From Rhizobiaceae bacterium (GTDB lineage: Bacteria > Pseudomonadota > Alphaproteobacteria > Rhizobiales > Rhizobiaceae), in contig JABABQ010000066.1 of NCBI GenBank assembly GCA_014238155.1, positions 124,001 through 188,000 of the forward strand: a stretch of 64,000 bases of DNA, written 5' to 3'. Position numbers and translations under genes: made by a program. The notes under the pieces are model-generated. The model was not told the origin of the DNA and searched no databases. It saw only the letters and a program-made list of their open reading frames with translations. Below, in pieces: positions 1 through 64,000 of the stretch (position 1 is its first letter; every line of letters starts with the position of its first letter).

Positions 1-171
1 TCGGCTGGATAAGTCGCAAATCGACCCCATATTTGACGCAACATGGGTGCATTGGTTCGATGCACGACTTTTGGTGTGTTGCGACTGGCCAAAGCTTTGG
101 CTAGGTTGCGTCAAATTAAATATATCAGGTCTTGGTGATAGAAGTGCCAAGGCCAACTAGGAGCTGGACAT
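1..171. other. Window edge and tatA leader, no gene supported
   Basis: No complete gene begins here. One frame on the + strand stays open from the window edge to about 161, but its translation resembles no family I recognise, so it is either the tail of a truncated upstream gene or a chance reading frame. The last bases carry the tatA ribosome binding site, AGGAG at 159-163. Confidence 0.4.
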
Positions 172-390
172 ATGGGACAAATCGGCATTTGGCAGATTGT
201 AATTATTGCAGTGGTTGTCGTGTTGCTTTTTGGCCGAGGCAAGATTTCCGATCTGATGGGTGATGTTGCTAAAGGCATCAATTCCTTCAAGAAAGGCCTC
301 AACGAAACCGAGGAAGAAGTCGCAGACAAGATTGAAGATGGCAAGGATAAGGTCGTTGACGCAGTCAATGAAAAGACCAAAACCAGCTAG
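172..390 (+). CDS. tatA: Sec-independent protein translocase TatA
   Basis: TatA forms the membrane oligomer through which folded twin-arginine substrates cross the inner membrane. The 72-residue protein has the family layout: a short N-terminus, one transmembrane helix (about residues 6-20, rich in V/I/L), the conserved [16 protein letters not shown] hinge and amphipathic helix, and a charged, disordered tail. The ATG has AGGAG eight bases upstream. It is the first gene of tatA-tatB-tatC, all on the + strand, the usual alphaproteobacterial order just upstream of serS. Length and motif leave little doubt; TatE would be the only alternative name. Confidence 0.95.
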
Positions 391-450
391 GTGAGTTTGC
401 TTCTTCGACCCTTGATGTAATGACTATTTCGACACGCTTGGAGCCTGGCC

Positions 451-1173
451 TTGTTTGATATCGGCTGGACGGAAATGCTGGTGGTGGCTGTTGTGGCCAT
501 ATTGTTTGTTGGCCCGAAAGAGCTGCCGGCTATGCTGCGGACGTTTGGCAAAAGTGTCAAAAAGGTCCGGACACTGGCCGGAGATTTTCAACGCCAGTTT
601 GATGATGCACTGAAAGATGCGGAACTGGACGGGGTGAAGAGCGCCATTGACGATGTGCGCAAGCTCGACCCAACCAAGCAGATAAAAGACAAGCTGAACC
701 CCCTCAAAACGGAACTCGACGAAGTCAAAAGCTCTGTAGAAAAAGCAACGGACTACGATGCTGGCACCCTGTTTGATGAGAGCAAGGCACCCGATATCGA
801 TCCGCCTGTTGAGGTTGACGTGGAGGCGGCGCTGGAAAAGCAGCGCAAGATTGAGGAAGAGCAAGCCAAATTGCCGCCAAGTTCCGGTGTCAATGCGGTG
901 CCGGGTTTCGGTGGACCTCCCGGAACACCGTCTGTTAAAAAAGCTACGGCACCTAAAAAGGCATCAAAAACAAAGACTACTGCTCAAAAAGCAGCAACTG
1001 CAAAAGCAAAAGCCGCGCCAGCTAAGGCTAAGAAGCCTGCCGTCAAAGAAAAAACGGCAACCGTCAGCAAAGCCACCGCCAAAAAGCCTGTGGCCCGGAA
1101 GCCTGCCGACAAGCGACAGCCAGCAAAAAGGCCGCCAGCCAAAAAAGCCGCCACCAAGAAGGCAAAAGCATGA
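451..1173 (+). CDS. tatB: Sec-independent protein translocase TatB
   Basis: TatB pairs with TatC to bind twin-arginine signal peptides. The protein opens with FDIGWTEMLVV, a transmembrane helix, and the VGPKELPAMLR hinge typical of TatB, followed by a long amphipathic helix. I take the TTG at 451 as start because the conserved N-terminus begins exactly there; no in-frame ATG lies upstream. At 240 residues it is longer than the Escherichia coli protein because the last ~90 residues are a low-complexity tail of lysine, alanine and proline, common in this group. The stop overlaps the tatC start (ATGA), implying translational coupling. Confidence 0.93.
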   Translation: MFDIGWTEMLVVAVVAILFVGPKELPAMLRTFGKSVKKVRTLAGDFQRQFDDALKDAELDGVKSAIDDVRKLDPTKQIKDKLNPLKTELDEVKSSVEKATDYDAGTLFDESKAPDIDPPVEVDVEAALEKQRKIEEEQAKLPPSSGVNAVPGFGGPPGTPSVKKATAPKKASKTKTTAQKAATAKAKAAPAKAKKPAVKEKTATVSKATAKKPVARKPADKRQPAKRPPAKKAATKKAKA

Positions 1174-1952
1174 GCGACGCTGATATTGAGGAAAGCGCCG
1201 CGCCGCTGGTTGAACATCTCATTGAACTGCGCCAGCGGCTGATCAAGGCATTGATCGCGGTATTTGTGGTTTTCATCGTGGCCTTTATTTTTGCAGACCA
1301 GATTTTTCAAATTCTGGTCATTCCCTATGAAAGGGCTGCCGGGGAAAACCAGAATCTAAAGCTGATTTTTACAGCACCCCAGGAATATTTCTTTGCCCAG
1401 TTGAAAATTGCGCTGTTTACCGCGTTGTTTATCGCCTTTCCGGTAATCGCCGCGCAAATCTACAAATTCGTGGCGCCCGGATTGTACAAGAATGAACGTA
1501 AGGCGTTTTTGCCATTTTTGATTGCGACACCGATCCTGTTTTTCATGGGGGCGTCGCTGGTGTTCTTTATTGTCATGCCATTGGCGATGACGTTCTTCCT
1601 GTCGATGCAGTTGACCGGTCCGGATTTGACCACAACCATCGAACTTCTGCCCAAAGTCAGCGAATATTTGGGGCTGATCATGACCCTGATCTTTGCCTTC
1701 GGCCTGGTGTTTCAAATGCCGGTGGTCATTTCACTTTTGGCCCGTGCCGGGCTGGTGAGTGAGCAAGGTTTGAAAAGCAAACGCAAATATGCGGTGGTTT
1801 TGACCTTTGTGGCTGCGGCGGTTCTGACGCCACCTGATCCGGTGAGCCAAATCGGCCTTGCAGTTCCGACATTGCTTCTCTACGAACTGTCCATCTATGC
1901 CACCCGACTCATTGAGCGGAAACGGGCCGCGCAGGAAGCCTCTGCCACCTGA
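1170..1952 (+). CDS. tatC: Sec-independent protein translocase TatC
   Basis: TatC is the polytopic receptor for twin-arginine signal peptides in the inner membrane. The 260-residue sequence shows the N-terminal PLVEHLIELRQRL signature and six hydrophobic segments, with the conserved periplasmic loop FVAPGLYKNERK after the second helix and the TPPDPVSQ motif near the end. Its ATG overlaps the tatB stop by four bases. It completes a full tatABC unit, so the host can export folded cofactor proteins without Sec. Confidence 0.96.
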   Translation: MSDADIEESAAPLVEHLIELRQRLIKALIAVFVVFIVAFIFADQIFQILVIPYERAAGENQNLKLIFTAPQEYFFAQLKIALFTALFIAFPVIAAQIYKFVAPGLYKNERKAFLPFLIATPILFFMGASLVFFIVMPLAMTFFLSMQLTGPDLTTTIELLPKVSEYLGLIMTLIFAFGLVFQMPVVISLLARAGLVSEQGLKSKRKYAVVLTFVAAAVLTPPDPVSQIGLAVPTLLLYELSIYATRLIERKRAAQEASAT

Positions 1953-2004
1953 CATTCCACACATTGTTGTCGCTGGTGGATTGGCAAGAATTATGGTCGT
2001 CTAA

Positions 2005-3285
2005 ATGTTTGATATCAAATGGATACGTGAAAACCCTAAAGCTTTTGATGAAGCTATGAAACTGCGTGGATTGCCGCCTCAGGCCGAATCCCTGATTCAA
2101 CTCGACGATGATCGCAGAGCTCATATCACAAAACTGCAGGAAGCCCAGGAAGAACGCAACCGCGCGTCAAAAGAAATTGGCAAGGCCAAAGGTGCCGGTG
2201 ACGAGGCGGCGGCTCAAAAAGCTATCGCCGAAGTCGCCAAACTGAAATCCTTTCTGCAAAGCGGTGAAGAAGCAGGAAAAGCCTTGTCCAGGGCGGTCTT
2301 AGATGCATTGTCTGTCCTGCCCAATATTCCTTATGCCGATGTGCCGATTGGTGAGGACGAGAATGATAATGTCGAGATCCGGTTGGTCGGAGACAAGCCG
2401 GAACTGGATTTTGATCCCAAGGAACATTTTGAGTTGGGCGAAGCGCTCGGCCAGATGGATTTTGACACCGCGGCAAAGCTGGCAGGTAGCCGGTTTGTCT
2501 TGCTTAACAATGGTTTGGCGCGTCTGGAACGGGCATTGGGCCAATTCATGCTGGATCTGCACACGACCGAACATGGATATGCTGAGGTCTCGCCTCCGGT
2601 ATTGGTGCGCGAGGAAGTGCTGTATGGCGTCGGTAATCTCCCCAAATTTGAGGAAGATCTGTTCAAAACCACCGATGGGCGCTGGATGATCCCGACATCA
2701 GAAGCCCCGCTGACCAATATTGTCCGTGAGGAAATCGTCTCCGCCGACTATCTGCCGCGTCGCTATACCGCCCTGACAAACTGTTTTCGGGCAGAGGCTG
2801 GTTCTGCGGGCCGCGATACGCGTGGCATGTTGCGGCAGCACCAGTTTTCAAAAGTTGAGCTTGTCTCTATTACTGATGCAGAAAGCTCCAATGGTGAACA
2901 TGAGCGCATGTTGTCATGTGCAGAAGAAGTGTTGAAGCAATTGGGGCTACATTATCGTGTTGTGACATTGTGCACCGGCGATCTTGGTTTCAGTGCTCAC
3001 AAAACTTACGATATTGAAGTCTGGTTGCCGGGACAAAATGCCTACCGGGAAATATCTTCCTGCAGCGTATGCGGCGATTTTCAGGCACGCCGCATGAATG
3101 CCCGCTACCGCGTGGAGGGTGACAAACAGCTGCGCTATTGCCACACGCTGAACGGATCGGGCATTGCAGTGGGGCGGGCTTTGATAGCGGTAATGGAGAA
3201 TTTTCAAAACGAAGATGGGACGATCAGGGTGCCGCAGGCGCTGGGACGATACATGGGTGGGGTAAGCCGGATTGAGCCGGTATGA
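2005..3285 (+). CDS. serS: Seryl-tRNA synthetase
   Basis: This class II enzyme charges tRNA-Ser with serine. The 426-residue protein begins with [11 protein letters not shown] and the long N-terminal coiled coil that grips the tRNA variable arm (about residues 30-105), then the catalytic core: TSEAPLTN, the motif 2 region [21 protein letters not shown], and motif 3 around [17 protein letters not shown]. It sits 52 bases after tatC and its stop overlaps the surE start, so tatABC-serS-surE-pcm may be one transcript. Confidence 0.97.
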
Positions 3286-4043
3286 TGCGGATATTGCTCA
3301 CCAATGATGATGGCATCCATGCCCATGGGCTGACGGTTCTTGAGCAGGTGGCGCGCACGCTTTCTGATGATATCTGGATCGTCGCCCCGGAAACCGATCA
3401 GAGCGGCTTGGCTCATTCATTGACTTTGAACCATCCATTGCGGGCCCGCGAAGTTGGCGAAAAGAGCTTTGCCGTAACGGGAACTCCCACTGATTGTGTG
3501 ATCATGGGGGTTCGACAACTGGTCGACGGACCGGTTGATCTGGTTTTGTCTGGTGTGAATGCAGGGCAGAATGTTGGTGACTATGTAACCTATTCAGGCA
3601 CCGTTGCAGGGGCCATGGAAGGGACGTTGCTGGGCATCAAATCGATTGCGCTTTCTCAGGCCTATAGTTATGACGATTCGCGAAACATTCCTTGGGAAAC
3701 GGTGGAGAAACTGGCGCCCGACCTGTTGGCAAAACTGATCGATATCGATCTGCCAAAAGACACGTTGATCAACGTCAACTTTCCCAATTGCCCACCTGAA
3801 GAAACCAATGGCCACGCCGTTGTCACGCAAGGCAAATTTGAACACGGTTTGGGCATCGGTGAACGGGTTGATGGGCGCGGTCATCCTTATTACTGGCTGG
3901 AATTCATTGGCAAACCGCCGCTTCATCAACCAGGCACTGACATTGATGCGCTGGTCAATAATCAGATTGCAGTGACCCCGGTTCGCATGGACATGACCCA
4001 CCATCAAGTTCTTGATAAACTGGGCCAGGACTTGGGGGGATAG
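3282..4043 (+). CDS. surE: 5'/3'-nucleotidase SurE
   Basis: SurE is a metal-dependent nucleoside monophosphatase linked to stationary-phase survival. The N-terminus [15 protein letters not shown] carries the metal-binding Asp-Asp pair, followed by [10 protein letters not shown] and [26 protein letters not shown], which contain the conserved Asn and Ser/Thr ligands. Two Met codons stand together at 3282 and 3285; the first overlaps the serS stop. The next gene is pcm, matching the surE-pcm-nlpD block conserved in many Proteobacteria. Confidence 0.95.
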
Positions 4044-4047
4044 TTTC

Positions 4048-4704
4048 ATGAGCAATCAAGGTCATTCATTTCCCGAAGCCATTGTTGCCCTGATGCTGAG
4101 ATTGCGTGAAATCGGAATTGTTGATCAGAATTTCGTTAGGCTCGTTGAATCGGTACCGCATGAACAATTTGTCCCGGCGCAATATTTCGATCAGGCCTGG
4201 AAGCCTCAGAACTTGCCTATGGCCTGCGGCCAAACGATGCTGCCTCCTGAAATGACCATCAGGCTGGTGGATGCGCTGAAGGTTGACCCATCGCATTCTG
4301 TATTGGAGATTGGCACCGGCAGTGGTTATCAAACTGCGTTGCTTGCCCGGCTTGCCAAGAAGGTGTTTTCCGTCGATCGCTATCACGTACTTCTCGATGC
4401 AGCCAAAGATCGTCTGGGGCGGTTGGGGCTGGCCAACGTCACCATGGTTCAGGCCGACGGCTCAGAAAACCCGGTCGGGCAGGGGTTTTATGATCGCATA
4501 ATTATCGATTCGTCATTTGACTCTATGCCTCGGTTTTTGCTCGAGCAGTTGGTATCTGGTGGCATTGCCGTCACCGTAATCGGCCCCCCTGGCGAGCAAC
4601 AAATGGCGGTCCGTTTGACTAAGATTGGCAGTCGTTTTGACCGGACAGATTTATTTCCAATTCATTGCACTCCGCTGGAGCGGGGTGTCGCCAGAGCTCT
4701 TTGA
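4048..4704 (+). CDS. pcm: Protein-L-isoaspartate O-methyltransferase
   Basis: Pcm repairs age-damaged proteins by methylating L-isoaspartyl residues with S-adenosylmethionine. The 218-residue product has the Rossmann motif I VLEIGTGSGYQTALLA and the family segment PQNLPMACGQTMLPPEMT preceding it. I start at ATG 4048, five bases after the surE stop and behind a G-rich run at 4034-4040, rather than at the ATG at 4012 inside surE. The C-terminal half is slightly divergent from Escherichia coli Pcm but of normal length. Confidence 0.9.
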   Translation: MSNQGHSFPEAIVALMLRLREIGIVDQNFVRLVESVPHEQFVPAQYFDQAWKPQNLPMACGQTMLPPEMTIRLVDALKVDPSHSVLEIGTGSGYQTALLARLAKKVFSVDRYHVLLDAAKDRLGRLGLANVTMVQADGSENPVGQGFYDRIIIDSSFDSMPRFLLEQLVSGGIAVTVIGPPGEQQMAVRLTKIGSRFDRTDLFPIHCTPLERGVARAL

Positions 4705-4744
4705 TTAATTTTGTTGCATGGTATTTCGTAACCAATTGGTTAGC

Positions 4745-4759
4745 TTAACCGCAGATTAA
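4745..4759. promoter_or_regulatory. CtrA-type box upstream of the LysM/LytM lipoprotein gene
   Basis: The 15 bases TTAACCGCAGATTAA match the full CtrA consensus TTAA-N7-TTAA. The site lies 52 bases before the ATG at 4811, in the only sizeable gap of this part of the window. CtrA controls division and polarity genes in Caulobacter and rhizobia, which suits a gene for a divisome-associated envelope protein. This is a sequence match only. Confidence 0.55.
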
Positions 4760-4810
4760 GGTTGATAGGTTTTAATCACGGACCAGTATTGAGTAGTCCG
4801 TGGAAGAGTT

Positions 4811-6382
4811 ATGCGTACCAACATTCTCGCGCGACGGTTTAGCGCGTTATCGAAAGCCTCATCTCTTGTAGCCCTGTTGAGCCTTGCTACAGCGTGCAGC
4901 AATGACGTCATGCGGTTGGATACGTTGACAACTGCTTCGATTACCAACACCCCCAATCAAAGTCAGATAATCGGCGACCAGCCAGATCGGCTGTCGAGCT
5001 ATGGCGAAGAGTACGACCCTCGCCAGCCCGACATTCGAGTGACCAAGCGCAGCGTCGGCGGTGACAATCGTCCACAGGACAGCTACTCAAAACCTGGCCG
5101 CTATGCCTCTTTGAAGGTTTCTCCTCCGTCACAATCACCGAGGATTAACCGCTCTGTATTGCCGCCGATCGGATCAAGCCAGCCAATGCCGCAACGTGCG
5201 GCCCAATCTGAACCCGTTGTTCTGCAACCCCGTCGGCGTATAGTACGGACCACTCCTGTGCGAGCTGACAATACCGATAACATCGTCACGGGAGCCGTGG
5301 CGGCTGCGCCAGTGTCTGAGGTGAAAAAACCTGCATCAGCCGGCTGGGATACATCAAAGGGTACCAAGGTTACCGTACGGCCTGGTGAAACTCTCTATAA
5401 CCTGTCGCGTCGCTATGGCGTGCCAGTTTCGGCAATCATGAGCGCCAATCAGATCAGCGATGCCAATTCGGTTGAGGCTGGAAAACGGATTCTAATCCCG
5501 ACCTACAATTATTCCAACAAAGCACCGATTTCGGCCCCGGATAATCATCCAATAACCAAGGCCTCGCGGGCCTCCCGCGGATTTCAGGGGCAACCCCGCG
5601 GTCGCGTCGCGGTCCCTAAGGCCCGCACGGCTGGCGCGACGCAGCAGCCCAAAGCTGCCCTCATCCAGGCTGAACCAAAACTCGCTGCAACTGGTCGAAC
5701 TTCCCATTATGTGGTCAAGTCAGGCGACACACTGTCGGGTATCGCTTACCGCACCGGGGCGTCGATTGCTGCCATTCGCCAGAGCAACAGTATGAGCGAT
5801 AATACAGTGCGGCTCGGCCAGAAACTGATCATTCCTGCAGCCGGTGCTGCCGCACAATCCGAACTCGATACCACCCGGACAGGAAGCATTCCAGCATCTG
5901 ACACGAAAACCCGGACGGTCAAACAAGTTCGTACCCCATCAAATCAAACCGTGGCCAGCATAACTCCTGCCAAATCAACGACGGATCAGTCGGTAGCGAA
6001 GAAGAGCGCCATGTTCCGCTGGCCGGCTGACGGACGGGTTATTTCCAAGTTTGGTGAGCGTTTGGGCTCCGGCACCAATGATGGCATCGATATTTCAATG
6101 CCCATTGGTACGCCAGTAAAAGCCAGCCAGAAGGGTACAGTCATCTACGCTGGATCGGAATTGGAAGATTTCGGCAATCTCATTCTGGTCAGCCACAACA
6201 ATGGTTGGGTGTCGGCCTATGCTCATTCCAGTTCAAACCTTGTGCGTCGCGGTCAAAAAGTGGTGGGCGGTCAAACGATTGCCAAGTCCGGCCGCAGCGG
6301 CAATGCTGGTGTGCCAAAGCTTCATTTTGAATTGCGTAAAGATTCCAATCCGGTAAATCCGCTAAAACATCTCGATCGCTGA
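4811..6382 (+). CDS. LysM and degenerate LytM (M23) lipoprotein, NlpD/DipM-like
   Basis: This is a 523-residue envelope protein probably activating murein amidases at division. A hydrophobic signal ends in ATAC, giving a lipobox with Cys29. After a long disordered segment come LysM 1 (about 186-230), LysM 2 (about 299-342) and an M23/LytM domain (about 401-520). The LytM active site looks incomplete: the first zinc ligand is Asn in TNDGIDIS, and the H-x-H pair reads KLH, as in EnvC and NlpD regulators without hydrolase activity. The position after surE-pcm matches nlpD of Escherichia coli. ATG 4811 follows GGAAGAG. Upstream lies a CtrA box. Confidence 0.88.
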   Translation: MRTNILARRFSALSKASSLVALLSLATACSNDVMRLDTLTTASITNTPNQSQIIGDQPDRLSSYGEEYDPRQPDIRVTKRSVGGDNRPQDSYSKPGRYASLKVSPPSQSPRINRSVLPPIGSSQPMPQRAAQSEPVVLQPRRRIVRTTPVRADNTDNIVTGAVAAAPVSEVKKPASAGWDTSKGTKVTVRPGETLYNLSRRYGVPVSAIMSANQISDANSVEAGKRILIPTYNYSNKAPISAPDNHPITKASRASRGFQGQPRGRVAVPKARTAGATQQPKAALIQAEPKLAATGRTSHYVVKSGDTLSGIAYRTGASIAAIRQSNSMSDNTVRLGQKLIIPAAGAAAQSELDTTRTGSIPASDTKTRTVKQVRTPSNQTVASITPAKSTTDQSVAKKSAMFRWPADGRVISKFGERLGSGTNDGIDISMPIGTPVKASQKGTVIYAGSELEDFGNLILVSHNNGWVSAYAHSSSNLVRRGQKVVGGQTIAKSGRSGNAGVPKLHFELRKDSNPVNPLKHLDR

Positions 6383-6392
6383 AGCGTCCAGG

Positions 6393-6667
6393 TTAGAGCC
6401 GTTCACGATTAAATGGAGCTAATTCTGTTTGTGATTGGCGAGATGATCCAGAGTTGAGACGCACGCAGCGCGATGCCCTCGCATCGGGCAAGGGCGGCTC
6501 GACTTTGGGCGTCCGCCAATCGCAAACCCTTCGGGAAGAACGCTTTTGCGCCATGACCGGCGCAAAGTCTCTTGGACGTATGCCCGATACGACCGGCGAT
6601 CCTTTACTTGATCCTGTCACAAAAGCGCTCCTTCAGAATGGCTCCATTTAAACGTGAACGGCTCTAA
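6393..6667. repeat. 275-bp non-coding element with 27-bp terminal inverted repeats
   Basis: The left end (6393-6419, beginning TTAGAGCCGTTCACG) and the reverse complement of the right end (6641-6667) agree at 26 of 27 positions, and the similarity continues inward with an indel through ATTCTG. Between the arms are further nested inverted repeats: GATTGGCG at 6433-6440 against CGCCAATC at about 6514-6521, and TTGCGCC/GGCGCAA around 6545-6564. It fills the gap between the lipoprotein gene and the DUF815 ATPase gene exactly. The form is that of a MITE or rhizobial intergenic mosaic element. No target duplication is clear and no transposase is near. Confidence 0.7.
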
Positions 6668-6674
6668 AGCCGGA

Positions 6675-7559
6675 TCAGTCGAGGTTCTTGCCGAGTCGTC
6701 CGGCCAGATCAACCACATATTGCCAGGCCACACGCCCGGAACGGCTTCCACGGGTGGTTGACCACTCCAGCGCATCTCCTCGAATGTCTTCAAGTTCGAC
6801 GCCTAAATTGAAATGGGTGACGTATCCGCAAACCATGGCCAGATAATCATCCTGGTTGCATTTGTGGAAACCCAGCCAGAGACCGAATCGGTCGGAGAGG
6901 GAAACTTTCTCTTCAACGGCTTCGCTGGGAGAGATCGCGGTTGAACGTTCGTTTTCGATCATGTCCCGTGGCATCAGGTGCCGTCGGTTGGAAGTGGCAT
7001 AGAATATCGCATTTTCCGGCCGTCCCTCAACGCCACCGTCAAGCGCTGCTTTGAGTGCTTTGTAGCTGGTGTCGTCCTGGTCAAAAGACAAATCATCGCA
7101 AAACAGAATATAGCGATACCCGCTGTCGCGTATGAGACCCAGCAGTTCCGGCAGGCTGTCAATGTCTTCTCGATGGATTTCAATCAGCTTCAGTGGTTGG
7201 GACCCGGTCGGCTGATCTGTGTTGATTGTCGCGTGTGCGGCTTTGACCAGCGATGACTTGCCCATACCTCGAGCGCCCCATAATAAGGCATTGTTGGCTG
7301 AGTGTCCCCGGGCAAACCGACGGGTGTTTTCAATCAATATATCGCGAACCGTATCGATCCCCTTCAACAGCACCATTTCCACACGGTTCACTTTGGGGAC
7401 CGGTTGCAAATATTGACTGGAAGCGTTCCACACAAAGGTATCTGCCGCATCAAGATCAAGCTCTGGACGAGCCGCCGGCACAGCCCGCTCCAGCAGACTG
7501 TTGAGCCTGTCCAGCTTGTCATTGAGGAGCGATAATGGGTCTGAAGTTGAATTGGCCAT
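6675..7559 (-). CDS. DUF815-family AAA+ ATPase
   Basis: A 294-residue P-loop ATPase of the DUF815 family, role unknown, found next to the yajC-secDF operon in many rhizobia. Walker A reads WGARGMGKSSL and Walker B LFCDDLSF, followed by a sensor-like segment ENAIFYATSNRRHL and an arginine-rich SDRFGLWLGF region. I start at the ATG at 7559; a TTG at 7574 would add five residues, and neither has a good ribosome binding site. It is the only minus-strand gene between 172 and 12615 and is transcribed divergently from yajC. Its stop is only eight bases from the inverted-repeat element. Confidence 0.85.
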   Translation of the reverse strand: MANSTSDPLSLLNDKLDRLNSLLERAVPAARPELDLDAADTFVWNASSQYLQPVPKVNRVEMVLLKGIDTVRDILIENTRRFARGHSANNALLWGARGMGKSSLVKAAHATINTDQPTGSQPLKLIEIHREDIDSLPELLGLIRDSGYRYILFCDDLSFDQDDTSYKALKAALDGGVEGRPENAIFYATSNRRHLMPRDMIENERSTAISPSEAVEEKVSLSDRFGLWLGFHKCNQDDYLAMVCGYVTHFNLGVELEDIRGDALEWSTTRGSRSGRVAWQYVVDLAGRLGKNLD

Positions 7560-7578
7560 AACTGAGTGCTGCAAATTT

Positions 7579-7600
7579 CGTGTTGAACGGCTCTAACACG
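7579..7600. repeat. Small hairpin sharing the core of the 275-bp element's end
   Basis: CGTGTT and AACACG form a perfect 6-bp stem around GAACGGCTCT. The 12 bases GAACGGCTCTAA repeat the outer end of the right arm at 6656-6667, in the same orientation. It may be a remnant of a second element copy upstream of the ATPase gene, or a coincidence. Confidence 0.35.
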
Positions 7601-7668
7601 GTCGGGGAGCGACGTGAAGAATGTGATTGGCTGTTTCGCATTGATCGCAACAATCGCTGCATCTGTTA

Positions 7669-7696
7669 TTGCATTGGGGCGCGTGATGACTATATT
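7669..7696 (+). promoter_or_regulatory. Candidate housekeeping promoter of yajC-secDF
   Basis: TTGCAT at 7669-7674 and TATATT at 7691-7696 are separated by 16 bases and stand about 60 bases before the yajC ATG. This is the best sigma-70-like pair in the gap between the divergent ATPase gene and yajC. No transcript data support it. Confidence 0.4.
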
Positions 7697-7758
7697 CCGC
7701 GCAATGTTTTAGGCGCTTAACAGGTGCCCGTGTGAATCAACCAAAATAGAGGCTTATC

Positions 7759-8190
7759 ATGTTTATCACTCCTGCTTACGCGCAATCAGTTGGTGGAGCC
7801 GGCGGCGGCATCCTTGAGCTTATGTTCCCATTGATACTGGTCGGCGGCATCATGTGGTTCCTGGTGATCCGGCCACAACGCCAGCAGCAGAAGAAACGTA
7901 CTGAAATGCTGTCGAATGTTCGCCGCAATGACACAGTTGTGACCGGCGGTGGATTGGTTGGCAAGGTAACCAAGGTTATTGATGACGCGGAAGTCGAAGT
8001 GCAGATCGCGCCTGACGTCAAGGTGCGGGCCATGCGTTCGATGCTGGCCGATGTACGCGTCAAAGGCGATGCGCCCAAGAATGACAATGCCAAGCCTGCA
8101 AGAAGCACTAAAACGAAAACTGCACCGAAAACTGCACCGAAAACTGCAACGAAGGCCGCAAAGGCCGACAAAGCTTCAGACAAGAAATAA
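7759..8190 (+). CDS. yajC: Preprotein translocase subunit YajC
   Basis: YajC is the small membrane partner of SecDF in the Sec holotranslocon. The core has one transmembrane helix (about residues 20-40) ending in FLVIRPQRQQQKKR, the family hallmark, then the soluble domain with GDTVVTGGGLVGKV-like sequence (here NDTVVTGGGLVGKV). At 143 residues it is longer than most because the end is a Lys/Thr/Ala tail with an imperfect TAPK repeat. The secDF gene follows 105 bases later on the same strand. Confidence 0.95.
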   Translation: MFITPAYAQSVGGAGGGILELMFPLILVGGIMWFLVIRPQRQQQKKRTEMLSNVRRNDTVVTGGGLVGKVTKVIDDAEVEVQIAPDVKVRAMRSMLADVRVKGDAPKNDNAKPARSTKTKTAPKTAPKTATKAAKADKASDKK

Positions 8191-8295
8191 ATCCGGGTTG
8201 GGACACCGTGTCCCTTTCCAAACCACTTCCTAAATCACTGCCCAAATCACCTACCCAAATCACCCGCCCAAACCATCATCCGGAGCGCCTGACGC

Positions 8296-10872
8296 ATGTT
8301 GCATTTTACACCCACGAAGATGATTGCCATTCTTGTGGCCGTGTTGTTCGGCGTCTTGCTCGCCTCTCCCAATCTGTTTTCTCAATCTACTCTGGACGCT
8401 TTGCCAAGCTGGATGCCGAAAAATCAGGTATCGCTGGGTCTTGATCTTCAGGGTGGTGTTCATCTGCAGGTGAAGGTTCAGCAATCCGATATTGCAGAAG
8501 AGCGGCTCGAAAACCTTGAAAGCGACGTACGCTCGCTGATGCGGGATCGCACTCAGGGTCCGCTGGGATATAGCGGGATTCGCGCGACCGGAAACAAAGT
8601 CACACTTCGCCTTTTGAAACCGGAAGACGCCACCGCTGCCAAGGAACGTTTGGCGACCTTGCTGGCGCCAATCGTGCCAACAGGCACGTTGCTCGGCGGC
8701 CTGGGTATTGTCGAAGTCGAACAAACCGAACCATCGGTTGGCGTGTTGGAATTCACGTTGACCGAAGATGGCATCGACGAACGCCTGCGTTCTGCCGTTT
8801 CGCAATCCATCGAAGTCATTCGTCGCCGGGTTGATGAACTGGGCACCACAGAACCGATCATTCAACGACAGGGTGTTGACCGGATTATCGTTCAGGTTCC
8901 CGGATTTGATGATCCCGAACGCCTCAAGGACGTGATTGGCACAACCGCCAAGCTTGGTTTTCATGAAGTCAGCGACACGATGAGTGCAGCCGATGCACTG
9001 GCCAATCGTCCTCCGGTTGGATTCAAGGTCATTCCGACGTCGGACGAAGAGAGCGGCGAAGCCAATGTGTTGATTGAAAAAGCTCCTAAAATTCCCGGTG
9101 AAGGTCTGGTGGATGCACAGCCCGGCTTTGATCAACGTACCAATGAACCGATTGTCACCTTTCGCTTTGACAACAAGAATTCGCAGCGCTTCTGCAAATA
9201 CAGTTCCGCTAATGTCGGTAAACGTTTTGCCATCGTGCTGGATGATACCTCTATTTCTGCACCGGTAATCCGCGACGCGATCTGCGGTGGCTCGGGGCAA
9301 ATTTCGGGAAGTTTCACTGCCCAGTCTGCCAATGATCTGGCCGTGCTGATGCGCGCCGGTGCATTGCCGGCAGAGATCACATTTGTTGAAGAAAGAACCG
9401 TTGGTCCGGGCCTTGGACTCGATTCAATCAATGCGGGTAAAATCGCTTCCGTCGTTGCCGGCGTTCTGGTTATCATATTCATGCTGCTGGCCTACGGTAC
9501 GCTGGGCATCATCGCCAATATCGCGCTGGCAGCAAACATCGTGATCATCATTGGTCTGTTGTCGGTTATCGGCGCAACACTTACCTTGCCGGGTATTGCC
9601 GGTATTGTTCTTACAATGGGTATGGCGGTTGACGCTAACGTATTGATTTATGAACGCATTCGGGAAGAAAGACGGGCTGGGCGATCTCTCGTTCAGGCTA
9701 TTGATACCGGCTTTCGTCAGGCGCTTGGCACCATCCTTGACGCGAACATCACCACTTTGATTGCAGCCTTTATCCTGTTCTATCTCGGTTCCGGCCCGAT
9801 CAAGGGCTTTGCCGTCACTCTGGCCATCGGCATTGTGACGTCGGTATTCACCGCCTTTACCCTGACGCGCCTGCTGGTGACCTTGTGGCTGCGCTATCTG
9901 CGTCCAAAGGAATTGCCAAGACGTTTTATCAAGCTTGTTCCGGCCGGCACGAAGTTGGCGTTCATGGTCTATCGCAAACTGTCTTTTCCGTTCTCAGCAG
10001 TATTGCTGATTGGTTCGCTGGTGATGTTTGTAGGGGTGAACCTGAACTACGGAATTGATTTCCGTGGCGGAACCTTGATTGAATATAAGTCCAAATCTGC
10101 GGTCGCGGATCTTGGTGATATTCGTGGCCGCCTTTCCGATCTCAATCTGGGTGACGTGCAGGTTCAGGAATTCGGTGCGCCAGATGAGGTGTTAATCCGC
10201 ATTGAAAGTCAGGGTGGCGGTGACAATTCGGAGCAATCCGCGCTGGCCAAAGTGCGTGATGTCATGGACGATGACCATACATTCCGGCGACAGGAAGTTG
10301 TTGGGCCAACGGTGTCGGGCGAACTTGCCCAAGCTGGTACAATTGCGGTTATCGCCTCGTTGCTGGCAATCATGATCTATATCTGGTTTCGGTTTGAATG
10401 GCAGTTTGCGCTGGGCGCAGTGGCTGCCACACTACACGATGTAATCCTGACAATTGGCATGTTTGCCGTATTGCAACTGGAATTTTCGCTGTCTTCCATA
10501 GCCGCGATATTGACGATTGTTGGTTACTCGCTCAATGACACGGTGGTGGTGTATGACCGAATACGCGAAAACCTTCGAAAATATAAGAAGAAGCCGATCC
10601 GCGAACTGCTGGACATGTCGATCAATGATACATTGTCACGTACCGTGCTGACGTCTGTTACCACGTTGCTGGCGTTGCTGGCGCTTTATTTCCTGGGGGG
10701 CGAAGTTCTGCGTGGATTCACTTTCGCCATGATTTTCGGCGTGTTGATTGGTACCTATTCATCAATTTTCATCGCTGCACCTGTGTTGATCCTGTTCAAG
10801 CTTCGGCCTGGCGCAATGGACCGTTCAGACCCTTCTCCCTATTCCGGTCAGGAAGCTCAGGAAGTTAAATAA
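8296..10872 (+). CDS. secDF: Fused protein translocase SecDF
   Basis: SecDF uses the proton gradient to pull exported proteins through SecYEG. The 858-residue protein is a natural fusion: a SecD half with SLGLDLQGGVHLQV near the start, a large periplasmic domain, and MGMAVDANVLIYERIREERR in its transmembrane part (about residues 440-465), then a SecF half with NYGIDFRGGTLIEY and TIVGYSLNDTVVVYDRIREN. Fusion of the two genes is usual in Hyphomicrobiales. The TTG start of the next gene follows its stop without a gap. Confidence 0.96.
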   Translation: MLHFTPTKMIAILVAVLFGVLLASPNLFSQSTLDALPSWMPKNQVSLGLDLQGGVHLQVKVQQSDIAEERLENLESDVRSLMRDRTQGPLGYSGIRATGNKVTLRLLKPEDATAAKERLATLLAPIVPTGTLLGGLGIVEVEQTEPSVGVLEFTLTEDGIDERLRSAVSQSIEVIRRRVDELGTTEPIIQRQGVDRIIVQVPGFDDPERLKDVIGTTAKLGFHEVSDTMSAADALANRPPVGFKVIPTSDEESGEANVLIEKAPKIPGEGLVDAQPGFDQRTNEPIVTFRFDNKNSQRFCKYSSANVGKRFAIVLDDTSISAPVIRDAICGGSGQISGSFTAQSANDLAVLMRAGALPAEITFVEERTVGPGLGLDSINAGKIASVVAGVLVIIFMLLAYGTLGIIANIALAANIVIIIGLLSVIGATLTLPGIAGIVLTMGMAVDANVLIYERIREERRAGRSLVQAIDTGFRQALGTILDANITTLIAAFILFYLGSGPIKGFAVTLAIGIVTSVFTAFTLTRLLVTLWLRYLRPKELPRRFIKLVPAGTKLAFMVYRKLSFPFSAVLLIGSLVMFVGVNLNYGIDFRGGTLIEYKSKSAVADLGDIRGRLSDLNLGDVQVQEFGAPDEVLIRIESQGGGDNSEQSALAKVRDVMDDDHTFRRQEVVGPTVSGELAQAGTIAVIASLLAIMIYIWFRFEWQFALGAVAATLHDVILTIGMFAVLQLEFSLSSIAAILTIVGYSLNDTVVVYDRIRENLRKYKKKPIRELLDMSINDTLSRTVLTSVTTLLALLALYFLGGEVLRGFTFAMIFGVLIGTYSSIFIAAPVLILFKLRPGAMDRSDPSPYSGQEAQEVK

Positions 10873-11280
10873 TTGGCGGGGCGCGGCAGGTCAGGAGAAG
10901 CTGGACTGGTAATCCGCCCGGCACATTTTCCCGGACGCGCACCAGTCGACACATACGGCAATGGTGGCTTTCGATTTGCAGAAATGTCCCACAAGGGCAG
11001 CATTTTGTGCCTGCCCAGCGGAATATACGGCTGGTCCGCTTCTGCTCCTGAGGATATCAGTCTGGACACATTTCAACGGGTGCTTGGGGAAACCGCGATT
11101 GAACTTGTGCTGGTGGGAACCGGAAAAGACCTGGTGCCACTTCCAACCAGGTTGCGTGAGGCTCTGACCGCCAAGGGCATAAGGGCCGATGCGATGAGTA
11201 CCGGCGCTGCTGCGCGGACTTTTAATGTGTTGCTGGCTGAAGGACGGGCGGTGGGTGCTGCATTGTTGGCGGTTGACTAG
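10873..11280 (+). CDS. Mth938-domain protein, NDUFAF3 homologue
   Basis: A 135-residue protein of the Mth938/DUF498 family, whose mitochondrial member NDUFAF3 is a complex I assembly factor. The core YGNGGFRFAEMSHKGSILCL and PSGIYGWSA is diagnostic. The TTG at 10873 directly after the secDF stop is used because AGGAAG stands eight bases upstream and the codons in between fit the family N-terminus. Coupled to secDF and to the next gene (three-base gap), it suggests a role in membrane complex assembly; direct function in bacteria is not established by the sequence. Confidence 0.85.
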   Translation: MAGRGRSGEAGLVIRPAHFPGRAPVDTYGNGGFRFAEMSHKGSILCLPSGIYGWSASAPEDISLDTFQRVLGETAIELVLVGTGKDLVPLPTRLREALTAKGIRADAMSTGAAARTFNVLLAEGRAVGAALLAVD

Positions 11281-11283
11281 ACC

Positions 11284-12129
11284 ATGTCGGGGCAAATCAG
11301 ACAGGAAGATGCTGCCCATTGTTTGAATCTGTTAAAAACCGAGGCCCCAGATTTTTATCTGGCTGACCTGCTGTTGCCGGATATGGGTCGCGATGCAGTT
11401 ATCGCCCTGCATGCATTCCATGTTGAAATCACCAATATCACCCTGTCCGGTGGAGAGCCGATGGCCGGACAATTGCGCTTGCAGTGGTGGGTTGAAGTCT
11501 TGCAGGGACAAAGGCGCGATGAAGCTGTTGGACATCCGGTCGCCAGAGCGTTGTTGCAGGTGATTGATGGTCATCAACTACCGGTAGCGGGCTTTGAAGC
11601 GAAACTGGAAGCGCATATATTTGACCTCTATCAGGATCCAATGGGCAGCCGAACCGATTTTGAAGCCTATCTGGGCGAAACCCGATCCTGTTTGTTTCAG
11701 TGGGCGGGTCTGATTTTGGGAGCAGCCGTCACCTCAGAACTGGCCAATGCCAGTGGTCACAGCGGAGTCGCTACCGGGATTGTCGGCGTGCTGGTAAATA
11801 TCGGCCACAGCCACAATCGCGGTCAGGTCAATGTGCCAGGCGAATTGCTGGCGGCGACTGGCATGACACCAGAGCAGTTTTTGGCAACGCCAACTTCAAA
11901 ACATCAAGATGTCATCAAGGGGTTGATCGATCTGGCGCGCGAACATGAGATGAAAGCCCGAAATGCTTTGCGAAAACTTGCTCCCGAGCAAAGAATTGCT
12001 TTCAAGCCACTGGCGCTGGTGCCGCTTTATCTGAAAAGCGCCGAACGGGCAGGGCTTAACGTGTTCCAGCAGCGGTCGCGCCCGTCGCCGTCACAGCTGT
12101 CAAAACAATGGGCATTATGGCGATTTTGA
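11284..12129 (+). CDS. Squalene/phytoene synthase-like protein, NDUFAF6-like
   Basis: A 281-residue member of the squalene/phytoene synthase fold that looks catalytically dead. Where active enzymes have an Asp-rich DDxxD-type motif, this one has HVEITNITL, and the second Asp-rich helix reads GHSHNRGQVNVPGELL rather than RDxxEDxxRG. The same pattern occurs in NDUFAF6, a mitochondrial complex I assembly factor. Its gene follows the NDUFAF3-type gene by three bases, so both homologues of complex I assembly proteins lie in one operon behind secDF. A terpenoid synthase role is unlikely given the missing motifs. Confidence 0.75.
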   Translation: MSGQIRQEDAAHCLNLLKTEAPDFYLADLLLPDMGRDAVIALHAFHVEITNITLSGGEPMAGQLRLQWWVEVLQGQRRDEAVGHPVARALLQVIDGHQLPVAGFEAKLEAHIFDLYQDPMGSRTDFEAYLGETRSCLFQWAGLILGAAVTSELANASGHSGVATGIVGVLVNIGHSHNRGQVNVPGELLAATGMTPEQFLATPTSKHQDVIKGLIDLAREHEMKARNALRKLAPEQRIAFKPLALVPLYLKSAERAGLNVFQQRSRPSPSQLSKQWALWRF

Positions 12130-12222
12130 ACGTCTCAATTGGCACTTTTTTAACGGATTGTGACTTAATATCCGTGCCGGGTTAGGGGACAGGCAATTTT
12201 TATCTTCTTCGTGGAGAAGCCC

Positions 12223-12615
12223 ATGGACAAGCCAATTGAAGAATGGAAACGTCGATTTCGTGGTATGGAAGCCGCGACCCTTCGCAATGCCTGGTCGGCA
12301 AAGGCCAAGGTCGACCTTTCCTGGACGCAGGAATGCAATTTCCATGCAGCTGTCGCCCATCGATTGAAACAGATCGGCAATATGGCCATTGATCTTGATG
12401 AAGATGCGCGGCTGGAACTGGTTATTCAGGCCAATTCTATCCTCAAACGTTTGCGGTTTGACCTGCGCAATGAGCCGGAAAAACTGGCGACGGTTCAAGC
12501 CTCGATCGCTGATTGGGATAAATACTTCGCCAAGTTTGGCAGCAGAACTGCTCGTTATTACATGTATGAGCAGGGTGTCATCGACGAATTAGGTGACCGC
12601 CTGATGTGTGCCTAA
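12223..12615 (+). CDS. Hypothetical protein
   Basis: I do not recognise this 130-residue protein. It is predicted soluble and largely helical, with many Trp, Arg and Glu residues (IEEWKRRFRGMEAATLRNAW near the start) and no signal peptide or membrane segment. The ATG at 12223 has GGAG seven bases upstream inside a possible GTG-initiated extension at 12211; the ATG fits better. It stands alone between the NDUFAF6-like gene and trmFO, which faces it with three bases between the stops. Codon use resembles its neighbours, so it is probably real. Confidence 0.6.
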   Translation: MDKPIEEWKRRFRGMEAATLRNAWSAKAKVDLSWTQECNFHAAVAHRLKQIGNMAIDLDEDARLELVIQANSILKRLRFDLRNEPEKLATVQASIADWDKYFAKFGSRTARYYMYEQGVIDELGDRLMCA

Positions 12616-12618
12616 TCC

Positions 12619-14034
12619 CTATTGAGCTGCTTCGACGCGGCTGGATTGCTGCAACCAGGAATCGAGATCTGACAAGGCGCGAGAAGTCACGGCCAGTTTC
12701 TTGGCGGCACCTTTTTCCTTGCCACGCCAGCGTCCCTGATGATCTTCCGGTTTGGTGATTGTGACCGGTGGAAACAGACCAAAATTGACGTTCATAGGTT
12801 GAAAGGATTTTTTTCCCATCCCTTCTTCATAGGCGATATGGCCCTTGGTGATGTGGTTGAGCAAGGCGCCAAAGGCCGTGGTCTCAGGTGGTAGATTGGG
12901 GGCAACACCACTGGATTCCTCGGCCACAAAACGGCCGGTCAGCAACCCAATTGCGGCAGATTCAACATATCCTTCGCAACCGGTAATCTGTCCGGCAAAT
13001 CGCACCTGTGGGCGTGATTTAAGACGCAGGGTCTCGTCCAGCAGATTGGGCGAATCGAGATAGGTGTTGCGGTGCAATCCGCCGAGACGAGCAAATTCAG
13101 CATTTTCCATTCCAGGAATGGTCTTGAACACTTCCACCTGTGGGCCATATTTCAGTTTGGTCTGAAATCCGACCATGTTGTAGAGTGTGCCAAGTGCATT
13201 GTCCTGGCGCAGCTGAACCACAGCATAGGCCTTGATATCGGGCTTATGGGCATTCGTCAGACCCATCGGCTTCATCGGCCCATGTCGCAAGGTTTCGCGA
13301 CCCCGTTCAGCCATTACCTCAATTGGCAGGCAACCGTCGAAGTAAGGAACATTTTCCCACTCCTTGAAGTCGGCTTTTTCGCCGGCAATCAGGGCATCGA
13401 TAAAGGCTTCATATTGATCGCGATCCATCGGACAGTTGAGATAGTCCTTGCCTGTGCCGCCGGGTCCGACTTTGTCGTAGCGAGACTGGAACCAAGCGGT
13501 GTCGAGATCGATGGAATCGAAATGCACAATTGGTGCAATGGCATCGAAAAACGACAGTGCGTCCTGACCGGTTTCGCTGGCTATGTCTTCTGCCAGCTGA
13601 GGTGCGGTTAGTGGTCCGGTTGCCACAATCGATGGGCCCCAGGATTCTGGTGGGAGACCGGCAACCTCTTCGCGGGCAATGGTGATATTGGCCTGGGATT
13701 CCAGCGCCTGGGTAACCGCTGCTGAAAATCCAACACGGTCGACTGCCAAAGCCGACCCCGCCGGCACTTTATGGTCGTCTGCGCAAGACATGATCAGCGA
13801 ACCGGCTCGGCGCATTTCTTCATGCAGCAAACCCACGGCATTGGCCGAGGAATCATCGGAACGAAAGGAATTGGAACAAACCAGTTCCGCCAGACTGTCT
13901 CCCTGATGGGCATCGGTTCCCCGAACAGGACGCATTTCGTGGAGAATGACGTTCAGCCCACGTTGGGCCAGTTGCCAGGCGGCTTCGGAGCCGGCAAGAC
14001 CTCCACCGATCACATGTATTGGTTTTTTGCTCAT
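12619..14034 (-). CDS. trmFO: Methylenetetrahydrofolate-tRNA uracil-54 C5-methyltransferase
   Basis: TrmFO is a folate- and FAD-dependent enzyme that makes ribothymidine at position 54 of tRNAs. The N-terminus [20 protein letters not shown] is the FAD-binding GxGxxG motif, followed by [22 protein letters not shown], a TrmFO signature with the catalytic Cys. I start at the ATG at 14034, giving 471 residues, the usual length; an upstream in-frame start at 14070 would add residues without similarity. Convergent with the hypothetical gene before it. Confidence 0.93.
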
Positions 14035-14179
14035 GGTCGTCGGCTTAACCCCGCTTGCTGTCGGTTTCAACTTTATTTATGTGCTGCAGGAGCACCATTT
14101 TCACCACAAAGTGAAAGTGAACGTGATTTGACCGACGACTGACTGTGCAATACTGCGCCAGGATGGAAGGGAGCTTGAA

Positions 14180-14860
14180 TTGTCGATTAATATTACCGGT
14201 CATTTCATTGTGCCTGCCGCGTCTTTGGTCACGTCTTTGGTCGCTGCGTTGCGTCTCAGCGGGGTCGCTATATTGAGTTCTGCCCTGGTGGCCTGTTCAG
14301 GAACCGTTCCCAAACCCGGATCAACGGCTGGCGCCACCTATGGTGCACCATCTGAAACACTTACAGTCTGTTCGGGTTACGGCTGCATTATCAAGGACAA
14401 ATTGAATTTTGACGATTCGGTCGACCAGAACATTCGACAAATCATGGAAGGCGGTCGTCAATCAGCCGCAGCGGAACGCCTGGCGCTCAAGAAAGCCATT
14501 GCTTTTATGGAAACGGCATCGCGCGACAAATTGCGATATTCGCGCGATGTTGAATTTTCCTATCAAAAAAACGCCAGGAAACGTGGTCAAATGGACTGCG
14601 TTGATGAATCGCTCAACACCATTTCCTATTTGAAATATCTGCAGGCCCGTGGTCTGCTGCATCATCACAGCCCCCTGTCGCGCTATGCCGAGCGGGGCCT
14701 GCTGGTTGATGGGCGATATCCGCATAAATCGGCCAGAATGCGTGACAGCCAAGGGATAGACTGGGCAGTGGACAGCTGGAAAACTGCCAATGGCGGCGAG
14801 CCGCAAATATTTTTGCTGGCCAAGTGGTATAAAGACAATAACGACGCATCCAATTATTGA
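14180..14860 (+). CDS. Conserved hypothetical lipoprotein
   Basis: A 226-residue exported protein of unknown function. The hydrophobic N-terminus ends in a classic lipobox, LVAC (Cys at about residue 39), so it is probably anchored in the envelope. The TTG start at 14180 is preceded by AAGGGAG. The mature part has MDCVDESLNTISYL, then YPHKSARMRDSQGIDWAVDSW and a C-terminal QIFLLAKWYKD. The spaced Cys, His and Asp could form a papain- or transglutaminase-like triad, but this is a guess from residue order only. Confidence 0.65.
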   Translation: MSINITGHFIVPAASLVTSLVAALRLSGVAILSSALVACSGTVPKPGSTAGATYGAPSETLTVCSGYGCIIKDKLNFDDSVDQNIRQIMEGGRQSAAAERLALKKAIAFMETASRDKLRYSRDVEFSYQKNARKRGQMDCVDESLNTISYLKYLQARGLLHHHSPLSRYAERGLLVDGRYPHKSARMRDSQGIDWAVDSWKTANGGEPQIFLLAKWYKDNNDASNY

Positions 14861-14922
14861 GCGGCTGCAGCATCGCTGCCGTCCCGTCGCAGCACTTTAT
14901 TTTGGAGAAGGGTTCCAAATAC

Positions 14923-15048
14923 AAAAAAACGCTCGCTGCGGGAGGAGGTGCAGCGAGCGTTCTATGTGCGGTTCAGCTTCGTTTGGGAGGAAAAGAGCTG
15001 AACCTCTTTCAGCCGATTATGGGAGGAGTGATCGGCTTGAAGCTTTGT
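14923..15048 (-). ncRNA. Three-hairpin cuckoo/CcsR-like sRNA region with terminator
   Basis: Directly after the DUF1127 stop the minus-strand transcript folds into three hairpins. Hairpin A (15037-15011) has a 7-bp stem AGCCGAU/AUCGGCU and a loop with CUCCUCCC. Hairpin B (15003-14971) has an 8-bp stem GUUCAGCU/AGCUGAAC and a loop with CCUCCC. Hairpin C (14961-14928) has a 12-bp GC-rich stem, the loop ACCUCCUCCC, and a following U run, so it is also the terminator. Loops with CCUCCUCCC can pair with ribosome binding sites. The arrangement matches the CcsR sRNAs of Rhodobacter, made from the 3' UTR of a DUF1127 gene and part of the cuckoo RNA family. Confidence 0.75.
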
Positions 15049-15195
15049 TTAGCTGCGTGAAGCACGCTGTGCGATGAATGGGATATCACCGCGTGAAATA
15101 CCAAGATCGTCCAACTCACGGTTGGAAAGGCTGCTGAGTTCTTTGCGTGTCTGACGAACGCGGTTCCAAGTACGGATGTTTCCAAGAATATCCAT
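15049..15195 (-). CDS. DUF1127 small protein
   Basis: A 48-residue arginine-rich protein of the DUF1127 (YjiS-like) family. It begins MDILGNIRTWNRVRQTRKEL and continues with SNRELDDLGISRGDIPFIA, the family hallmark. GAAGGAA stands seven bases before the ATG. DUF1127 proteins in alphaproteobacteria affect RNA turnover and phosphate or stress responses; in Rhodobacter one such protein (CcaF1) is co-transcribed with the CcsR sRNAs. The three C-rich-loop hairpins just downstream suggest the same gene-plus-sRNA unit here. The 207-base gap upstream must hold the promoter, but I see no convincing -35/-10 pair. Confidence 0.9.
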   Translation of the reverse strand: MDILGNIRTWNRVRQTRKELSSLSNRELDDLGISRGDIPFIAQRASRS

Positions 15196-15402
15196 AATCA
15201 AATTCCTTCAAAGGGTGTCAGCACTTCTGGCTGACCGGGTTGCTCGAAACATCAATTGTTCCGTTGACAAACAAATAGGATATTGACGGATTTTTACGAG
15301 CGCAAAAACTGCATGTGAGCCATGCAAAAATTGCAGGACGGAACACAATTCGACCACAGGAATTAATCGCTGAATATGGCGGCAACAGATTGGGAGTGAA
15401 GC

Positions 15403-18372
15403 CTACTCTGCGGCCTGCAGCGGACCCGACTTTTCGCCTGCCTGGCGGGCCAAAAGGGCTTTCAGGAAATGTCCGGTATAGGATCGCTCTTCCTTGGCGA
15501 TATCTTCCGGTGTTCCAACTGCAACGATTTCGCCGCCGCCATCACCGCCTTCCGGCCCCAGATCGAGTACCCAGTCAGCAGTTTTTATGACTTCCAGATT
15601 GTGTTCAATCACGGCAACGGTATTTCCGGTATCAACCAGTTCGTGCAGAACGTCCAGAAGTTTGGCGACATCGTGAAAGTGCAGACCCGTTGTCGGTTCA
15701 TCCAATATGTAAAGCGTGCGTCCTGTGGCGCGTTTGGACAGTTCCTTGGAAAGCTTTACCCGCTGGGCTTCACCACCCGACAGTGTCGTCGCCGGTTGTC
15801 CAATCTTGATGTAGTCGAGACCCACCCGTCGTAACGTTTTCATCTTGTCGCGCACGGACGGAACTGCCGCGAAAAATTCACAGCCCTCTTCAACCGTCAT
15901 ATCCAAAATATCGGCAATTGACTTGCCCTTGAACTGCACTTCCAGGGTTTCGCGGTTGTAGCGTTTGCCCGAACAGACGTCACAGGTGACATAAACATCC
16001 GGCAAGAAGTGCATTTCGATCTTGATGACACCGTCGCCCTGACACGCCTCGCAGCGCCCACCCTTGACGTTGAACGAGAAACGACCGGGATTGTAGCCTC
16101 TTGCCTTGGCTTCCGGCAGTCCGGCAAACCACTCCCTTATAGGTGTAAATGCACCGGTATAAGTTGCCGGATTGGAACGTGGTGTACGGCCAATCGGCGA
16201 CTGATCAATGTCGATGATCTTGTCGAGATGTTGCAGACCCTCAATCCGGTCATGGGCGGCCGGAATATTGCGGTTTTTATTAATGTGCCGCGCCGCCGCC
16301 TTGTAAAGAGTTTCGATCAGGAAGGTCGATTTGCCACCCCCGGAAACCCCGGTTACAGCTGTAAAGGTTCCGAGTGGGATTTCACCGTTGATTTTTTTGA
16401 GATTGTTGCCGCGGGCGCCAATCACCTTGATTTTGCGCTGTTTATTGATCTTGCGGCGTACGGTGGGAATGGCAACTTCCATCGCGCCGGACAAATACTT
16501 TCCGGTCAGCGAATTTTCGCAATTCATAACATCGTCTGGTGTGCCCTGGGCAATAATCTCGCCACCATGTATTCCAGCGCGCGGGCCGATATCGACCACG
16601 TGATCAGCGGTTAATATGGCATCTTCGTCATGTTCCACAACGATCACCGTATTGCCGAGATTGCGCAGATGCTGGAGCGTGTCCAACAGCCGTGCATTGT
16701 CGCGTTGATGCAGGCCAATTGACGGTTCATCGAGCACATAGAGCACGCCGGTCAGGCCCGAGCCAATTTGCGAAGCCAGCCGTATGCGTTGGCTTTCACC
16801 GCCCGACAATGTACCGGAATTGCGCGACAGCGTCAGATAGTCGAGCCCCACATCGTTAAGGAATTGCAGGCGTTCGCGAATTTCCTTGAGAATACGCACT
16901 GCAATCTCATTTTGCTTGTCATTGAGCTTGTCTGGCAGATCGGCAAACCAGATATTGGCCTGTTTGATGGACAATTCGGCAACTTCGCTGATGTGCTTCC
17001 TGTCGAGCTTGACGGCCATCGCCTCGGGTTTCAACCGATATCCCTGGCACGCCATGCAGGACATGCGTGACATGAACTTCTCGATTTCTTCACGCATCCA
17101 TGAACTGTCGGTTTCCCGCCAGCGCCGCTCCAGATTGCCGATAACGCCCTCAAACGGTTTTGTGGTTTTATAGGTTCGCAGGCCATCATCATATTTGAAT
17201 TCAATTGACTTCTTGCCTGTCCCGTAAAGCACTGCCGTTTGGGCATCGGCAGTTAAATCCTGCCATTTATCGGAAATCTTGAAGTCATATGCCCGGCCCA
17301 ATGCTTCAAGCGTCTGGGCATAGTAGGGCGATGGATTATTGGATTTCGACCAAGGCGCAATTGCCCCTTTGTTGAGTGGCTGTGTAGCATCAGGGACCAC
17401 CAGGTTTTCGTCAATTTTCTGTTGGGTACCCAGACCATCACAGGTGGGGCAGGCTCCAAAAGGGTTGTTGAATGAAAACAGCCGCGGTTCAATCTCGGGA
17501 ATCGTAAATCCGGATACCGGACAAGCAAACTTTTCGGAAAAAATCAGCCGCTCATGTGTTTCGTTTTTCGATTTGTTTTTCGAACCACCAGCCGCAGTTT
17601 CAGATGCGGGCAGGGGTTTGTCTGCCAGTTCGGCGATTGCCATGCCATCGGTCAGCCGCAAGGCTGTTTCCAGCGAATCTGCCAGCCGTGTGCTCATGTC
17701 TTCGCGTACGACAATACGGTCAACCACCACATCAATATCGTGCTTGTACTTTTTATCCAGCTCCGGAACATCTGCGATCTCGTAGAACTCACCGTCGACC
17801 TTGACCCGCTGAAAGCCCTTTTTCATCAGCTCGGCGAATTCCTTTTTATATTCGCCTTTGCGGCCCTGAACGATCGGTGCCAACAGATAAAGTCGTGAAC
17901 CTTCTTCGACGGTCATCACTCGGTCAACCATCTGGCTGACGGTCTGACTTTCGATCGGCAATCCGGTAGCGGGGGAATAGGGCACGCCGACCCGGGCGTA
18001 TAACAGCCTCAGATAATCGTAGATCTCAGTGACCGTACCGACGGTGGACCGTGGATTTTTTGAAGTGGTTTTCTGTTCAATCGAGATCGCCGGAGAAAGT
18101 CCATCAATCTGATCGACATCCGGTTTCTGCATCATTTCCAGAAACTGACGGGCGTAGGCTGACAAAGACTCCACATACCGCCGTTGGCCTTCCGCATATA
18201 TTGTATCAAAAGCAAGCGAAGACTTTCCGGAACCCGACAGCCCGGTCATCACGATCAGGCTGTCGCGCGGCAGATCAATATTCACATTCTTCAAATTGTG
18301 CTCACGCGCACCGCGCACCGAAATGACCTTGTCATCGGGCTTCATTGAAAGGGACTTGGATTTCGGTGCCAT
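15403..18372 (-). CDS. uvrA: Excinuclease ABC subunit A
   Basis: UvrA recognises bulky DNA damage and loads UvrB in nucleotide excision repair. Two ABC modules are visible: Walker A sequences [14 protein letters not shown] and [14 protein letters not shown], signature motifs [16 protein letters not shown] and [15 protein letters not shown], and two zinc sites including CPTCDGLG and CEACQGDG with a later [11 protein letters not shown] start at the ATG at 18372, giving 989 residues; in-frame codons run upstream to 18468 but show no family similarity. A LexA box lies 143 bases before this start, so SOS control is expected. Confidence 0.97.
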
Positions 18373-18514
18373 GATACAACTTTTAAATTTGGCCTGCGAG
18401 ATTGACCTCATATGTGGGCTTGTCGGAGCCCATGTCCAGACCCGACAGCTCAATTCACAGGAAGCCAATAATACGCGTTGTTGCAGGGATTGCCATTGAG
18501 TCGCGCACCATCTA

Positions 18515-18529
18515 GAACATTACATGAAC
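18515..18529. promoter_or_regulatory. LexA (SOS) box between uvrA and ssb
   Basis: GAAC-ATTACAT-GAAC matches the alphaproteobacterial LexA site (GTTC-N7-GTTC on the other strand) exactly. It lies 143 bases from the uvrA start and 133 from the ssb start, in the divergent promoter region, and could act on both genes. Confidence 0.7.
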
Positions 18530-18661
18530 ATTTGGTATTGAAACAAGTGGTGGAAAACCAAATTCTGTCAGCATCAAGCCTGCAAAAGCTGGTTTTACAC
18601 GCCTATGTTGGATTGAACACGGATAGCGGCGCAATGGTGGACCGCAAAGAGGAGTAGAGTT

Positions 18662-19180
18662 ATGGCAGGAAGTGTCAACAAGGTCATTCTGGTCGGCAAT
18701 CTGGGCGCGGACCCGGAAATTCGCCGCACTCAGGACGGACGTCCTATTGCCAATTTTTCGGTAGCCACGTCAGAATCCTGGCGCGATAAAAATTCCGGTG
18801 AACGACGGGAAAAAACCGAATGGCATCGTGTGGTGTGCTTCAATGAAGGCCTGTGCAAGGTCATTGAGCAATATGTCAAGAAAGGCTCCAAAGTTTACGT
18901 CGAAGGGCAGTTGCAAACGCGTAAGTGGCAGGACCAGAGCGGTCAGGATAAATATACGACAGAAGTGGTACTGCAAGGTTTTAATGGCAATCTGACAATG
19001 CTCGACAGCCGCAATCAGGAAGGTGGCGGCGGTTATGGCGGCGGCGGCGGCGGCGGTAACGATTACGGCGGCGGCGGCGGCGGTGGTGGTCAAGGCGGCA
19101 GCGGCAGCGGCGGCAGTGGCGGTGGTTTCCCCGGTGGTGGCGGCGGCGGTGGCGACATGGACGACGAGATCCCGTTTTAA
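18662..19180 (+). CDS. ssb: Single-stranded DNA-binding protein
   Basis: SSB coats single-stranded DNA in replication, recombination and repair. The OB fold covers residues 1-110 and begins [21 protein letters not shown] glycine-rich linker (about 122-163) follows, and the conserved acidic tip MDDEIPF ends the protein and recruits partner enzymes. AGGAG stands a few bases before the ATG. The linker is encoded by near-perfect GGC repeats, a possible hotspot for slippage. Divergent from uvrA with a shared SOS box. Confidence 0.97.
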
Positions 19181-19275
19181 GCCCTGACCACATCGAAATA
19201 ACATTTGGGGGTGATGTTCATTGCCCCCATACTCGCCCAACATTGCAGCAGTTGATTGCTTCACAAGGGTAGAAC

Positions 19276-19956
19276 ATGGCATCTTTGTTTGAACGCCTGA
19301 AATCAGATTGTGCTGATGACTGGCAGGACTACACTCACCATCAGTTCGTTGAAAATCTCGGCAAGGGCGACTTGCCGCTCACCGCCTTTCAGGACTATCT
19401 GGTGCAGGACTACCTATTCCTGATCCAGTTCGCCCGTGCTTATGCCCTGAGTATATATAAAAGCCGTTCGTTGGCCGATATGCGAGGCGGGCTGGGCGGG
19501 CTGAAAGCAATCATGGATGTGGAAATGGACCTTCATATCCGCATGTGTGAGCGCTGGGGACTGGCAGCTGCTGATCTGGAAAGCGTGCCGGAAAAATCTC
19601 AAACGATTGCCTATACGCGTTTTGTACTCGACGCTGGTAATTCCGGCGACCTGCTAGATCTTTATGTGGCCCTGGCTCCGTGCATGATCGGTTACGGCGA
19701 AATTGGTGCCCGTCTGGTGGACCAGCAGGTGGACGACAATCCCTACGCCGAATGGATCAATGAATACGCCTCGCTGCAATATCAGGAACTCGTGACTGCA
19801 ACGATTGTAAATCTCGATGATTTGGCAGCAGTAATGATGACCGAAGCCCGCTACCCGCAGCTCAAAAGCCTGTTTGCGGCAGCGACCCGCCTTGAATCAG
19901 ATTTTTGGCAGATGGGGCTGGATGCAACGGATGATGCAGCAGCGAGCAGGTCATGA
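19276..19956 (+). CDS. TenA-family protein (thiaminase II type)
   Basis: TenA proteins hydrolyse thiamine breakdown products, such as aminopyrimidines, for salvage. This 226-residue all-helical protein has the family features: HQFVENLGKGDLP near the N-terminus, FQDYLVQDYLFLIQFARAYA, and the active-site segment LAPCMIGYGEIG, which keeps the catalytic Cys (about residue 136). A C-terminal Glu expected for catalysis is plausibly in ARLESDFWQMGL. No thiamine riboswitch is visible in the 95 bases before it. The stop overlaps the start of the VOC gene, so the two are co-translated. Confidence 0.85.
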   Translation: MASLFERLKSDCADDWQDYTHHQFVENLGKGDLPLTAFQDYLVQDYLFLIQFARAYALSIYKSRSLADMRGGLGGLKAIMDVEMDLHIRMCERWGLAAADLESVPEKSQTIAYTRFVLDAGNSGDLLDLYVALAPCMIGYGEIGARLVDQQVDDNPYAEWINEYASLQYQELVTATIVNLDDLAAVMMTEARYPQLKSLFAAATRLESDFWQMGLDATDDAAASRS

Positions 19957-20366
19957 AACAAGCTCTCGCACATATCAGTCTGGTAGTGGAAGACTATGAC
20001 GCTGCAATCGATTTTTACTGCAATAAATTGAATTTTGATCTTCTCGAAGACAGCTACCAGCCGGAACAGGACAAGCGTTGGGTCGTTGTGGCGCCGTGCG
20101 GGTCCAACGGCACAAGCATTCTGCTGGCACGAGCTTCAACTCCACAACAAAGCAAGTTTGTCGGCAACCAGTCTGGTGGCCGGGTGTTTTTGTTTCTGGC
20201 AACCGATGATTTTGATCGCGACCATGCTCAAATGGTCTCCAACGGCATCAAGTTTGTGCGACAACCGAAGGTGATGGACTACGGCACAGTCGCCGCGTTT
20301 GAAGACCTTTACGGTAATCTGTGGGATTTGGTTCAGTTTGCCCCCGGTCACCCGCAGGCGATTTGA
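19953..20366 (+). CDS. VOC-family (glyoxalase-like) protein
   Basis: A 137-residue vicinal oxygen chelate protein, built from two beta-alpha-beta-beta-beta units. It begins KQALAHISLVVEDYDAAIDFYCNKLNF, the usual first half, and ends with FEDLYGNLWDLVQF, which supplies the last metal-ligand Glu/Asp region. The likely first ligand is His8. Substrate is unknown: glyoxalase, dioxygenase and resistance proteins share the fold. The ATG overlaps the tenA stop by four bases. Confidence 0.8.
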   Translation: MKQALAHISLVVEDYDAAIDFYCNKLNFDLLEDSYQPEQDKRWVVVAPCGSNGTSILLARASTPQQSKFVGNQSGGRVFLFLATDDFDRDHAQMVSNGIKFVRQPKVMDYGTVAAFEDLYGNLWDLVQFAPGHPQAI

Positions 20367-20378
20367 ACCTGTACGGTT

Positions 20379-21341
20379 CTATTCTTCGCTTTCCTGCTTG
20401 CGCAGTTCTGCTGCCCGCGCCACTTCCTCGGCGTGATGCTGGGCGCTCTGAACCTCAATAAACAGGCGTTTGACCACCGGAAAACGTTCCTTGATCGCTA
20501 ATTCGAGATCGGTATTTGTACGTTCCACAACACCAGCAGGTACTTCGTCATTATAGTCCACGCTCAACGCTAAAAGCACGTCATGGGGCCCGCGATGCAA
20601 CGTCCGAATTTCGTTGAGCGCGATGATTGCAGGCTGCCGGCCAACCAAATCGCGGATGTCTTCGACAATTTCGGGCGCTGCTGCTTCGCCGATAAGCAGC
20701 CCCTTGGTTTCCAACGCCAGCAACAGCGCAGTGCCTGCGAGAATCACCCCGATGATGATGGATGCGACACCATCGATCACCGGCAGGTTGAAGGTCACGG
20801 AAATCCAAATTCCGATCAATGCCACAACCAGGCCCAACATGGCGGCTGTATCTTCGAACAAAACCGTGAAAATCGTCGGGTCTTTGGATTCTTGAACCGC
20901 CTGAAACAAGCCCTTCTTGCCCTGTGTCGAACTGAATTCGCGATAGGCAATCCACCAGGCGAATCCCTCAAACACCATTGCCAGCATTAAAATGACATAG
21001 TTGATCGTCGGATTTTCCACCGGATGTGGATGCAGCACCTTTTCAATGCCGTGATAAACTGAAATGCCGGCGCCGATTGAAAATATCAGGATGGCAACGA
21101 TAAATGCCCAGAAATAGATTTCTGAAGCGTATCCAAAAGGGTGTTTTTCATCTGCAGGACGTTTCGAGCGGGCAATGCCGTAGAGCAACAGGCTCTGATT
21201 GCCGGTATCAACCAGCGAGTGAATTCCTTCCGACAGCATGGCAGATGATCCGGTGAATGCAGCACCAACAAATTTGGCCACCGCAATCAATCCATTGCCC
21301 ACCATGGCAGCGTATATCACCTTCTTCGACCCCGATGCCAT
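20379..21341 (-). CDS. Cation diffusion facilitator transporter
   Basis: A 320-residue CDF-family divalent metal/proton antiporter of the inner membrane. After the ATG at 21341 (an extension to 21425 is possible but has no similarity) come six hydrophobic segments; GSSAMLSEGIHSLVDTGNQ in helix 2 holds the Ser/Asp metal site, preceded in many members by a matching HSxxD here as HSLVD. A long acidic and histidine-containing cytoplasmic domain follows, ending in a Glu-rich tail. Zn, Fe or Mn could be the substrate; the sequence does not decide. Confidence 0.85.
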   Translation of the reverse strand: MASGSKKVIYAAMVGNGLIAVAKFVGAAFTGSSAMLSEGIHSLVDTGNQSLLLYGIARSKRPADEKHPFGYASEIYFWAFIVAILIFSIGAGISVYHGIEKVLHPHPVENPTINYVILMLAMVFEGFAWWIAYREFSSTQGKKGLFQAVQESKDPTIFTVLFEDTAAMLGLVVALIGIWISVTFNLPVIDGVASIIIGVILAGTALLLALETKGLLIGEAAAPEIVEDIRDLVGRQPAIIALNEIRTLHRGPHDVLLALSVDYNDEVPAGVVERTNTDLELAIKERFPVVKRLFIEVQSAQHHAEEVARAAELRKQESEE

Positions 21342-21434
21342 GTGCTCACCCGTCTTTGAGATGTCAGTTACTGTGTACCGTGCTAGAAAAGATGTGACTG
21401 GAATGCAATCACGTTTCTTATTCAAGGATTCCCC

Positions 21435-21791
21435 ATGAAAACCATTTTTGCCCTCGCTTTGGCTCTTTCCGTCTCAACTGCCTGGTCGGGAGAGGTTGAT
21501 GTTACGAACGTGAAGTTGCGCAAAACTGCGCCGAACACCTACCGTTTTGATGTCACGCTAAAACATGCTGATACCGGATGGGATCACTATGCCAATAAGT
21601 GGGAGGTGATTGGTCCTGATGGGTCCGTGCTGGGAACCCGCGTTCTGGCGCATCCGCACGTAAATGAGCAGCCCTTCACCCGGTCGCTGGGTGGTGTGAA
21701 AATCGCCGATGGAATTGATGAGGTGATGATCCGTGGCGGCGACAGCGTCCATGGTGTTGGTGGCATTGAAATCACTGTGACCATCGATTAG
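21435..21791 (+). CDS. Conserved periplasmic hypothetical protein
   Basis: A 118-residue exported protein of unknown function. Residues 1-18 form a signal peptide ending AWS/G. The mature part is mostly beta strand and contains LKHADTGWDHYANKWEVIGPDG and HPHVNEQPFTRSL, a pattern conserved in alphaproteobacterial relatives I have seen, but never named. The ATG lies ten bases after a downstream-facing A-rich stretch. Its stop overlaps the stop of the convergent marC gene by four bases. The His pair in HPH could bind metal. Confidence 0.7.
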   Translation: MKTIFALALALSVSTAWSGEVDVTNVKLRKTAPNTYRFDVTLKHADTGWDHYANKWEVIGPDGSVLGTRVLAHPHVNEQPFTRSLGGVKIADGIDEVMIRGGDSVHGVGGIEITVTID

Positions 21792-22411
21792 CTGACCAGT
21801 GCCGTGACCCCGTCAATAATGAACTGAACTGACAAAGCCGCCAGGATGATGCCGAGCAGGCGCGTCATGATAATTTGAACCGTGTCGCTGATAAAGCGGT
21901 TCATACGGTCTGCCAGCAGCAACGACAGGTAAACGATCAATCCGATCAGGCACAGCACGCCAATTAACGCGAAACGATCAACCGGCCAGGAAAACTCGCT
22001 GGCCAGCAGAATCGACGCAGATATCGCGCCGGGACCGGCAATCAGCGGTATCGCCAGCGGGAATACCGCCATTGACTGCAATTCATTTTGCGAGATGATC
22101 TTTTCTGCTGCCTCACCTTTGCGCTCGGCGCGTTTTTCAAACACCATTTCAAATGAAATATAAAACAGCAACAGGCCACCGGCTATTCGGAATGCCGACA
22201 TGCTGATGCCCAGTGTTTCCAGAATCACTCCGCCAATCAGCATGAAGCCCAAAATTATGATGAAGCCGGTCAGTGTTCCGCGCAAGGCAGTCTGGCGTCG
22301 TTGGGCACTGGTCATGCCATTGGTCAACGCCAGAAAAATGCCCACCAGCCCAGGAGGATCAATCGTCACAAAAAACGTGACAAAGGCGTTTAGCAGGGCG
22401 TCCTGAGTCAT
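21788..22411 (-). CDS. MarC-family membrane protein
   Basis: A 207-residue inner-membrane protein of the MarC/UPF0056 family with six hydrophobic helices. The start MTQDALLNAFVTFFVTIDPPGLVGIFLAL at 22411 carries the family N-terminus, and helices 4-5 contain PLAIPLIAGPGAISA, the most conserved motif. Function is unknown; the old link to antibiotic resistance in Escherichia coli did not hold. Possible upstream start at 22450 adds residues without similarity. Confidence 0.88.
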   Translation of the reverse strand: MTQDALLNAFVTFFVTIDPPGLVGIFLALTNGMTSAQRRQTALRGTLTGFIIILGFMLIGGVILETLGISMSAFRIAGGLLLFYISFEMVFEKRAERKGEAAEKIISQNELQSMAVFPLAIPLIAGPGAISASILLASEFSWPVDRFALIGVLCLIGLIVYLSLLLADRMNRFISDTVQIIMTRLLGIILAALSVQFIIDGVTALVS

Positions 22412-22692
22412 ATTTTCTCTCGAATTGGGCATGAATATGCCAATTACCATAGGCTAATCAGCCAGTGCTGCAAGCCAGGAATATTTAACCAGAATCGTCG
22501 ATTTGGAGGTCATTGCACCAACATTTCCCGAACTCTTTTTGAGTCCGGGATCATCGAATTTAACATATTGAAAATAAACAATTTAATATCATCTCATCTG
22601 AACTGGGAATTTGAGTATGCGGGTGGATTACTATAGACTGGTTGGAACCCGCGAGAGGACGATTCTCGTAACGATAAATCAGGACCGGACTT

Positions 22693-25632
22693 TTGGCAGA
22701 AGACGATATTCCCGAAAATGATCCATCGCAGGACGACGCCTCTGCAAAGAAGCAGAATTCGGAGACCATAACCGCTGACGGCGGCGACAACGACGGTGCC
22801 GTCAGCGATGGTGGAAACGGTGACGGCGACGGAATTACCGGCGGTGGCGATGCGCTGATTCCTTCACCGCACGACCCAATTTCCATTGTCGAAGAGATGC
22901 AGCGTTCGTATCTGGATTATGCAATGAGCGTGATCGTCAGTCGCGCGTTGCCGGACGTGCGTGACGGTTTGAAGCCTGTTCATCGCCGTATCCTTTTCGC
23001 GATGCACGAGATGGGTCTTGAGAGCAACAAGGGCTATCGCAAGTCTGCCGGTGTCGTTGGGGAAGTGATGGGTAAATACCATCCCCATGGCGACGCTTCT
23101 ATCTATGATGCCTTGGTTCGCATGGCCCAGGATTTTGCTATGCGTGCACCCCTGATCGATGGGCAGGGCAATTTCGGTTCCATTGACGGCGATAAGGCCG
23201 CAGCGATGCGGTACACTGAATGTCGACTGGAGAAAATCTCCAGTACATTGTTGCAGGATATCGACAAGGAAACGGTCAATTTTCAGGCCAATTATGATGG
23301 CCGTGAGCGTGAGCCGATGGTTCTGCCTGCGCGTTATCCCAATCTTCTGGCCAACGGGGCTGGCGGGATTGCCGTTGGCATGGCCACCAATATTCCCCCC
23401 CACAATCTCGGCGAAGTGATCGATGCTTGTCTGGCGCTGATCGACAAGCCTGACATGACTCTGGACGAGTTGATTGAAATTGTGCCGGGACCGGATTTCC
23501 CCACCGGAGGATTGATTCTTGGCCGGGCGGGCATTCGCTCTGCCTATGAGACCGGGCGTGGCAGCGTTATCATGCGCAGCAAGGTCGATATTGAAAAAAT
23601 GGCGGGTGACCGCGAGGCAATTATCGTTACCGAGGTGCCATACCAGGTGAATAAGGCCACGATGGTCGAGAAAATTGCCGAACTGGTGCGTGACAAGCGC
23701 GTAGAAGGTATTTCGGCGGTGCGTGATGAAAGTGACCGCCAGGGATATCGGGTCGTGGTTGAATTGCGCCGTGATGCGGTTGCTGATGTGGTTCTCAATC
23801 AGCTTTATCGCTACACGACCCTGCAAACTTCTTTCGGCTGCAACCTGGTTGCGCTGAATGGTGGGCGACCGGAACAGCTCACCTTGCAGGATATGCTGCG
23901 TGCCTTCGTCAGTTTCCGAGAAGAAGTTGTCACCCGGCGCACCAAATTCCTGCTCAACAAGGCCCGCACCAGAGCCCATGTGCTGGTGGGTTTAGCCATC
24001 GCTGTTGCAAATATTGATGAAATTATTGCTCTGATCAGAAAAGCGCCTGACCCTGCAACCGCTCGTGCGCAGCTGATGGAGCGCCGCTGGCCGGCAAAAG
24101 ACGTTGCACCGCTGATTGCCCTGATCGATGATCCGCGCCACCGGCTGAACGAAGATGGTACCTACAATCTCTCCGAAGAACAGGCGCGCGCCATTCTGGA
24201 CTTGCGTTTGCAGCGGTTGACCGCTCTTGGCCGGGATGAAATCGCTGCTGAACTGAATGAAATTGGCGAAGAAATAAAAGATTATCTCGATATTCTTTCC
24301 TCCCGCGTTCGCGTTCTTACAATCGTCAAAGACGAACTTGTTGAAGTGCGCGAGGAATTTGCCACGCCACGCCGTACTGAAATCATCGATGGTGGCTTTG
24401 AACATGATGATGAAGATCTGATCGCCCGTGAAGAAATGGTCGTGACGGTCAGCCATAGCGGATATATCAAACGCGTGCCGCTGGCGACTTATCGTGCCCA
24501 AAGGCGTGGCGGCAAAGGCCGTTCGGGCATGAGCACAAAAGACGAAGACTTCGTTACGCGGTTATTTGTGGTCAATACCCACACCCCGGTCGTATTCTTT
24601 TCCTCACGCGGTATCGCCTACAAGATGAAGGTCTGGAAACTGCCATTGGCGGCTCCGCAGGCCCGTGGCAAGGCGTTGATCAACCTGCTGCCGCTGCAGA
24701 CAGGCGAAAATATCACGACAATCATGCCGTTGCCCGAGGACGAAGATACCTGGGATACGCTGGATGTCATGTTTGCCACGAAAAAAGGCACCGTGCGGCG
24801 CAATAAACTGTCCGACTTTGTTCATGTGAACCGCAATGGCAAGATTGCGATGAAGCTGGAAGATGATGACGGCATTGTTGGCGTGGAGACATGCTCAGCC
24901 GATGATGATGTGCTTTTGACGTCTTCTGCAGGTCAGGCGATCCGTTTCCGGGTCACCGATGTGCGGGTGTTCAACAGCCGAAATTCGGTTGGTGTGCGGG
25001 GAATTCGTCTGGGCAAGGGCGACGAAGTCATTTCGATGGCTGTCATGCGTGGATTTAAAGCCATCCCGGCGGAACGAACAGCTTATCTTAAACGCGCGGC
25101 AGCTGACCGGCGCGCACTTGCCGGAGAAGACGCCGATCACGCTGATGAAAATGATCTTGAGGTTGAGATTGATGATGAGGACGGCGGTGAAGAGGCTGCT
25201 CTCAGCGTCGAGCGGTTCGCTGAAATGGGAGCTTCGGAGCAATTCATTTTAACCTTGACAGATCAAGGGTTTGGAAAGCGTTCTTCAAGTTATGATTTCA
25301 GAGTTTCCGGACGTGGTGGCAAGGGTTTGAAAGCCACCGATATGTCCAAGGCCAGCGAAATTGGCCAACTTGTTGCGGCTTTCCCGATCGAAGACAGTGA
25401 TCAGATCATGCTGGTATCCAATGCCGGGCAACTGATCAGAGTTCCGGTAGACAATATCCGGATTGCCAGCCGTGCCAGTAAAGGTGTTCGGGTGTTTAGA
25501 ACTGCCAAGGATGAATCGGTTGTGTCGGTCGAAAGGATCAGCGAACCGGAGGAGGAGGAGGCGGACGTGCCGGCAGACAACGGGGATAACGCAGAAACTT
25601 CTACGGACGGCCCGCCTCCTGGAGAGAATTGA
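22693..25632 (+). CDS. gyrA: DNA gyrase subunit A
   Basis: GyrA is the breakage-and-reunion subunit of gyrase. The 979-residue protein has a 55-residue acidic, low-complexity extension, then [33 protein letters not shown]. The catalytic Tyr sits in [13 protein letters not shown], and the C-terminal pinwheel carries the gyrase box QRRGGKG. A second acidic insertion (about residues 805-850) lies within the pinwheel. The QRDR reads [12 protein letters not shown], with Ala at position 83 (E. coli numbering), as in Bartonella. TTG at 22693 is the only plausible start. Confidence 0.96.
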
Positions 25633-25699
25633 GCCGGGAGGAACTCAATCTCTGGGGTTCGGGCTAAGCTGGGAGGGGCTTGCCCAATGGGTAAAAGGG

Positions 25700-25861
25700 T
25701 TAGAAATTCGCTTGCTGCTCCTGGCGCGACGGATCTTCCTGATACGCCCGGAGTTTCCACAATTCTTTCATAGCTACGGATTTAATTTCTTTTTCGCTGC
25801 GCAGATGCAACACCGTCGCTGCTAATGTAAGGGCACTTAATCCTATCGTTGTGGTCAACAT
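25700..25861 (-). CDS. Small membrane-anchored hypothetical protein
   Basis: A 53-residue open frame in the gap after gyrA. It starts MLTTTIGLSALTLAATVLHL, a hydrophobic segment that would span the membrane or serve as a signal anchor, followed by a charged helix (RSEKEIKSVAMKELWKLRAY) and a polar end. A purine run GAGAAAG stands before the ATG. I do not recognise the protein. The composition looks coding, but the size leaves it uncertain. Confidence 0.4.
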   Translation of the reverse strand: MLTTTIGLSALTLAATVLHLRSEKEIKSVAMKELWKLRAYQEDPSRQEQQANF

Positions 25862-26221
25862 TGTCTTTCTCTTTTCCAAACCCTGGAGTTCAGTTTTGAT
25901 TGTCAGAGCGTTCTGGAGATTTGCTCTGGGTTATAGATGGAACATTTTCACGCCGCTTCCAGTGCAAAAACGCACACTCTCCTATACGTTTTTGTAATGT
26001 CGGCTGCAGGCGGCGTCGGTTTTCTGGTTAATTCATTGAAATAAAACAATTTAAATAAATAATTAGGGAAGACGTGAAGCTTGTGGATTGTCGATGAATT
26101 GAGGATTGAGGCCGCGTATTGGATCGCACCACGTAACAATGTTTTTGATGGAAGCCAGCGTTCGCACAGCTTTGCACGTTCAAGCGTTGCCATTTATCAC
26201 TCGCGGGTTTAAGTGAGCCGC
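25862..26221. other. Non-coding gap between gyrA and coaD
   Basis: No gene, RNA or strong repeat is visible in these 360 bases. The stretch at 26030-26070 is AT-rich (ATAAAACAATTTAAATAAATAA type sequence) and may hold promoter elements. Short frames on the minus strand (25948-26193) lack family similarity and start signals. Confidence 0.5.
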
Positions 26222-26716
26222 ATGAAACGCATCGCATTCTATCCCGGTTCCTTTGATCCGTTCACCAATGGTCATCTTGATATCCTGCTGCAGGCGCTTG
26301 GGCTTGCCGATCAGGTGATCGTTGCCATTGGGGTACATTCTTCCAAGTCCGGTCTGTTCAACTACGATGAGCGCAAAACACTGATCGAGGAGGTTGTGCC
26401 TTCGGCGTTGCGGGAACGGGTAACGGTGGTCTCATTTGACAACCTGACCACAGACGCAGCTGCCAGTGCCGGGGCCAATATGATAATCCGTGGTCTGCGG
26501 GATGGTTCTGATCTGGACTATGAAATGCAACTTGCTGGTATGAACGGTGCATTGGCGGAGAATATTCAGACTGTTTTTCTGCCCGCCAGCCCCGATACGC
26601 GCCCCATTACGGCCACTCTGGTCAGGCAGGTAGCGACGATGGGCGGTGATGCTTCGCTGTTTGTACCGGAGCCTGTGGCAAAAGCGCTCATTTCAAAAAC
26701 GTCGCCCAAGAGCTAA
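26222..26716 (+). CDS. coaD: Phosphopantetheine adenylyltransferase
   Basis: CoaD makes dephospho-CoA from 4'-phosphopantetheine and ATP. The 164-residue enzyme begins [22 protein letters not shown], carrying the TxGH-type nucleotidyltransferase motif (TNGH), and has [21 protein letters not shown] in the middle, a CoaD hallmark. ATG 26222 is chosen; GTG 26213 would add three residues. It opens coaD-cyclophilin-cyclophilin-queA. Confidence 0.93.
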
Positions 26717-26746
26717 AATTCAATCAAGCAATTCAGGGAATACCCA

Positions 26747-27286
26747 ATGAAATCGATCAAATTCGTGCTGATGACGGCAATTGTTATGAGCCTCGCGACC
26801 ATCACTCAGGCCGCTGACAAGGCCAACACTTTGCTCCTCGATACCAAAACCGGGCAAATCGTTATCGAACTGCTGCCCAAAAAGGCGCCCGGTCATGTTA
26901 AACGTCTAACAACGCTGGCCAACCAGGGGTTTTATGACGGTCTGAATTTTCATCGGGTGATCGATGGTTTCATGGCGCAGACCGGCGACCCGCGCGGCGA
27001 CGGCACCGGAGGCTCGGACCTGCCGGATCTGAAAGCTGAATTCAACGATGAATCATTTGGCCGCGGTGCTGTTGGCATGGCGCGGTCCCAGAACCCGGAT
27101 AGCGCAAACTCACAATTCTTCATCATGTTTGCCGCTGCCCCCCATCTGGACGGCAGCTACACGGTATTTGGCCATGTAACGAAGGGACTTGAGCATGTTG
27201 ATGCGATCAAGCGGGGCCAGGGCCAGAATGGAATGGTATCCAATCCTGACAAAATCGTCAAAATGCGAACTGCAGACAAATATTAG
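26747..27286 (+). CDS. Periplasmic peptidyl-prolyl cis-trans isomerase, cyclophilin type
   Basis: A 179-residue cyclophilin with an N-terminal signal peptide (about residues 1-22, ending TQAAD), so it acts on proline bonds of exported proteins. The core motifs are clear: FYDGLNFHRVIDGFMAQTGDP, GRGAVGMARSQNPDSANSQFFI and GSYTVFGHVTKGLEHV. It is followed 65 bases later by a cytoplasmic paralogue, an arrangement typical of rhizobia (ppiA and ppiB). Confidence 0.93.
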   Translation: MKSIKFVLMTAIVMSLATITQAADKANTLLLDTKTGQIVIELLPKKAPGHVKRLTTLANQGFYDGLNFHRVIDGFMAQTGDPRGDGTGGSDLPDLKAEFNDESFGRGAVGMARSQNPDSANSQFFIMFAAAPHLDGSYTVFGHVTKGLEHVDAIKRGQGQNGMVSNPDKIVKMRTADKY

Positions 27287-27351
27287 GCCTATTGGGTCCG
27301 CCATCGGGCCCCGGGCTGTTGAAATGACAACCAAACGATAAGGAACATCCC

Positions 27352-27825
27352 GTGGCGGATTATAAAGACCCAGAAAACACTCTGATCGTGGAGACCTCGA
27401 AAGGTTCCGTGGTGATTGAATGCCTGCCGGACCTGGCTCCCGGTCACGTCAAGCATATTAAGGAACTTGCCAGAGAGGGATTTTATGACGGTGTGGTATT
27501 TCACCGCGTCATTGATGGCTTTATGGCTCAGGGCGGCGACCCGACGGGCACCGGCACTGGCGGGTCTCCAAAACCCAATCTGAAAGCCGAGTTCAACGCT
27601 GAACCGCACGTGCGCGGCGTTTGTTCAATGGCCCGTTCTGGCCATCCAGACAGCGCCAATTCGCAATTCTTCATTTGTTTTGACGACGCACGTTTCCTCG
27701 ATCGTCAGTACACCGCATGGGGCCGCGTGATTGAAGGCATGGAAAATGTCGATGATTTTGAACGTGGTGAACCGGTTCCAGATCCCGACCGTATCGTCAC
27801 CATGAAAGTGGCTGCTGACGCCTGA
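27352..27825 (+). CDS. Cytoplasmic peptidyl-prolyl cis-trans isomerase, cyclophilin type
   Basis: A 157-residue cyclophilin without a signal peptide. It repeats the motifs of its upstream paralogue: FYDGVVFHRVIDGFMAQGGDP, GVCSMARSGHPDSANSQFFI and QYTAWGRVIEGMENV. The start is GTG at 27352 (MADYKDPENTLIVET). A hairpin with a following T-rich run at 27863-27901 probably ends its transcript. Confidence 0.93.
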   Translation: MADYKDPENTLIVETSKGSVVIECLPDLAPGHVKHIKELAREGFYDGVVFHRVIDGFMAQGGDPTGTGTGGSPKPNLKAEFNAEPHVRGVCSMARSGHPDSANSQFFICFDDARFLDRQYTAWGRVIEGMENVDDFERGEPVPDPDRIVTMKVAADA

Positions 27826-27862
27826 GGCCAGTGACCAAATTTCTGCATAAACAGAATTCTGA

Positions 27863-27901
27863 ATGGCGGGCTGGTGAAAATTGGCCCGCCATATTTATTT
27901 T
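27863..27901 (+). terminator. Rho-independent terminator after the cyclophilin gene
   Basis: A 9-bp stem, ATGGCGGGC against GCCCGCCAT, encloses a 12-base loop and is followed by ATTTATTTT. It stands just before the queA start at 27911, so queA probably has its own promoter within or beyond it, or is read through. Confidence 0.6.
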
Positions 27902-27910
27902 GAGGCTGCA

Positions 27911-28993
27911 ATGCGTGTAGACGATTTTGATTTTGAATTGCCGGAAGCCAATATCGCGCTGCGACCTGCGATACCGCGCGACAGTGCCAAACTGCTGGTG
28001 GTCAATCAACAATCGGGATCATTGAACGATCAGATCGTCCGGGATCTCGCAGATTTTTTGCTTCCAGGTGATGCGCTGGTGTTTAACGACACGCGGGTCA
28101 TTCCCGCGCAGCTGGAAGGCGTTCGTAAGCGCGGTGACTTCACCGCCAATATCGGAGCGACCCTGCATATGCGCATTGCCACAGATAGCTGGCAAGCCTT
28201 TGTTCGTGGAGCCAAGAAACTGAAAATCGGCGAAACCGTGGATTTTGGCGACACTGAATTTCTTGCTGAAGTGACCGAAAAGGGTGAAGCCGGAGAGGTG
28301 ACGTTTCAATTCAATTGCGACGGGCCTGACCTGGATCTGGCGCTGATCAAATGGGGTCATATTCCGCTGCCGCCTTATATTGCGCTGAAAAGAGGTGAGG
28401 ACGAACAGGACAGGATTGACTATCAGACCATTTATGCCCGCGAGGATGGGGCTGTTGCGGCTCCCACCGCCGGGCTGCATTTCACCGAGGATATGTTTGA
28501 CAGGATCGAAGCGAAGGGCGTTTCGCGGCATTTTGTAACTTTGCATGTTGGGGCAGGGACGTTTTTGCCGGTCAAGGTCGACGATACTGACGATCACAAG
28601 ATGCATGCGGAAACTGGCGCTGTTTCAGAACAAACTGCTGAAGCGCTCAACAAGGTGAGAAAATCTGGTGGCCGTATCGTTGCTGTGGGAACCACATCCT
28701 TGAGGCTGCTCGAGAGCGCGACATCCGATGATGGGCAGGTTCAACCCTGGTCGGGTGCAACCGACATATTCATCACCCCTGGTTATCGCTTTAAAGCTGT
28801 TGATGCGTTGATGACAAATTTTCATTTGCCGCGATCAACTTTATTTATGCTGGTCAGTGCTTTTGCCGGCACCCAGACAATGAAAGATGCCTATTCATAC
28901 GCTGTTGCAAGCGGTTATCGCTTTTACTCCTATGGAGATTCATCGCTGTTATTACCAGATCCGGTCGCCTCCACCTTTTCTGCAGCGCTCTGA
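27911..28993 (+). CDS. queA: S-adenosylmethionine:tRNA ribosyltransferase-isomerase
   Basis: QueA adds the epoxycyclopentane ring in queuosine synthesis on tRNA. The 360-residue protein starts [19 protein letters not shown] and keeps [27 protein letters not shown] and [14 protein letters not shown], all family signatures. I use ATG 27911 rather than the upstream in-frame codon at 27881, which lies in the terminator. In most Hyphomicrobiales tgt follows directly; here tgt is 12 kb away on the other strand. Confidence 0.95.
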
Positions 28994-28997
28994 TCAT

Positions 28998-29020
28998 GCT
29001 CAATAAAGAGTAAATTGAGC
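28998..29020. repeat. Short perfect inverted repeat after queA
   Basis: GCTCAAT and ATTGAGC form a perfect 7-bp stem around nine bases, five bases past the queA stop. There is no T run, so it is at best a weak terminator or mRNA 3' end stabiliser. Confidence 0.3.
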
Positions 29021-29115
29021 TGCGAAAATTCGACTGAAACCGCTCACTCAATATTTCAATATTTTCCCTAAGGTCATCTCTGGTAGGGAAACTACTATTG
29101 GAACAGGGCGTACCA

Positions 29116-30336
29116 ATGAACAACAAAAGTGTAGCTGCACAGCGGGCCGCTGGCAGAAAAGAAGTTCGTGCTGATGATCGGGATGAACAAGAATTATTGG
29201 ACTGGCAAATCAATTCCAAATGGGCCGACGGGAGCGCGATTGACTCTCAGTTTGCCGGGCCTCCGGAGTGGGCCAGCCGATCAAGCAACACTTATAATTC
29301 AGGCGGACAGAAGGCGGCTGGCCGGGGCAAGAAGACTGATAGCACAGATCAAAACACTTTCGACAATAGCGGCGACGATTGGTTCGATGGTGTTGCCAAT
29401 TCTCAAAAAATGGATGGCGGCGCAGGCGTAGATACAGCAAATTATGCGCTGTCTGGATCGGCCGTTGAAGTTGATCTGATCACCGGAAAAGGCAAGTACG
29501 GAGATGCTGTGGGCGATCGCTACGATAGCATTGAAAATGTTCATGGTTCCAATGTCGGTGACCTGATTATTGGCGATGAACAAACCAACCGTCTCGTGGG
29601 GCGCGATGGAGATGACACGATTTTGGCCGGAGGTGGCAAAGATACGCTGCTTGGTGGACGTGGCGCCGACCTGATGGATGGTGGAGAAGGTGTCGATACA
29701 GCTGAATATGACTGGTCGACCACAGGTGTTGACGTCAATTTGACCACCGGTATGGGGCAGGGTGGGTTTGCTGAAGGCGACACACTGGCGAATATTGAAA
29801 ACCTCAATGGCTCTTATCACAACGACATTTTGACCGGAGATGACGGCGTCAACCGCCTGTTCGGCGATGATGGTGACGATGTTATGTTTGGCCTGTCGGG
29901 CGATGATATTCTGGCGGGTGGCCTGGGCGCAGATACTTTTTATGGAGGTGAGGGCGATCGGGATGCGGCCGATTACCAAAATGCGGATGCAGCGGTATCC
30001 GTCGATCTGGTGAATGGTGGATTTGGTGGTGAAGCCCTGAATGACATTTTTCATTCAATCGAGTTCGTCTACGGGTCTGACTTTGATGACGTCCTTATCG
30101 GCAACGATGCGAAAAACCGGTTGGTTGGCGGAGAAGGCAAAGACGATCTGGCCGGTGCTGGTGGCATTGATTACCTGTTGGGTGGCATCGGTGATGACAT
30201 GATGGCAGGTGGCGATGGTAATGACGTGTTCGAACTCGCGGAACAGTTTGGAAATGACACGATCAGCGACTTTGAAGCCGGAGAGGGGCGCACTGACAGA
30301 ATCTGGTTCCGCGGTCTTGACCCTGAAGGAAAGTGA
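29116..30336 (+). CDS. RTX-type calcium-binding protein, frameshifted near the end
   Basis: A 406-residue RTX protein, probably once secreted by a type I system. After a polar N-terminal region (1-95) come repeated blocks of glycine- and aspartate-rich nonapeptides (VGRDGDDTILAGGGKDTL, FGDDGDDVMFGLSGDD, GGIGDDMMAGGDGND) alternating with NV.GS..DLI.G-type strands, which bind Ca2+. ATG 29116 has AGGG upstream. The C-terminal signal expected after DTISDFEAGEGRTDRIWF is missing: the frame stops at 30336, while another frame continues it to 30451. I see no secretion genes nearby. Whether the shift is real or a sequencing error is open. Confidence 0.75.
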   Translation: MNNKSVAAQRAAGRKEVRADDRDEQELLDWQINSKWADGSAIDSQFAGPPEWASRSSNTYNSGGQKAAGRGKKTDSTDQNTFDNSGDDWFDGVANSQKMDGGAGVDTANYALSGSAVEVDLITGKGKYGDAVGDRYDSIENVHGSNVGDLIIGDEQTNRLVGRDGDDTILAGGGKDTLLGGRGADLMDGGEGVDTAEYDWSTTGVDVNLTTGMGQGGFAEGDTLANIENLNGSYHNDILTGDDGVNRLFGDDGDDVMFGLSGDDILAGGLGADTFYGGEGDRDAADYQNADAAVSVDLVNGGFGGEALNDIFHSIEFVYGSDFDDVLIGNDAKNRLVGGEGKDDLAGAGGIDYLLGGIGDDMMAGGDGNDVFELAEQFGNDTISDFEAGEGRTDRIWFRGLDPEGK

Positions 30337-30451
30337 TCTGATCCTCACTTATGGTGATGCTGGTGTCACGATTGACACCGGCTTGCATGGTTCGCTGCTA
30401 TTGCTCAACGTCCTGGCCGAGGATCTGAACTCAGACGATTACATATTTTAG
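30326..30451 (+). pseudogene. Detached C-terminus of the RTX protein (frame +2)
   Basis: In the second frame the sequence reads TLKESDLILTYGDAGVTIDT and ends LAEDLNSDDYIF, the usual end of type I secreted RTX proteins. Removing a single base in the region 30314-30325 joins it to the 29116 frame and would give a 444-residue protein. Confidence 0.7.
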
Positions 30452-30887
30452 TGGGGTATGAATACTTCATTGAAAAGAAGCGCGGCACTCCGCCTGCCGC
30501 GCTTCAACCTATTTCGGGTGGGTTGAAACGTTTTGTCACGGTGTCCCGTTTCTCCTTTTGCGTTAATTTGAATGTTGAAGGCTGGTGACAATCAGAACTA
30601 ACATCCTGAAAAAAATGCTATCTGAGGGCCCGGTAACTGGAGTATCGGACTGTACAAAACAAGGGTGATGCCCTGATTGGCGATGATTCCTCAGTCTTGA
30701 AGGTTGATTTCAATCGCCGCAGTCACGTTCGACATTCAATATTGTGTTAATATTCATGATTAACTGAGCTTTAATTTTATGTGCTTGATCCTGGGCGAAG
30801 TTGATTGATAGTAGAAATACATATCAATTCTTAGTGTGAAGCCGATTGTATAGCAGTCGGTCGGTTTGCGATCAGGAGGTCAATACG
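30452..30887. other. Non-coding gap between RTX gene and acidic protein gene
   Basis: The 436 bases hold one strong hairpin at 30477-30505 and an AT-rich stretch at 30735-30790 that could carry a promoter for the next gene. The end contains AGGAGG at 30874-30879, the ribosome binding site of that gene. I find no further gene. Confidence 0.5.
30477..30505. terminator. GC-rich hairpin after the RTX gene
   Basis: GAAGCGCGGCA and TGCCGCGCTTC form an 11-bp stem with a seven-base loop. On the minus strand it is followed by TTTTC; on the + strand the following run is weak. It likely ends transcription of the RTX gene and may act from both sides. Confidence 0.5.
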
Positions 30888-32174
30888 GTGGGCGATTTCG
30901 AACGGGTTGAACCGATCATTACTTATGTAACGCCAGGCGAGAGCGGGTATTTGGGGCCTCTCGATGATCCCGAGAAATCTCAATTTGTGCTCGACGGTGA
31001 AGATGCAGACAACGACGCATTGTTGGACGAAGACAGCCAGGAACTATCAAACAAATTCGAGCCTGCGCCATTCAGCGATGCAGATGAAGCCGACCAAGAG
31101 AGCGAAGACGAAGAGAGCGAAGACGAAGAGGATGTTGGCGAGTTCAACGATACTCCTGGAGAAACACAGTTTGTCTACGGTGATGATGCGGAAAAAACAT
31201 TTGTTATAGACGCTGACGTTGCGGGTTACAGTTGGGGACCAACAGAAGACGGCCTCGGTATTGTTGTCTGGGGTCCGGACGGCCACGACCTCCTTTACGG
31301 CATTGAAACCATTCAGTTCAGCGACCAGACGGTCTCATTGGTTCACGACGACGGTGAAGTCGAAGACGTCGCCTATGCATCACAACATCTGGTTGCTTCG
31401 GGTTCGGACGACGGATTTGTCATTGACGGCAATTCAAAAGATTATGGCTACGGCCCGACGGAAGATGGCACCGGCATCGTGGTTTGGGGCGAGACCGGTT
31501 TTGACATTCTTTACGGATTTTCGAAGCTGATATTTAGTGATACTGAAATCGACCTCAGCAGTTTTGACCTGGGCGATGATGAGTACACCGAAGACGATAA
31601 TATCAAAGATGATGAATTCGCTGAAGACGAAGACGACATTTCCGAGGATGAAGACGATAATACGGAAGATGACGACGGTAGTGCCGTGGATGAAGACGAT
31701 ACTGCCGAGGATGGCGACGACATAGTCGAAGACGACGACGGTAGCACCGATGCTGATGACATAGCCGAAGACGACGATGGTAGTGCCGATGCTGATGACA
31801 TAGTCGAAGACGACGACGGTAGTGCCGATGCTGATGACGATACTGTTGAGGATGGCGACGACATAGTCGAAGACGACGACGGTAGTACCGATGACGACGA
31901 CGGTAGTACCGATGATGACAACGCTAATACCGATGACGACGACATAATCGAAGACGATGACGATAGTACCGAGGATGAAGACGACATTACCGAAGATGAC
32001 GACGACGGAAGTTCCGAGGACGACGACATAGTCGAAGAAGACGACGGTGGTACCGAAGACGAAGTTGAAGATTCAAAGGGCGATGAAGATTACATCGACT
32101 TTGATTGCGAAGATGTCTTGGGGGACATGGACGAATTCATCGAACAATACGAAGAAGATGACGCGGATTCATAG
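30888..32174 (+). CDS. Highly acidic secreted or surface protein with two beta-strand repeats
   Basis: A 428-residue protein I cannot assign. GTG 30888 is chosen because AGGAGG stands eight bases before it. Residues 60-85 are Glu/Asp-rich. Two similar units at about 98-151 and 169-223 share the pattern FVID...GYGPTEDGTGIVVWG..GFDLLYG....FSD, resembling strand modules in RTX and VCBS proteins. The last 205 residues are nearly all Asp, Glu, Ser, Thr, Gly and Ala, with only two lysines and no other basic residue. No signal peptide is visible, so export, if any, would be by a C-terminal signal. It could bind Ca2+ or cationic polymers. Confidence 0.65.
   Translation: MGDFERVEPIITYVTPGESGYLGPLDDPEKSQFVLDGEDADNDALLDEDSQELSNKFEPAPFSDADEADQESEDEESEDEEDVGEFNDTPGETQFVYGDDAEKTFVIDADVAGYSWGPTEDGLGIVVWGPDGHDLLYGIETIQFSDQTVSLVHDDGEVEDVAYASQHLVASGSDDGFVIDGNSKDYGYGPTEDGTGIVVWGETGFDILYGFSKLIFSDTEIDLSSFDLGDDEYTEDDNIKDDEFAEDEDDISEDEDDNTEDDDGSAVDEDDTAEDGDDIVEDDDGSTDADDIAEDDDGSADADDIVEDDDGSADADDDTVEDGDDIVEDDDGSTDDDDGSTDDDNANTDDDDIIEDDDDSTEDEDDITEDDDDGSSEDDDIVEEDDGGTEDEVEDSKGDEDYIDFDCEDVLGDMDEFIEQYEEDDADS
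31620..32060 (+). repeat. Imperfect tandem repeats coding the acidic tail
   Basis: Short units around GACGACGACGGTAGT recur with GATGCTGATGACATA and similar codons, giving copies of EDDDGS and ADADDI. Such near-identical units can expand or contract by slippage. The antisense of this stretch gives a poly-serine frame that is not a gene. Confidence 0.7.
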
Positions 32175-32264
32175 GCCGGTTCTGCGTGGCGCAATATCTT
32201 GCCCTTGCGACACTGTCTGATTTGACTGTTGGACCATCAACAGTCTGCCCCGCAGGTTTGCTGG

Positions 32265-33734
32265 CTAGAAACTCACCTCTAGACCGGACCGAACGGTGAA
32301 TTGCTCATATTCTGACTGGATTTCATCCTCATCCTGTTCCTCAGCCATCTTCATGCTGGAGGCAAGTACGATTTTGATATTGTCATTCAGCGTATAAAGA
32401 CCTTCGGCTTCGACCAGATATTCCATCGATTCAGTCAAGCCGCCAAAATTCCGTTCATCAGACAGCGATGCTGCAAGGCTCAATTCAAGATCTGAAGTTG
32501 GCGACCAGTTCAATTCAACCGCATAGGTTTTGACATCTACGAAATAGCCATCGGTATCCTCGATTTCTTCAAACTCGCGTTTGACCGAAGCTGTCAGTTC
32601 GAATTCGTCGGTGGGATTCCAGGCTAGATTGGCGTCCAGGAAACTGTCGGTATGCCAGGAGCTGGAGACTTCCCTAGCGTCGAAACGACCTCCAATATCG
32701 AGACGCAAGTTTCCCAATATCTGAGCGGAGATTCCCACTGTTGTCGTCAGGTTTTGTGAGTCACGATTAAGATCACCGCTGTTTACAAATGCGACATTTG
32801 AGGCACCAAGCCGCAGATAGGGTGATACGCGCGCCTTCGGCAGAAGTTTGATTTCCGAGGCTACCGACAAATTTGTGTAGTTCAGTTCGTTGGCGAAAGA
32901 GTTCTCGTCGTCATCAAGTTGATCCGGGTGGATCTTGAATTCAGCCGTGCCGCGCAATGCTGCACTGATGTTGTCGCTGGCATGGGCCAATTCGACGAAA
33001 CCGGTACTGGTCAGCGTTCCGTCGGAGCTGGTTCGGTCGTCTATCAGACCCAATCCACTGCTGGCACGAAATCCGTTGGACAGATCGATTCCCGCCTGCG
33101 CAGCAACGGCAAAATCAAGACTATGCTCATCGGCAAATCGCAGGCTTTGCTCGTGTGCGACTTCGCCTTCCAGACGCCAGAACAGACCGTCCTGCTGATA
33201 TTCGGCCGCCACCTCAATATTATTTTGAAGAACAGTGGAAGTTCGTCCACCCGCACTTTCGTCGATATTGGAATCAAAACCCAAGGTCGATGTGAGTTTC
33301 AGTTCAGATCGAAAAGGGCCCTTATCCGATGCCTTGTCGTCATCGTCATCGCTGTCTTCGTTATTGCCGTCGCCGTTATTGCCGTCGCCAGTTGCGTTAT
33401 TTTCTGCCTCTTCGTTGTTATCGGTTTGATCAGCGTTTGAGTCGTCCTGATCATCAGCATCATCCTGGTCGGTGGTTTCCGGCTCAGCTTCAATAATCAT
33501 CATTGTCGGTTCAGAACCAAAAATTTTCGGACGGGTGGTCCGGTCCACTCCCGAAGCGCGGCCGGTTTGTTCCCTGAAAACCCCATCGCCGAGCAAACTC
33601 ATGCGCCCGACCAGTCCGGGATAATGATACGGCAAGGTCGCCCGCAGCGTCGGCGCTTGTTGGCCGTGCGCGGACATCACGAACAGTGAATTCGTTGGCA
33701 AAGCCACTGACAAGATAACTAAGAGACTACGCAA
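32265..33734 (-). CDS. Outer-membrane beta-barrel protein with acidic N-terminal segment
   Basis: A 489-residue exported protein. Residues 1-24 form a signal peptide (TTG start at 33734) ending AHG. Residues 70-145 are very rich in Asp, Glu, Asn and Gln, then SELKLTSTLGFDSNIDES starts a series of alternating strands with aromatic girdles, ending VRSGLEVSF with the terminal Phe used by the BAM machinery. It resembles the rhizobial outer-membrane beta-barrel group (OMP_b-brl_2/BBP2 type). It is transcribed toward the acidic protein gene and away from the polymer cluster; the two starts share a 213-base AT-rich gap. Confidence 0.7.
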   Translation of the reverse strand: MRSLLVILSVALPTNSLFVMSAHGQQAPTLRATLPYHYPGLVGRMSLLGDGVFREQTGRASGVDRTTRPKIFGSEPTMMIIEAEPETTDQDDADDQDDSNADQTDNNEEAENNATGDGNNGDGNNEDSDDDDDKASDKGPFRSELKLTSTLGFDSNIDESAGGRTSTVLQNNIEVAAEYQQDGLFWRLEGEVAHEQSLRFADEHSLDFAVAAQAGIDLSNGFRASSGLGLIDDRTSSDGTLTSTGFVELAHASDNISAALRGTAEFKIHPDQLDDDENSFANELNYTNLSVASEIKLLPKARVSPYLRLGASNVAFVNSGDLNRDSQNLTTTVGISAQILGNLRLDIGGRFDAREVSSSWHTDSFLDANLAWNPTDEFELTASVKREFEEIEDTDGYFVDVKTYAVELNWSPTSDLELSLAASLSDERNFGGLTESMEYLVEAEGLYTLNDNIKIVLASSMKMAEEQDEDEIQSEYEQFTVRSGLEVSF

Positions 33735-33864
33735 CCCACACTTCCAAAACCCATAAACCGGCCGGGAAATTATTAATAGACAAAGTTAATATATCGATAA
33801 AGTCATCTGTTTGTTGAAGTACTTGAGCTCTACAAGTTAAGGTTAATAATGTTTTACCAATGCA

Positions 33865-33879
33865 TTAATATAATATTAA
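33865..33879. promoter_or_regulatory. CtrA-like box upstream of the aminotransferase gene
   Basis: TTAATATAATATTAA fits TTAA-N7-TTAA and is also a near-palindrome. It is 69 bases before the start at 33948 in an AT-rich region where such matches can arise by chance, so confidence is lower than for the site at 4745. Confidence 0.35.
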
Positions 33880-33947
33880 TGGAATAATCGACTTGCATGT
33901 CAACAAGAGGTGTTTTTGGGGTCAGCATCGGGAATAAGGGCAACATT

Positions 33948-35267
33948 ATGACGCGTAAAGTAGTAGAATTTCCGCCTAGGACAACCAATGTTTCAAGTTT
34001 TGAGCGATTGGAATCCAACGTTCAGTCCTACGCCAATAATTTTCCAGATGTATTTGAGTTTGCCGAAGGCGCTGAAATTTGGGCCAACAACGGAAAACGC
34101 TATTTGGATTTTTTGTCCGGAGCTGGCTCTCTAAACTATGGGCACAACCCATCTGAGTTGAAATCGGAGCTGTTGAAATATATCGAGAACAACAACATTT
34201 CAAACAGTCTTGATCTTCATACGAAGGCCAAAAAGGAATTTCTCGACGCACTGGATGAAGTGGTTTTAAAACCGCGTGGGCTGGATCATGTGGTTCAGTT
34301 TACAGGTCCAACTGGTGCCAATGCTGTGGAGGCTGCCTTAAAGCTGGCCCGGCGGGTGACTGATCGCACTAATATTGCTGCATTTACCAACGGCTTCCAT
34401 GGCGTCACCACGGGTGCTTTGGCTGCAACGGGCAATGCCTACAACCGGGGCGCCGCCGGTGTTGAGCTCAATGGAATTTCCCGGCTTCCCTATGACGGCT
34501 ATCTGGGTGGCGATTACAACACTGTAGACTATTTTGAAAAGCTGCTTGATGATCCGTCATCGGGAATGGATCTTCCTGCTGCTGTTATTTTTGAAACAGT
34601 TCAGGGTGAGGGCGGTCACAAGGTCGCCTCCGATGCCTGGTTGCAGCAACTGCAGACACTGTGCCGAAAACACAAAATACTGATGATCGCCGATGAAGTG
34701 CAGGCGGGCTGCGGTCGTACCGGTGACTTTTTTGGATTTGACAGTTCTGGAATTGCTCCCGACATAATTGCCGTTTCCAAGTCCATTTCCGGTTATGGAC
34801 TGCCTCTCGCACTTTGCCTGATAAAGCGCGATCTCGACGCCTGGTTGCCGGGCGAGCACAACGGAACATTCCGCGGCAACAATCTTGCGTTCGTTACAGC
34901 GACCGCTGCCCTGAACAAATTTTGGAAGTCGGGAAAGTTTGAGGCCGAGATATCACAACGTTCGGTTTTGTTGCGTCAGCGTTTGACCAAAATCACAGAA
35001 CAGCACCGTGATATGATCTCCGAAACCCGTGGGAAAGGCATGATGATGGGCCTTGCGTTCAGCGACCCTGAACTGGCCCGCCGGATCACCACTCATGCGT
35101 TCCAGCTCGGACTTATTGCAGAAAGGGTCGGTCCGCGTGATGAAGTTTTGAAGATCATGGCGCCGATCAACGTTCGAATGGATCACCTTGATGAGGGTCT
35201 CAACATCCTCGAAGCGTCGATTGAGGAAGTGATCAGCACTTCGCCCCATTCAAAATTTGCTGACTGA
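33948..35267 (+). CDS. ectB: Diaminobutyrate-2-oxoglutarate aminotransferase, EctB-type
   Basis: A 439-residue class III PLP aminotransferase of the EctB branch, which makes L-2,4-diaminobutyrate from aspartate semialdehyde and glutamate. The PLP lysine lies in VSKSISGYGLPLAL (about K278), the Asp in LMIADEVQAG (about D249), and PGEHNGTFRGNN is the EctB signature. ATG 33948 follows AAGGG. No ectA or ectC is nearby, so ectoine is not the likely product. The next gene, eleven bases on, is a Pls-like NRPS, suggesting the diaminobutyrate is its monomer. Confidence 0.85.
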   Translation: MTRKVVEFPPRTTNVSSFERLESNVQSYANNFPDVFEFAEGAEIWANNGKRYLDFLSGAGSLNYGHNPSELKSELLKYIENNNISNSLDLHTKAKKEFLDALDEVVLKPRGLDHVVQFTGPTGANAVEAALKLARRVTDRTNIAAFTNGFHGVTTGALAATGNAYNRGAAGVELNGISRLPYDGYLGGDYNTVDYFEKLLDDPSSGMDLPAAVIFETVQGEGGHKVASDAWLQQLQTLCRKHKILMIADEVQAGCGRTGDFFGFDSSGIAPDIIAVSKSISGYGLPLALCLIKRDLDAWLPGEHNGTFRGNNLAFVTATAALNKFWKSGKFEAEISQRSVLLRQRLTKITEQHRDMISETRGKGMMMGLAFSDPELARRITTHAFQLGLIAERVGPRDEVLKIMAPINVRMDHLDEGLNILEASIEEVISTSPHSKFAD

Positions 35268-35278
35268 AGGATTGCCCG

Positions 35279-38200
35279 ATGCTGGACGATATTCAGGGTG
35301 CTGTGACAAATGGTGTGCAATTTGATGTGGACAGTTCCGTCTATGTCGATAAGCACAACTATGTACTGAGCGGATCAGCAACAACTTCACAGGACATTTA
35401 TTGGCACGATGGCGAGCGGTTTCATCATATCATCGAACAGCTTGTTGATGATCTTGGAACCAAAGTAGCCCGCAATAAAGTGGCTGTGGAATATGCCGAT
35501 AGTCAAATTAACTGGCATGAACTGGAAATTCTGGCTAACCGCATCGCATCGCTGATGATTGCCTGGGGCGTAAAGCCCGGCGACCGGGTGGCCGCGTTGT
35601 TTGATCGCTCAATATTTGCCTATGCCACTCAACTGGCGACGTCGAAATGCGGAGCGGTGCTTGTTCCGCTTGATGCCGCCTTTCCAAAAGAGCGCATTAA
35701 ATTCATTCTCGATGACAGCGGCGTAAATTTTGTTGCAACGCTGACCCAGTATTCGCTTCTGTTTAAGGATATGGGCGCAACCGTCATGGCGTTCGACGCC
35801 CTTCAGGAGGAACTTGAACGGCAACCTTCCAAACGCCCGGTTATCAAAACCAAACATGCTGATGAACTTTGCTATTTGATTTATACGTCAGGCACGACCG
35901 GACGGCCGAAAGGTGTGCAAATCAACCATTCCAGCATCTGCAATTTTCTAAAAATGGCAGCTGAAGAATATGGGTTTAACAGCAATGACCGCGTCTACCA
36001 GTCGCTGACTATTGCATTTGACTATTCATTTGAAGAGATCTGGGTTCCCTTGATAAGCGGCGCTGTTTTGGTGCCGGCCCCATCGGGCGTCAATCTGCTG
36101 GGCTCCGATCTGGCAGATTTTTTGGTCGCACAACAGATCACGGCGTTTTGCTCGGTTCCAACAATATTGGCAACGATTGAACAGGAATTGCCCGATCTGC
36201 GTCTGCTGATCACGTCGGGTGAGGCATTTCCGGCCGATCTGCTGTCGCGATGGGCCAAGCCGGACAGAACGGTTCTGAATTTGTACGGTCCCACCGAAAC
36301 TACCGTTTCGGCCACATGGTCACGTCTTGAGGAAGGTTCGTCTGTAACCATCGGCCATCCGCTGCCGACCTACAGCGTCATGGTGCTTCATCCCGACAGA
36401 AACGAAGTACTGCCATTTGGCGAAGAGGGCGAACTGGCAATTTCCGGGATTGGTGTATCGCGCGGATATCTCAATCGGGAAACCGAAACTGCCCGGGCCT
36501 TTATCAAAGACTTTATCGGTTTGGAAAATAATCCAACCGGCCTGATCTACCGGTCTGGTGACCGAGTTCAGATAAATCAGCGGGAGGAGATCGAATATCT
36601 GGGCCGGATCGACAGCCAGGTCAAGATTCGCGGATACCGCATTGAACTGGGTGAAATCGAGGCCGTTGCCAGAGAAACTGATGACCTGCCTGCGATCGTT
36701 GTAAATCCGGTCGAAATTGAACCGGGCTCTGTTGAGTTGGCAGCCTATTTTGTCGCCGGAGACAAGGACAGCCCGATTGATGCCGGTGTCATTCAGGAGA
36801 CATTGAAGCAACGTTTGCCAACATACATGGTTCCCGCCTATTTCGAGCCCATCAGGGAAATTCCCATGCTGGCCAGCGGTAAAGTGGATCGCAATGCCCT
36901 ACCTATGCCATCGGGGCCAAGATTGCTCGACGGCGGAAAGAAATTTGTTGCCCCGAGTGAGGGCCTTGAGGCTAGCCTTGCCGAAATTTTGGGAACTCTG
37001 CTCAAAACCGAAGCCATATCCGCCGATGCAGATTTCTTTGATGACCTGGGAGCCAATTCCCTGATCATGGCTCGTTACATCGGATCGGTTCGCAAGAAGC
37101 TTGGACTGAAAAAAGTCAGCATGAAGCTGATTTACGAACAAACAACGGTGGCAAGTCTTGCAACTGCATTGGCGCCAACTGATGCGCCGGAAGTTGAAGA
37201 ATCGGCACCAAAATCCATGCGGCCCGATACTTTGGTTGAAAAAACCAAAGACCTTAGCAGCATGATGTCAAAGCCGCTTATTGCTGCCAAACCAGATGTT
37301 GCAAACGTCGGGATCGAAACCTTAGAAACGGCATTGGACACCACACCAAACCAAGTCGAAGCTCAATCGCAGCCGTCGTCAGACAAAACCATCTGGGCTG
37401 ACGATCAACGCATCCACATTGCCAAACCCTGGGAATATTATCTGTGTGGCGCTCTCCAACTCTCCTATATGTTCGTGATTTCTTTGCTCGGCAGCATAGT
37501 CGCAATAGCTGCGCTCCGGTGGATATTGAATAGCGAGGGATTTTGGGAAATCTACCTACGATCGGCGGTCAGTGGAAGTGGGTTGTTTTTTGGCTCGATA
37601 GCATTCTTCACTGCCGTAAAATGGCTCGTATGGGGTCGATATAAGCAGGAAGAAATTAAGCTCTGGAGCCTGGATTATGTGCGGTTCTGGATTGCTCAAT
37701 TGTCGACGCGAGCCAATCCTATGGTGGCATTTGCGGGCTCGCCCCTGTATAATGTTTATCTGAGATTGCTCGGGGCGAAGGTTGGCAGAGGCGCTCGCAT
37801 TTTTGCAGTCCCGCCAGTGTGTACCGATTTGGTGTCGATCGGAGAAAATTCGGTCGTTCGGCAATCCGCGATTCTAACAGGATTTACCGTTCATCGCGGC
37901 ATTGTCCGAATGGGAACTGTGGAGATTGGCGACAATTCCTTCATCGGCGAAGCTTCGATGATGGATATAAACACGAAAATTGGCTCCGGCAGCCAACTCG
38001 GTACTTCGTCGTGCCTGCACGAAAACCAGCAAGTGCCGGATGGCGAAATCTATCAGGGATCACCTGCGCAAAAAACCGAAACCGATTATATCAGAGTGCC
38101 ACCGCTGGAGATCTCGGAATTGCGTGCCTGGCTTTATACGGTGGGTGGCTTTGTTCCCGGAATGGTGGTCTCAGCACCTCTGTCGTTTGCCATTGTGGTT

Positions 38201-39568
38201 CTGCTGGCCCAACAGGCTTTTTTGGGGTCGACACCGGCTGTAACCGCCGGGTCGCTACCGCTCAATCCCGTCTATCTGTTCGGCTATTCAGTGGCGATTT
38301 ATTTTGGTGGCATTGTGCTGGCTCTGATCAGCGTCATGACAATGCCGAAACTGTATAATCTGTTTTTCAGGCCGGACGAGGTACACCCTCTATTCGGCCT
38401 TCAGTACTATCTGGCGACCCGCATTGAAGCGGGCAGTCAATCGGCGTTTTTGCAGGAATTGTTCGGTGATTGCTCTATGATATTGCCCTATTTCACGGCA
38501 CTCGGGTACGACCTCAGTGAATCCACTCAAAACGGATCGAATTTCGGAGTTGAACAACTCCACCACTCTCCTTTTTTGTGCAAATTCAATCGCAATACTC
38601 TGGTATCGGACGGATTGCACATGATGAACATGGATCACTCTCAATCGTCGTTCAAAATGTCGGCTATCGAAGTTCCGCCTGATGCCTATTTGGGAAATAA
38701 TCTTCACTATCCAGTGGGTGCCAGGATTGGTGACAATTGTCTTGTCGCAACCAAGGCGATGGTGCCGATTGATGGCGAAATGAAAGACAATTGCGGCATT
38801 CTGGGGTCTCCACCTTTTGCGATCCCACGTTCTGGACCGATGGATCCGACCCACGCTCACTACAAGCAACCCGGCGTATTTGAAAAACGCCTGTCGATGA
38901 AGTTGAAGTCAAACCTGATCACATTGTTTCTGTTTATGGCGCGGAACCTGTCGGTCGTCTTTTTAATGACACTCCTTACAGCCGCGATCTATCAGGTTTG
39001 GGGAGCCGAAATTTTGAGTTCGACAATGTTTGGCGCCTTGGTTTTGGCGGTCTCGATGACTGGCATGTCGATCATCCTTCCGTTGTACTTCATCGTGTTT
39101 GAACGATTGCAACATTTGCACCGGCCAATGAAGCCCAGAATTTGCTCGCTGTATGAGCGGCACTTCTGGGATCACGAACGCTTTTGGAAACTCAACATCA
39201 ACCATTATCTGGTGTTATTTGACGGCACGCCAATCAAGAATTTATTCACCCGCTGCCAGGGCGTGAAGCTTGGGCGCATGGTTTATGATGGCGGTGCCGG
39301 TATTTCCGAGCCGCATATGGTGGAGGTTGGCGACTATGTCTGTCTCAACATAGAAACGGAATTGCAGGGTCATTCTCTGGAAGACGGTACATTCAAGTCG
39401 GACGCTATCAAAGTCGGCGACAGAAGCACCGTGGGAGTGAAAGGTTTTGTTCATTACGGCGTGGAAGCTGGCAAAGACGTCGTCATCAACGCAGATGCGT
39501 TCGTCATGAAAGGCTCAGTCGTGGGCGACGATGAAATATGGAGCGGAAACCCCGCCAGGAATATCTAG
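35279..39568 (+). CDS. Pls-like membrane NRPS, predicted poly-diaminobutyrate synthetase
   Basis: A 1429-residue single-module synthetase built like epsilon-poly-L-lysine synthetase. The A domain (about 50-545) has IYTSGTTGRPKG, NLYGPTET, RSGDRV and the catalytic Lys in ASGKVDRN (K535); Asp248 should bind the alpha-amino group, and Glu252 at code position 239 suits a basic side chain. The carrier domain has Ser594 in DDLGANSLI. Then three pairs of membrane helices (about 720-785, 955-1022, 1210-1272) alternate with three hexapeptide-type soluble domains, as in Pls, where they link amino groups. It has no condensation or thioesterase domain. Strict substrate is not proven. Confidence 0.85.
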   Translation: MLDDIQGAVTNGVQFDVDSSVYVDKHNYVLSGSATTSQDIYWHDGERFHHIIEQLVDDLGTKVARNKVAVEYADSQINWHELEILANRIASLMIAWGVKPGDRVAALFDRSIFAYATQLATSKCGAVLVPLDAAFPKERIKFILDDSGVNFVATLTQYSLLFKDMGATVMAFDALQEELERQPSKRPVIKTKHADELCYLIYTSGTTGRPKGVQINHSSICNFLKMAAEEYGFNSNDRVYQSLTIAFDYSFEEIWVPLISGAVLVPAPSGVNLLGSDLADFLVAQQITAFCSVPTILATIEQELPDLRLLITSGEAFPADLLSRWAKPDRTVLNLYGPTETTVSATWSRLEEGSSVTIGHPLPTYSVMVLHPDRNEVLPFGEEGELAISGIGVSRGYLNRETETARAFIKDFIGLENNPTGLIYRSGDRVQINQREEIEYLGRIDSQVKIRGYRIELGEIEAVARETDDLPAIVVNPVEIEPGSVELAAYFVAGDKDSPIDAGVIQETLKQRLPTYMVPAYFEPIREIPMLASGKVDRNALPMPSGPRLLDGGKKFVAPSEGLEASLAEILGTLLKTEAISADADFFDDLGANSLIMARYIGSVRKKLGLKKVSMKLIYEQTTVASLATALAPTDAPEVEESAPKSMRPDTLVEKTKDLSSMMSKPLIAAKPDVANVGIETLETALDTTPNQVEAQSQPSSDKTIWADDQRIHIAKPWEYYLCGALQLSYMFVISLLGSIVAIAALRWILNSEGFWEIYLRSAVSGSGLFFGSIAFFTAVKWLVWGRYKQEEIKLWSLDYVRFWIAQLSTRANPMVAFAGSPLYNVYLRLLGAKVGRGARIFAVPPVCTDLVSIGENSVVRQSAILTGFTVHRGIVRMGTVEIGDNSFIGEASMMDINTKIGSGSQLGTSSCLHENQQVPDGEIYQGSPAQKTETDYIRVPPLEISELRAWLYTVGGFVPGMVVSAPLSFAIVVLLAQQAFLGSTPAVTAGSLPLNPVYLFGYSVAIYFGGIVLALISVMTMPKLYNLFFRPDEVHPLFGLQYYLATRIEAGSQSAFLQELFGDCSMILPYFTALGYDLSESTQNGSNFGVEQLHHSPFLCKFNRNTLVSDGLHMMNMDHSQSSFKMSAIEVPPDAYLGNNLHYPVGARIGDNCLVATKAMVPIDGEMKDNCGILGSPPFAIPRSGPMDPTHAHYKQPGVFEKRLSMKLKSNLITLFLFMARNLSVVFLMTLLTAAIYQVWGAEILSSTMFGALVLAVSMTGMSIILPLYFIVFERLQHLHRPMKPRICSLYERHFWDHERFWKLNINHYLVLFDGTPIKNLFTRCQGVKLGRMVYDGGAGISEPHMVEVGDYVCLNIETELQGHSLEDGTFKSDAIKVGDRSTVGVKGFVHYGVEAGKDVVINADAFVMKGSVVGDDEIWSGNPARNI

Positions 39569-39604
39569 TAAACAGCCGAATATAAGGAATAGTAGGAGAA
39601 TATT

Positions 39605-40504
39605 ATGCAATTGGAAGTCGTAAAAGATATATCGCAGGAAGAGTTTGTGGCTGAATATGTAGCCAGGAACAAGCCGGTCGTGGTCGACAACATTCCTTAT
39701 TCGGCTGAGAACTGGACGCCGGAGGCTCTTAAGAAGTCAATTGGTGAGCTGACAACGCAGATTTACGGAACTCTTTTTGATTTGGAGAATATTGCCAGTC
39801 TTGAAGAATATCTCGACGACTATTTTGGCGAAACCGGAGACTATCCCGACGACGTTCCTTACGTTCGCTGGTACAATCAGTTGAAGGATGTTGACTTTGT
39901 CTGGGGTGATGAGGCTTTTGAAGCGCTTCAACCATTTTGGCAAAAACCCAATTGTGTTCCCGATCATGATCTCATTGTTCCCGTGACATCCGATACTCAA
40001 TCGGCCGACCCGGTGATGGATAATTTTCCCTATCGGGGTATATTGGTTGCTGCCCGCGGGGCGAGAACACGCATGCACCGTGATCCGTTTTGCAGTGACG
40101 CAATTGTCGCTCAGTTTCACGGTACCAAGCAGGCCGTTCTGTATCATCCCGACCGAGCCGAAGAATTGATGGAAGCCAGCGATGGCAGCTCATTTGGTGG
40201 ATTTATTGACGTTCGGGAAGAAGGCAATCTCGAAGTTGTCACGGCTGAACCGGATTATCAGGGACTGATTACGCCCGGCCAGATGATCTATATTCCGCAC
40301 GGCTGGCTGCATGACGTGCTGGTCGTCGATGATTCAGTCTCAGTGACCTGGAATTTCGTGCACAAGCAAGGAGCCCAGGAATTTCTGCAATATCTGAAGG
40401 ATGACCCGTCTGAGGACAGCGAGTTTGAGGTGCTGCAGTATTTTATGAAACGCGGCGGCGCGGGCGAACTGGACCACCGGCAATTGCTGGCTGCCGTTGC
40501 ATAA
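39605..40504 (+). CDS. JmjC/cupin_8 Fe(II)/2-oxoglutarate oxygenase
   Basis: A 299-residue cupin_8 protein, the bacterial JmjC-like hydroxylase family. The iron ligands look complete: His158 and Asp160 in MHRDPF and His236 in PHGWLHDV; Lys175 in GTKQAVLYHP may bind 2-oxoglutarate. AGGAG stands seven bases before the ATG, and the gene follows the Pls-like gene by 36 bases in the same direction. It could hydroxylate diaminobutyrate, the carrier-bound monomer or the polymer, or an unrelated protein. No cofactor or export domain is present. Confidence 0.8.
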   Translation: MQLEVVKDISQEEFVAEYVARNKPVVVDNIPYSAENWTPEALKKSIGELTTQIYGTLFDLENIASLEEYLDDYFGETGDYPDDVPYVRWYNQLKDVDFVWGDEAFEALQPFWQKPNCVPDHDLIVPVTSDTQSADPVMDNFPYRGILVAARGARTRMHRDPFCSDAIVAQFHGTKQAVLYHPDRAEELMEASDGSSFGGFIDVREEGNLEVVTAEPDYQGLITPGQMIYIPHGWLHDVLVVDDSVSVTWNFVHKQGAQEFLQYLKDDPSEDSEFEVLQYFMKRGGAGELDHRQLLAAVA

Positions 40505-40505
40505 A

Positions 40506-41276
40506 TCATTTTGCTTTGAGTTTAGCGTCGCTGTGCCTTATGTCTGGCGCCTCCAGCGACGTTACAACGGTCAAAACATGGTCTTTGGGTCCGCTCAATG
40601 CGTGTCCGTAGAGGTCATCGTGGGAAGATGTATCTGAGATAATTGTTACCAATCCCCCTTCCGGGGAAGTTTGGATTTTTGCGAAATCCAACTCAGCGCC
40701 GCGACCGGTTGCCTTCGAACAGGCCTCCTTTTGGGTCCACATGAAAAAATAAGCCAACGTCGCGGCGGGCTCTTTCAATTTGGCCAAGAGATCGCGTTCG
40801 GCAGAACTGAAAAGCTCTTCGATCACATGTCGGTCGGCAGCCTGGGGGTCTATCCTCTCCAGATCAATACCTATGGGTTCTGCTGAAACGGCCATCGCGA
40901 TCCAGTTTTCGCGTTTGGATAGGCTAAAATTTGGAGCGCCCTGATTGAGGCAAATAGGTTTGCCGGTGTCGTAGCTGAAAGCAATTTTTTGAGGATCAAT
41001 ATCCAACCAGTCTCCGAGGATCAGCCGGGAAAATATTCGCGTGCAGATGTATTGATCGCGCATCTGGAGATTTTGGATTTTGGCGGCCCGAACCTGTTCG
41101 CTTTGATCGAGCAGGCTTTTTTGGAGTGATCGATCGATCCTGGTGGTGTTGACCTGCCAGACTTCGATTACATTTTCTGGTGAGGCACCAGCATCAACGC
41201 CCGCTTCGGAGGGAAAAGTACGATGTGTAATTCGGTCTGCAGCCATTTCTCTCCCGTCCCCCCTTTTTCCAATCAT
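40506..41276 (-). CDS. 4'-phosphopantetheinyl transferase, Sfp-type
   Basis: A 256-residue PPTase that converts apo carrier proteins to holo form with CoA. The two signatures are present: GIDLERI (D138, E140 binding Mg2+) and WTQKEACSKATGRG (W180, K183, E184). I choose the ATG at 41276 because GGAG stands six bases before it; starts at 41351 and 41246 are possible. It converges with the oxygenase gene (one base between stops) and most likely activates the carrier domain of the Pls-like synthetase. It shares the strand with tgt, idi and hemA. Confidence 0.88.
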   Translation of the reverse strand: MIGKRGDGREMAADRITHRTFPSEAGVDAGASPENVIEVWQVNTTRIDRSLQKSLLDQSEQVRAAKIQNLQMRDQYICTRIFSRLILGDWLDIDPQKIAFSYDTGKPICLNQGAPNFSLSKRENWIAMAVSAEPIGIDLERIDPQAADRHVIEELFSSAERDLLAKLKEPAATLAYFFMWTQKEACSKATGRGAELDFAKIQTSPEGGLVTIISDTSSHDDLYGHALSGPKDHVLTVVTSLEAPDIRHSDAKLKAK

Positions 41277-41347
41277 AGTGAACTCCAAACCGATAATATT
41301 CTGTTTTTTTTGACAGTCAGGAGTTTCGGACCTCTGGACCGCAGAAA

Positions 41348-42508
41348 TCAAATTGGCTGAATATCGCCGCGTGCCCAGCCTTCCTTGGTCTTGCCCATAA
41401 AGTCGTTGTAGCTGCCCTGTTCGATGGCGTCGCGGGCACCCTGCATCAGATGTTGATAATAGGCCAGATTGTTCCAGGTCAGCAGCATGCCACCCAGTGC
41501 TTCATTGGCACGCATCAGGTGGTGGAGATAAGCACGGCTGTAATCGCGGCTCGCCGGACAATCTGACTGGTCGTCCAGCGGTCGATGGTCTTCGGCATGG
41601 CGGGCATTGCGCAAGTTGAGTTTTCCATAGCGCGAATAGGCCGTGGCGTGGCGCCCGGCGCGGGTGGGCATCACACAATCGAACATATCGACACCGCGGG
41701 CAATGGATTCCAGCAAGTCATCGGGCGTTCCAACGCCCATCAGATAGCGGGGCTTTTCCGTCGGCAGTTCAGGACATGTAATATCCAGCATCTGCAGCAT
41801 GACTTCCTGGGGTTCGCCAACCGCCAGACCGCCAATGGAATAGCCTTTCATGTCCATCGCCCGCAGCGCCTGCGCAGACTTTATGCGCAGATCTTCACAA
41901 TCGCCACCCTGGACAATGCCGAACATTGCCCGGGCATTGTGATCAGACTGGGACTTGAATGCCGTATGAGATCGCTCTGCCCAGCGAAGCGACAGTTCCA
42001 TTGCCCTTTGAATTTCCTGTTTGCTGGCCGGCAGAGCGATGCATTCATCCAGTTGCATTTGAATATCGCTGTCCAGAAGAGCCTGAATCTCGATCGACCG
42101 TTCTGGGGTGAGATCGTATTTGCGGCCATCGACATGGCTTTGAAAAACCACCCCTTTTTCACTCATCTTGCGCAACTGGGCCAATGACATGACCTGAAAA
42201 CCGCCAGAATCAGTGAGGATGGGATAGGGCCAGCGGGCAAATTGATGCAGGCCTCCCAATTTTCCAACCCGTTCAGCACCGGGACGCAACATCAGGTGAT
42301 AGGTGTTGCCAAGAATAACATCTGAGCCCAGATCTCTTACCTGATCCATATACATTGCTTTGACGGTACCGGCAGTTCCAACCGGCATATAGGCCGGGGT
42401 TCTGATGGTTCCGCGTGGCATGGAAATGGCACCACGGCGGGCCCGTCCGTCCGTTGCTGTCACATTGAACTGAAAGTCTTTGGTGGTCTGGTCGGATTCA
42501 GATGTCAT
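41348..42508 (-). CDS. tgt: Queuine tRNA-ribosyltransferase
   Basis: Tgt exchanges guanine-34 for preQ1 in tRNAs for Tyr, His, Asp and Asn. The 386-residue protein shows [18 protein letters not shown] (nucleophile region, first Asp), [14 protein letters not shown], and [31 protein letters not shown], carrying the catalytic Asp. The Cys/His zinc site should lie near the end. It is split from queA, with which it pairs in relatives, by the 12-kb island, and lies on the opposite strand. Confidence 0.96.
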
Positions 42509-42535
42509 TTGGCAGATCCTGGAATTGTCAGGCCT

Positions 42536-43138
42536 TCAAAACACCAATCCGGGGTAACGGTCCAGATAAATTCGAAACCACGGGGTATATTGTTGAGGGT
42601 TGGTCACCACATCGTTTGCCAGCTGATCAGCAGACATCCATTTTATGTCGGAAACTTCGTCCGGGTTGAGGTCTGCAATCATCTGGCTCCTGTCGACTTG
42701 CGCAGTGAACATGTGCACCCGTTCACGCTCAAATAATCCGTTGCCAACATCTGCTGCATATTCCACGACACGTCGTTGTTTCAGATCAGCTTTCAAACCC
42801 AGTTCTTCACCCAAACGCCGATGGGCAGCGGTGACAATATCCTCGCCAAAATGGGGGTGGGTGCAACAGGTATTGGCCCATAGGCCACCACAATGATATT
42901 TTGAGATTGCGCGGCGTTGAATGAGCAGCTCGTCGCCTGAAAACAGGAAAATCGATATCGCCAGATGATGGATGTCGCGCCGATGAGCTTCAATCTTTTC
43001 GATCGAAAAAAATGACCCATCCGCGCCGATGCCTGGAATCATGATGGCAGGGCCAGTTGATTTCAAACTTTGATCCCCGGCAACCGAGCCTGTGCGTTCA
43101 GACGGTTTGGTTTGACGGTTTTGATCTGCGTTCAGCAT
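42536..43138 (-). CDS. idi: Isopentenyl-diphosphate delta-isomerase, type I
   Basis: A 200-residue Nudix-fold enzyme interconverting IPP and DMAPP. The motif WANTCCTHPHFGED has the active-site Cys, and RRLGEELGLKADL the Nudix-like helix; PWFRIYLDRYPGL closes the protein. It is longer at the N-terminus than E. coli Idi by about 25 polar residues. It lies 27 bases before tgt and 41 after hemA, all co-directional, so isoprenoid and haem precursor genes may share a transcript. Confidence 0.92.
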   Translation of the reverse strand: MLNADQNRQTKPSERTGSVAGDQSLKSTGPAIMIPGIGADGSFFSIEKIEAHRRDIHHLAISIFLFSGDELLIQRRAISKYHCGGLWANTCCTHPHFGEDIVTAAHRRLGEELGLKADLKQRRVVEYAADVGNGLFERERVHMFTAQVDRSQMIADLNPDEVSDIKWMSADQLANDVVTNPQQYTPWFRIYLDRYPGLVF

Positions 43139-43179
43139 CGCTGTGGCCCGTTATTGTGATGCGCTATGTGTTTGATCAG

Positions 43180-44397
43180 TTAAGCGACAGCGCGGGAAAG
43201 CGCACATTGCGCCCATAATTCGCTCAGTGCATTGACCAGATGATCAATGTCTTGCTCACTATGCAAGGGAGAAGGGGTTATCCGCAAACGCTCAGTGCCT
43301 TCAGGCACGGTTGGGTAGTTAATTGGTTGAACATAGATACCGTAATTCTCCAACAGCAAGTCGGAAATGAATTTGCACTTTTTGGCGTCTCCGACCATCA
43401 CCGGGACGATATGACTATCATTGTCCATATGCGGCAATCCGATTGCATCAAGCTTTTGTCGCAATGTGCGGACATTTTTACGCTGCCGCATCCGCTCCAT
43501 GTCGCTGGTTTTCAAATGCTGGATCGAGGCAGTCGCACCAGCTGCCAGTGCCGGGGGCAGGGCTGTTGAAAATATGAATCCGGAGGCAAATGAGCGGACA
43601 AAATCGACCAGATTGGTCGACGCAGCAATATAGCCTCCCATCACGCCAAATGCCTTGCCCAAGGTTCCCTGAATGACGGTCACACGATCAGCAAGGCCCA
43701 ATTGTTCGGAGATGCCACCGCCTCTGGGGCCATAGAGCCCGACTGCATGCACTTCATCCAGATAAGACATGGCACCATGTTTTTCACACACATCAAGTAT
43801 CTCGCCCAACGGACAGATATCGCCATCCATTGAATAGACCGACTCGAATGCCACCAGTTTGGGGGCATCAGAATCGGTGTTGCTGAGTTTACGGTCCAGG
43901 TCTTCAACGTCATTGTGTTTCCACAAATGCTTGGGCGCTTTTGAATGACGGATACCTTCAATCATCGAGGCGTGATTGTCGGTATCGGAGAAAACTTCAC
44001 AGCCGGGAATTCTGGACGCTAATGTGCTGAGAGCCGCCCAGTTGGCGACATAGCCGGACGTTAACAACAGGGCCGATTGCTTGGCGTGAAGGTCGGCCAG
44101 TTCCTGCTCCAGCAGTACATGATAATGGTTGGTTCCGGATATGTTGCGTGTGCCACCCGCACCGGCGCCGCAACGTTCCAGCGCTGTTTTCATGGCCGCA
44201 AGGGTGTCCGGATGTTGGCCCATTCCTAGATAATCGTTGGAGCACCAGACGGTCACTTCACAAGAGCCGCCATTGGCAGCATAGCGCGTAGCCTGTGGAA
44301 ATTTGCCGTTCTGGCGTTCCAGATCGGCAAAGACGCGGTAATTGCCGCCTTCTTTCAAGCCATCCAGCTCGCTTTTGAAATAATCCTCAAAGTCCAC
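43180..44397 (-). CDS. hemA: 5-aminolevulinate synthase
   Basis: ALA synthase condenses glycine and succinyl-CoA in the C4 pathway, typical of alphaproteobacteria. The 405-residue enzyme has [46 protein letters not shown] and the PLP lysine in [19 protein letters not shown] 44397 is chosen with GGAG seven bases upstream. An FNR/FixK-type palindrome stands 70 bases upstream, indicating oxygen-responsive control. Confidence 0.96.
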
Positions 44398-44732
44398 GGA
44401 AGTGCTCCAGTTCCTGTTCGCGGCTCAGTCTAACCAAATTGGTAATCATCGCCAGAAGATATGGCGTTGACCCAGGTCAATTTTATGTTTTCAAACCGTG
44501 ATAATCCTGTAATCAATCACACTGACGATCATCCCAATAGCGCTGCGGGCAACCAAATTATGGGATATCGCAGACTGTGAAGGCTGGCAAGATGGTCATC
44601 TGTTGCTGTGGCCTTAAATTACGGCAGATTGCAGGCAGGTCTTCACTCATCCATAGCAATGTTGTGACTTGACCGAAGTCGCAACTCGAGAGAGGTATTG
44701 GCCAATTCAGAGGAAATCTTCAGGAGACAGGA
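44398..44732. other. Divergent control region between hemA and cytochrome c gene
   Basis: 335 bases with no gene. It holds the FNR/FixK-type palindrome at 44467-44480. An AGGAGACAGG run at about 44721 is the cytochrome gene's binding site. No other structured element was found. Confidence 0.6.
44467..44480. promoter_or_regulatory. FNR/FixK-type palindrome
   Basis: TTGAC-CCAG-GTCAA is a perfect 5-4-5 palindrome matching the TTGAY-N4-RTCAA site of CRP/FNR-family regulators. It is centred 77 bases before the hemA start and 259 before the cytochrome start, so hemA is the more likely target. Confidence 0.6.
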
Positions 44733-45155
44733 ATGTTTTATCGCTCACTTCGCCTAGTCGCATTGCTAGCAATTGCCGTGACTTCGACTGCGGCACACTC
44801 TGACTCACATGCTGCAGGCGACGCAGTTAAAGGTAAAAAAGTATTCAAAAAGTGTGCCGCGTGTCACAATATTGGCGAAGCGGCGAAAATCAAAGTCGGA
44901 CCGCCACTGACTGATGTTGTCGGCCGCAAGGCGGCCTCGTTTGAGGGATTCAAATACGGCAAAAGCATTGCTGCTGCTGGAGAGGCTGGTCTGATCTGGA
45001 GCGAAGAAGAGCTGTTTGACTATCTTGTTAATCCCAAAAACTATCTGCGAGCCAAATTGGAAAACAAAAAAGCAAAATCCAAAATGGCGTTCAGATTGAA
45101 AAAGGAACAGGACCGGGCAGACGTGATTTCTTACCTTAAGTCATTGAATATGTGA
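44733..45155 (+). CDS. Cytochrome c family protein (c2/c550 type)
   Basis: A 140-residue periplasmic electron carrier. A signal peptide (about 1-21) precedes the CAACH haem site (Cys41, Cys44, His45), and Met118 in KSKMAF is the likely second ligand. The length and GPPLTDVVGRKAASFEGFKYG segment are those of class I cytochromes c2. A hairpin with a following T run (45180-45207) ends the gene. Confidence 0.9.
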   Translation: MFYRSLRLVALLAIAVTSTAAHSDSHAAGDAVKGKKVFKKCAACHNIGEAAKIKVGPPLTDVVGRKAASFEGFKYGKSIAAAGEAGLIWSEEELFDYLVNPKNYLRAKLENKKAKSKMAFRLKKEQDRADVISYLKSLNM

Positions 45156-45179
45156 TATAATTGAAAATCCGTTCCTAAT

Positions 45180-45207
45180 GCCGCCTTCCCTGGGGAAGGT
45201 GGCTTTT
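45180..45207 (+). terminator. Rho-independent terminator after the cytochrome c gene
   Basis: GCCGCCTTCC pairs with GGAAGGTGGC (one G-T pair) around the loop CTGG, followed by TTTT. It is 25 bases past the stop and separates the cytochrome unit from the barrel gene. Confidence 0.7.
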
Positions 45208-45403
45208 GGATTTGCTCATGCAAATGCAGATTATTTCAAGCAACCGCTCAACTGCGTCGAAAATGACACGGTTGAATAAAATTGGTAGGTTTTGATGATC
45301 TCCAATTCAATTTTCCCTGCCGATAGGGTACACGAATGCCCTGTACCGGTTGTCCCTACATCCGGAATTATCATTGAATACTTTCCAGGTAGGCGGAAAG
45401 ACC

Positions 45404-46720
45404 ATGTTGAATAAGTTGAGGTACATCCGCGCAGATCGCGCGCTTTTGACGCTCTTTGCGAGCGCCACATTGACCGGTGCGATGTTGTTCACGTCGCCGG
45501 TGCGGTCGGCGCCGGTTACCTTTGAGCAGATTCTCGCGGCTCCCGATGATGCACAATTAAATCTCACCTATGCCCGTCAACAGGTGGCCACTGGGCGCCT
45601 GCAACAGGCGGCGGCCGCGCTGGAGCGTCTGTTGCTGCAGCGCCCTAACTGGGATTCCGTGCGATTGTTCTACGGGATTGTCCTGTATCGGCTTGACGAT
45701 GTGGCTGGTGCCACCCGCGAACTTGAAATTCTGGAGGGCCGTGGCCTTAATCCGGATCAGGAAGCCGACAGGGTAAAATATCTGGCGCGCGCGGTGAAGA
45801 AGTCTGAACCGCTGCGCATAACAAGCCGGTTCAGCCTTGGTGGTCGCTATGACACCAATCCGGGACGGGTTTCAGACGCTGTGACTGCTTCGACCGGCGC
45901 GGACAGCGATAGTGATTTTGCCTTCGCCGCCAGGTCGCGGTTCAGAATCGAGGCCGACCTCAACAACGGTCGCCGGGACTATCTGTTTGTGCAGACAAAT
46001 GGCCACCTGAGAGAGTTTTTCGATATTGACCGGGCCGATCTGATCCACAGTCGGGCACGAGCCGGTGTAAAGCTGCACTTTCAGGACGGCACTATTACGC
46101 CTTATGGCTCCTATTCATCTGTATGGTTACAGCAGGAGCAGTTTCGCACCAGCTATGGTGGTGGTCTGGACGCCTCCTGGACGTTGAATTCGCAGGTTAC
46201 CCTGCTGCTCAATGCGCAAGGCATGTATCAAAACTACGATACAACGTCCTATTCAACGATTGGCGACCTGCGCGATGGCTGGAAATATGGCGGCGGAGTC
46301 AAATTCCGCTGGCGGCCAAGCGATTCACTGACTGTTTATGGCGGTGCCGATTTCAAAACCAAGGATGCCGAGTCTGACGGGTTTTCCCATGATTCAGGAA
46401 AACTGTCCTTGGCGGCCCAAAAGCTTCTGGGCATGGGCCGTTACGTGACAATGGCGGCTAGCTTTACGCGCACAGAATACGAGCAGCCCGACACTTTTTA
46501 TTCCAACACCATTGCCCGCGAAGACGATGTGTTCCGTATCAGGGCCGCGGCGGGTGCTCCGTTGTCGACAATTTTGGCAGGTGTCGATCTGCCCGACCAG
46601 CTGGGTGGAATTGTTGCCCAGATCGGTGGCACTTATCACCAGCAGAATTCGTCAATCGAAGACCTGGACATCGATAATTTCAGTGTTGATCTGATGTTCA
46701 TAAAACGCACGACCTTTTAA
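45404..46720 (+). CDS. TPR-containing outer-membrane beta-barrel protein, Slam-like
   Basis: A 438-residue exported protein. Residues 1-36 form a signal peptide (ATG 45404 preceded by AGGCGG). Residues 48-130 are TPR-like helices (LNLTYARQQVATGRLQQAAAALERLLLQRPNW), then a barrel starts with RFSLGGRYDTNPGRVSD and ends MFIKRTTF. The layout, TPRs before a barrel, is that of surface lipoprotein assembly modulators (Slam, DUF560), though strand count and homology are unverified. The next gene codes for a FecR-domain protein, sixteen bases on, a recurring pair in alphaproteobacteria; it could be a transporter and its cargo or partner. Confidence 0.65.
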   Translation: MLNKLRYIRADRALLTLFASATLTGAMLFTSPVRSAPVTFEQILAAPDDAQLNLTYARQQVATGRLQQAAAALERLLLQRPNWDSVRLFYGIVLYRLDDVAGATRELEILEGRGLNPDQEADRVKYLARAVKKSEPLRITSRFSLGGRYDTNPGRVSDAVTASTGADSDSDFAFAARSRFRIEADLNNGRRDYLFVQTNGHLREFFDIDRADLIHSRARAGVKLHFQDGTITPYGSYSSVWLQQEQFRTSYGGGLDASWTLNSQVTLLLNAQGMYQNYDTTSYSTIGDLRDGWKYGGGVKFRWRPSDSLTVYGGADFKTKDAESDGFSHDSGKLSLAAQKLLGMGRYVTMAASFTRTEYEQPDTFYSNTIAREDDVFRIRAAAGAPLSTILAGVDLPDQLGGIVAQIGGTYHQQNSSIEDLDIDNFSVDLMFIKRTTF

Positions 46721-46736
46721 CGGGAAGGAGAGACAA

Positions 46737-47807
46737 ATGATGACCCTTCCACGCAAATTTAATGGCCAGAATTATCGGTTGGTTCGAAATCTTTCGACCC
46801 TGGCGGCAATTGTCATGCTGTCCGGCATTGGTCCGGTTGTTGCGGCACCGCAGGTTGGAACCACGTCGTCTGTACAGGGGACGGCTTATGTGCTGACCGA
46901 AGGTGCCCGACGCAAAGCCCAGGTACGCAGTAGTATTCAGCTAAACGATGAAGTGCAGACCAAAGACGACAGCGCGCTGCAGATCTTGCTGTTGGATCAA
47001 ACGGTGTTCACGGTTGGGCAAAACTGTTCATTGTTGATCGATGAATTTGTTTATGATCCGAATACTTCCGTTGGCAATCTGAGTGCGCAGGTGCTGACCG
47101 GCGCTTTCCGCTATATGAGCGGACAGATTGGCAAGGCCAACCCGATTAACGCGAGCATCCAAACACCCAGTGCCTCAGTCGGAATTAGAGGTACGTTTTT
47201 TGAGGGGGTTGTCGGTGAAGATGCCGTGGTCATGGCCCAATTGGCAGGGATTGACACGAGCAATGCCGATCTCGAGAAAGCCAGCCTGACAATTTTGCGG
47301 GGTGCCGGGAGAGGTGCCAATTCGCTCGATAAATCGGGTTCGATATCCGTGACTTCCGGCGGCGTAACTGTCGAGATTCTGGAGCCCGGCTATGCCGTAT
47401 TCAGCCCGGCTCCCGGCTTGCCGCCAATCGGGCCGTTCCGGATGACCGAGGAAATGCAGGAATATTTCGATTTCTTCCTCAGAACCACACCCAATGGTCC
47501 GTCAGAAAATCCACTTGCGGTTTCCACTGGCTCGCAGGAATCAGGCCAGCATCAGTTTGAGAATGATCAGGCCGGAAGTGATCCGGAACTCGAAGATGGC
47601 GGTGAGGAAGGAACTGAAGACGACCTGCTGGAGGAAGAAGACACGCCGATTATTGAAGAAGAACCGGTGGTTGAAGAAGAACCGGTGGTTGAAGAAGAAG
47701 TGCCCGTCGAAGAAGTTACGGCTCCAGTCGAAGTGGTGATTACGGTCGTTCCAGCATTTGATGCCGTCGCAGTTGCAGTTGATCCCTGTACCGCCACCTG
47801 CAAGTAA
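46737..47807 (+). CDS. FecR-domain secreted protein
   Basis: A 356-residue exported protein. After a signal peptide (about 1-36) comes a FecR domain with QVRSSIQLNDEVQTKDDSALQILLLDQTVFTVGQNC and TPSASVGIRGTFFE. Residues 275-330 are an acidic, repetitive E/V/P segment, and the C-terminus has a CTATCK end with two Cys. GGAAGGAG stands seven bases before the first of two ATGs. Unlike signalling FecR it lacks a cytoplasmic anchor, so it probably works outside the inner membrane with the adjacent barrel protein. Confidence 0.75.
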   Translation: MMTLPRKFNGQNYRLVRNLSTLAAIVMLSGIGPVVAAPQVGTTSSVQGTAYVLTEGARRKAQVRSSIQLNDEVQTKDDSALQILLLDQTVFTVGQNCSLLIDEFVYDPNTSVGNLSAQVLTGAFRYMSGQIGKANPINASIQTPSASVGIRGTFFEGVVGEDAVVMAQLAGIDTSNADLEKASLTILRGAGRGANSLDKSGSISVTSGGVTVEILEPGYAVFSPAPGLPPIGPFRMTEEMQEYFDFFLRTTPNGPSENPLAVSTGSQESGQHQFENDQAGSDPELEDGGEEGTEDDLLEEEDTPIIEEEPVVEEEPVVEEEVPVEEVTAPVEVVITVVPAFDAVAVAVDPCTATCK

Positions 47808-47940
47808 TTGCCGGACTTGTGACACAGCGTTGAAATCAAATTGACGAATTGGCTGTACGGTCGATTTTGCAGACGAACCACCACCGAATTTCCTGCGGCC
47901 GGCATGTTGCTTATACTTGCGCAGGAATGTGAGAGGATGG

Positions 47941-48013
47941 TGAGCCCGCACGGATTCGAACCGTGGACATCCTCATTAAAAGTGAGGCGCTCTACCAACT
48001 GAGCTACGGGCTC
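47941..48013 (-). tRNA. tRNA-Lys (UUU)
   Basis: The minus strand folds into a full cloverleaf. The acceptor pairs GAGCCCG with CGGGCTC, the anticodon stem CCTCA/TGAGG holds the loop CTTTTAA with anticodon TTT, and the T loop reads GGTTCGAATCC. CCA is encoded directly after (47940-47938). Confidence 0.95.
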
Positions 48014-48212
48014 CCGGAGCATCGAATGCCCGGACAGACGCTGCTTAAGCAAAGCTATGGCTAGCGTCAACCGAACTTTGCGCAGTTGGGTTAAATATTT
48101 TGCCGATATCGCATTTTTTATGACGAGTTTTTGAGTTGGCGTGAGTGTGCATTCGTGTAGGTTGGCCGCACAATCGGCCAAAACGCTTCGGCTGCAGCAG
48201 GATCCAAATTAT

Positions 48213-48965
48213 ATGAGCGGTGATCTCACCTTGATCGGCATATTTTTTGCTGGCCTGCTTTCTTTTATCTCGCCCTGCGTTTTGCCGCTCGTGCCACCTT
48301 ATCTGACGTACCTGGCCGGTGTGTCACTTGAGGAAATATCTCCACAGGATCCGGCGCAATCTCGCCAGGTTCAGCGTAAAGCGCTTGTTAATGCGGCTTT
48401 TTTTGTTCTGGGCTTCAGTTGCGTTTTTGTCGCTCTTGGTGCTGGAGCATCGAGCTTTTCGCAAATTGTTCGCCAAAATCAGGAAATATTGTCGATAATC
48501 GCTGGCATTGTCATCATCATTATGGGGCTGCATTTTCTCGGGCTGTTTAAAATTGGCCTGCTCTATCGTGAGGCTCGCTTTCAGGTGGACGATGATGTGG
48601 TGCGGGGGGCCACTGTTGCTGGCTCATTTATCATGGGGTTGGCATTCGCGTTTGGCTGGACGCCGTGCATCGGACCGATATTGGGGGTGATCCTCGGCAT
48701 TGCCAGCGCCCGTGACACCGTGGGAGAGGGCGCCTTTATGCTGGGGGTTTATTCGTTGGGTCTCGGCGTGCCGTTTCTGCTGGCGGCCTTGTTTGCCGGT
48801 TCCTTCATGAGATTCCTTTCCCGATTCCGAAAGTATCTCGGATCGGTGGAAAAATTGATGGGTGGATTGCTGGTGCTAACCGGCATTTTGTTCCTGACCG
48901 GTGGCATGCAGAGTTTTGCCTATTTTCTGCTGGAAACATTCCCGGTTCTGCAGACATTTGGCTGA
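48213..48965 (+). CDS. ccdA: Cytochrome c biogenesis protein CcdA
   Basis: CcdA passes electrons from thioredoxin across the inner membrane to keep cytochrome c cysteines reduced. The 250-residue protein has six hydrophobic helices and the two redox cysteines in FISPCVLPLVPPY and FGWTPCIGPI. ATG 48213 is used; an in-frame extension to 48141 has no similarity. It suits the cytochrome gene 3 kb upstream, though they are not one operon. Confidence 0.9.
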   Translation: MSGDLTLIGIFFAGLLSFISPCVLPLVPPYLTYLAGVSLEEISPQDPAQSRQVQRKALVNAAFFVLGFSCVFVALGAGASSFSQIVRQNQEILSIIAGIVIIIMGLHFLGLFKIGLLYREARFQVDDDVVRGATVAGSFIMGLAFAFGWTPCIGPILGVILGIASARDTVGEGAFMLGVYSLGLGVPFLLAALFAGSFMRFLSRFRKYLGSVEKLMGGLLVLTGILFLTGGMQSFAYFLLETFPVLQTFG

Positions 48966-49910
48966 TTACGTCGACTGTATCTGCCGCAATACCCTTTTGG
49001 GCCAGGTGGCAAGAACGACACCAGAAAGCACCAGAAGAACGCCCCACATATGGTAGAGCGCAATTTCTTCGCCAAGAAACACAACAGCCAACCCGACCCC
49101 GTAAACCGGCAGCAAATACATGAAAATGCCCGTCAGCGATGGGCCGAGCACCTTCACGCCATACTGAAAAAACGAAAACGCCAGTAAAGAAGCCAACAGC
49201 ACAATCCCGGCGATATTGGTCCAGGCGGTGGGCGAAGTTGGAAAGGTTTGGAGCCAGGCAATCTCAATTAGCGCAAACGGTGCCAGCAACACCGCTCCTG
49301 TTGCTGCAATCAGCATGAACAGGGGCAAAGTTTGAAGCGGAGCCAGATTATTGGCCTTCAACAATACCGAATAGATTGCCCAACTGACTGCCGCCCCGAT
49401 AAAGATCAGATCGCCGCGATTGAAGCTGAGGGACATTAAAGTATCGAATGAGCCTTTGATCACAATGACCACCACGCCGATGACAGCAATTGAGATGCCG
49501 AATGCTTCGCGTGTGCTGATCTTTCGGCCTCCAAACAACCATTCGATCAAAATTATCAAGACGGGCGAAGAGGTGTAGATCAGTGTTCCATTGGTGGCCG
49601 TTGTATAGTCGAGCGCCAGATAGACCAGCGCGCCACAAATCCACATGCCCAGAAATCCAAGCAGCGACACCCGCCACAACTGGTTGACGATCAACTCTTT
49701 TTGACGAAGCAGTGCTGGCCAAACCAATGGCAATAAAATCAGTGCGGTAAGCGACCATCTGATGAAGGCCAGCGTGAACGGTTCAACCTGATCTGCTACG
49801 GCCCGGCCAAAAATGATGTTGGACGAAAAGAACAATGGCATGATCAACAAAATCGCCATCGCAAAATGGCGTTCTGAGGCGATACTTTTGGAAGAACTTG
49901 AATCTGACAA
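48966..49910 (-). CDS. EamA/DMT-superfamily transporter
   Basis: A 314-residue inner-membrane protein with ten predicted helices in two EamA repeats (about 15-145 and 165-300). It begins with a polar Ser-rich head. The family exports small metabolites, amino acids or drugs; nothing here gives the substrate. Stop codons of ccdA and this gene face each other with no gap. Confidence 0.85.
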   Translation of the reverse strand: MSDSSSSKSIASERHFAMAILLIMPLFFSSNIIFGRAVADQVEPFTLAFIRWSLTALILLPLVWPALLRQKELIVNQLWRVSLLGFLGMWICGALVYLALDYTTATNGTLIYTSSPVLIILIEWLFGGRKISTREAFGISIAVIGVVVIVIKGSFDTLMSLSFNRGDLIFIGAAVSWAIYSVLLKANNLAPLQTLPLFMLIAATGAVLLAPFALIEIAWLQTFPTSPTAWTNIAGIVLLASLLAFSFFQYGVKVLGPSLTGIFMYLLPVYGVGLAVVFLGEEIALYHMWGVLLVLSGVVLATWPKRVLRQIQST

Positions 49911-49983
49911 GACTGCGATCAGGGATCAAAGGAACAATGCCCGCTCATGGCAGCTTCGCCCTGTCAACGCAAGTGGCCGGTGC

Positions 49984-50772
49984 TTAGCGAATGATGTCGC
50001 CCTGGAAGGCTGAGATCGAACAATCCACGGTCAGACGCAGCCGCAATGAACGACAGAATCGGGCAACCTGAGTAGCTGACGTAAAAGGCCCGGCAATCAG
50101 ACGGGCCTCCAGATCATGGTTTTCTCCCTTGACCTGAATACGGGGTTCCAGATCCTTGAACAAATCGGGTGCGCGACGTTTCATGGCCGTGTAGCGCCCG
50201 ACGAGAGGCGAAGCGGATTTGGCTCCACCAATATCAACGGCGAACAGGAATTCCGGACGCAAGGCCTCTCTGAATGGTTTCGCAATCTGTTCGGCCTGAG
50301 GATTGATCGACCCGGTGCTGCGACCATCCAGCTCGACAGCTTTTTTGGTTTTTACCAGTTGTCGGTTCGGTGGCAGGATTTCGGGCAGGTCTGGCCTGGT
50401 CAAATTTGCCGAGTCGGTTTTTGGCTCTGGAAGCTGCGTCGATTGGGTGGATTCAATCAGTGCTTCTGCATCTGCTTCGATTTTAGCGACATCTTGCTTC
50501 ACCACTTTGCGCTCGACTGTGGTGTCGGCAATGGTGGTTGGCAGGGTAATCATGGCATCGGGGCTTATGCCGATAACAGTTGCGAACACGACACTGACAA
50601 AAGCCAGTGATCCCCAAGTATAAAGGGCAAATGCACCAACAGAATTGGAATGTTTTTGAACCGAGTTTTTCACCATGTGATCGGCGGCGTCCTTGGCCGC
50701 TTTGAGCGCGGCGACGCGAATCACTGTTTCTTCGGCGCTCAAAGATTCAGGCAAGTATCTGCTCCCACGCAT
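49984..50772 (-). CDS. SPOR-like single-pass membrane protein
   Basis: A 262-residue protein with one transmembrane helix (about 50-75, AFALYTWGSLAFVSVVFATVIG), a polar linker, and a C-terminal region (FAVDIGGAKSASPLVGRYTAMKRRAP to the end) that looks like a SPOR-type fold binding denuded glycan strands at division sites. Similarity is weak and rests on the strand pattern and the ARLIAGPF segment. Confidence 0.6.
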   Translation of the reverse strand: MRGSRYLPESLSAEETVIRVAALKAAKDAADHMVKNSVQKHSNSVGAFALYTWGSLAFVSVVFATVIGISPDAMITLPTTIADTTVERKVVKQDVAKIEADAEALIESTQSTQLPEPKTDSANLTRPDLPEILPPNRQLVKTKKAVELDGRSTGSINPQAEQIAKPFREALRPEFLFAVDIGGAKSASPLVGRYTAMKRRAPDLFKDLEPRIQVKGENHDLEARLIAGPFTSATQVARFCRSLRLRLTVDCSISAFQGDIIR

Positions 50773-50934
50773 CCAATTGATCTAAAACTGAATTCCATTC
50801 GAAATCTGCCGTTGATCGAATCGTTAAAATCACCCATTCACGAACGGACCGGGCGGTTCAGATGGACTTTCGTGGATTTTATGGCATGAGAGGGATTAAT
50901 TTTGCCCTAGCAAAACGAATATTTAGGTTAAAAA

Positions 50935-52302
50935 ATGGTTGATTCTTCCAATCGTACTTGTCTGACGATCATTCTCGCGGCCGGCGAGGGAAAACGCATG
51001 GCGTCCGATATGCCCAAAGTGCTGCATCCTGTGGCTGGACTGCCGATGGTCTGTCATGTTCTGGACACAGCCAAATCTGCTGGTGCAACTGATGTTGCCG
51101 TAGTGGTTGGAAACCGGGCGGAGTTGGTTTCCAACGCCGTGCAAAACCATCACCGGCAAGCCACAATCCATTTACAGGACACACGAAGCGGCACTGCCCA
51201 CGCAGTGCTGGCGGCACGGGAAGCGGTTCAATCCGGCCACGACGATGTTGTGGTGCTATATGGCGATGTTCCGCTCATGAAAACCGAAACTATTCTGGCG
51301 GCGCGCCAGTCCCTGGCGGAAGGAGCCGACATCGTCGTTTTGGGTTTTAACACCCAAACACCCACCGGCTATGGCCGATTGATCGTGGAAGATGATCAAT
51401 TGACGGCGATCCGGGAGGAAAAGGATGCATCTGAGGAAGAACACACAATCACATTTTGCAACAGCGGGATCATGGCTTTTGGCGCGCCCCATATGCTGGG
51501 TGTTCTGGATGCCATATCCAACGACAATGCACAGGGCGAATATTACCTTACAGATGCCGTTGAGGTGGGGCGGAGCAAGGGATTGAACGTCGTTGCTGTG
51601 GAAGTTCCGGAAGAGGAAACACTGGGGGTCAATGATCGGGTGCAACTGGCGCAGGTCGAGGCCATCTGGCAAGACCGCCAGCGCCAGTATTTTCTGCGCT
51701 CAGGTGTTGCCATGGCTGCACCGCAAACGGTTTGCCTGCACCACGATACCGTGCTCGAGCGCGATGTGACGCTGGAACCCAATATTGTATTTGCCGCAGG
51801 TGTTCGGGTTGAGCAGGGGGCAATTATTCGCGCATTTTCGCATTTGGAGGGCGCCAGCGTGGGGAGCGGGGCGATCGTCGGCCCCTATGCACGGTTGCGG
51901 CCTGGTGCAGTGATTGGCAATGGATCAAAAATCGGCAATTTCGTTGAAATCAAAGCCAGCAATATCGGTGACGGGGCAAAGGTCAATCACCTGTCTTACG
52001 TCGGCGACAGCGACGTTGGTGAAAAAGCCAACATCGGTGCCGGTGTGGTGACCTGCAATTATGACGGATTTAACAAACACAAGACCATCATTGGCAGTGG
52101 CGCCTTTATCGGCACCAATACGTCGCTGGTTGCACCGGTGATCATTGGCGAGAATGCCAATACGGCGGCCGGCAGCGTGATCACCAAAAATGTGCCGGAA
52201 GACAGCCTGGCCATTGAGCGAAACAAACAGGCGAATTTGCCGGGCAAGGCGAAAAGTTTGCGCAAGCGCTATTTGGATCAAAAGGCCGACCGTAAAAAAT
52301 AA
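50935..52302 (+). CDS. glmU: Bifunctional UDP-N-acetylglucosamine pyrophosphorylase / glucosamine-1-phosphate acetyltransferase
   Basis: GlmU makes UDP-GlcNAc, the precursor for peptidoglycan and lipid A. The 455-residue enzyme has the pyrophosphorylase domain (LAAGEGKRMASDMPKVLHP) and, from about residue 255, a left-handed beta-helix acetyltransferase with the family segments KIGNFVEIKAS and NYDGFNKHKTIIGSGAFIG. It precedes glmS, which supplies its substrate pathway. Confidence 0.96.
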   Translation: MVDSSNRTCLTIILAAGEGKRMASDMPKVLHPVAGLPMVCHVLDTAKSAGATDVAVVVGNRAELVSNAVQNHHRQATIHLQDTRSGTAHAVLAAREAVQSGHDDVVVLYGDVPLMKTETILAARQSLAEGADIVVLGFNTQTPTGYGRLIVEDDQLTAIREEKDASEEEHTITFCNSGIMAFGAPHMLGVLDAISNDNAQGEYYLTDAVEVGRSKGLNVVAVEVPEEETLGVNDRVQLAQVEAIWQDRQRQYFLRSGVAMAAPQTVCLHHDTVLERDVTLEPNIVFAAGVRVEQGAIIRAFSHLEGASVGSGAIVGPYARLRPGAVIGNGSKIGNFVEIKASNIGDGAKVNHLSYVGDSDVGEKANIGAGVVTCNYDGFNKHKTIIGSGAFIGTNTSLVAPVIIGENANTAAGSVITKNVPEDSLAIERNKQANLPGKAKSLRKRYLDQKADRKK

Positions 52303-52445
52303 TCGCAATTCTTGCACTTTTGAAATCTTTTTTGACTAAAGCAAAGGTCAATAGGTGATATGGCAAGGCAGAAAGCCGCATCGCTGGTTTAAGTCTGTCC
52401 GCGGATGACGAGATTTGTTGTTCGCAGTTACATGGGAAAACGCAT

Positions 52446-54284
52446 ATGTGCGGAATAGTTGGAATTGTGGGCACCAGGCCAGTCGCACCTCTTATTGTTG
52501 ATGCGCTGAAACGGTTGGAATATCGAGGATATGATTCTGCCGGAGTTGCAACGGTCGAACAAGGCCTGCTCGACCGTCGCCGGGCAGAGGGCAAGCTCGT
52601 CAATCTTCAGGAACGGCTGGAATCATCGCCCCTGTCGGGCACAATTGGCATCGGCCATACCCGTTGGGCCACCCATGGGGCACCCATAGAAATCAACGCT
52701 CACCCTCATTTTTCCTCCGGTGTGGCTGTTGTTCATAACGGCATCATCGAGAACTTCCGCGAGTTGAGAAAAAGCCTTGAAACCGATGGGTTCGAGTTTT
52801 CTTCGCAGACGGACACCGAAGTTGTGGCCCATCTGGTTGAAAAAGGCCTGCGGGATGGTTTGGTGCCGGAAGAAGCTGCACATCAGGCGATTCTACAATT
52901 GCGCGGTGCGTTTGCGCTCGCGGTAATGTTTGACAGCGACGACAATTTGATCGTTGCTGCACGCAACGGCCCGCCACTGGCCATTGGGCACGGCGAAGGC
53001 GAAATGTATCTGGGTTCAGATGCTGTGGCGCTGGCGCCGTTTACGAATCGCATCACCTATCTGGAAGATGGCGATTGGGCGATTATCCGCCGCAACGACC
53101 TGGCGATTTTCGATGTCGGCGGCCAGTCGGTCAACCGACAGCAGCAGACTTCGGTTGGTTCAGCGCTGATGGTCGACAAGGGTAATCATCGCCATTTCAT
53201 GATCAAGGAAATCTACGAACAGCCGGAAGTGATCGGTCATACCCTGGCAAATTACGTTGATTTCAATTCGGAGAAGATTGCGCTCAGGGACATGAGTGAT
53301 ACACAAGATCCGCTCGACTTTTCCCGCCTTGACCGTTTGAACATCACGGCTTGCGGAACCGCCTATCTTGCCGGATATCTTTCAAAATACTGGTTTGAAC
53401 GCTATGCACGTTTGCCGGTCGATATCGATGTCGCTTCGGAATTTCGGTATCGGGAAGTGCCATTGACGGAAAACGGTTTGTCGCTGTTTATTTCCCAATC
53501 TGGCGAAACTGCCGATACGCTGGCCGGGCTGAAATATTGTGAAGAAAACGGCCAGCGACTGGCGGCAATTGTTAATGTTCGCGAGAGCACAATTGCACGA
53601 TCTTCGCACAATGTGTTTCCCACACTGGCTGGGCCGGAAATTGGTGTCGCTTCAACAAAGGCATTTACCTGCCAATTGTCTGTACTGGCGTCGCTGGCGA
53701 TAGGTGCTGGTGTGCAAAGAGGCCACATTGATGAGACGCAGGAAAAGGAATTGGTTCGGGCGCTCGCTGAAACTCCGCGCTATGCCAATGAAGTTCTGAA
53801 GCTGGAAGACGATATCAAGGAATTGGCTCATTCTTTGGCAAACAAGGAGCATGTGCTTTATCTGGGACGGGACACCAATTATCCGCTCGCCATGGAAGGT
53901 GCGCTGAAGCTGAAGGAATTGTCCTATATTCACGCGGAAGCTTATGCAGCAGGTGAATTGAAGCACGGGCCAATTGCGTTGGTTGATGAAGAAATGCCGA
54001 TTGTCGTGATCGCGCCGCATGACCGGATATTTGAGAAAACCGTTTCCAACATGCAGGAAGTTGCCGCACGTGGTGGCAACATAATTCTGATCACGGATCC
54101 CAGGGGAGCAGCGGAAGTCGGCATGGATGAAGCCAAGGTGATTGTCATGCCCGAAATGCCGGAGATCATCACGCCCATTGTCTATTCATTGCCGGTCCAG
54201 ATGCTTGCCTATCACACCGCTGTTCATATGGGCACCGACGTCGATCAACCTCGGAATTTGGCCAAATCGGTTACTGTTGAATAG
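52446..54284 (+). CDS. glmS: Glutamine-fructose-6-phosphate aminotransferase (isomerizing)
   Basis: GlmS converts fructose-6-phosphate and glutamine to glucosamine-6-phosphate. The 612-residue protein has Cys2 as glutaminase nucleophile (MCGIVGIV), GHTRWATHG, two SIS domains (about 285-425 and 455-595), and the conserved end DVDQPRNLAKSVTVE. No ribozyme-type glmS element precedes it, as expected for Proteobacteria. Confidence 0.97.
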   Translation: MCGIVGIVGTRPVAPLIVDALKRLEYRGYDSAGVATVEQGLLDRRRAEGKLVNLQERLESSPLSGTIGIGHTRWATHGAPIEINAHPHFSSGVAVVHNGIIENFRELRKSLETDGFEFSSQTDTEVVAHLVEKGLRDGLVPEEAAHQAILQLRGAFALAVMFDSDDNLIVAARNGPPLAIGHGEGEMYLGSDAVALAPFTNRITYLEDGDWAIIRRNDLAIFDVGGQSVNRQQQTSVGSALMVDKGNHRHFMIKEIYEQPEVIGHTLANYVDFNSEKIALRDMSDTQDPLDFSRLDRLNITACGTAYLAGYLSKYWFERYARLPVDIDVASEFRYREVPLTENGLSLFISQSGETADTLAGLKYCEENGQRLAAIVNVRESTIARSSHNVFPTLAGPEIGVASTKAFTCQLSVLASLAIGAGVQRGHIDETQEKELVRALAETPRYANEVLKLEDDIKELAHSLANKEHVLYLGRDTNYPLAMEGALKLKELSYIHAEAYAAGELKHGPIALVDEEMPIVVIAPHDRIFEKTVSNMQEVAARGGNIILITDPRGAAEVGMDEAKVIVMPEMPEIITPIVYSLPVQMLAYHTAVHMGTDVDQPRNLAKSVTVE

Positions 54285-54366
54285 AATTGTCCTTGCAAAT
54301 TTCCGGGCAGGGGGTCATTTAGGCGGGCGGCGGCAATTTTGTCGAAGCCAGTTGTAAAGCAGTAAT

Positions 54367-55080
54367 ATGAGTGATCCCGAAAATCGCCCGAGACCACACT
54401 ACATCACCCGGTTGAGAAACTATTTTTTCACCGGTTTGGTCATCTGTGCGCCGCTGGCAATTACGATCTATCTCACCTGGTCTTTGATCGAGTGGGTTGA
54501 CGGTTGGGTGAAGCCGTATCTGCCGGATCTGTATAATCCGGATTCCTATTTGCCATTCACCATCCCGGGTTTTGGGGTGTTGGTTGCGGTTTTCCTGATC
54601 ACCACAGTTGGGTTTCTAACCGCCAACCTGATTGGTCGCTCGATTATCCGTTATGGAGAATATCTGCTGGGACGGATGCCGTTGGTTCGCAACATCTATT
54701 CGGCGCTAAAGCAAATATTTGAGACGGTGTTTCGTGAAGATTCAGATTCCTTTCAAAGTGTCGTTCTGGTGGAATATCCAAGACGCGAAATCTGGGCGCT
54801 GGCATTTGTAGCGACCGACACGCTTGGTGAAGTACAATCCAAACTGGATGAACCAGCTGGAAAAACCGTCAGTGTGTTTTTGCCCACAACGCCAAACCCG
54901 ACTTCAGGGTTTCTGCTGTTCGTTCCGGTTGAGGACGTTGTTCCGCTGGACATGGGTGTTGAGGAAGCCGCCAAACTGGTTATCTCTGCCGGGCTGGTTG
55001 CACCGGAATTTGGTGCGGCGAAAAAGAAGGCTTTGGAAAAACGTGCCCGCTCTAATGGAAAAAAATCGACCCGCGCCTGA
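54367..55080 (+). CDS. DUF502-family membrane protein
   Basis: A 237-residue protein with two membrane helices (about 20-40 and 70-90) followed by a soluble region with IRYGEYLLGRMPLVRNIYSALKQI and GFLLFVPVEDVVPLDMGVEEAAKLV, the DUF502 hallmarks. Function unknown. Convergent with recG, with six bases between the stops. Confidence 0.85.
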   Translation: MSDPENRPRPHYITRLRNYFFTGLVICAPLAITIYLTWSLIEWVDGWVKPYLPDLYNPDSYLPFTIPGFGVLVAVFLITTVGFLTANLIGRSIIRYGEYLLGRMPLVRNIYSALKQIFETVFREDSDSFQSVVLVEYPRREIWALAFVATDTLGEVQSKLDEPAGKTVSVFLPTTPNPTSGFLLFVPVEDVVPLDMGVEEAAKLVISAGLVAPEFGAAKKKALEKRARSNGKKSTRA

Positions 55081-55086
55081 ACCGTT

Positions 55087-57204
55087 CTATCCCGCTCTCA
55101 ACAGCCTGACGGCCTCATCCTTTGAGTGGAGATAAAGCAGGTGAAGTAATGCGTCGCCGTGCGGACCAGTCAACTCCGAATCTTCATGTAAAATTAGGCG
55201 GGCATTGTCGCGCGCCATTTCCAGCAGTTCGGCGTGATGTTCCATCTGAGCGATCTGAAATCCCGGTGTTCCCGATTGCCTGGTGCCAAGAATTTCCCCT
55301 TCGCCGCGCAGCTTCAGGTCTTCTTCAGCAATGCGAAACCCATCTTCCGTTTCACGCATGATTTTTATTCTGTCCTGAGCGATTGCTCCCAGTGGCGACT
55401 TATAAAGCAGCAGGCAGGTGGAGGATTGCGCCCCACGTCCGACACGGCCGCGCAACTGATGCAGCTGAGCCAGGCCAAAACGTTCTGCATGTTCGATGAC
55501 CATGATGGTCGCATCGGGAACGTCGACGCCGACTTCGATGACCGTAGTTGCCACCAAAACGCGGGTCCGGCCTTCCTTGAAATCGAGCATTGCTGCATCT
55601 TTATCGACAGACTTCATACGACCATGAACAAGTCCGACATTTTGCCCCATCAACTGTTCAAGCGTTTGGTAGCGGCTTTCAGCCGACGTAATCGGCAATT
55701 CCTCACTGTCCTCAACCAGCGGACAGAGCCAATAGACCTTTTCTCCTCGCGCCACGGCACCGCGCACGCGTTCGATCAATTCGTCCAGCCGGTCCATTGA
55801 CAATGCATTGGTCTGAATTGGCAGGCGCTCTGCAGGTTTTTCATCCAGCTTGGAAACATCCATGTCACCAAAAAAAGTCAACACCAGAGTTCGCGGGATT
55901 GGTGTGGCTGTCATCACCAGGATATCAGCCCCGCCTCCTTTGGACGCCAGCGCCAAACGCTGATGGACACCAAAACGGTGTTGTTCGTCGACGATGCCAA
56001 GTGCGAGGTTCTTGAATACCACATTGGTCTGAAACAGGGCGTGAGTTCCGATTATCAGATCAATCTCGGCATTGGCCAGTTGCTCATAAATGGCTTCGCG
56101 AGACTTGCCTTTTTCCCTGCCGGTCAACACCGCAATGCGGATGTTGGCGGTTTCCGCGAGAGGCTGGATGGTGGCAAAGTGCTGGCGAGCGAGAATTTCG
56201 GTGGGTGCCATCAGGGCGGTCTGGCCGCCGGCCTCAATTGCCGCAGCGCACGCCAGTAGCGCAACAATCGTTTTTCCTGATCCGACATCACCTTGCAGCA
56301 ATCGCAACATGCGATCCGGCGTCGCCATGTCGTCGAGAATTTCTGCGACTGACCTTTGCTGCGCGCCAGTCAGAGCAAAGGGCAGAGCATCGACGATCTT
56401 TGTTTGCTTGCTGCCGTCGCCTTGCCAGGACTTGCCGGCACTCTTCTTCATTTTTCGCCGCACCAATGCCAACGCCAGTTGCCCCGCCAGCAGCTCGTCA
56501 AAGGCCAATCGTTTCCAGGCCGTTGAATGAGGTGATATATCCAGATCATCGCGGGGATGGTGGACTTGATCCAGTGCGTTTTCGACAGACGGCCAGTGAT
56601 GTTTGGCGAGCAGCGACGGATCGATCCATTCGGGTAACTGCGGCAAAGTTTGCAACGCTGTGGCGATGGAGCGATGCATAATTTTTAGCGACACGCCCGA
56701 TACCAGTGGATAGACCGGCTCGACCAGAGGCAGTTCGTCAAAATTCTCTTCCGACACCACATAGTCGGGATGAATCATATTGGCGCGTCCGTTGAACCAC
56801 TCCAGTTTACCGCTGACGAATCGGGTTTCGCCAACCGGATACTGAGTTTCCAGCCAGCGTGACTGGCCGCGGAAATAAACCAGTGCCATTTCACCTGACT
56901 CGTCGTGGACATATATCCGGTAGGGAACCCGATGATTGCCCCGTGGTGCGGGTTGGTGTCGATCAACCCTTACTTTGATCGTTGATAGAGTGCCTTCGAT
57001 TGCATCCATAATGGTTGGTTGGTTGCGCCGGTCGATCAACCCCGAAGGCAGGTGGAAAAGCAGGTCGCCAACAACTGCCTGTTCAATGCCGCTGCCGCTG
57101 CCGCCGCCGCGCAGCAGGCGTGTTAGGGCAATGCTGAGTTTGGGGCCTATTCCGGTGAGGCTGGTAACCGGAGCAAACAGCGGATTGAGCAGGGTGGGTC
57201 GCAT
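55087..57204 (-). CDS. recG: ATP-dependent DNA helicase RecG
   Basis: RecG remodels stalled forks and D-loops. The 705-residue protein has an N-terminal OB wedge domain (about 60-150), Walker A LLQGDVGSGKTIVAL, the DEQH box (IVDEQHRFGVHQR), and helicase motifs VIEVGVDVPDATIMVIE and QLRGRVGRG. I start at the ATG at 57204; a longer in-frame start at 57345 adds residues without similarity and would overlap the sdhE leader. Confidence 0.95.
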   Translation of the reverse strand: MRPTLLNPLFAPVTSLTGIGPKLSIALTRLLRGGGSGSGIEQAVVGDLLFHLPSGLIDRRNQPTIMDAIEGTLSTIKVRVDRHQPAPRGNHRVPYRIYVHDESGEMALVYFRGQSRWLETQYPVGETRFVSGKLEWFNGRANMIHPDYVVSEENFDELPLVEPVYPLVSGVSLKIMHRSIATALQTLPQLPEWIDPSLLAKHHWPSVENALDQVHHPRDDLDISPHSTAWKRLAFDELLAGQLALALVRRKMKKSAGKSWQGDGSKQTKIVDALPFALTGAQQRSVAEILDDMATPDRMLRLLQGDVGSGKTIVALLACAAAIEAGGQTALMAPTEILARQHFATIQPLAETANIRIAVLTGREKGKSREAIYEQLANAEIDLIIGTHALFQTNVVFKNLALGIVDEQHRFGVHQRLALASKGGGADILVMTATPIPRTLVLTFFGDMDVSKLDEKPAERLPIQTNALSMDRLDELIERVRGAVARGEKVYWLCPLVEDSEELPITSAESRYQTLEQLMGQNVGLVHGRMKSVDKDAAMLDFKEGRTRVLVATTVIEVGVDVPDATIMVIEHAERFGLAQLHQLRGRVGRGAQSSTCLLLYKSPLGAIAQDRIKIMRETEDGFRIAEEDLKLRGEGEILGTRQSGTPGFQIAQMEHHAELLEMARDNARLILHEDSELTGPHGDALLHLLYLHSKDEAVRLLRAG

Positions 57205-57368
57205 AGTGCGACCATGCCTGTACAGACTTGCGGCTTCAAGTCTTTCGGCAAATATGCTTGGAGCGGATATTGCGACAAAGTAATTGCGTTGAAATGGGGT
57301 AAAGGCACTGACATTCACCTTGTAGCGGACTATAGAAACCGACAAACAGCAATTTTGCGGAGAATGAC

Positions 57369-57653
57369 TTGAGCGAGGCGATGCGCAGCAGTGCCGGTCT
57401 GGATGACCGACGAAAGAGACTATTGTTTCGCTCCTGGCATCGCGGCATGCGGGAGATGGATTACGTGCTCGGCACCTATGCCAATCACGCGATTGCTGAG
57501 ATGGGTGAGGATGAGTTGGCCGAATTTGAAATGCTGATGCAATTGCCAGATCCGGACATGTATAAATGGTTGTCGGGCTCGATTGATGTCCCGGCTAATT
57601 TTGACAATTCGATTGTCCGGAAAATTCGGCAATTTCACTTGGGACAAACATGA
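57369..57653 (+). CDS. sdhE: FAD assembly factor SdhE
   Basis: SdhE helps insert FAD into succinate dehydrogenase. The 94-residue protein has the RKRLLFRSWHRGMREMDYVLG motif (DUF339) that contacts the flavoprotein. TTG 57369 is preceded by GGAG with good spacing; ATG 57381 is an alternative. The stop overlaps the mfd start (ATGA). Confidence 0.93.
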   Translation: MSEAMRSSAGLDDRRKRLLFRSWHRGMREMDYVLGTYANHAIAEMGEDELAEFEMLMQLPDPDMYKWLSGSIDVPANFDNSIVRKIRQFHLGQT

Positions 57654-60600
57654 CCACACCCGCCCTGCGCAAGTTGAAATCCTGGCTGGCTGAACCGGGC
57701 TCCATTAATCTTGGTGGTGTGCCGGACGGTTACGAGACTGTTGTACTGGTCGAAGCGCTTGCTGAACTTTGCAAGCAGCAGGACAGTCCATGCCTGGTAT
57801 TCGTGGCGCGGGACGGTCAACGTGCTGCTGATGTTGAAGCAGCCTTTGAATTCTTTGCACCCTGGGCGGATGTGCTTCACGTGCCCGCCTGGGATTGTCT
57901 GCCGTATGATCGGGTATCTCCCAGCAATGATGCATTGGCAAAACGGATTGCGGCGCTGGCCGATCTGGCGACTGGGGAGGCAAGTATCCGCCCCCGGCTG
58001 ATAACTTTAACTCCCAATGCGTTGATGCAAAAATTGCCGTCGCGGGAGTATATGGCGCAGCATGTGCGGAATATTCGTCCGGGTCAGCAGATCGATACGG
58101 AAGATCTTGTAAGCTGGTTGACTGGCAACGGCTATGAGCGCAGCCCGACGGTGCGGGATGCCGGGGAATATGCCGTGCGCGGTGGAATAATTGACCTGTT
58201 TGCTCCCGGAGCAGCAGGGCCCGTGCGCCTCGATTTCTTTGGCGATACGCTGGAATCACTGCGGTCATTCGATGTGGATAGCCAAAGGACAACCAACCAG
58301 CTGAAGCAGATGAAACTGTCGCCGATGAGCGAAGTAACGTTGGACACAGAGACAATTGCGCGGTTTCGAACCAACTATTTGACAACATTTGGGGCCGCGA
58401 CCCGCGACGACGCGCTCTATGCGGCGGTCAGCGAAGGCCGCCGCTATGCGGGACTTGAGCATTGGTTGCCATTGTTCTTCGATGAGCTGGAGACGATATT
58501 CCACTATCTCGGCGAGGCGACGGTTTTTGTCGATCATCTGGTCGACGAAGCGATTGAAGAACGCGAGGCTCAGATTATCGATCACTTTGAAGCCCGTCAG
58601 CGTGGGCTTGATGGTGATGGATCCGGTGGCGGCGGTGCGGCTCCGTATAAACCTGTCGCGGTGAATACTTTGTATTTGTCTGCCAGTCAGATAGATCAAG
58701 GGCTTAAGCATGGTAGCAAAATTTCCCTGTCACCCTTTGAAGCCCCGGACTTTGTGCAGGGCGAACGGGTGCTTAATCTGGGGGCAAAACAGGGCCGGAA
58801 CTTTGCCGCTGAACGCAGTGCTGGAAATGTCAACATCTTCCAGACGCTGAGCGATCATGCTGCTGAACTGAGAAGTCAGGACAAGAAGGTCGTCATTGCA
58901 TCCTGGAGCGCCGGGGCCCAGGACCGGCTGGTGCAGGTGCTGGACGAACACGGCCTGACCAATGTTCAAAAGACAGATAATTGGGCAGAGGTGGCGCAAT
59001 TGTCACCCGGCACGACTGCGCTGGCAGTTCTTGGCATAGAATCGGGTTTTGAGGATGATGAATTCGCCATTATTGGCGATCAGGACTTTCTCGGCGATCG
59101 ATTGGTCAAACGCCGCAAGGCCAGCAAGAAGGGCGCCGACTTTCTATCGGAAGTGTCCAGTCTTTCTGCCGGGGACATCGTTGTTCATGTCGACCACGGC
59201 ATTGGCCGTTTTCAGGGCCTAGTGACAATCGAAGCTGCAGGTGCGCCCCATGACTGTCTGGAATTGCGCTATCACAACGATGACAAGCTGTTTTTGCCGG
59301 TTGAAAATATCGAGTTGCTGTCGCGTTATGGAAACAGCGATACCGAAGTCATGCTGGACCGACTGGGTGGCGCTAACTGGCAGGCGCGCAAGTCCAGGCT
59401 GAAGAAACGCATTCTTGAAATGGCCGGACAGCTGATTGCCATCGCTGCGGCGCGCCAACTGAAACGGGCTGACCCGATTTCAGTGGCTGATGGTGTCTAC
59501 GACGAGTTTGTCGCCAAATTTCCCTATGAAGAAACGGATGATCAGACCAACGCCATTGAAGCGGTGATTGACGATCTGCATTCGGGACGGCCGATGGATC
59601 GCCTGATCTGTGGCGACGTTGGATTTGGCAAGACGGAAGTTGCCTTGCGAGCGGCCTATCTGACTGCCATGTCAGGCAAACAAGTGGCGGTTGTTGTGCC
59701 AACCACATTGCTGTCGCGCCAGCATTACAAGACGTTTTCAGAACGATTCCATGGTCTGCCCGTTAATGTTGTGCAGGCTTCCCGACTTGTTGGATCCAAA
59801 GCTCTTGCAGCAGCAAAGTCCGGGATGCGAGACGGCTCCGTCGACATTGTCATTGGCACCCATGCTTTGCTTGGCAATTCGGTGGAGTTCAAACGCCTGG
59901 GTTTGCTGGTCATCGACGAAGAACAGCATTTTGGCGTCAAACACAAAGAGCGTTTGAAGGAATTGCGGGCAGATGTACATGTGCTGACGCTGTCTGCAAC
60001 ACCGATCCCCCGCACCTTGCAACTGGCCTTGACCGGGGTTCGAGAATTGTCTTTGATCACCACCGCACCGGTTGATCGCATGGCGGTGCGGACATTTATA
60101 ATGCCGTTTGATGGGGTCGTGGTGCGCGAAGCCCTGTTGCGTGAGCGCTATCGTGGCGGGCAGAGCTTTTACGTCTGCCCGCGGCTGTCGGACATTCGCG
60201 GACGCCAGGAATGGCTGGAGGAACACGTTCCCGAACTCAAAGTGGCGGTGGCACACGGACAAATGCCACCAACCGAGTTGGAAGACGTGATGAATGCCTT
60301 TTATGAGGGCAGCTATGATGTTTTGCTTTCAACCACGATTGTTGAATCGGGTCTGGATATTCCTACCGCCAATACGATGATTGTGCACCGGGCCAACATG
60401 TTTGGGCTGGCCCAGCTCTACCAAATGCGCGGTCGGGTTGGGCGATCAAAAACCCGTGCCTATGCTCTGATGACCTTGCCGCCGAACAAGATTTTGACAC
60501 CAACAGCGGAACGGCGATTGAAAGTTCTGCAGTCGCTCGACACATTGGGAGCCGGATTTCAACTGGCCAGCCACGATCTGGATATTCGTGGCGCTGGCAA

Positions 60601-61168
60601 TATTCTGGGCGACGAACAATCGGGACACGTACGCGAGGTCGGCTTTGAACTGTATCAGCAGATGCTGGAAGAGGCGGTCGCTGAATTGAAAGACGATGGC
60701 GAAGCTGAGATTGAGGGCAAGTGGTCACCGCAAATCACTGTTGGAGTGACGGTGATGATCCCGGAAAGCTTTGTCCCCGACCTGACACTTCGCATGAGCC
60801 TGTATCGGCGTCTGGCGGAACTGGATACAGCAGAAGACATTGACGCTTTTGGTGCCGAGTTGATCGACAGATTTGGAGCCCTGCCGGAAGAGGTTGAGCA
60901 TCTGTTGAAAGTGGTATTTGTCAAATCGCTTTGCCGTCGTGCCAATATTGAAAAGCTTGATGCAGGCCCAAAGGGCATGGTTTTGCATTTCCGCAACAAG
61001 GAGTTTGCAAATCCAGAGGAATTGATCGGCTGGATCAGCAAGCAGGGTAGCCTGGCCAAGATCAGGCCGGACCAGTCAATTGTTGTGTCACGGGACTATC
61101 CAACTGCAGACAAAAGGTTGCGCGGTGCAGCCGTGATCACAACCCAGCTGGCGAAAATGGTGGCGTAA
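57650..61168 (+). CDS. mfd: Transcription-repair coupling factor Mfd
   Basis: Mfd removes stalled RNA polymerase and recruits UvrABC. The 1172-residue protein shows the UvrB-like N-terminal domains, a CarD-type RNA-polymerase-interacting segment (GDIVVHVDHGIGRFQG), Walker A ICGDVGFGKTEVALRAA, DEEQHFGV and MRGRVGRSKTRAYA, and a C-terminal D7 region. It lies by sdhE and opposite recG, as in many alphaproteobacteria. Confidence 0.96.
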   Translation: MTTPALRKLKSWLAEPGSINLGGVPDGYETVVLVEALAELCKQQDSPCLVFVARDGQRAADVEAAFEFFAPWADVLHVPAWDCLPYDRVSPSNDALAKRIAALADLATGEASIRPRLITLTPNALMQKLPSREYMAQHVRNIRPGQQIDTEDLVSWLTGNGYERSPTVRDAGEYAVRGGIIDLFAPGAAGPVRLDFFGDTLESLRSFDVDSQRTTNQLKQMKLSPMSEVTLDTETIARFRTNYLTTFGAATRDDALYAAVSEGRRYAGLEHWLPLFFDELETIFHYLGEATVFVDHLVDEAIEEREAQIIDHFEARQRGLDGDGSGGGGAAPYKPVAVNTLYLSASQIDQGLKHGSKISLSPFEAPDFVQGERVLNLGAKQGRNFAAERSAGNVNIFQTLSDHAAELRSQDKKVVIASWSAGAQDRLVQVLDEHGLTNVQKTDNWAEVAQLSPGTTALAVLGIESGFEDDEFAIIGDQDFLGDRLVKRRKASKKGADFLSEVSSLSAGDIVVHVDHGIGRFQGLVTIEAAGAPHDCLELRYHNDDKLFLPVENIELLSRYGNSDTEVMLDRLGGANWQARKSRLKKRILEMAGQLIAIAAARQLKRADPISVADGVYDEFVAKFPYEETDDQTNAIEAVIDDLHSGRPMDRLICGDVGFGKTEVALRAAYLTAMSGKQVAVVVPTTLLSRQHYKTFSERFHGLPVNVVQASRLVGSKALAAAKSGMRDGSVDIVIGTHALLGNSVEFKRLGLLVIDEEQHFGVKHKERLKELRADVHVLTLSATPIPRTLQLALTGVRELSLITTAPVDRMAVRTFIMPFDGVVVREALLRERYRGGQSFYVCPRLSDIRGRQEWLEEHVPELKVAVAHGQMPPTELEDVMNAFYEGSYDVLLSTTIVESGLDIPTANTMIVHRANMFGLAQLYQMRGRVGRSKTRAYALMTLPPNKILTPTAERRLKVLQSLDTLGAGFQLASHDLDIRGAGNILGDEQSGHVREVGFELYQQMLEEAVAELKDDGEAEIEGKWSPQITVGVTVMIPESFVPDLTLRMSLYRRLAELDTAEDIDAFGAELIDRFGALPEEVEHLLKVVFVKSLCRRANIEKLDAGPKGMVLHFRNKEFANPEELIGWISKQGSLAKIRPDQSIVVSRDYPTADKRLRGAAVITTQLAKMVA

Positions 61169-62079
61169 TGGACAAGTTTGAAATTCGGGATGAGCGGTTT
61201 TTTGACGTGATTGCTGCAGATGCCGACCTGCAGGTGATCGCCGATGGCTTTGTTTTTACCGAAGGTCCGATCTGGCATCCTCATGAACACTGGTTGGTTT
61301 TTTCCGACATCGTGTCGAGCATTCAATACCGTTGGAGTGAAGGTGATGGATTGAACGTATTTCGTCGACCCTCCAATATGGCCAACGGCAATTTTTTCGA
61401 CTGCCGGGGACGTATCATTTCCTGTGAACATGCCACGTCACGGCTGGTTCGCCACGATCATGCGGGGCGCGTTGTGACGACGCTGGCCAGTCACTTTCAG
61501 GGCAAGGCCTTAAACAGCCCCAATGATGTGGTGGTGGATAGTTGCAACCGGATCTGGTTCACCGACCCGAGCTTTGGCCGCATCCGTGAAGATGTGGGCA
61601 TTCCGCGAGATTGTGAGCTGGATTTTCAGGGCGTCTACCGTCTCGACCCCGACGGGTCGCTGAATTGTGTGGTGAATGACTTCAAGCAGCCAAATGGCCT
61701 GTGTCTTTCCCGTGATGAGAAGGTCTTGTTCGCCAATGACAGCGCCGACCCTTGTATTCGCCGTTTCGATATCGAAGAGGATGGCAGCCTGTCAGGTGAT
61801 CGGGTGTGGGCACGGATTGAAGGAGAGCAGGAAGGCCGCAAATGGGTGCCGGACGGGATGAAAGTAGCGAATACGGACCACATCTTTTGCAACGGACCCA
61901 ACGGTGTCCATCTGATCGACCCGCAGGGAACCGATCTGGGGGTGATCAACTTTCCTGAGAAATCGACAAATTTCTGCTTTGGTGGCCCGCTTCGCGACAA
62001 GCTGTTTGTCACAGCGTCGTCACGGTTGTATTGCATCCAGACAAAAATTGACGGCCCGACCATGATTCCGGGCAATTAA
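61168..62079 (+). CDS. SMP-30/gluconolactonase family protein
   Basis: A 303-residue six-bladed propeller hydrolase. The metal site residues lie in FTEGPIWHP, LNSPNDVVVDSCNRIWFTDPSFG and QPNGLCLSRDE, all typical. The start overlaps the mfd stop by one base (TAATG). It probably hydrolyses a sugar lactone; the specific substrate is not visible. Confidence 0.88.
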   Translation: MDKFEIRDERFFDVIAADADLQVIADGFVFTEGPIWHPHEHWLVFSDIVSSIQYRWSEGDGLNVFRRPSNMANGNFFDCRGRIISCEHATSRLVRHDHAGRVVTTLASHFQGKALNSPNDVVVDSCNRIWFTDPSFGRIREDVGIPRDCELDFQGVYRLDPDGSLNCVVNDFKQPNGLCLSRDEKVLFANDSADPCIRRFDIEEDGSLSGDRVWARIEGEQEGRKWVPDGMKVANTDHIFCNGPNGVHLIDPQGTDLGVINFPEKSTNFCFGGPLRDKLFVTASSRLYCIQTKIDGPTMIPGN

Positions 62080-63417
<1,338 letters not shown>

Positions 63418-63452
63418 CAATTCGTTAACTGCGTGTCCGCCATTGTTGGAGG

Positions 63453-63767
63453 ATGGTTCTACGGCGATCAAAACGACGGACACTTGCGCGCTTTATTGCG
63501 CCACTGGCGACGCTCGTCATCGTTGGATATTTTGGTTTTCATGCCTTTAATGGCCAGTATGGCATTCGTGCCAATCTGGCCATGCAAACCCGAATGGCTG
63601 AACTGAAGGTAGAACTGGCCGAGCTGACCAAGCGTCGTAACACGCTTGAAGAACGGGTGAAACTTCTACAAGCGGGCACCATGGAAAAAGACATGATAGA
63701 CCAGCATGTTCGGGCTCAACTGAACATGGTGCGCGAAGACGAAATCGTGCTGTTTATCCACAATTGA
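63453..63767 (+). CDS. ftsB: FtsB-type septum formation initiator protein
   Basis: A 104-residue single-pass inner-membrane protein of the DivIC/FtsB family that links FtsL and FtsQ in the divisome. One membrane helix (about residues 14-31) precedes a coiled coil (about 43-75, LAMQTRMAELKVELAELTKRR start), and RAQLNMVREDEIVLFI closes the protein. The ATG at 63453 has GGAGG touching it, unusually close. Eno-ftsB-pdhA order is common in Hyphomicrobiales. Confidence 0.85.
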   Translation: MVLRRSKRRTLARFIAPLATLVIVGYFGFHAFNGQYGIRANLAMQTRMAELKVELAELTKRRNTLEERVKLLQAGTMEKDMIDQHVRAQLNMVREDEIVLFIHN

Positions 63768-63768
63768 T

Positions 63769-63793
63769 CAATTAACCTAAATCTTGTTAATTG
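63769..63793. promoter_or_regulatory. Inverted repeat before the next gene
   Basis: CAATTAAC and GTTAATTG are perfect complements around nine bases, 161 bases before the putative pdhA start. It could be an operator or part of a promoter; no known consensus fits. Confidence 0.3.
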
Positions 63794-63953
63794 ACGTTTA
63801 GTACATAATATTCAATGCACTACGTGCAATCTAGCTATGCGTTTTTGACATTGCGATATTTGCCCACCGCTATATGTTTGGGGAAACATTCAGGGTGGGC
63901 ATCTCAGCCGCCCGATTATCTGGTCCTGAACCAACTCGCGTAAAGGTGTGCCC

Positions 63954-64000
63954 GTGGCTAAAGCCAAAACAGCTAAAAAATCAACAACATCGAAATCAAC
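63954..64000 (+). CDS. pdhA: Start of next gene, probably pyruvate dehydrogenase E1 alpha
   Basis: A frame starts at GTG 63954 with AAAGG seven bases upstream and is cut by the window end. The visible residues are MAKAKTAKKSTTSKS, like the Lys/Ala/Ser-rich heads of rhizobial pyruvate dehydrogenase E1 alpha. The call rests mostly on the conserved eno-ftsB-pdhA gene order. Confidence 0.5.
   Translation, partial: MAKAKTAKKSTTSKS

What the first reader, a model, noticed from the sequence alone, without database searches (positions are those of the whole stretch)
33948..41276. EctB + Pls-like NRPS + JmjC oxygenase + PPTase: candidate polydiaminobutyrate pathway in an alphaproteobacterium
Seen: EctB-type aminotransferase, a 1429-residue A-T protein with three pairs of membrane helices and three hexapeptide-like domains, an oxygenase with an intact iron triad, and an Sfp-type PPTase, all adjacent. 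Known: epsilon-poly-L-lysine synthetase of Streptomyces has this A-T-membrane layout, and related enzymes make poly-diaminobutyrate. Inference: EctB feeds diaminobutyrate to the synthetase, and a cationic isopeptide, possibly hydroxylated, is made. The set with a JmjC gene is new to me.
Basis: partly seen in the sequence, partly recalled or inferred. Interest (0 to 1): 0.9.

Follow-up and report, generated by a model that had tools for sequence, protein, structure and literature searches.

The report
Poly-diaminobutyrate synthetase with a JmjC partner
An alphaproteobacterium carries a compact gene set that very probably makes a positively charged polymer of diaminobutyric acid, together with an iron-dependent oxygenase gene that may modify the polymer.

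Summary
EctB (33948-35267), a Pls/PosA-type synthetase (35279-39568) and a JmjC/cupin_8 oxygenase (39605-40504) lie in tandem on +, with a convergent PPTase (40506-41276). The synthetase passes the Pls/PosA model TIGR02353 (551 bits, cut-off 423). Its A-domain code, DYECISLVSK, has Asp-1, Glu-3 and a bulky aromatic at position 2, as published for short diamino acids. Among 90 Pls homologues with a readable code, 17 of 19 of this class sit beside EctB/Dat and 0 of 71 others do. The genome has no close EctB paralogue (next best 31% identity) and no detected ectoine synthase. So gamma-poly-diaminobutyrate is well supported (about 0.85). EctB-Pls recurs in the order (13 of 68 Pls loci) and on two Skermanella plasmids; Dat in the synthetase's gene context is published for actinobacteria. 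New in what I could search is the JmjC gene, found beside Pls in three genomes (window, MAG OFTM70, Roseovarius aestuarii) whose synthetases form one clade. Against a pathway role: a congener has the JmjC gene and no Pls; OFTM70 has no EctB over the cut-off. Hydroxylation of polymer or monomer is the best guess for JmjC (about 0.45), untested. New variant of a known kind.

The parts
33948..35267 (+). ectB-type diaminobutyrate--2-oxoglutarate transaminase (439 aa from 33948; an upstream ATG at 33897 would add 17 aa)
   Evidence: TIGR02407 605 bits, cut-off 552; best solved relatives are diaminobutyrate transaminases 9s1q, 9s1p, 6rl5; the eight other matches in the genome have 27-32% identity
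35279..39568 (+). Pls/PosA-family single-module NRPS-like synthetase (1429 aa), predicted gamma-poly-diaminobutyrate synthetase
   Evidence: TIGR02353 551 bits, cut-off 423; the only match over the cut-off in the genome; A-domain code DYECISLVSK
35471..36901 (+). adenylation domain (residues about 65-541)
   Evidence: PF00501 249 bits over 65-398; DltA-type models reach 541; core motifs at residues 202, 336, 425, 442, 533 (motif names recalled)
36971..37171 (+). carrier (T) domain, residues 565-631, with serine 594 in a GANS motif
   Evidence: PF00550 38 bits; motif position
37442..39556 (+). membrane-bound polymerising domain (residues 722-1426), three hydrophobic pairs
   Evidence: TIGR02353 match; hydropathy
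39605..40504 (+). JmjC/cupin_8 Fe(II)/2-oxoglutarate oxygenase (299 aa)
   Evidence: PF13621 57 bits, cut-off 27; JMJD6 is the best solved relative; iron triad and lysine invariant in 4 of 4; directly after Pls in three genomes
40506..41276 (-). Sfp/HetI-type 4'-phosphopantetheinyl transferase, convergent, downstream of tgt (ORF open to 41351)
   Evidence: PF01648 55.5 bits, cut-off 25; HetI model 84.5 bits, below its cut-off of 370; tgt by TIGR00430

Best explanation
EctB turns L-aspartate semialdehyde and glutamate into L-2,4-diaminobutyrate (Dab). The membrane-bound synthetase adenylates Dab, loads it on its own carrier domain (primed by a PPTase, probably the one encoded beside it), and its C-terminal membrane domain joins Dab units through side-chain amino groups into a gamma-poly-L-Dab. 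The JmjC/cupin_8 oxygenase, encoded next in the same direction and so probably co-expressed, most likely hydroxylates the Dab units, as carrier-bound residue or as polymer. Shown by sequence: the gene set, the families, the Dab-type pocket, the association of code and EctB, the recurrence of Pls-JmjC. Inferred: all the chemistry, co-expression, the L-configuration (none of the neighbours that I named is a racemase; no search for one was made), and above all the JmjC substrate. My confidence is about 0.85 for the poly-Dab core and about 0.45 for JmjC acting on Dab or the polymer; the figure below is for the whole statement.
For: Pls/PosA membership. Code DYECISLVSK: Asp-1 and Glu-3 match the residues whose mutation abolished activity in PosA, and Phe at position 2 is the published mark of PDAP/PDAB synthetases (PMC10522769). 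The same class (DFECLSAVTK) occurs in a Streptomyces plasmid locus Pls-dat-ask, the published poly-Dab gene set. EctB/Dat within 2.5 kb: 17 of 19 rows of the class, 0 of 71 outside; in the order alone, window not counted, 12 of 12 rows of the class, 12 of 13 with OFTM70, and 0 of 52 outside. No ectoine synthase hit in the window genome though the same query rings in R. aestuarii and OFTM70. JmjC: found in 2 of 61 relatives (window, G006), 1 of 385 genomes of the class (window), 2 of 392 of the order (window, OFTM70) and in R. aestuarii; of these four copies three follow Pls directly. The three synthetases form one clade (SH-aLRT 100).
Against: OFTM70, whose code equals the window's, has no EctB over the cut-off anywhere, so there Dab must come another way or is not the substrate. 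G006, a congener, has the JmjC gene at 62-63% identity but no Pls and no EctB over the cut-off, so JmjC may have a job without the polymer. Paenarthrobacter L037 has the code without EctB beside it. Most EctB-Pls loci have no JmjC. No chemistry was seen; rows are related, so the Fisher test overstates independence; R. aestuarii's PPTase is of another subfamily.
Confidence: 0.5

Rival explanations
1. Plain gamma-poly-Dab is made and the JmjC enzyme does not touch it: it hydroxylates a protein, a membrane or wall component, or acts in stress control, and is only co-expressed.
For: A congener (G006) keeps the JmjC gene without Pls, next to a YkuD-type L,D-transpeptidase gene. The best matching solved structures, JMJD6 and FIH, act on proteins (substrates recalled). 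Most EctB-Pls loci do without JmjC.
Against: Three of the four JmjC copies found follow Pls directly, in three families of Alphaproteobacteria.
Confidence: 0.35
2. The synthetase uses another short diamino acid (Dap, or an already hydroxylated Dab), with EctB serving another need or the first step only.
For: PMC10522769 says PDAP and PDAB synthetases share Phe at position 2 and are difficult to distinguish by alignment; the Streptomyces PDAP A domain also activates Dab, more weakly (PMC4668381, passages). Position 7 of the code is Leu in the three JmjC-linked enzymes and in no other readable code. OFTM70 lacks EctB over the cut-off.
Against: EctB is next door in the window and R. aestuarii, and in 17 of 19 rows of the code class.
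Confidence: 0.15
3. EctB is an ectoine gene that happens to lie beside an unrelated NRPS-like gene.
For: It passes the ectoine equivalog model.
Against: No ectoine synthase hit in the genome and the strong association of code and EctB.
Confidence: 0.03

Closest known systems
PldA / PddA with Dat and Ask: gamma-poly-L/D-diaminobutyrate of Streptomyces and Streptoalloteichus (PMC8117764 section 5 with its figure legend; PMC8225329 passages)
   Same: Pls architecture; a diaminobutyrate transaminase in the gene context; same class of A-domain code as a Streptomyces Pls-dat-ask locus
   Different: No aspartate kinase or racemase among the neighbours named here; the Streptomyces row lies on a separate branch of the tree; JmjC and PPTase beside it; alphaproteobacterial
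PosA, delta-poly-L-ornithine synthetase of Acinetobacter baumannii (PMC10522769)
   Same: Family, layout, Asp-1/Glu-3 pocket
   Different: Code DMEHNGTVSK with Met at position 2 (Orn); 0 of 6 rows with a DMEH code have EctB beside them
Pls, epsilon-poly-L-lysine synthetase
   Same: Family and layout
   Different: Ala at position 2 per PMC10522769; published gene context is a peptidase (PMC8117764)
Cupin_8 proteins LxaF-G of the laxaphycin NRPS cluster (PMC7524897, passages)
   Same: JmjC-like cupin_8 genes in an NRPS cluster, proposed by its authors to hydroxylate peptide-bound residues
   Different: Ordinary NRPS/PKS product with Leu and Asn as targets; the role there is also a proposal. Not compared by sequence here
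Pls beside a TauD/TfdA dioxygenase on Pseudonocardia plasmids
   Same: Fe/2OG-type oxygenase gene directly after a Pls gene
   Different: Other oxygenase family (PF02668), other code (DLERVSTVT in two rows), no EctB

Membership tests
Pls/PosA family (cationic homopolyamino acid synthetases) | A and T domains followed by the TIGR02353 terminal domain above its cut-off | tested here: met
   551 bits, cut-off 423; A and T domains
Pls/PosA family (cationic homopolyamino acid synthetases) | Three pairs of membrane helices | tested here: met
   Three hydrophobic pairs by hydropathy alone; the second helix of pair one is weak
Pls/PosA family (cationic homopolyamino acid synthetases) | Three left-handed beta-helices packed with three-fold symmetry (itself a prediction in PMC10522769) | tested here: inconclusive
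   Model from three sequences, pLDDT 33; not used
Pls/PosA family (cationic homopolyamino acid synthetases) | Asp at code position 1 and Glu at position 3 | tested here: met
   DYE
Poly-Dab synthetase (PldA/PddA type) | Bulky aromatic at code position 2 | tested here: met
   Tyr in window and OFTM70, Phe in R. aestuarii; the published residue is Phe, so Tyr is a near match
Poly-Dab synthetase (PldA/PddA type) | Diaminobutyrate transaminase gene beside it | tested here: met
   EctB, 11 bases upstream
Poly-Dab synthetase (PldA/PddA type) | Activates Dab and makes a gamma-linked polymer | not testable with these tools
   Needs enzyme assay and mass spectrometry
JmjC/cupin_8 Fe(II)/2OG oxygenases | HxD...H iron triad and 2OG-binding lysine | tested here: met
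   H158, D160, H236, K175; roles of the residues recalled
JmjC/cupin_8 Fe(II)/2OG oxygenases | Double-stranded beta-helix fold | tested here: inconclusive
   Model pLDDT 39; family by HMM only
Ectoine pathway (EctABC) | Ectoine synthase in the genome | tested here: not met
   No hit in the window genome, 97.75% complete; that call's own 14 controls did not ring, but the query rings in two related genomes

The most novel reading that the evidence does not exclude
Probability: 0.4. Interest if true: 0.75.

Novelty: new variant of a known kind. Interest (0 to 1): 0.55.

Why it matters
The natural cationic homopolymers listed in PMC10522769 and PMC9606270 (passages) differ in the diamino acid, its stereochemistry, linkage or branching; I saw none that is hydroxylated. 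A hydroxylated one would change charge spacing, stability and activity against microbes, and as far as my searches show would be the first of this enzyme family altered by a partner oxygenase. The association of code and EctB also gives a cheap genome-mining rule for poly-Dab producers among bacteria outside the actinomycetes, where by the 2023 PosA paper's own account no such polymer was reported before its poly-ornithine.

Tried and rejected
Structures of JmjC and of the Pls C-terminal half: AlphaFold models from 4 and 3 sequences had pLDDT 39 and 33; no fold search was run on them. JmjC on plasmids: no match at E 1e-5. Ectoine origin of EctB: rejected. OFTM70 ectoine-synthase loci as a Dab source: of four matches on three contigs I fetched two contigs (L169, L171), which hold no EctB, and the genome has none over the cut-off. 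R. aestuarii's ectoine-synthase locus holds a class-III aminotransferase at 33% identity that does not pass the EctB cut-off; the one EctB over the cut-off in that genome is the one of the Pls cluster (by position). Paper searches: no listed title or abstract start describes a JmjC gene beside a Pls gene; they cover open-licence PubMed Central papers only, the lists were cut, and supplementary tables could not be read. The 2020 poly-Dab paper (Yamanaka et al.) I know only through papers that cite it. Of each paper I saw: PMC10522769 abstract, passages and sections 10, 11, 13, 14; PMC8117764 passages and section 5; PMC8225329, PMC4668381, PMC9606270, PMC7524897 passages; the rest listings.
Full report
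Observation. The window lies in a 4.8 Mb genome, 97.75% complete; that it is an alphaproteobacterium is inferred from its relatives. On + are EctB (33948-35267), an 11-base gap, the 1429-residue synthetase (35279-39568), a 36-base gap, and the JmjC/cupin_8 gene (39605-40504); a PPTase lies convergent at 40506-41276 (ORF open to 41351), just downstream of tgt on the - strand. EctB passes its equivalog model (605 bits, cut-off 552) and the synthetase the Pls/PosA model (551, cut-off 423). It is the only match over that cut-off in the genome. The oxygenase is Cupin_8 (57 bits) with JMJD6 and FIH as the best solved relatives; its iron triad and lysine are invariant in four sequences.

Substrate. 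I read the ten A-domain code positions from an alignment of 95 Pls homologues. The positions were placed with recalled GrsA numbering and checked: the codes printed for PosA (DMEHNGTVSK) and for the Bdellovibrionales enzyme (DSECYGGVTK) in PMC10522769 come out in L159-L161 and in L163. The window reads DYECISLVSK, OFTM70 the same, R. aestuarii DFECLSLVTK. PMC10522769 (abstract, passages, sections 10, 11, 13, 14) states that mutating Asp-1 or Glu-3 of PosA abolished activity, and that position 2 is Phe in PDAP/PDAB synthetases, Met in PosA, Ala in Pls. Tyr or Phe here points to a short diamino acid; Dab and Dap cannot be told apart by this alone.

EctB and the code go together. Of 95 rows, 90 have a readable code. 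In the class D[FY]E[CAP][LIV]S, 17 of 19 have EctB or Dat within 2.5 kb (misses: OFTM70/L006 and Paenarthrobacter L037); outside it 0 of 71 (Fisher p 2e-16, but rows are related and plasmid rows were chosen for similarity to the window). In the order alone the sample is every Pls match over the cut-off except the window itself and G539, whose locus I did not fetch: 68 loci, of which 13 have EctB beside Pls. Some of these loci end at contig edges, so a few neighbours may be missed. 64 of the 68 entered the code count (left out: L107, L109, L110 for broken or unreadable codes, and L156, taken as the OFTM70 duplicate because contig length and scores agree with L006); 12 of 12 rows of the class have EctB and 0 of 52 others do; with OFTM70 it is 12 of 13. 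L107, left out for a broken frame, also has EctB and the code DFECLSAVTK. A Streptomyces plasmid with Pls-dat-ask has this same code but lies on another branch of the tree, so the link of code and transaminase is seen on two branches. Dat in the gene context of poly-Dab synthetases is published (PMC8117764 section 5 and figure legend; PddC in PMC8225329, passages).

No ectoine pathway was seen in the window genome: the ectoine-synthase model finds nothing there (none of that call's controls rang) and does find matches in R. aestuarii and OFTM70; the best other EctB match in the genome has 31% identity. Absence in a 97.75% complete genome is not proof.

How common. TIGR02353 at 1e-50 or better was found in 10 of 385 genomes of the class, 72 of 397 of the order, 69 of them over the cut-off, 25 of 349 of the phylum, 1 of 15 of the genus (the window only). 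EctB-Pls pairs also lie on two Skermanella plasmids. PPTase genes of several subfamilies lie near Pls in 24 of the 68 loci of the order by phmmer with four PPTase queries, so the PPTase is a plausible but exchangeable partner; R. aestuarii's shows no similarity to the window's at E 1e-4 yet is a PPTase by Pfam.

JmjC. A scan of genome contigs found three relatives: OFTM70 (71%), R. aestuarii (60%) and a Rhizobiaceae MAG (62%), which by its coordinates is the congener G006 (inferred). The first two have Pls directly upstream; R. aestuarii has the full order EctB-Pls-JmjC-PPTase. With the window protein, JmjC was found in 2 of 61 relatives (window and G006); with a four-row profile in 1 of 385 genomes of the class (the window) and 2 of 392 of the order (window and OFTM70, both beside Pls). 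So of four copies three follow Pls, in three families: the window's, OFTM70's and Roseobacteraceae. Their synthetases form one clade (SH-aLRT 100, quick method) in a tree of 59 of the 95 rows (5 rows dropped as partial or misaligned, 31 thinned from two large groups). In these three, JmjC (60-71% identity) is better conserved than the synthetases (45-53%). Results against a pathway role: G006 carries JmjC after a YkuD-type gene, before a gene that reads like secA by eye, with no Pls and no EctB over the cut-off, and most EctB-Pls loci have no JmjC.

Independent hint. This is another Pfam family with other codes, so it does not prove the JmjC role, but oxygenase genes have settled beside Pls more than once. 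Cupin_8 genes in the laxaphycin NRPS cluster are proposed by their authors to hydroxylate peptide-bound residues (PMC7524897, passages).

Judgement. The poly-Dab core is a strong prediction and its kind is known. The JmjC-bearing variant is new to the papers I could search. The function of JmjC is the open point, and one co-expression experiment could settle it.

Noticed in passing
L042 11263-12276, L086 9130-10143, L093 9676-10737: Pseudonocardia plasmids carry a TauD/TfdA dioxygenase gene directly after a Pls gene; code DLERVSTVT in L042 and L086, a similar partial one in L093.
   Followed up: partly
   Followed up: partly
L091 6476-9736, L092 6209-9487, L087 5923-8463: Arthrobacter and Streptomyces plasmids carry carrier-plus-Pls-terminal-domain proteins in which the window's A domain found no match.
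   Followed up: no
L038-L041, L043, L094-L100, L102-L104: A Pls class with DFEALG codes (15 rows) has a PPTase gene next door in 13 of 15, a GNAT acetyltransferase gene in 10 of 15 and EctB in 0 of 15; substrate unknown.
   Followed up: no
L035 11505-15124, L036 11457-14610: On Skermanella plasmids the EctB-Pls pair is followed by a hypothetical gene, an S41 peptidase and a porin, possibly self-protection and export.
   Followed up: no
L008 8411-10894: JmjC gene in a genome without detected Pls, after a YkuD-type L,D-transpeptidase gene.
   Followed up: partly
29098-33734: Just upstream: an RTX-repeat protein, a protein with 41% Asp+Glu (pI 4.05) and a BBP2_2 beta-barrel gene; very acidic proteins beside a polycation pathway may be coincidence.
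   Followed up: no
L006 819-5363: Upstream of Pls in OFTM70 lie an amidase, a protein that reads like an acetylpolyamine/histone deacetylase (by eye; no NCBIfam match) and an OYE-type oxidoreductase.
   Followed up: no
14924-15045: Alphaproteobacterial sRNA ar14 on the - strand (Rfam RF02344).
   Followed up: no
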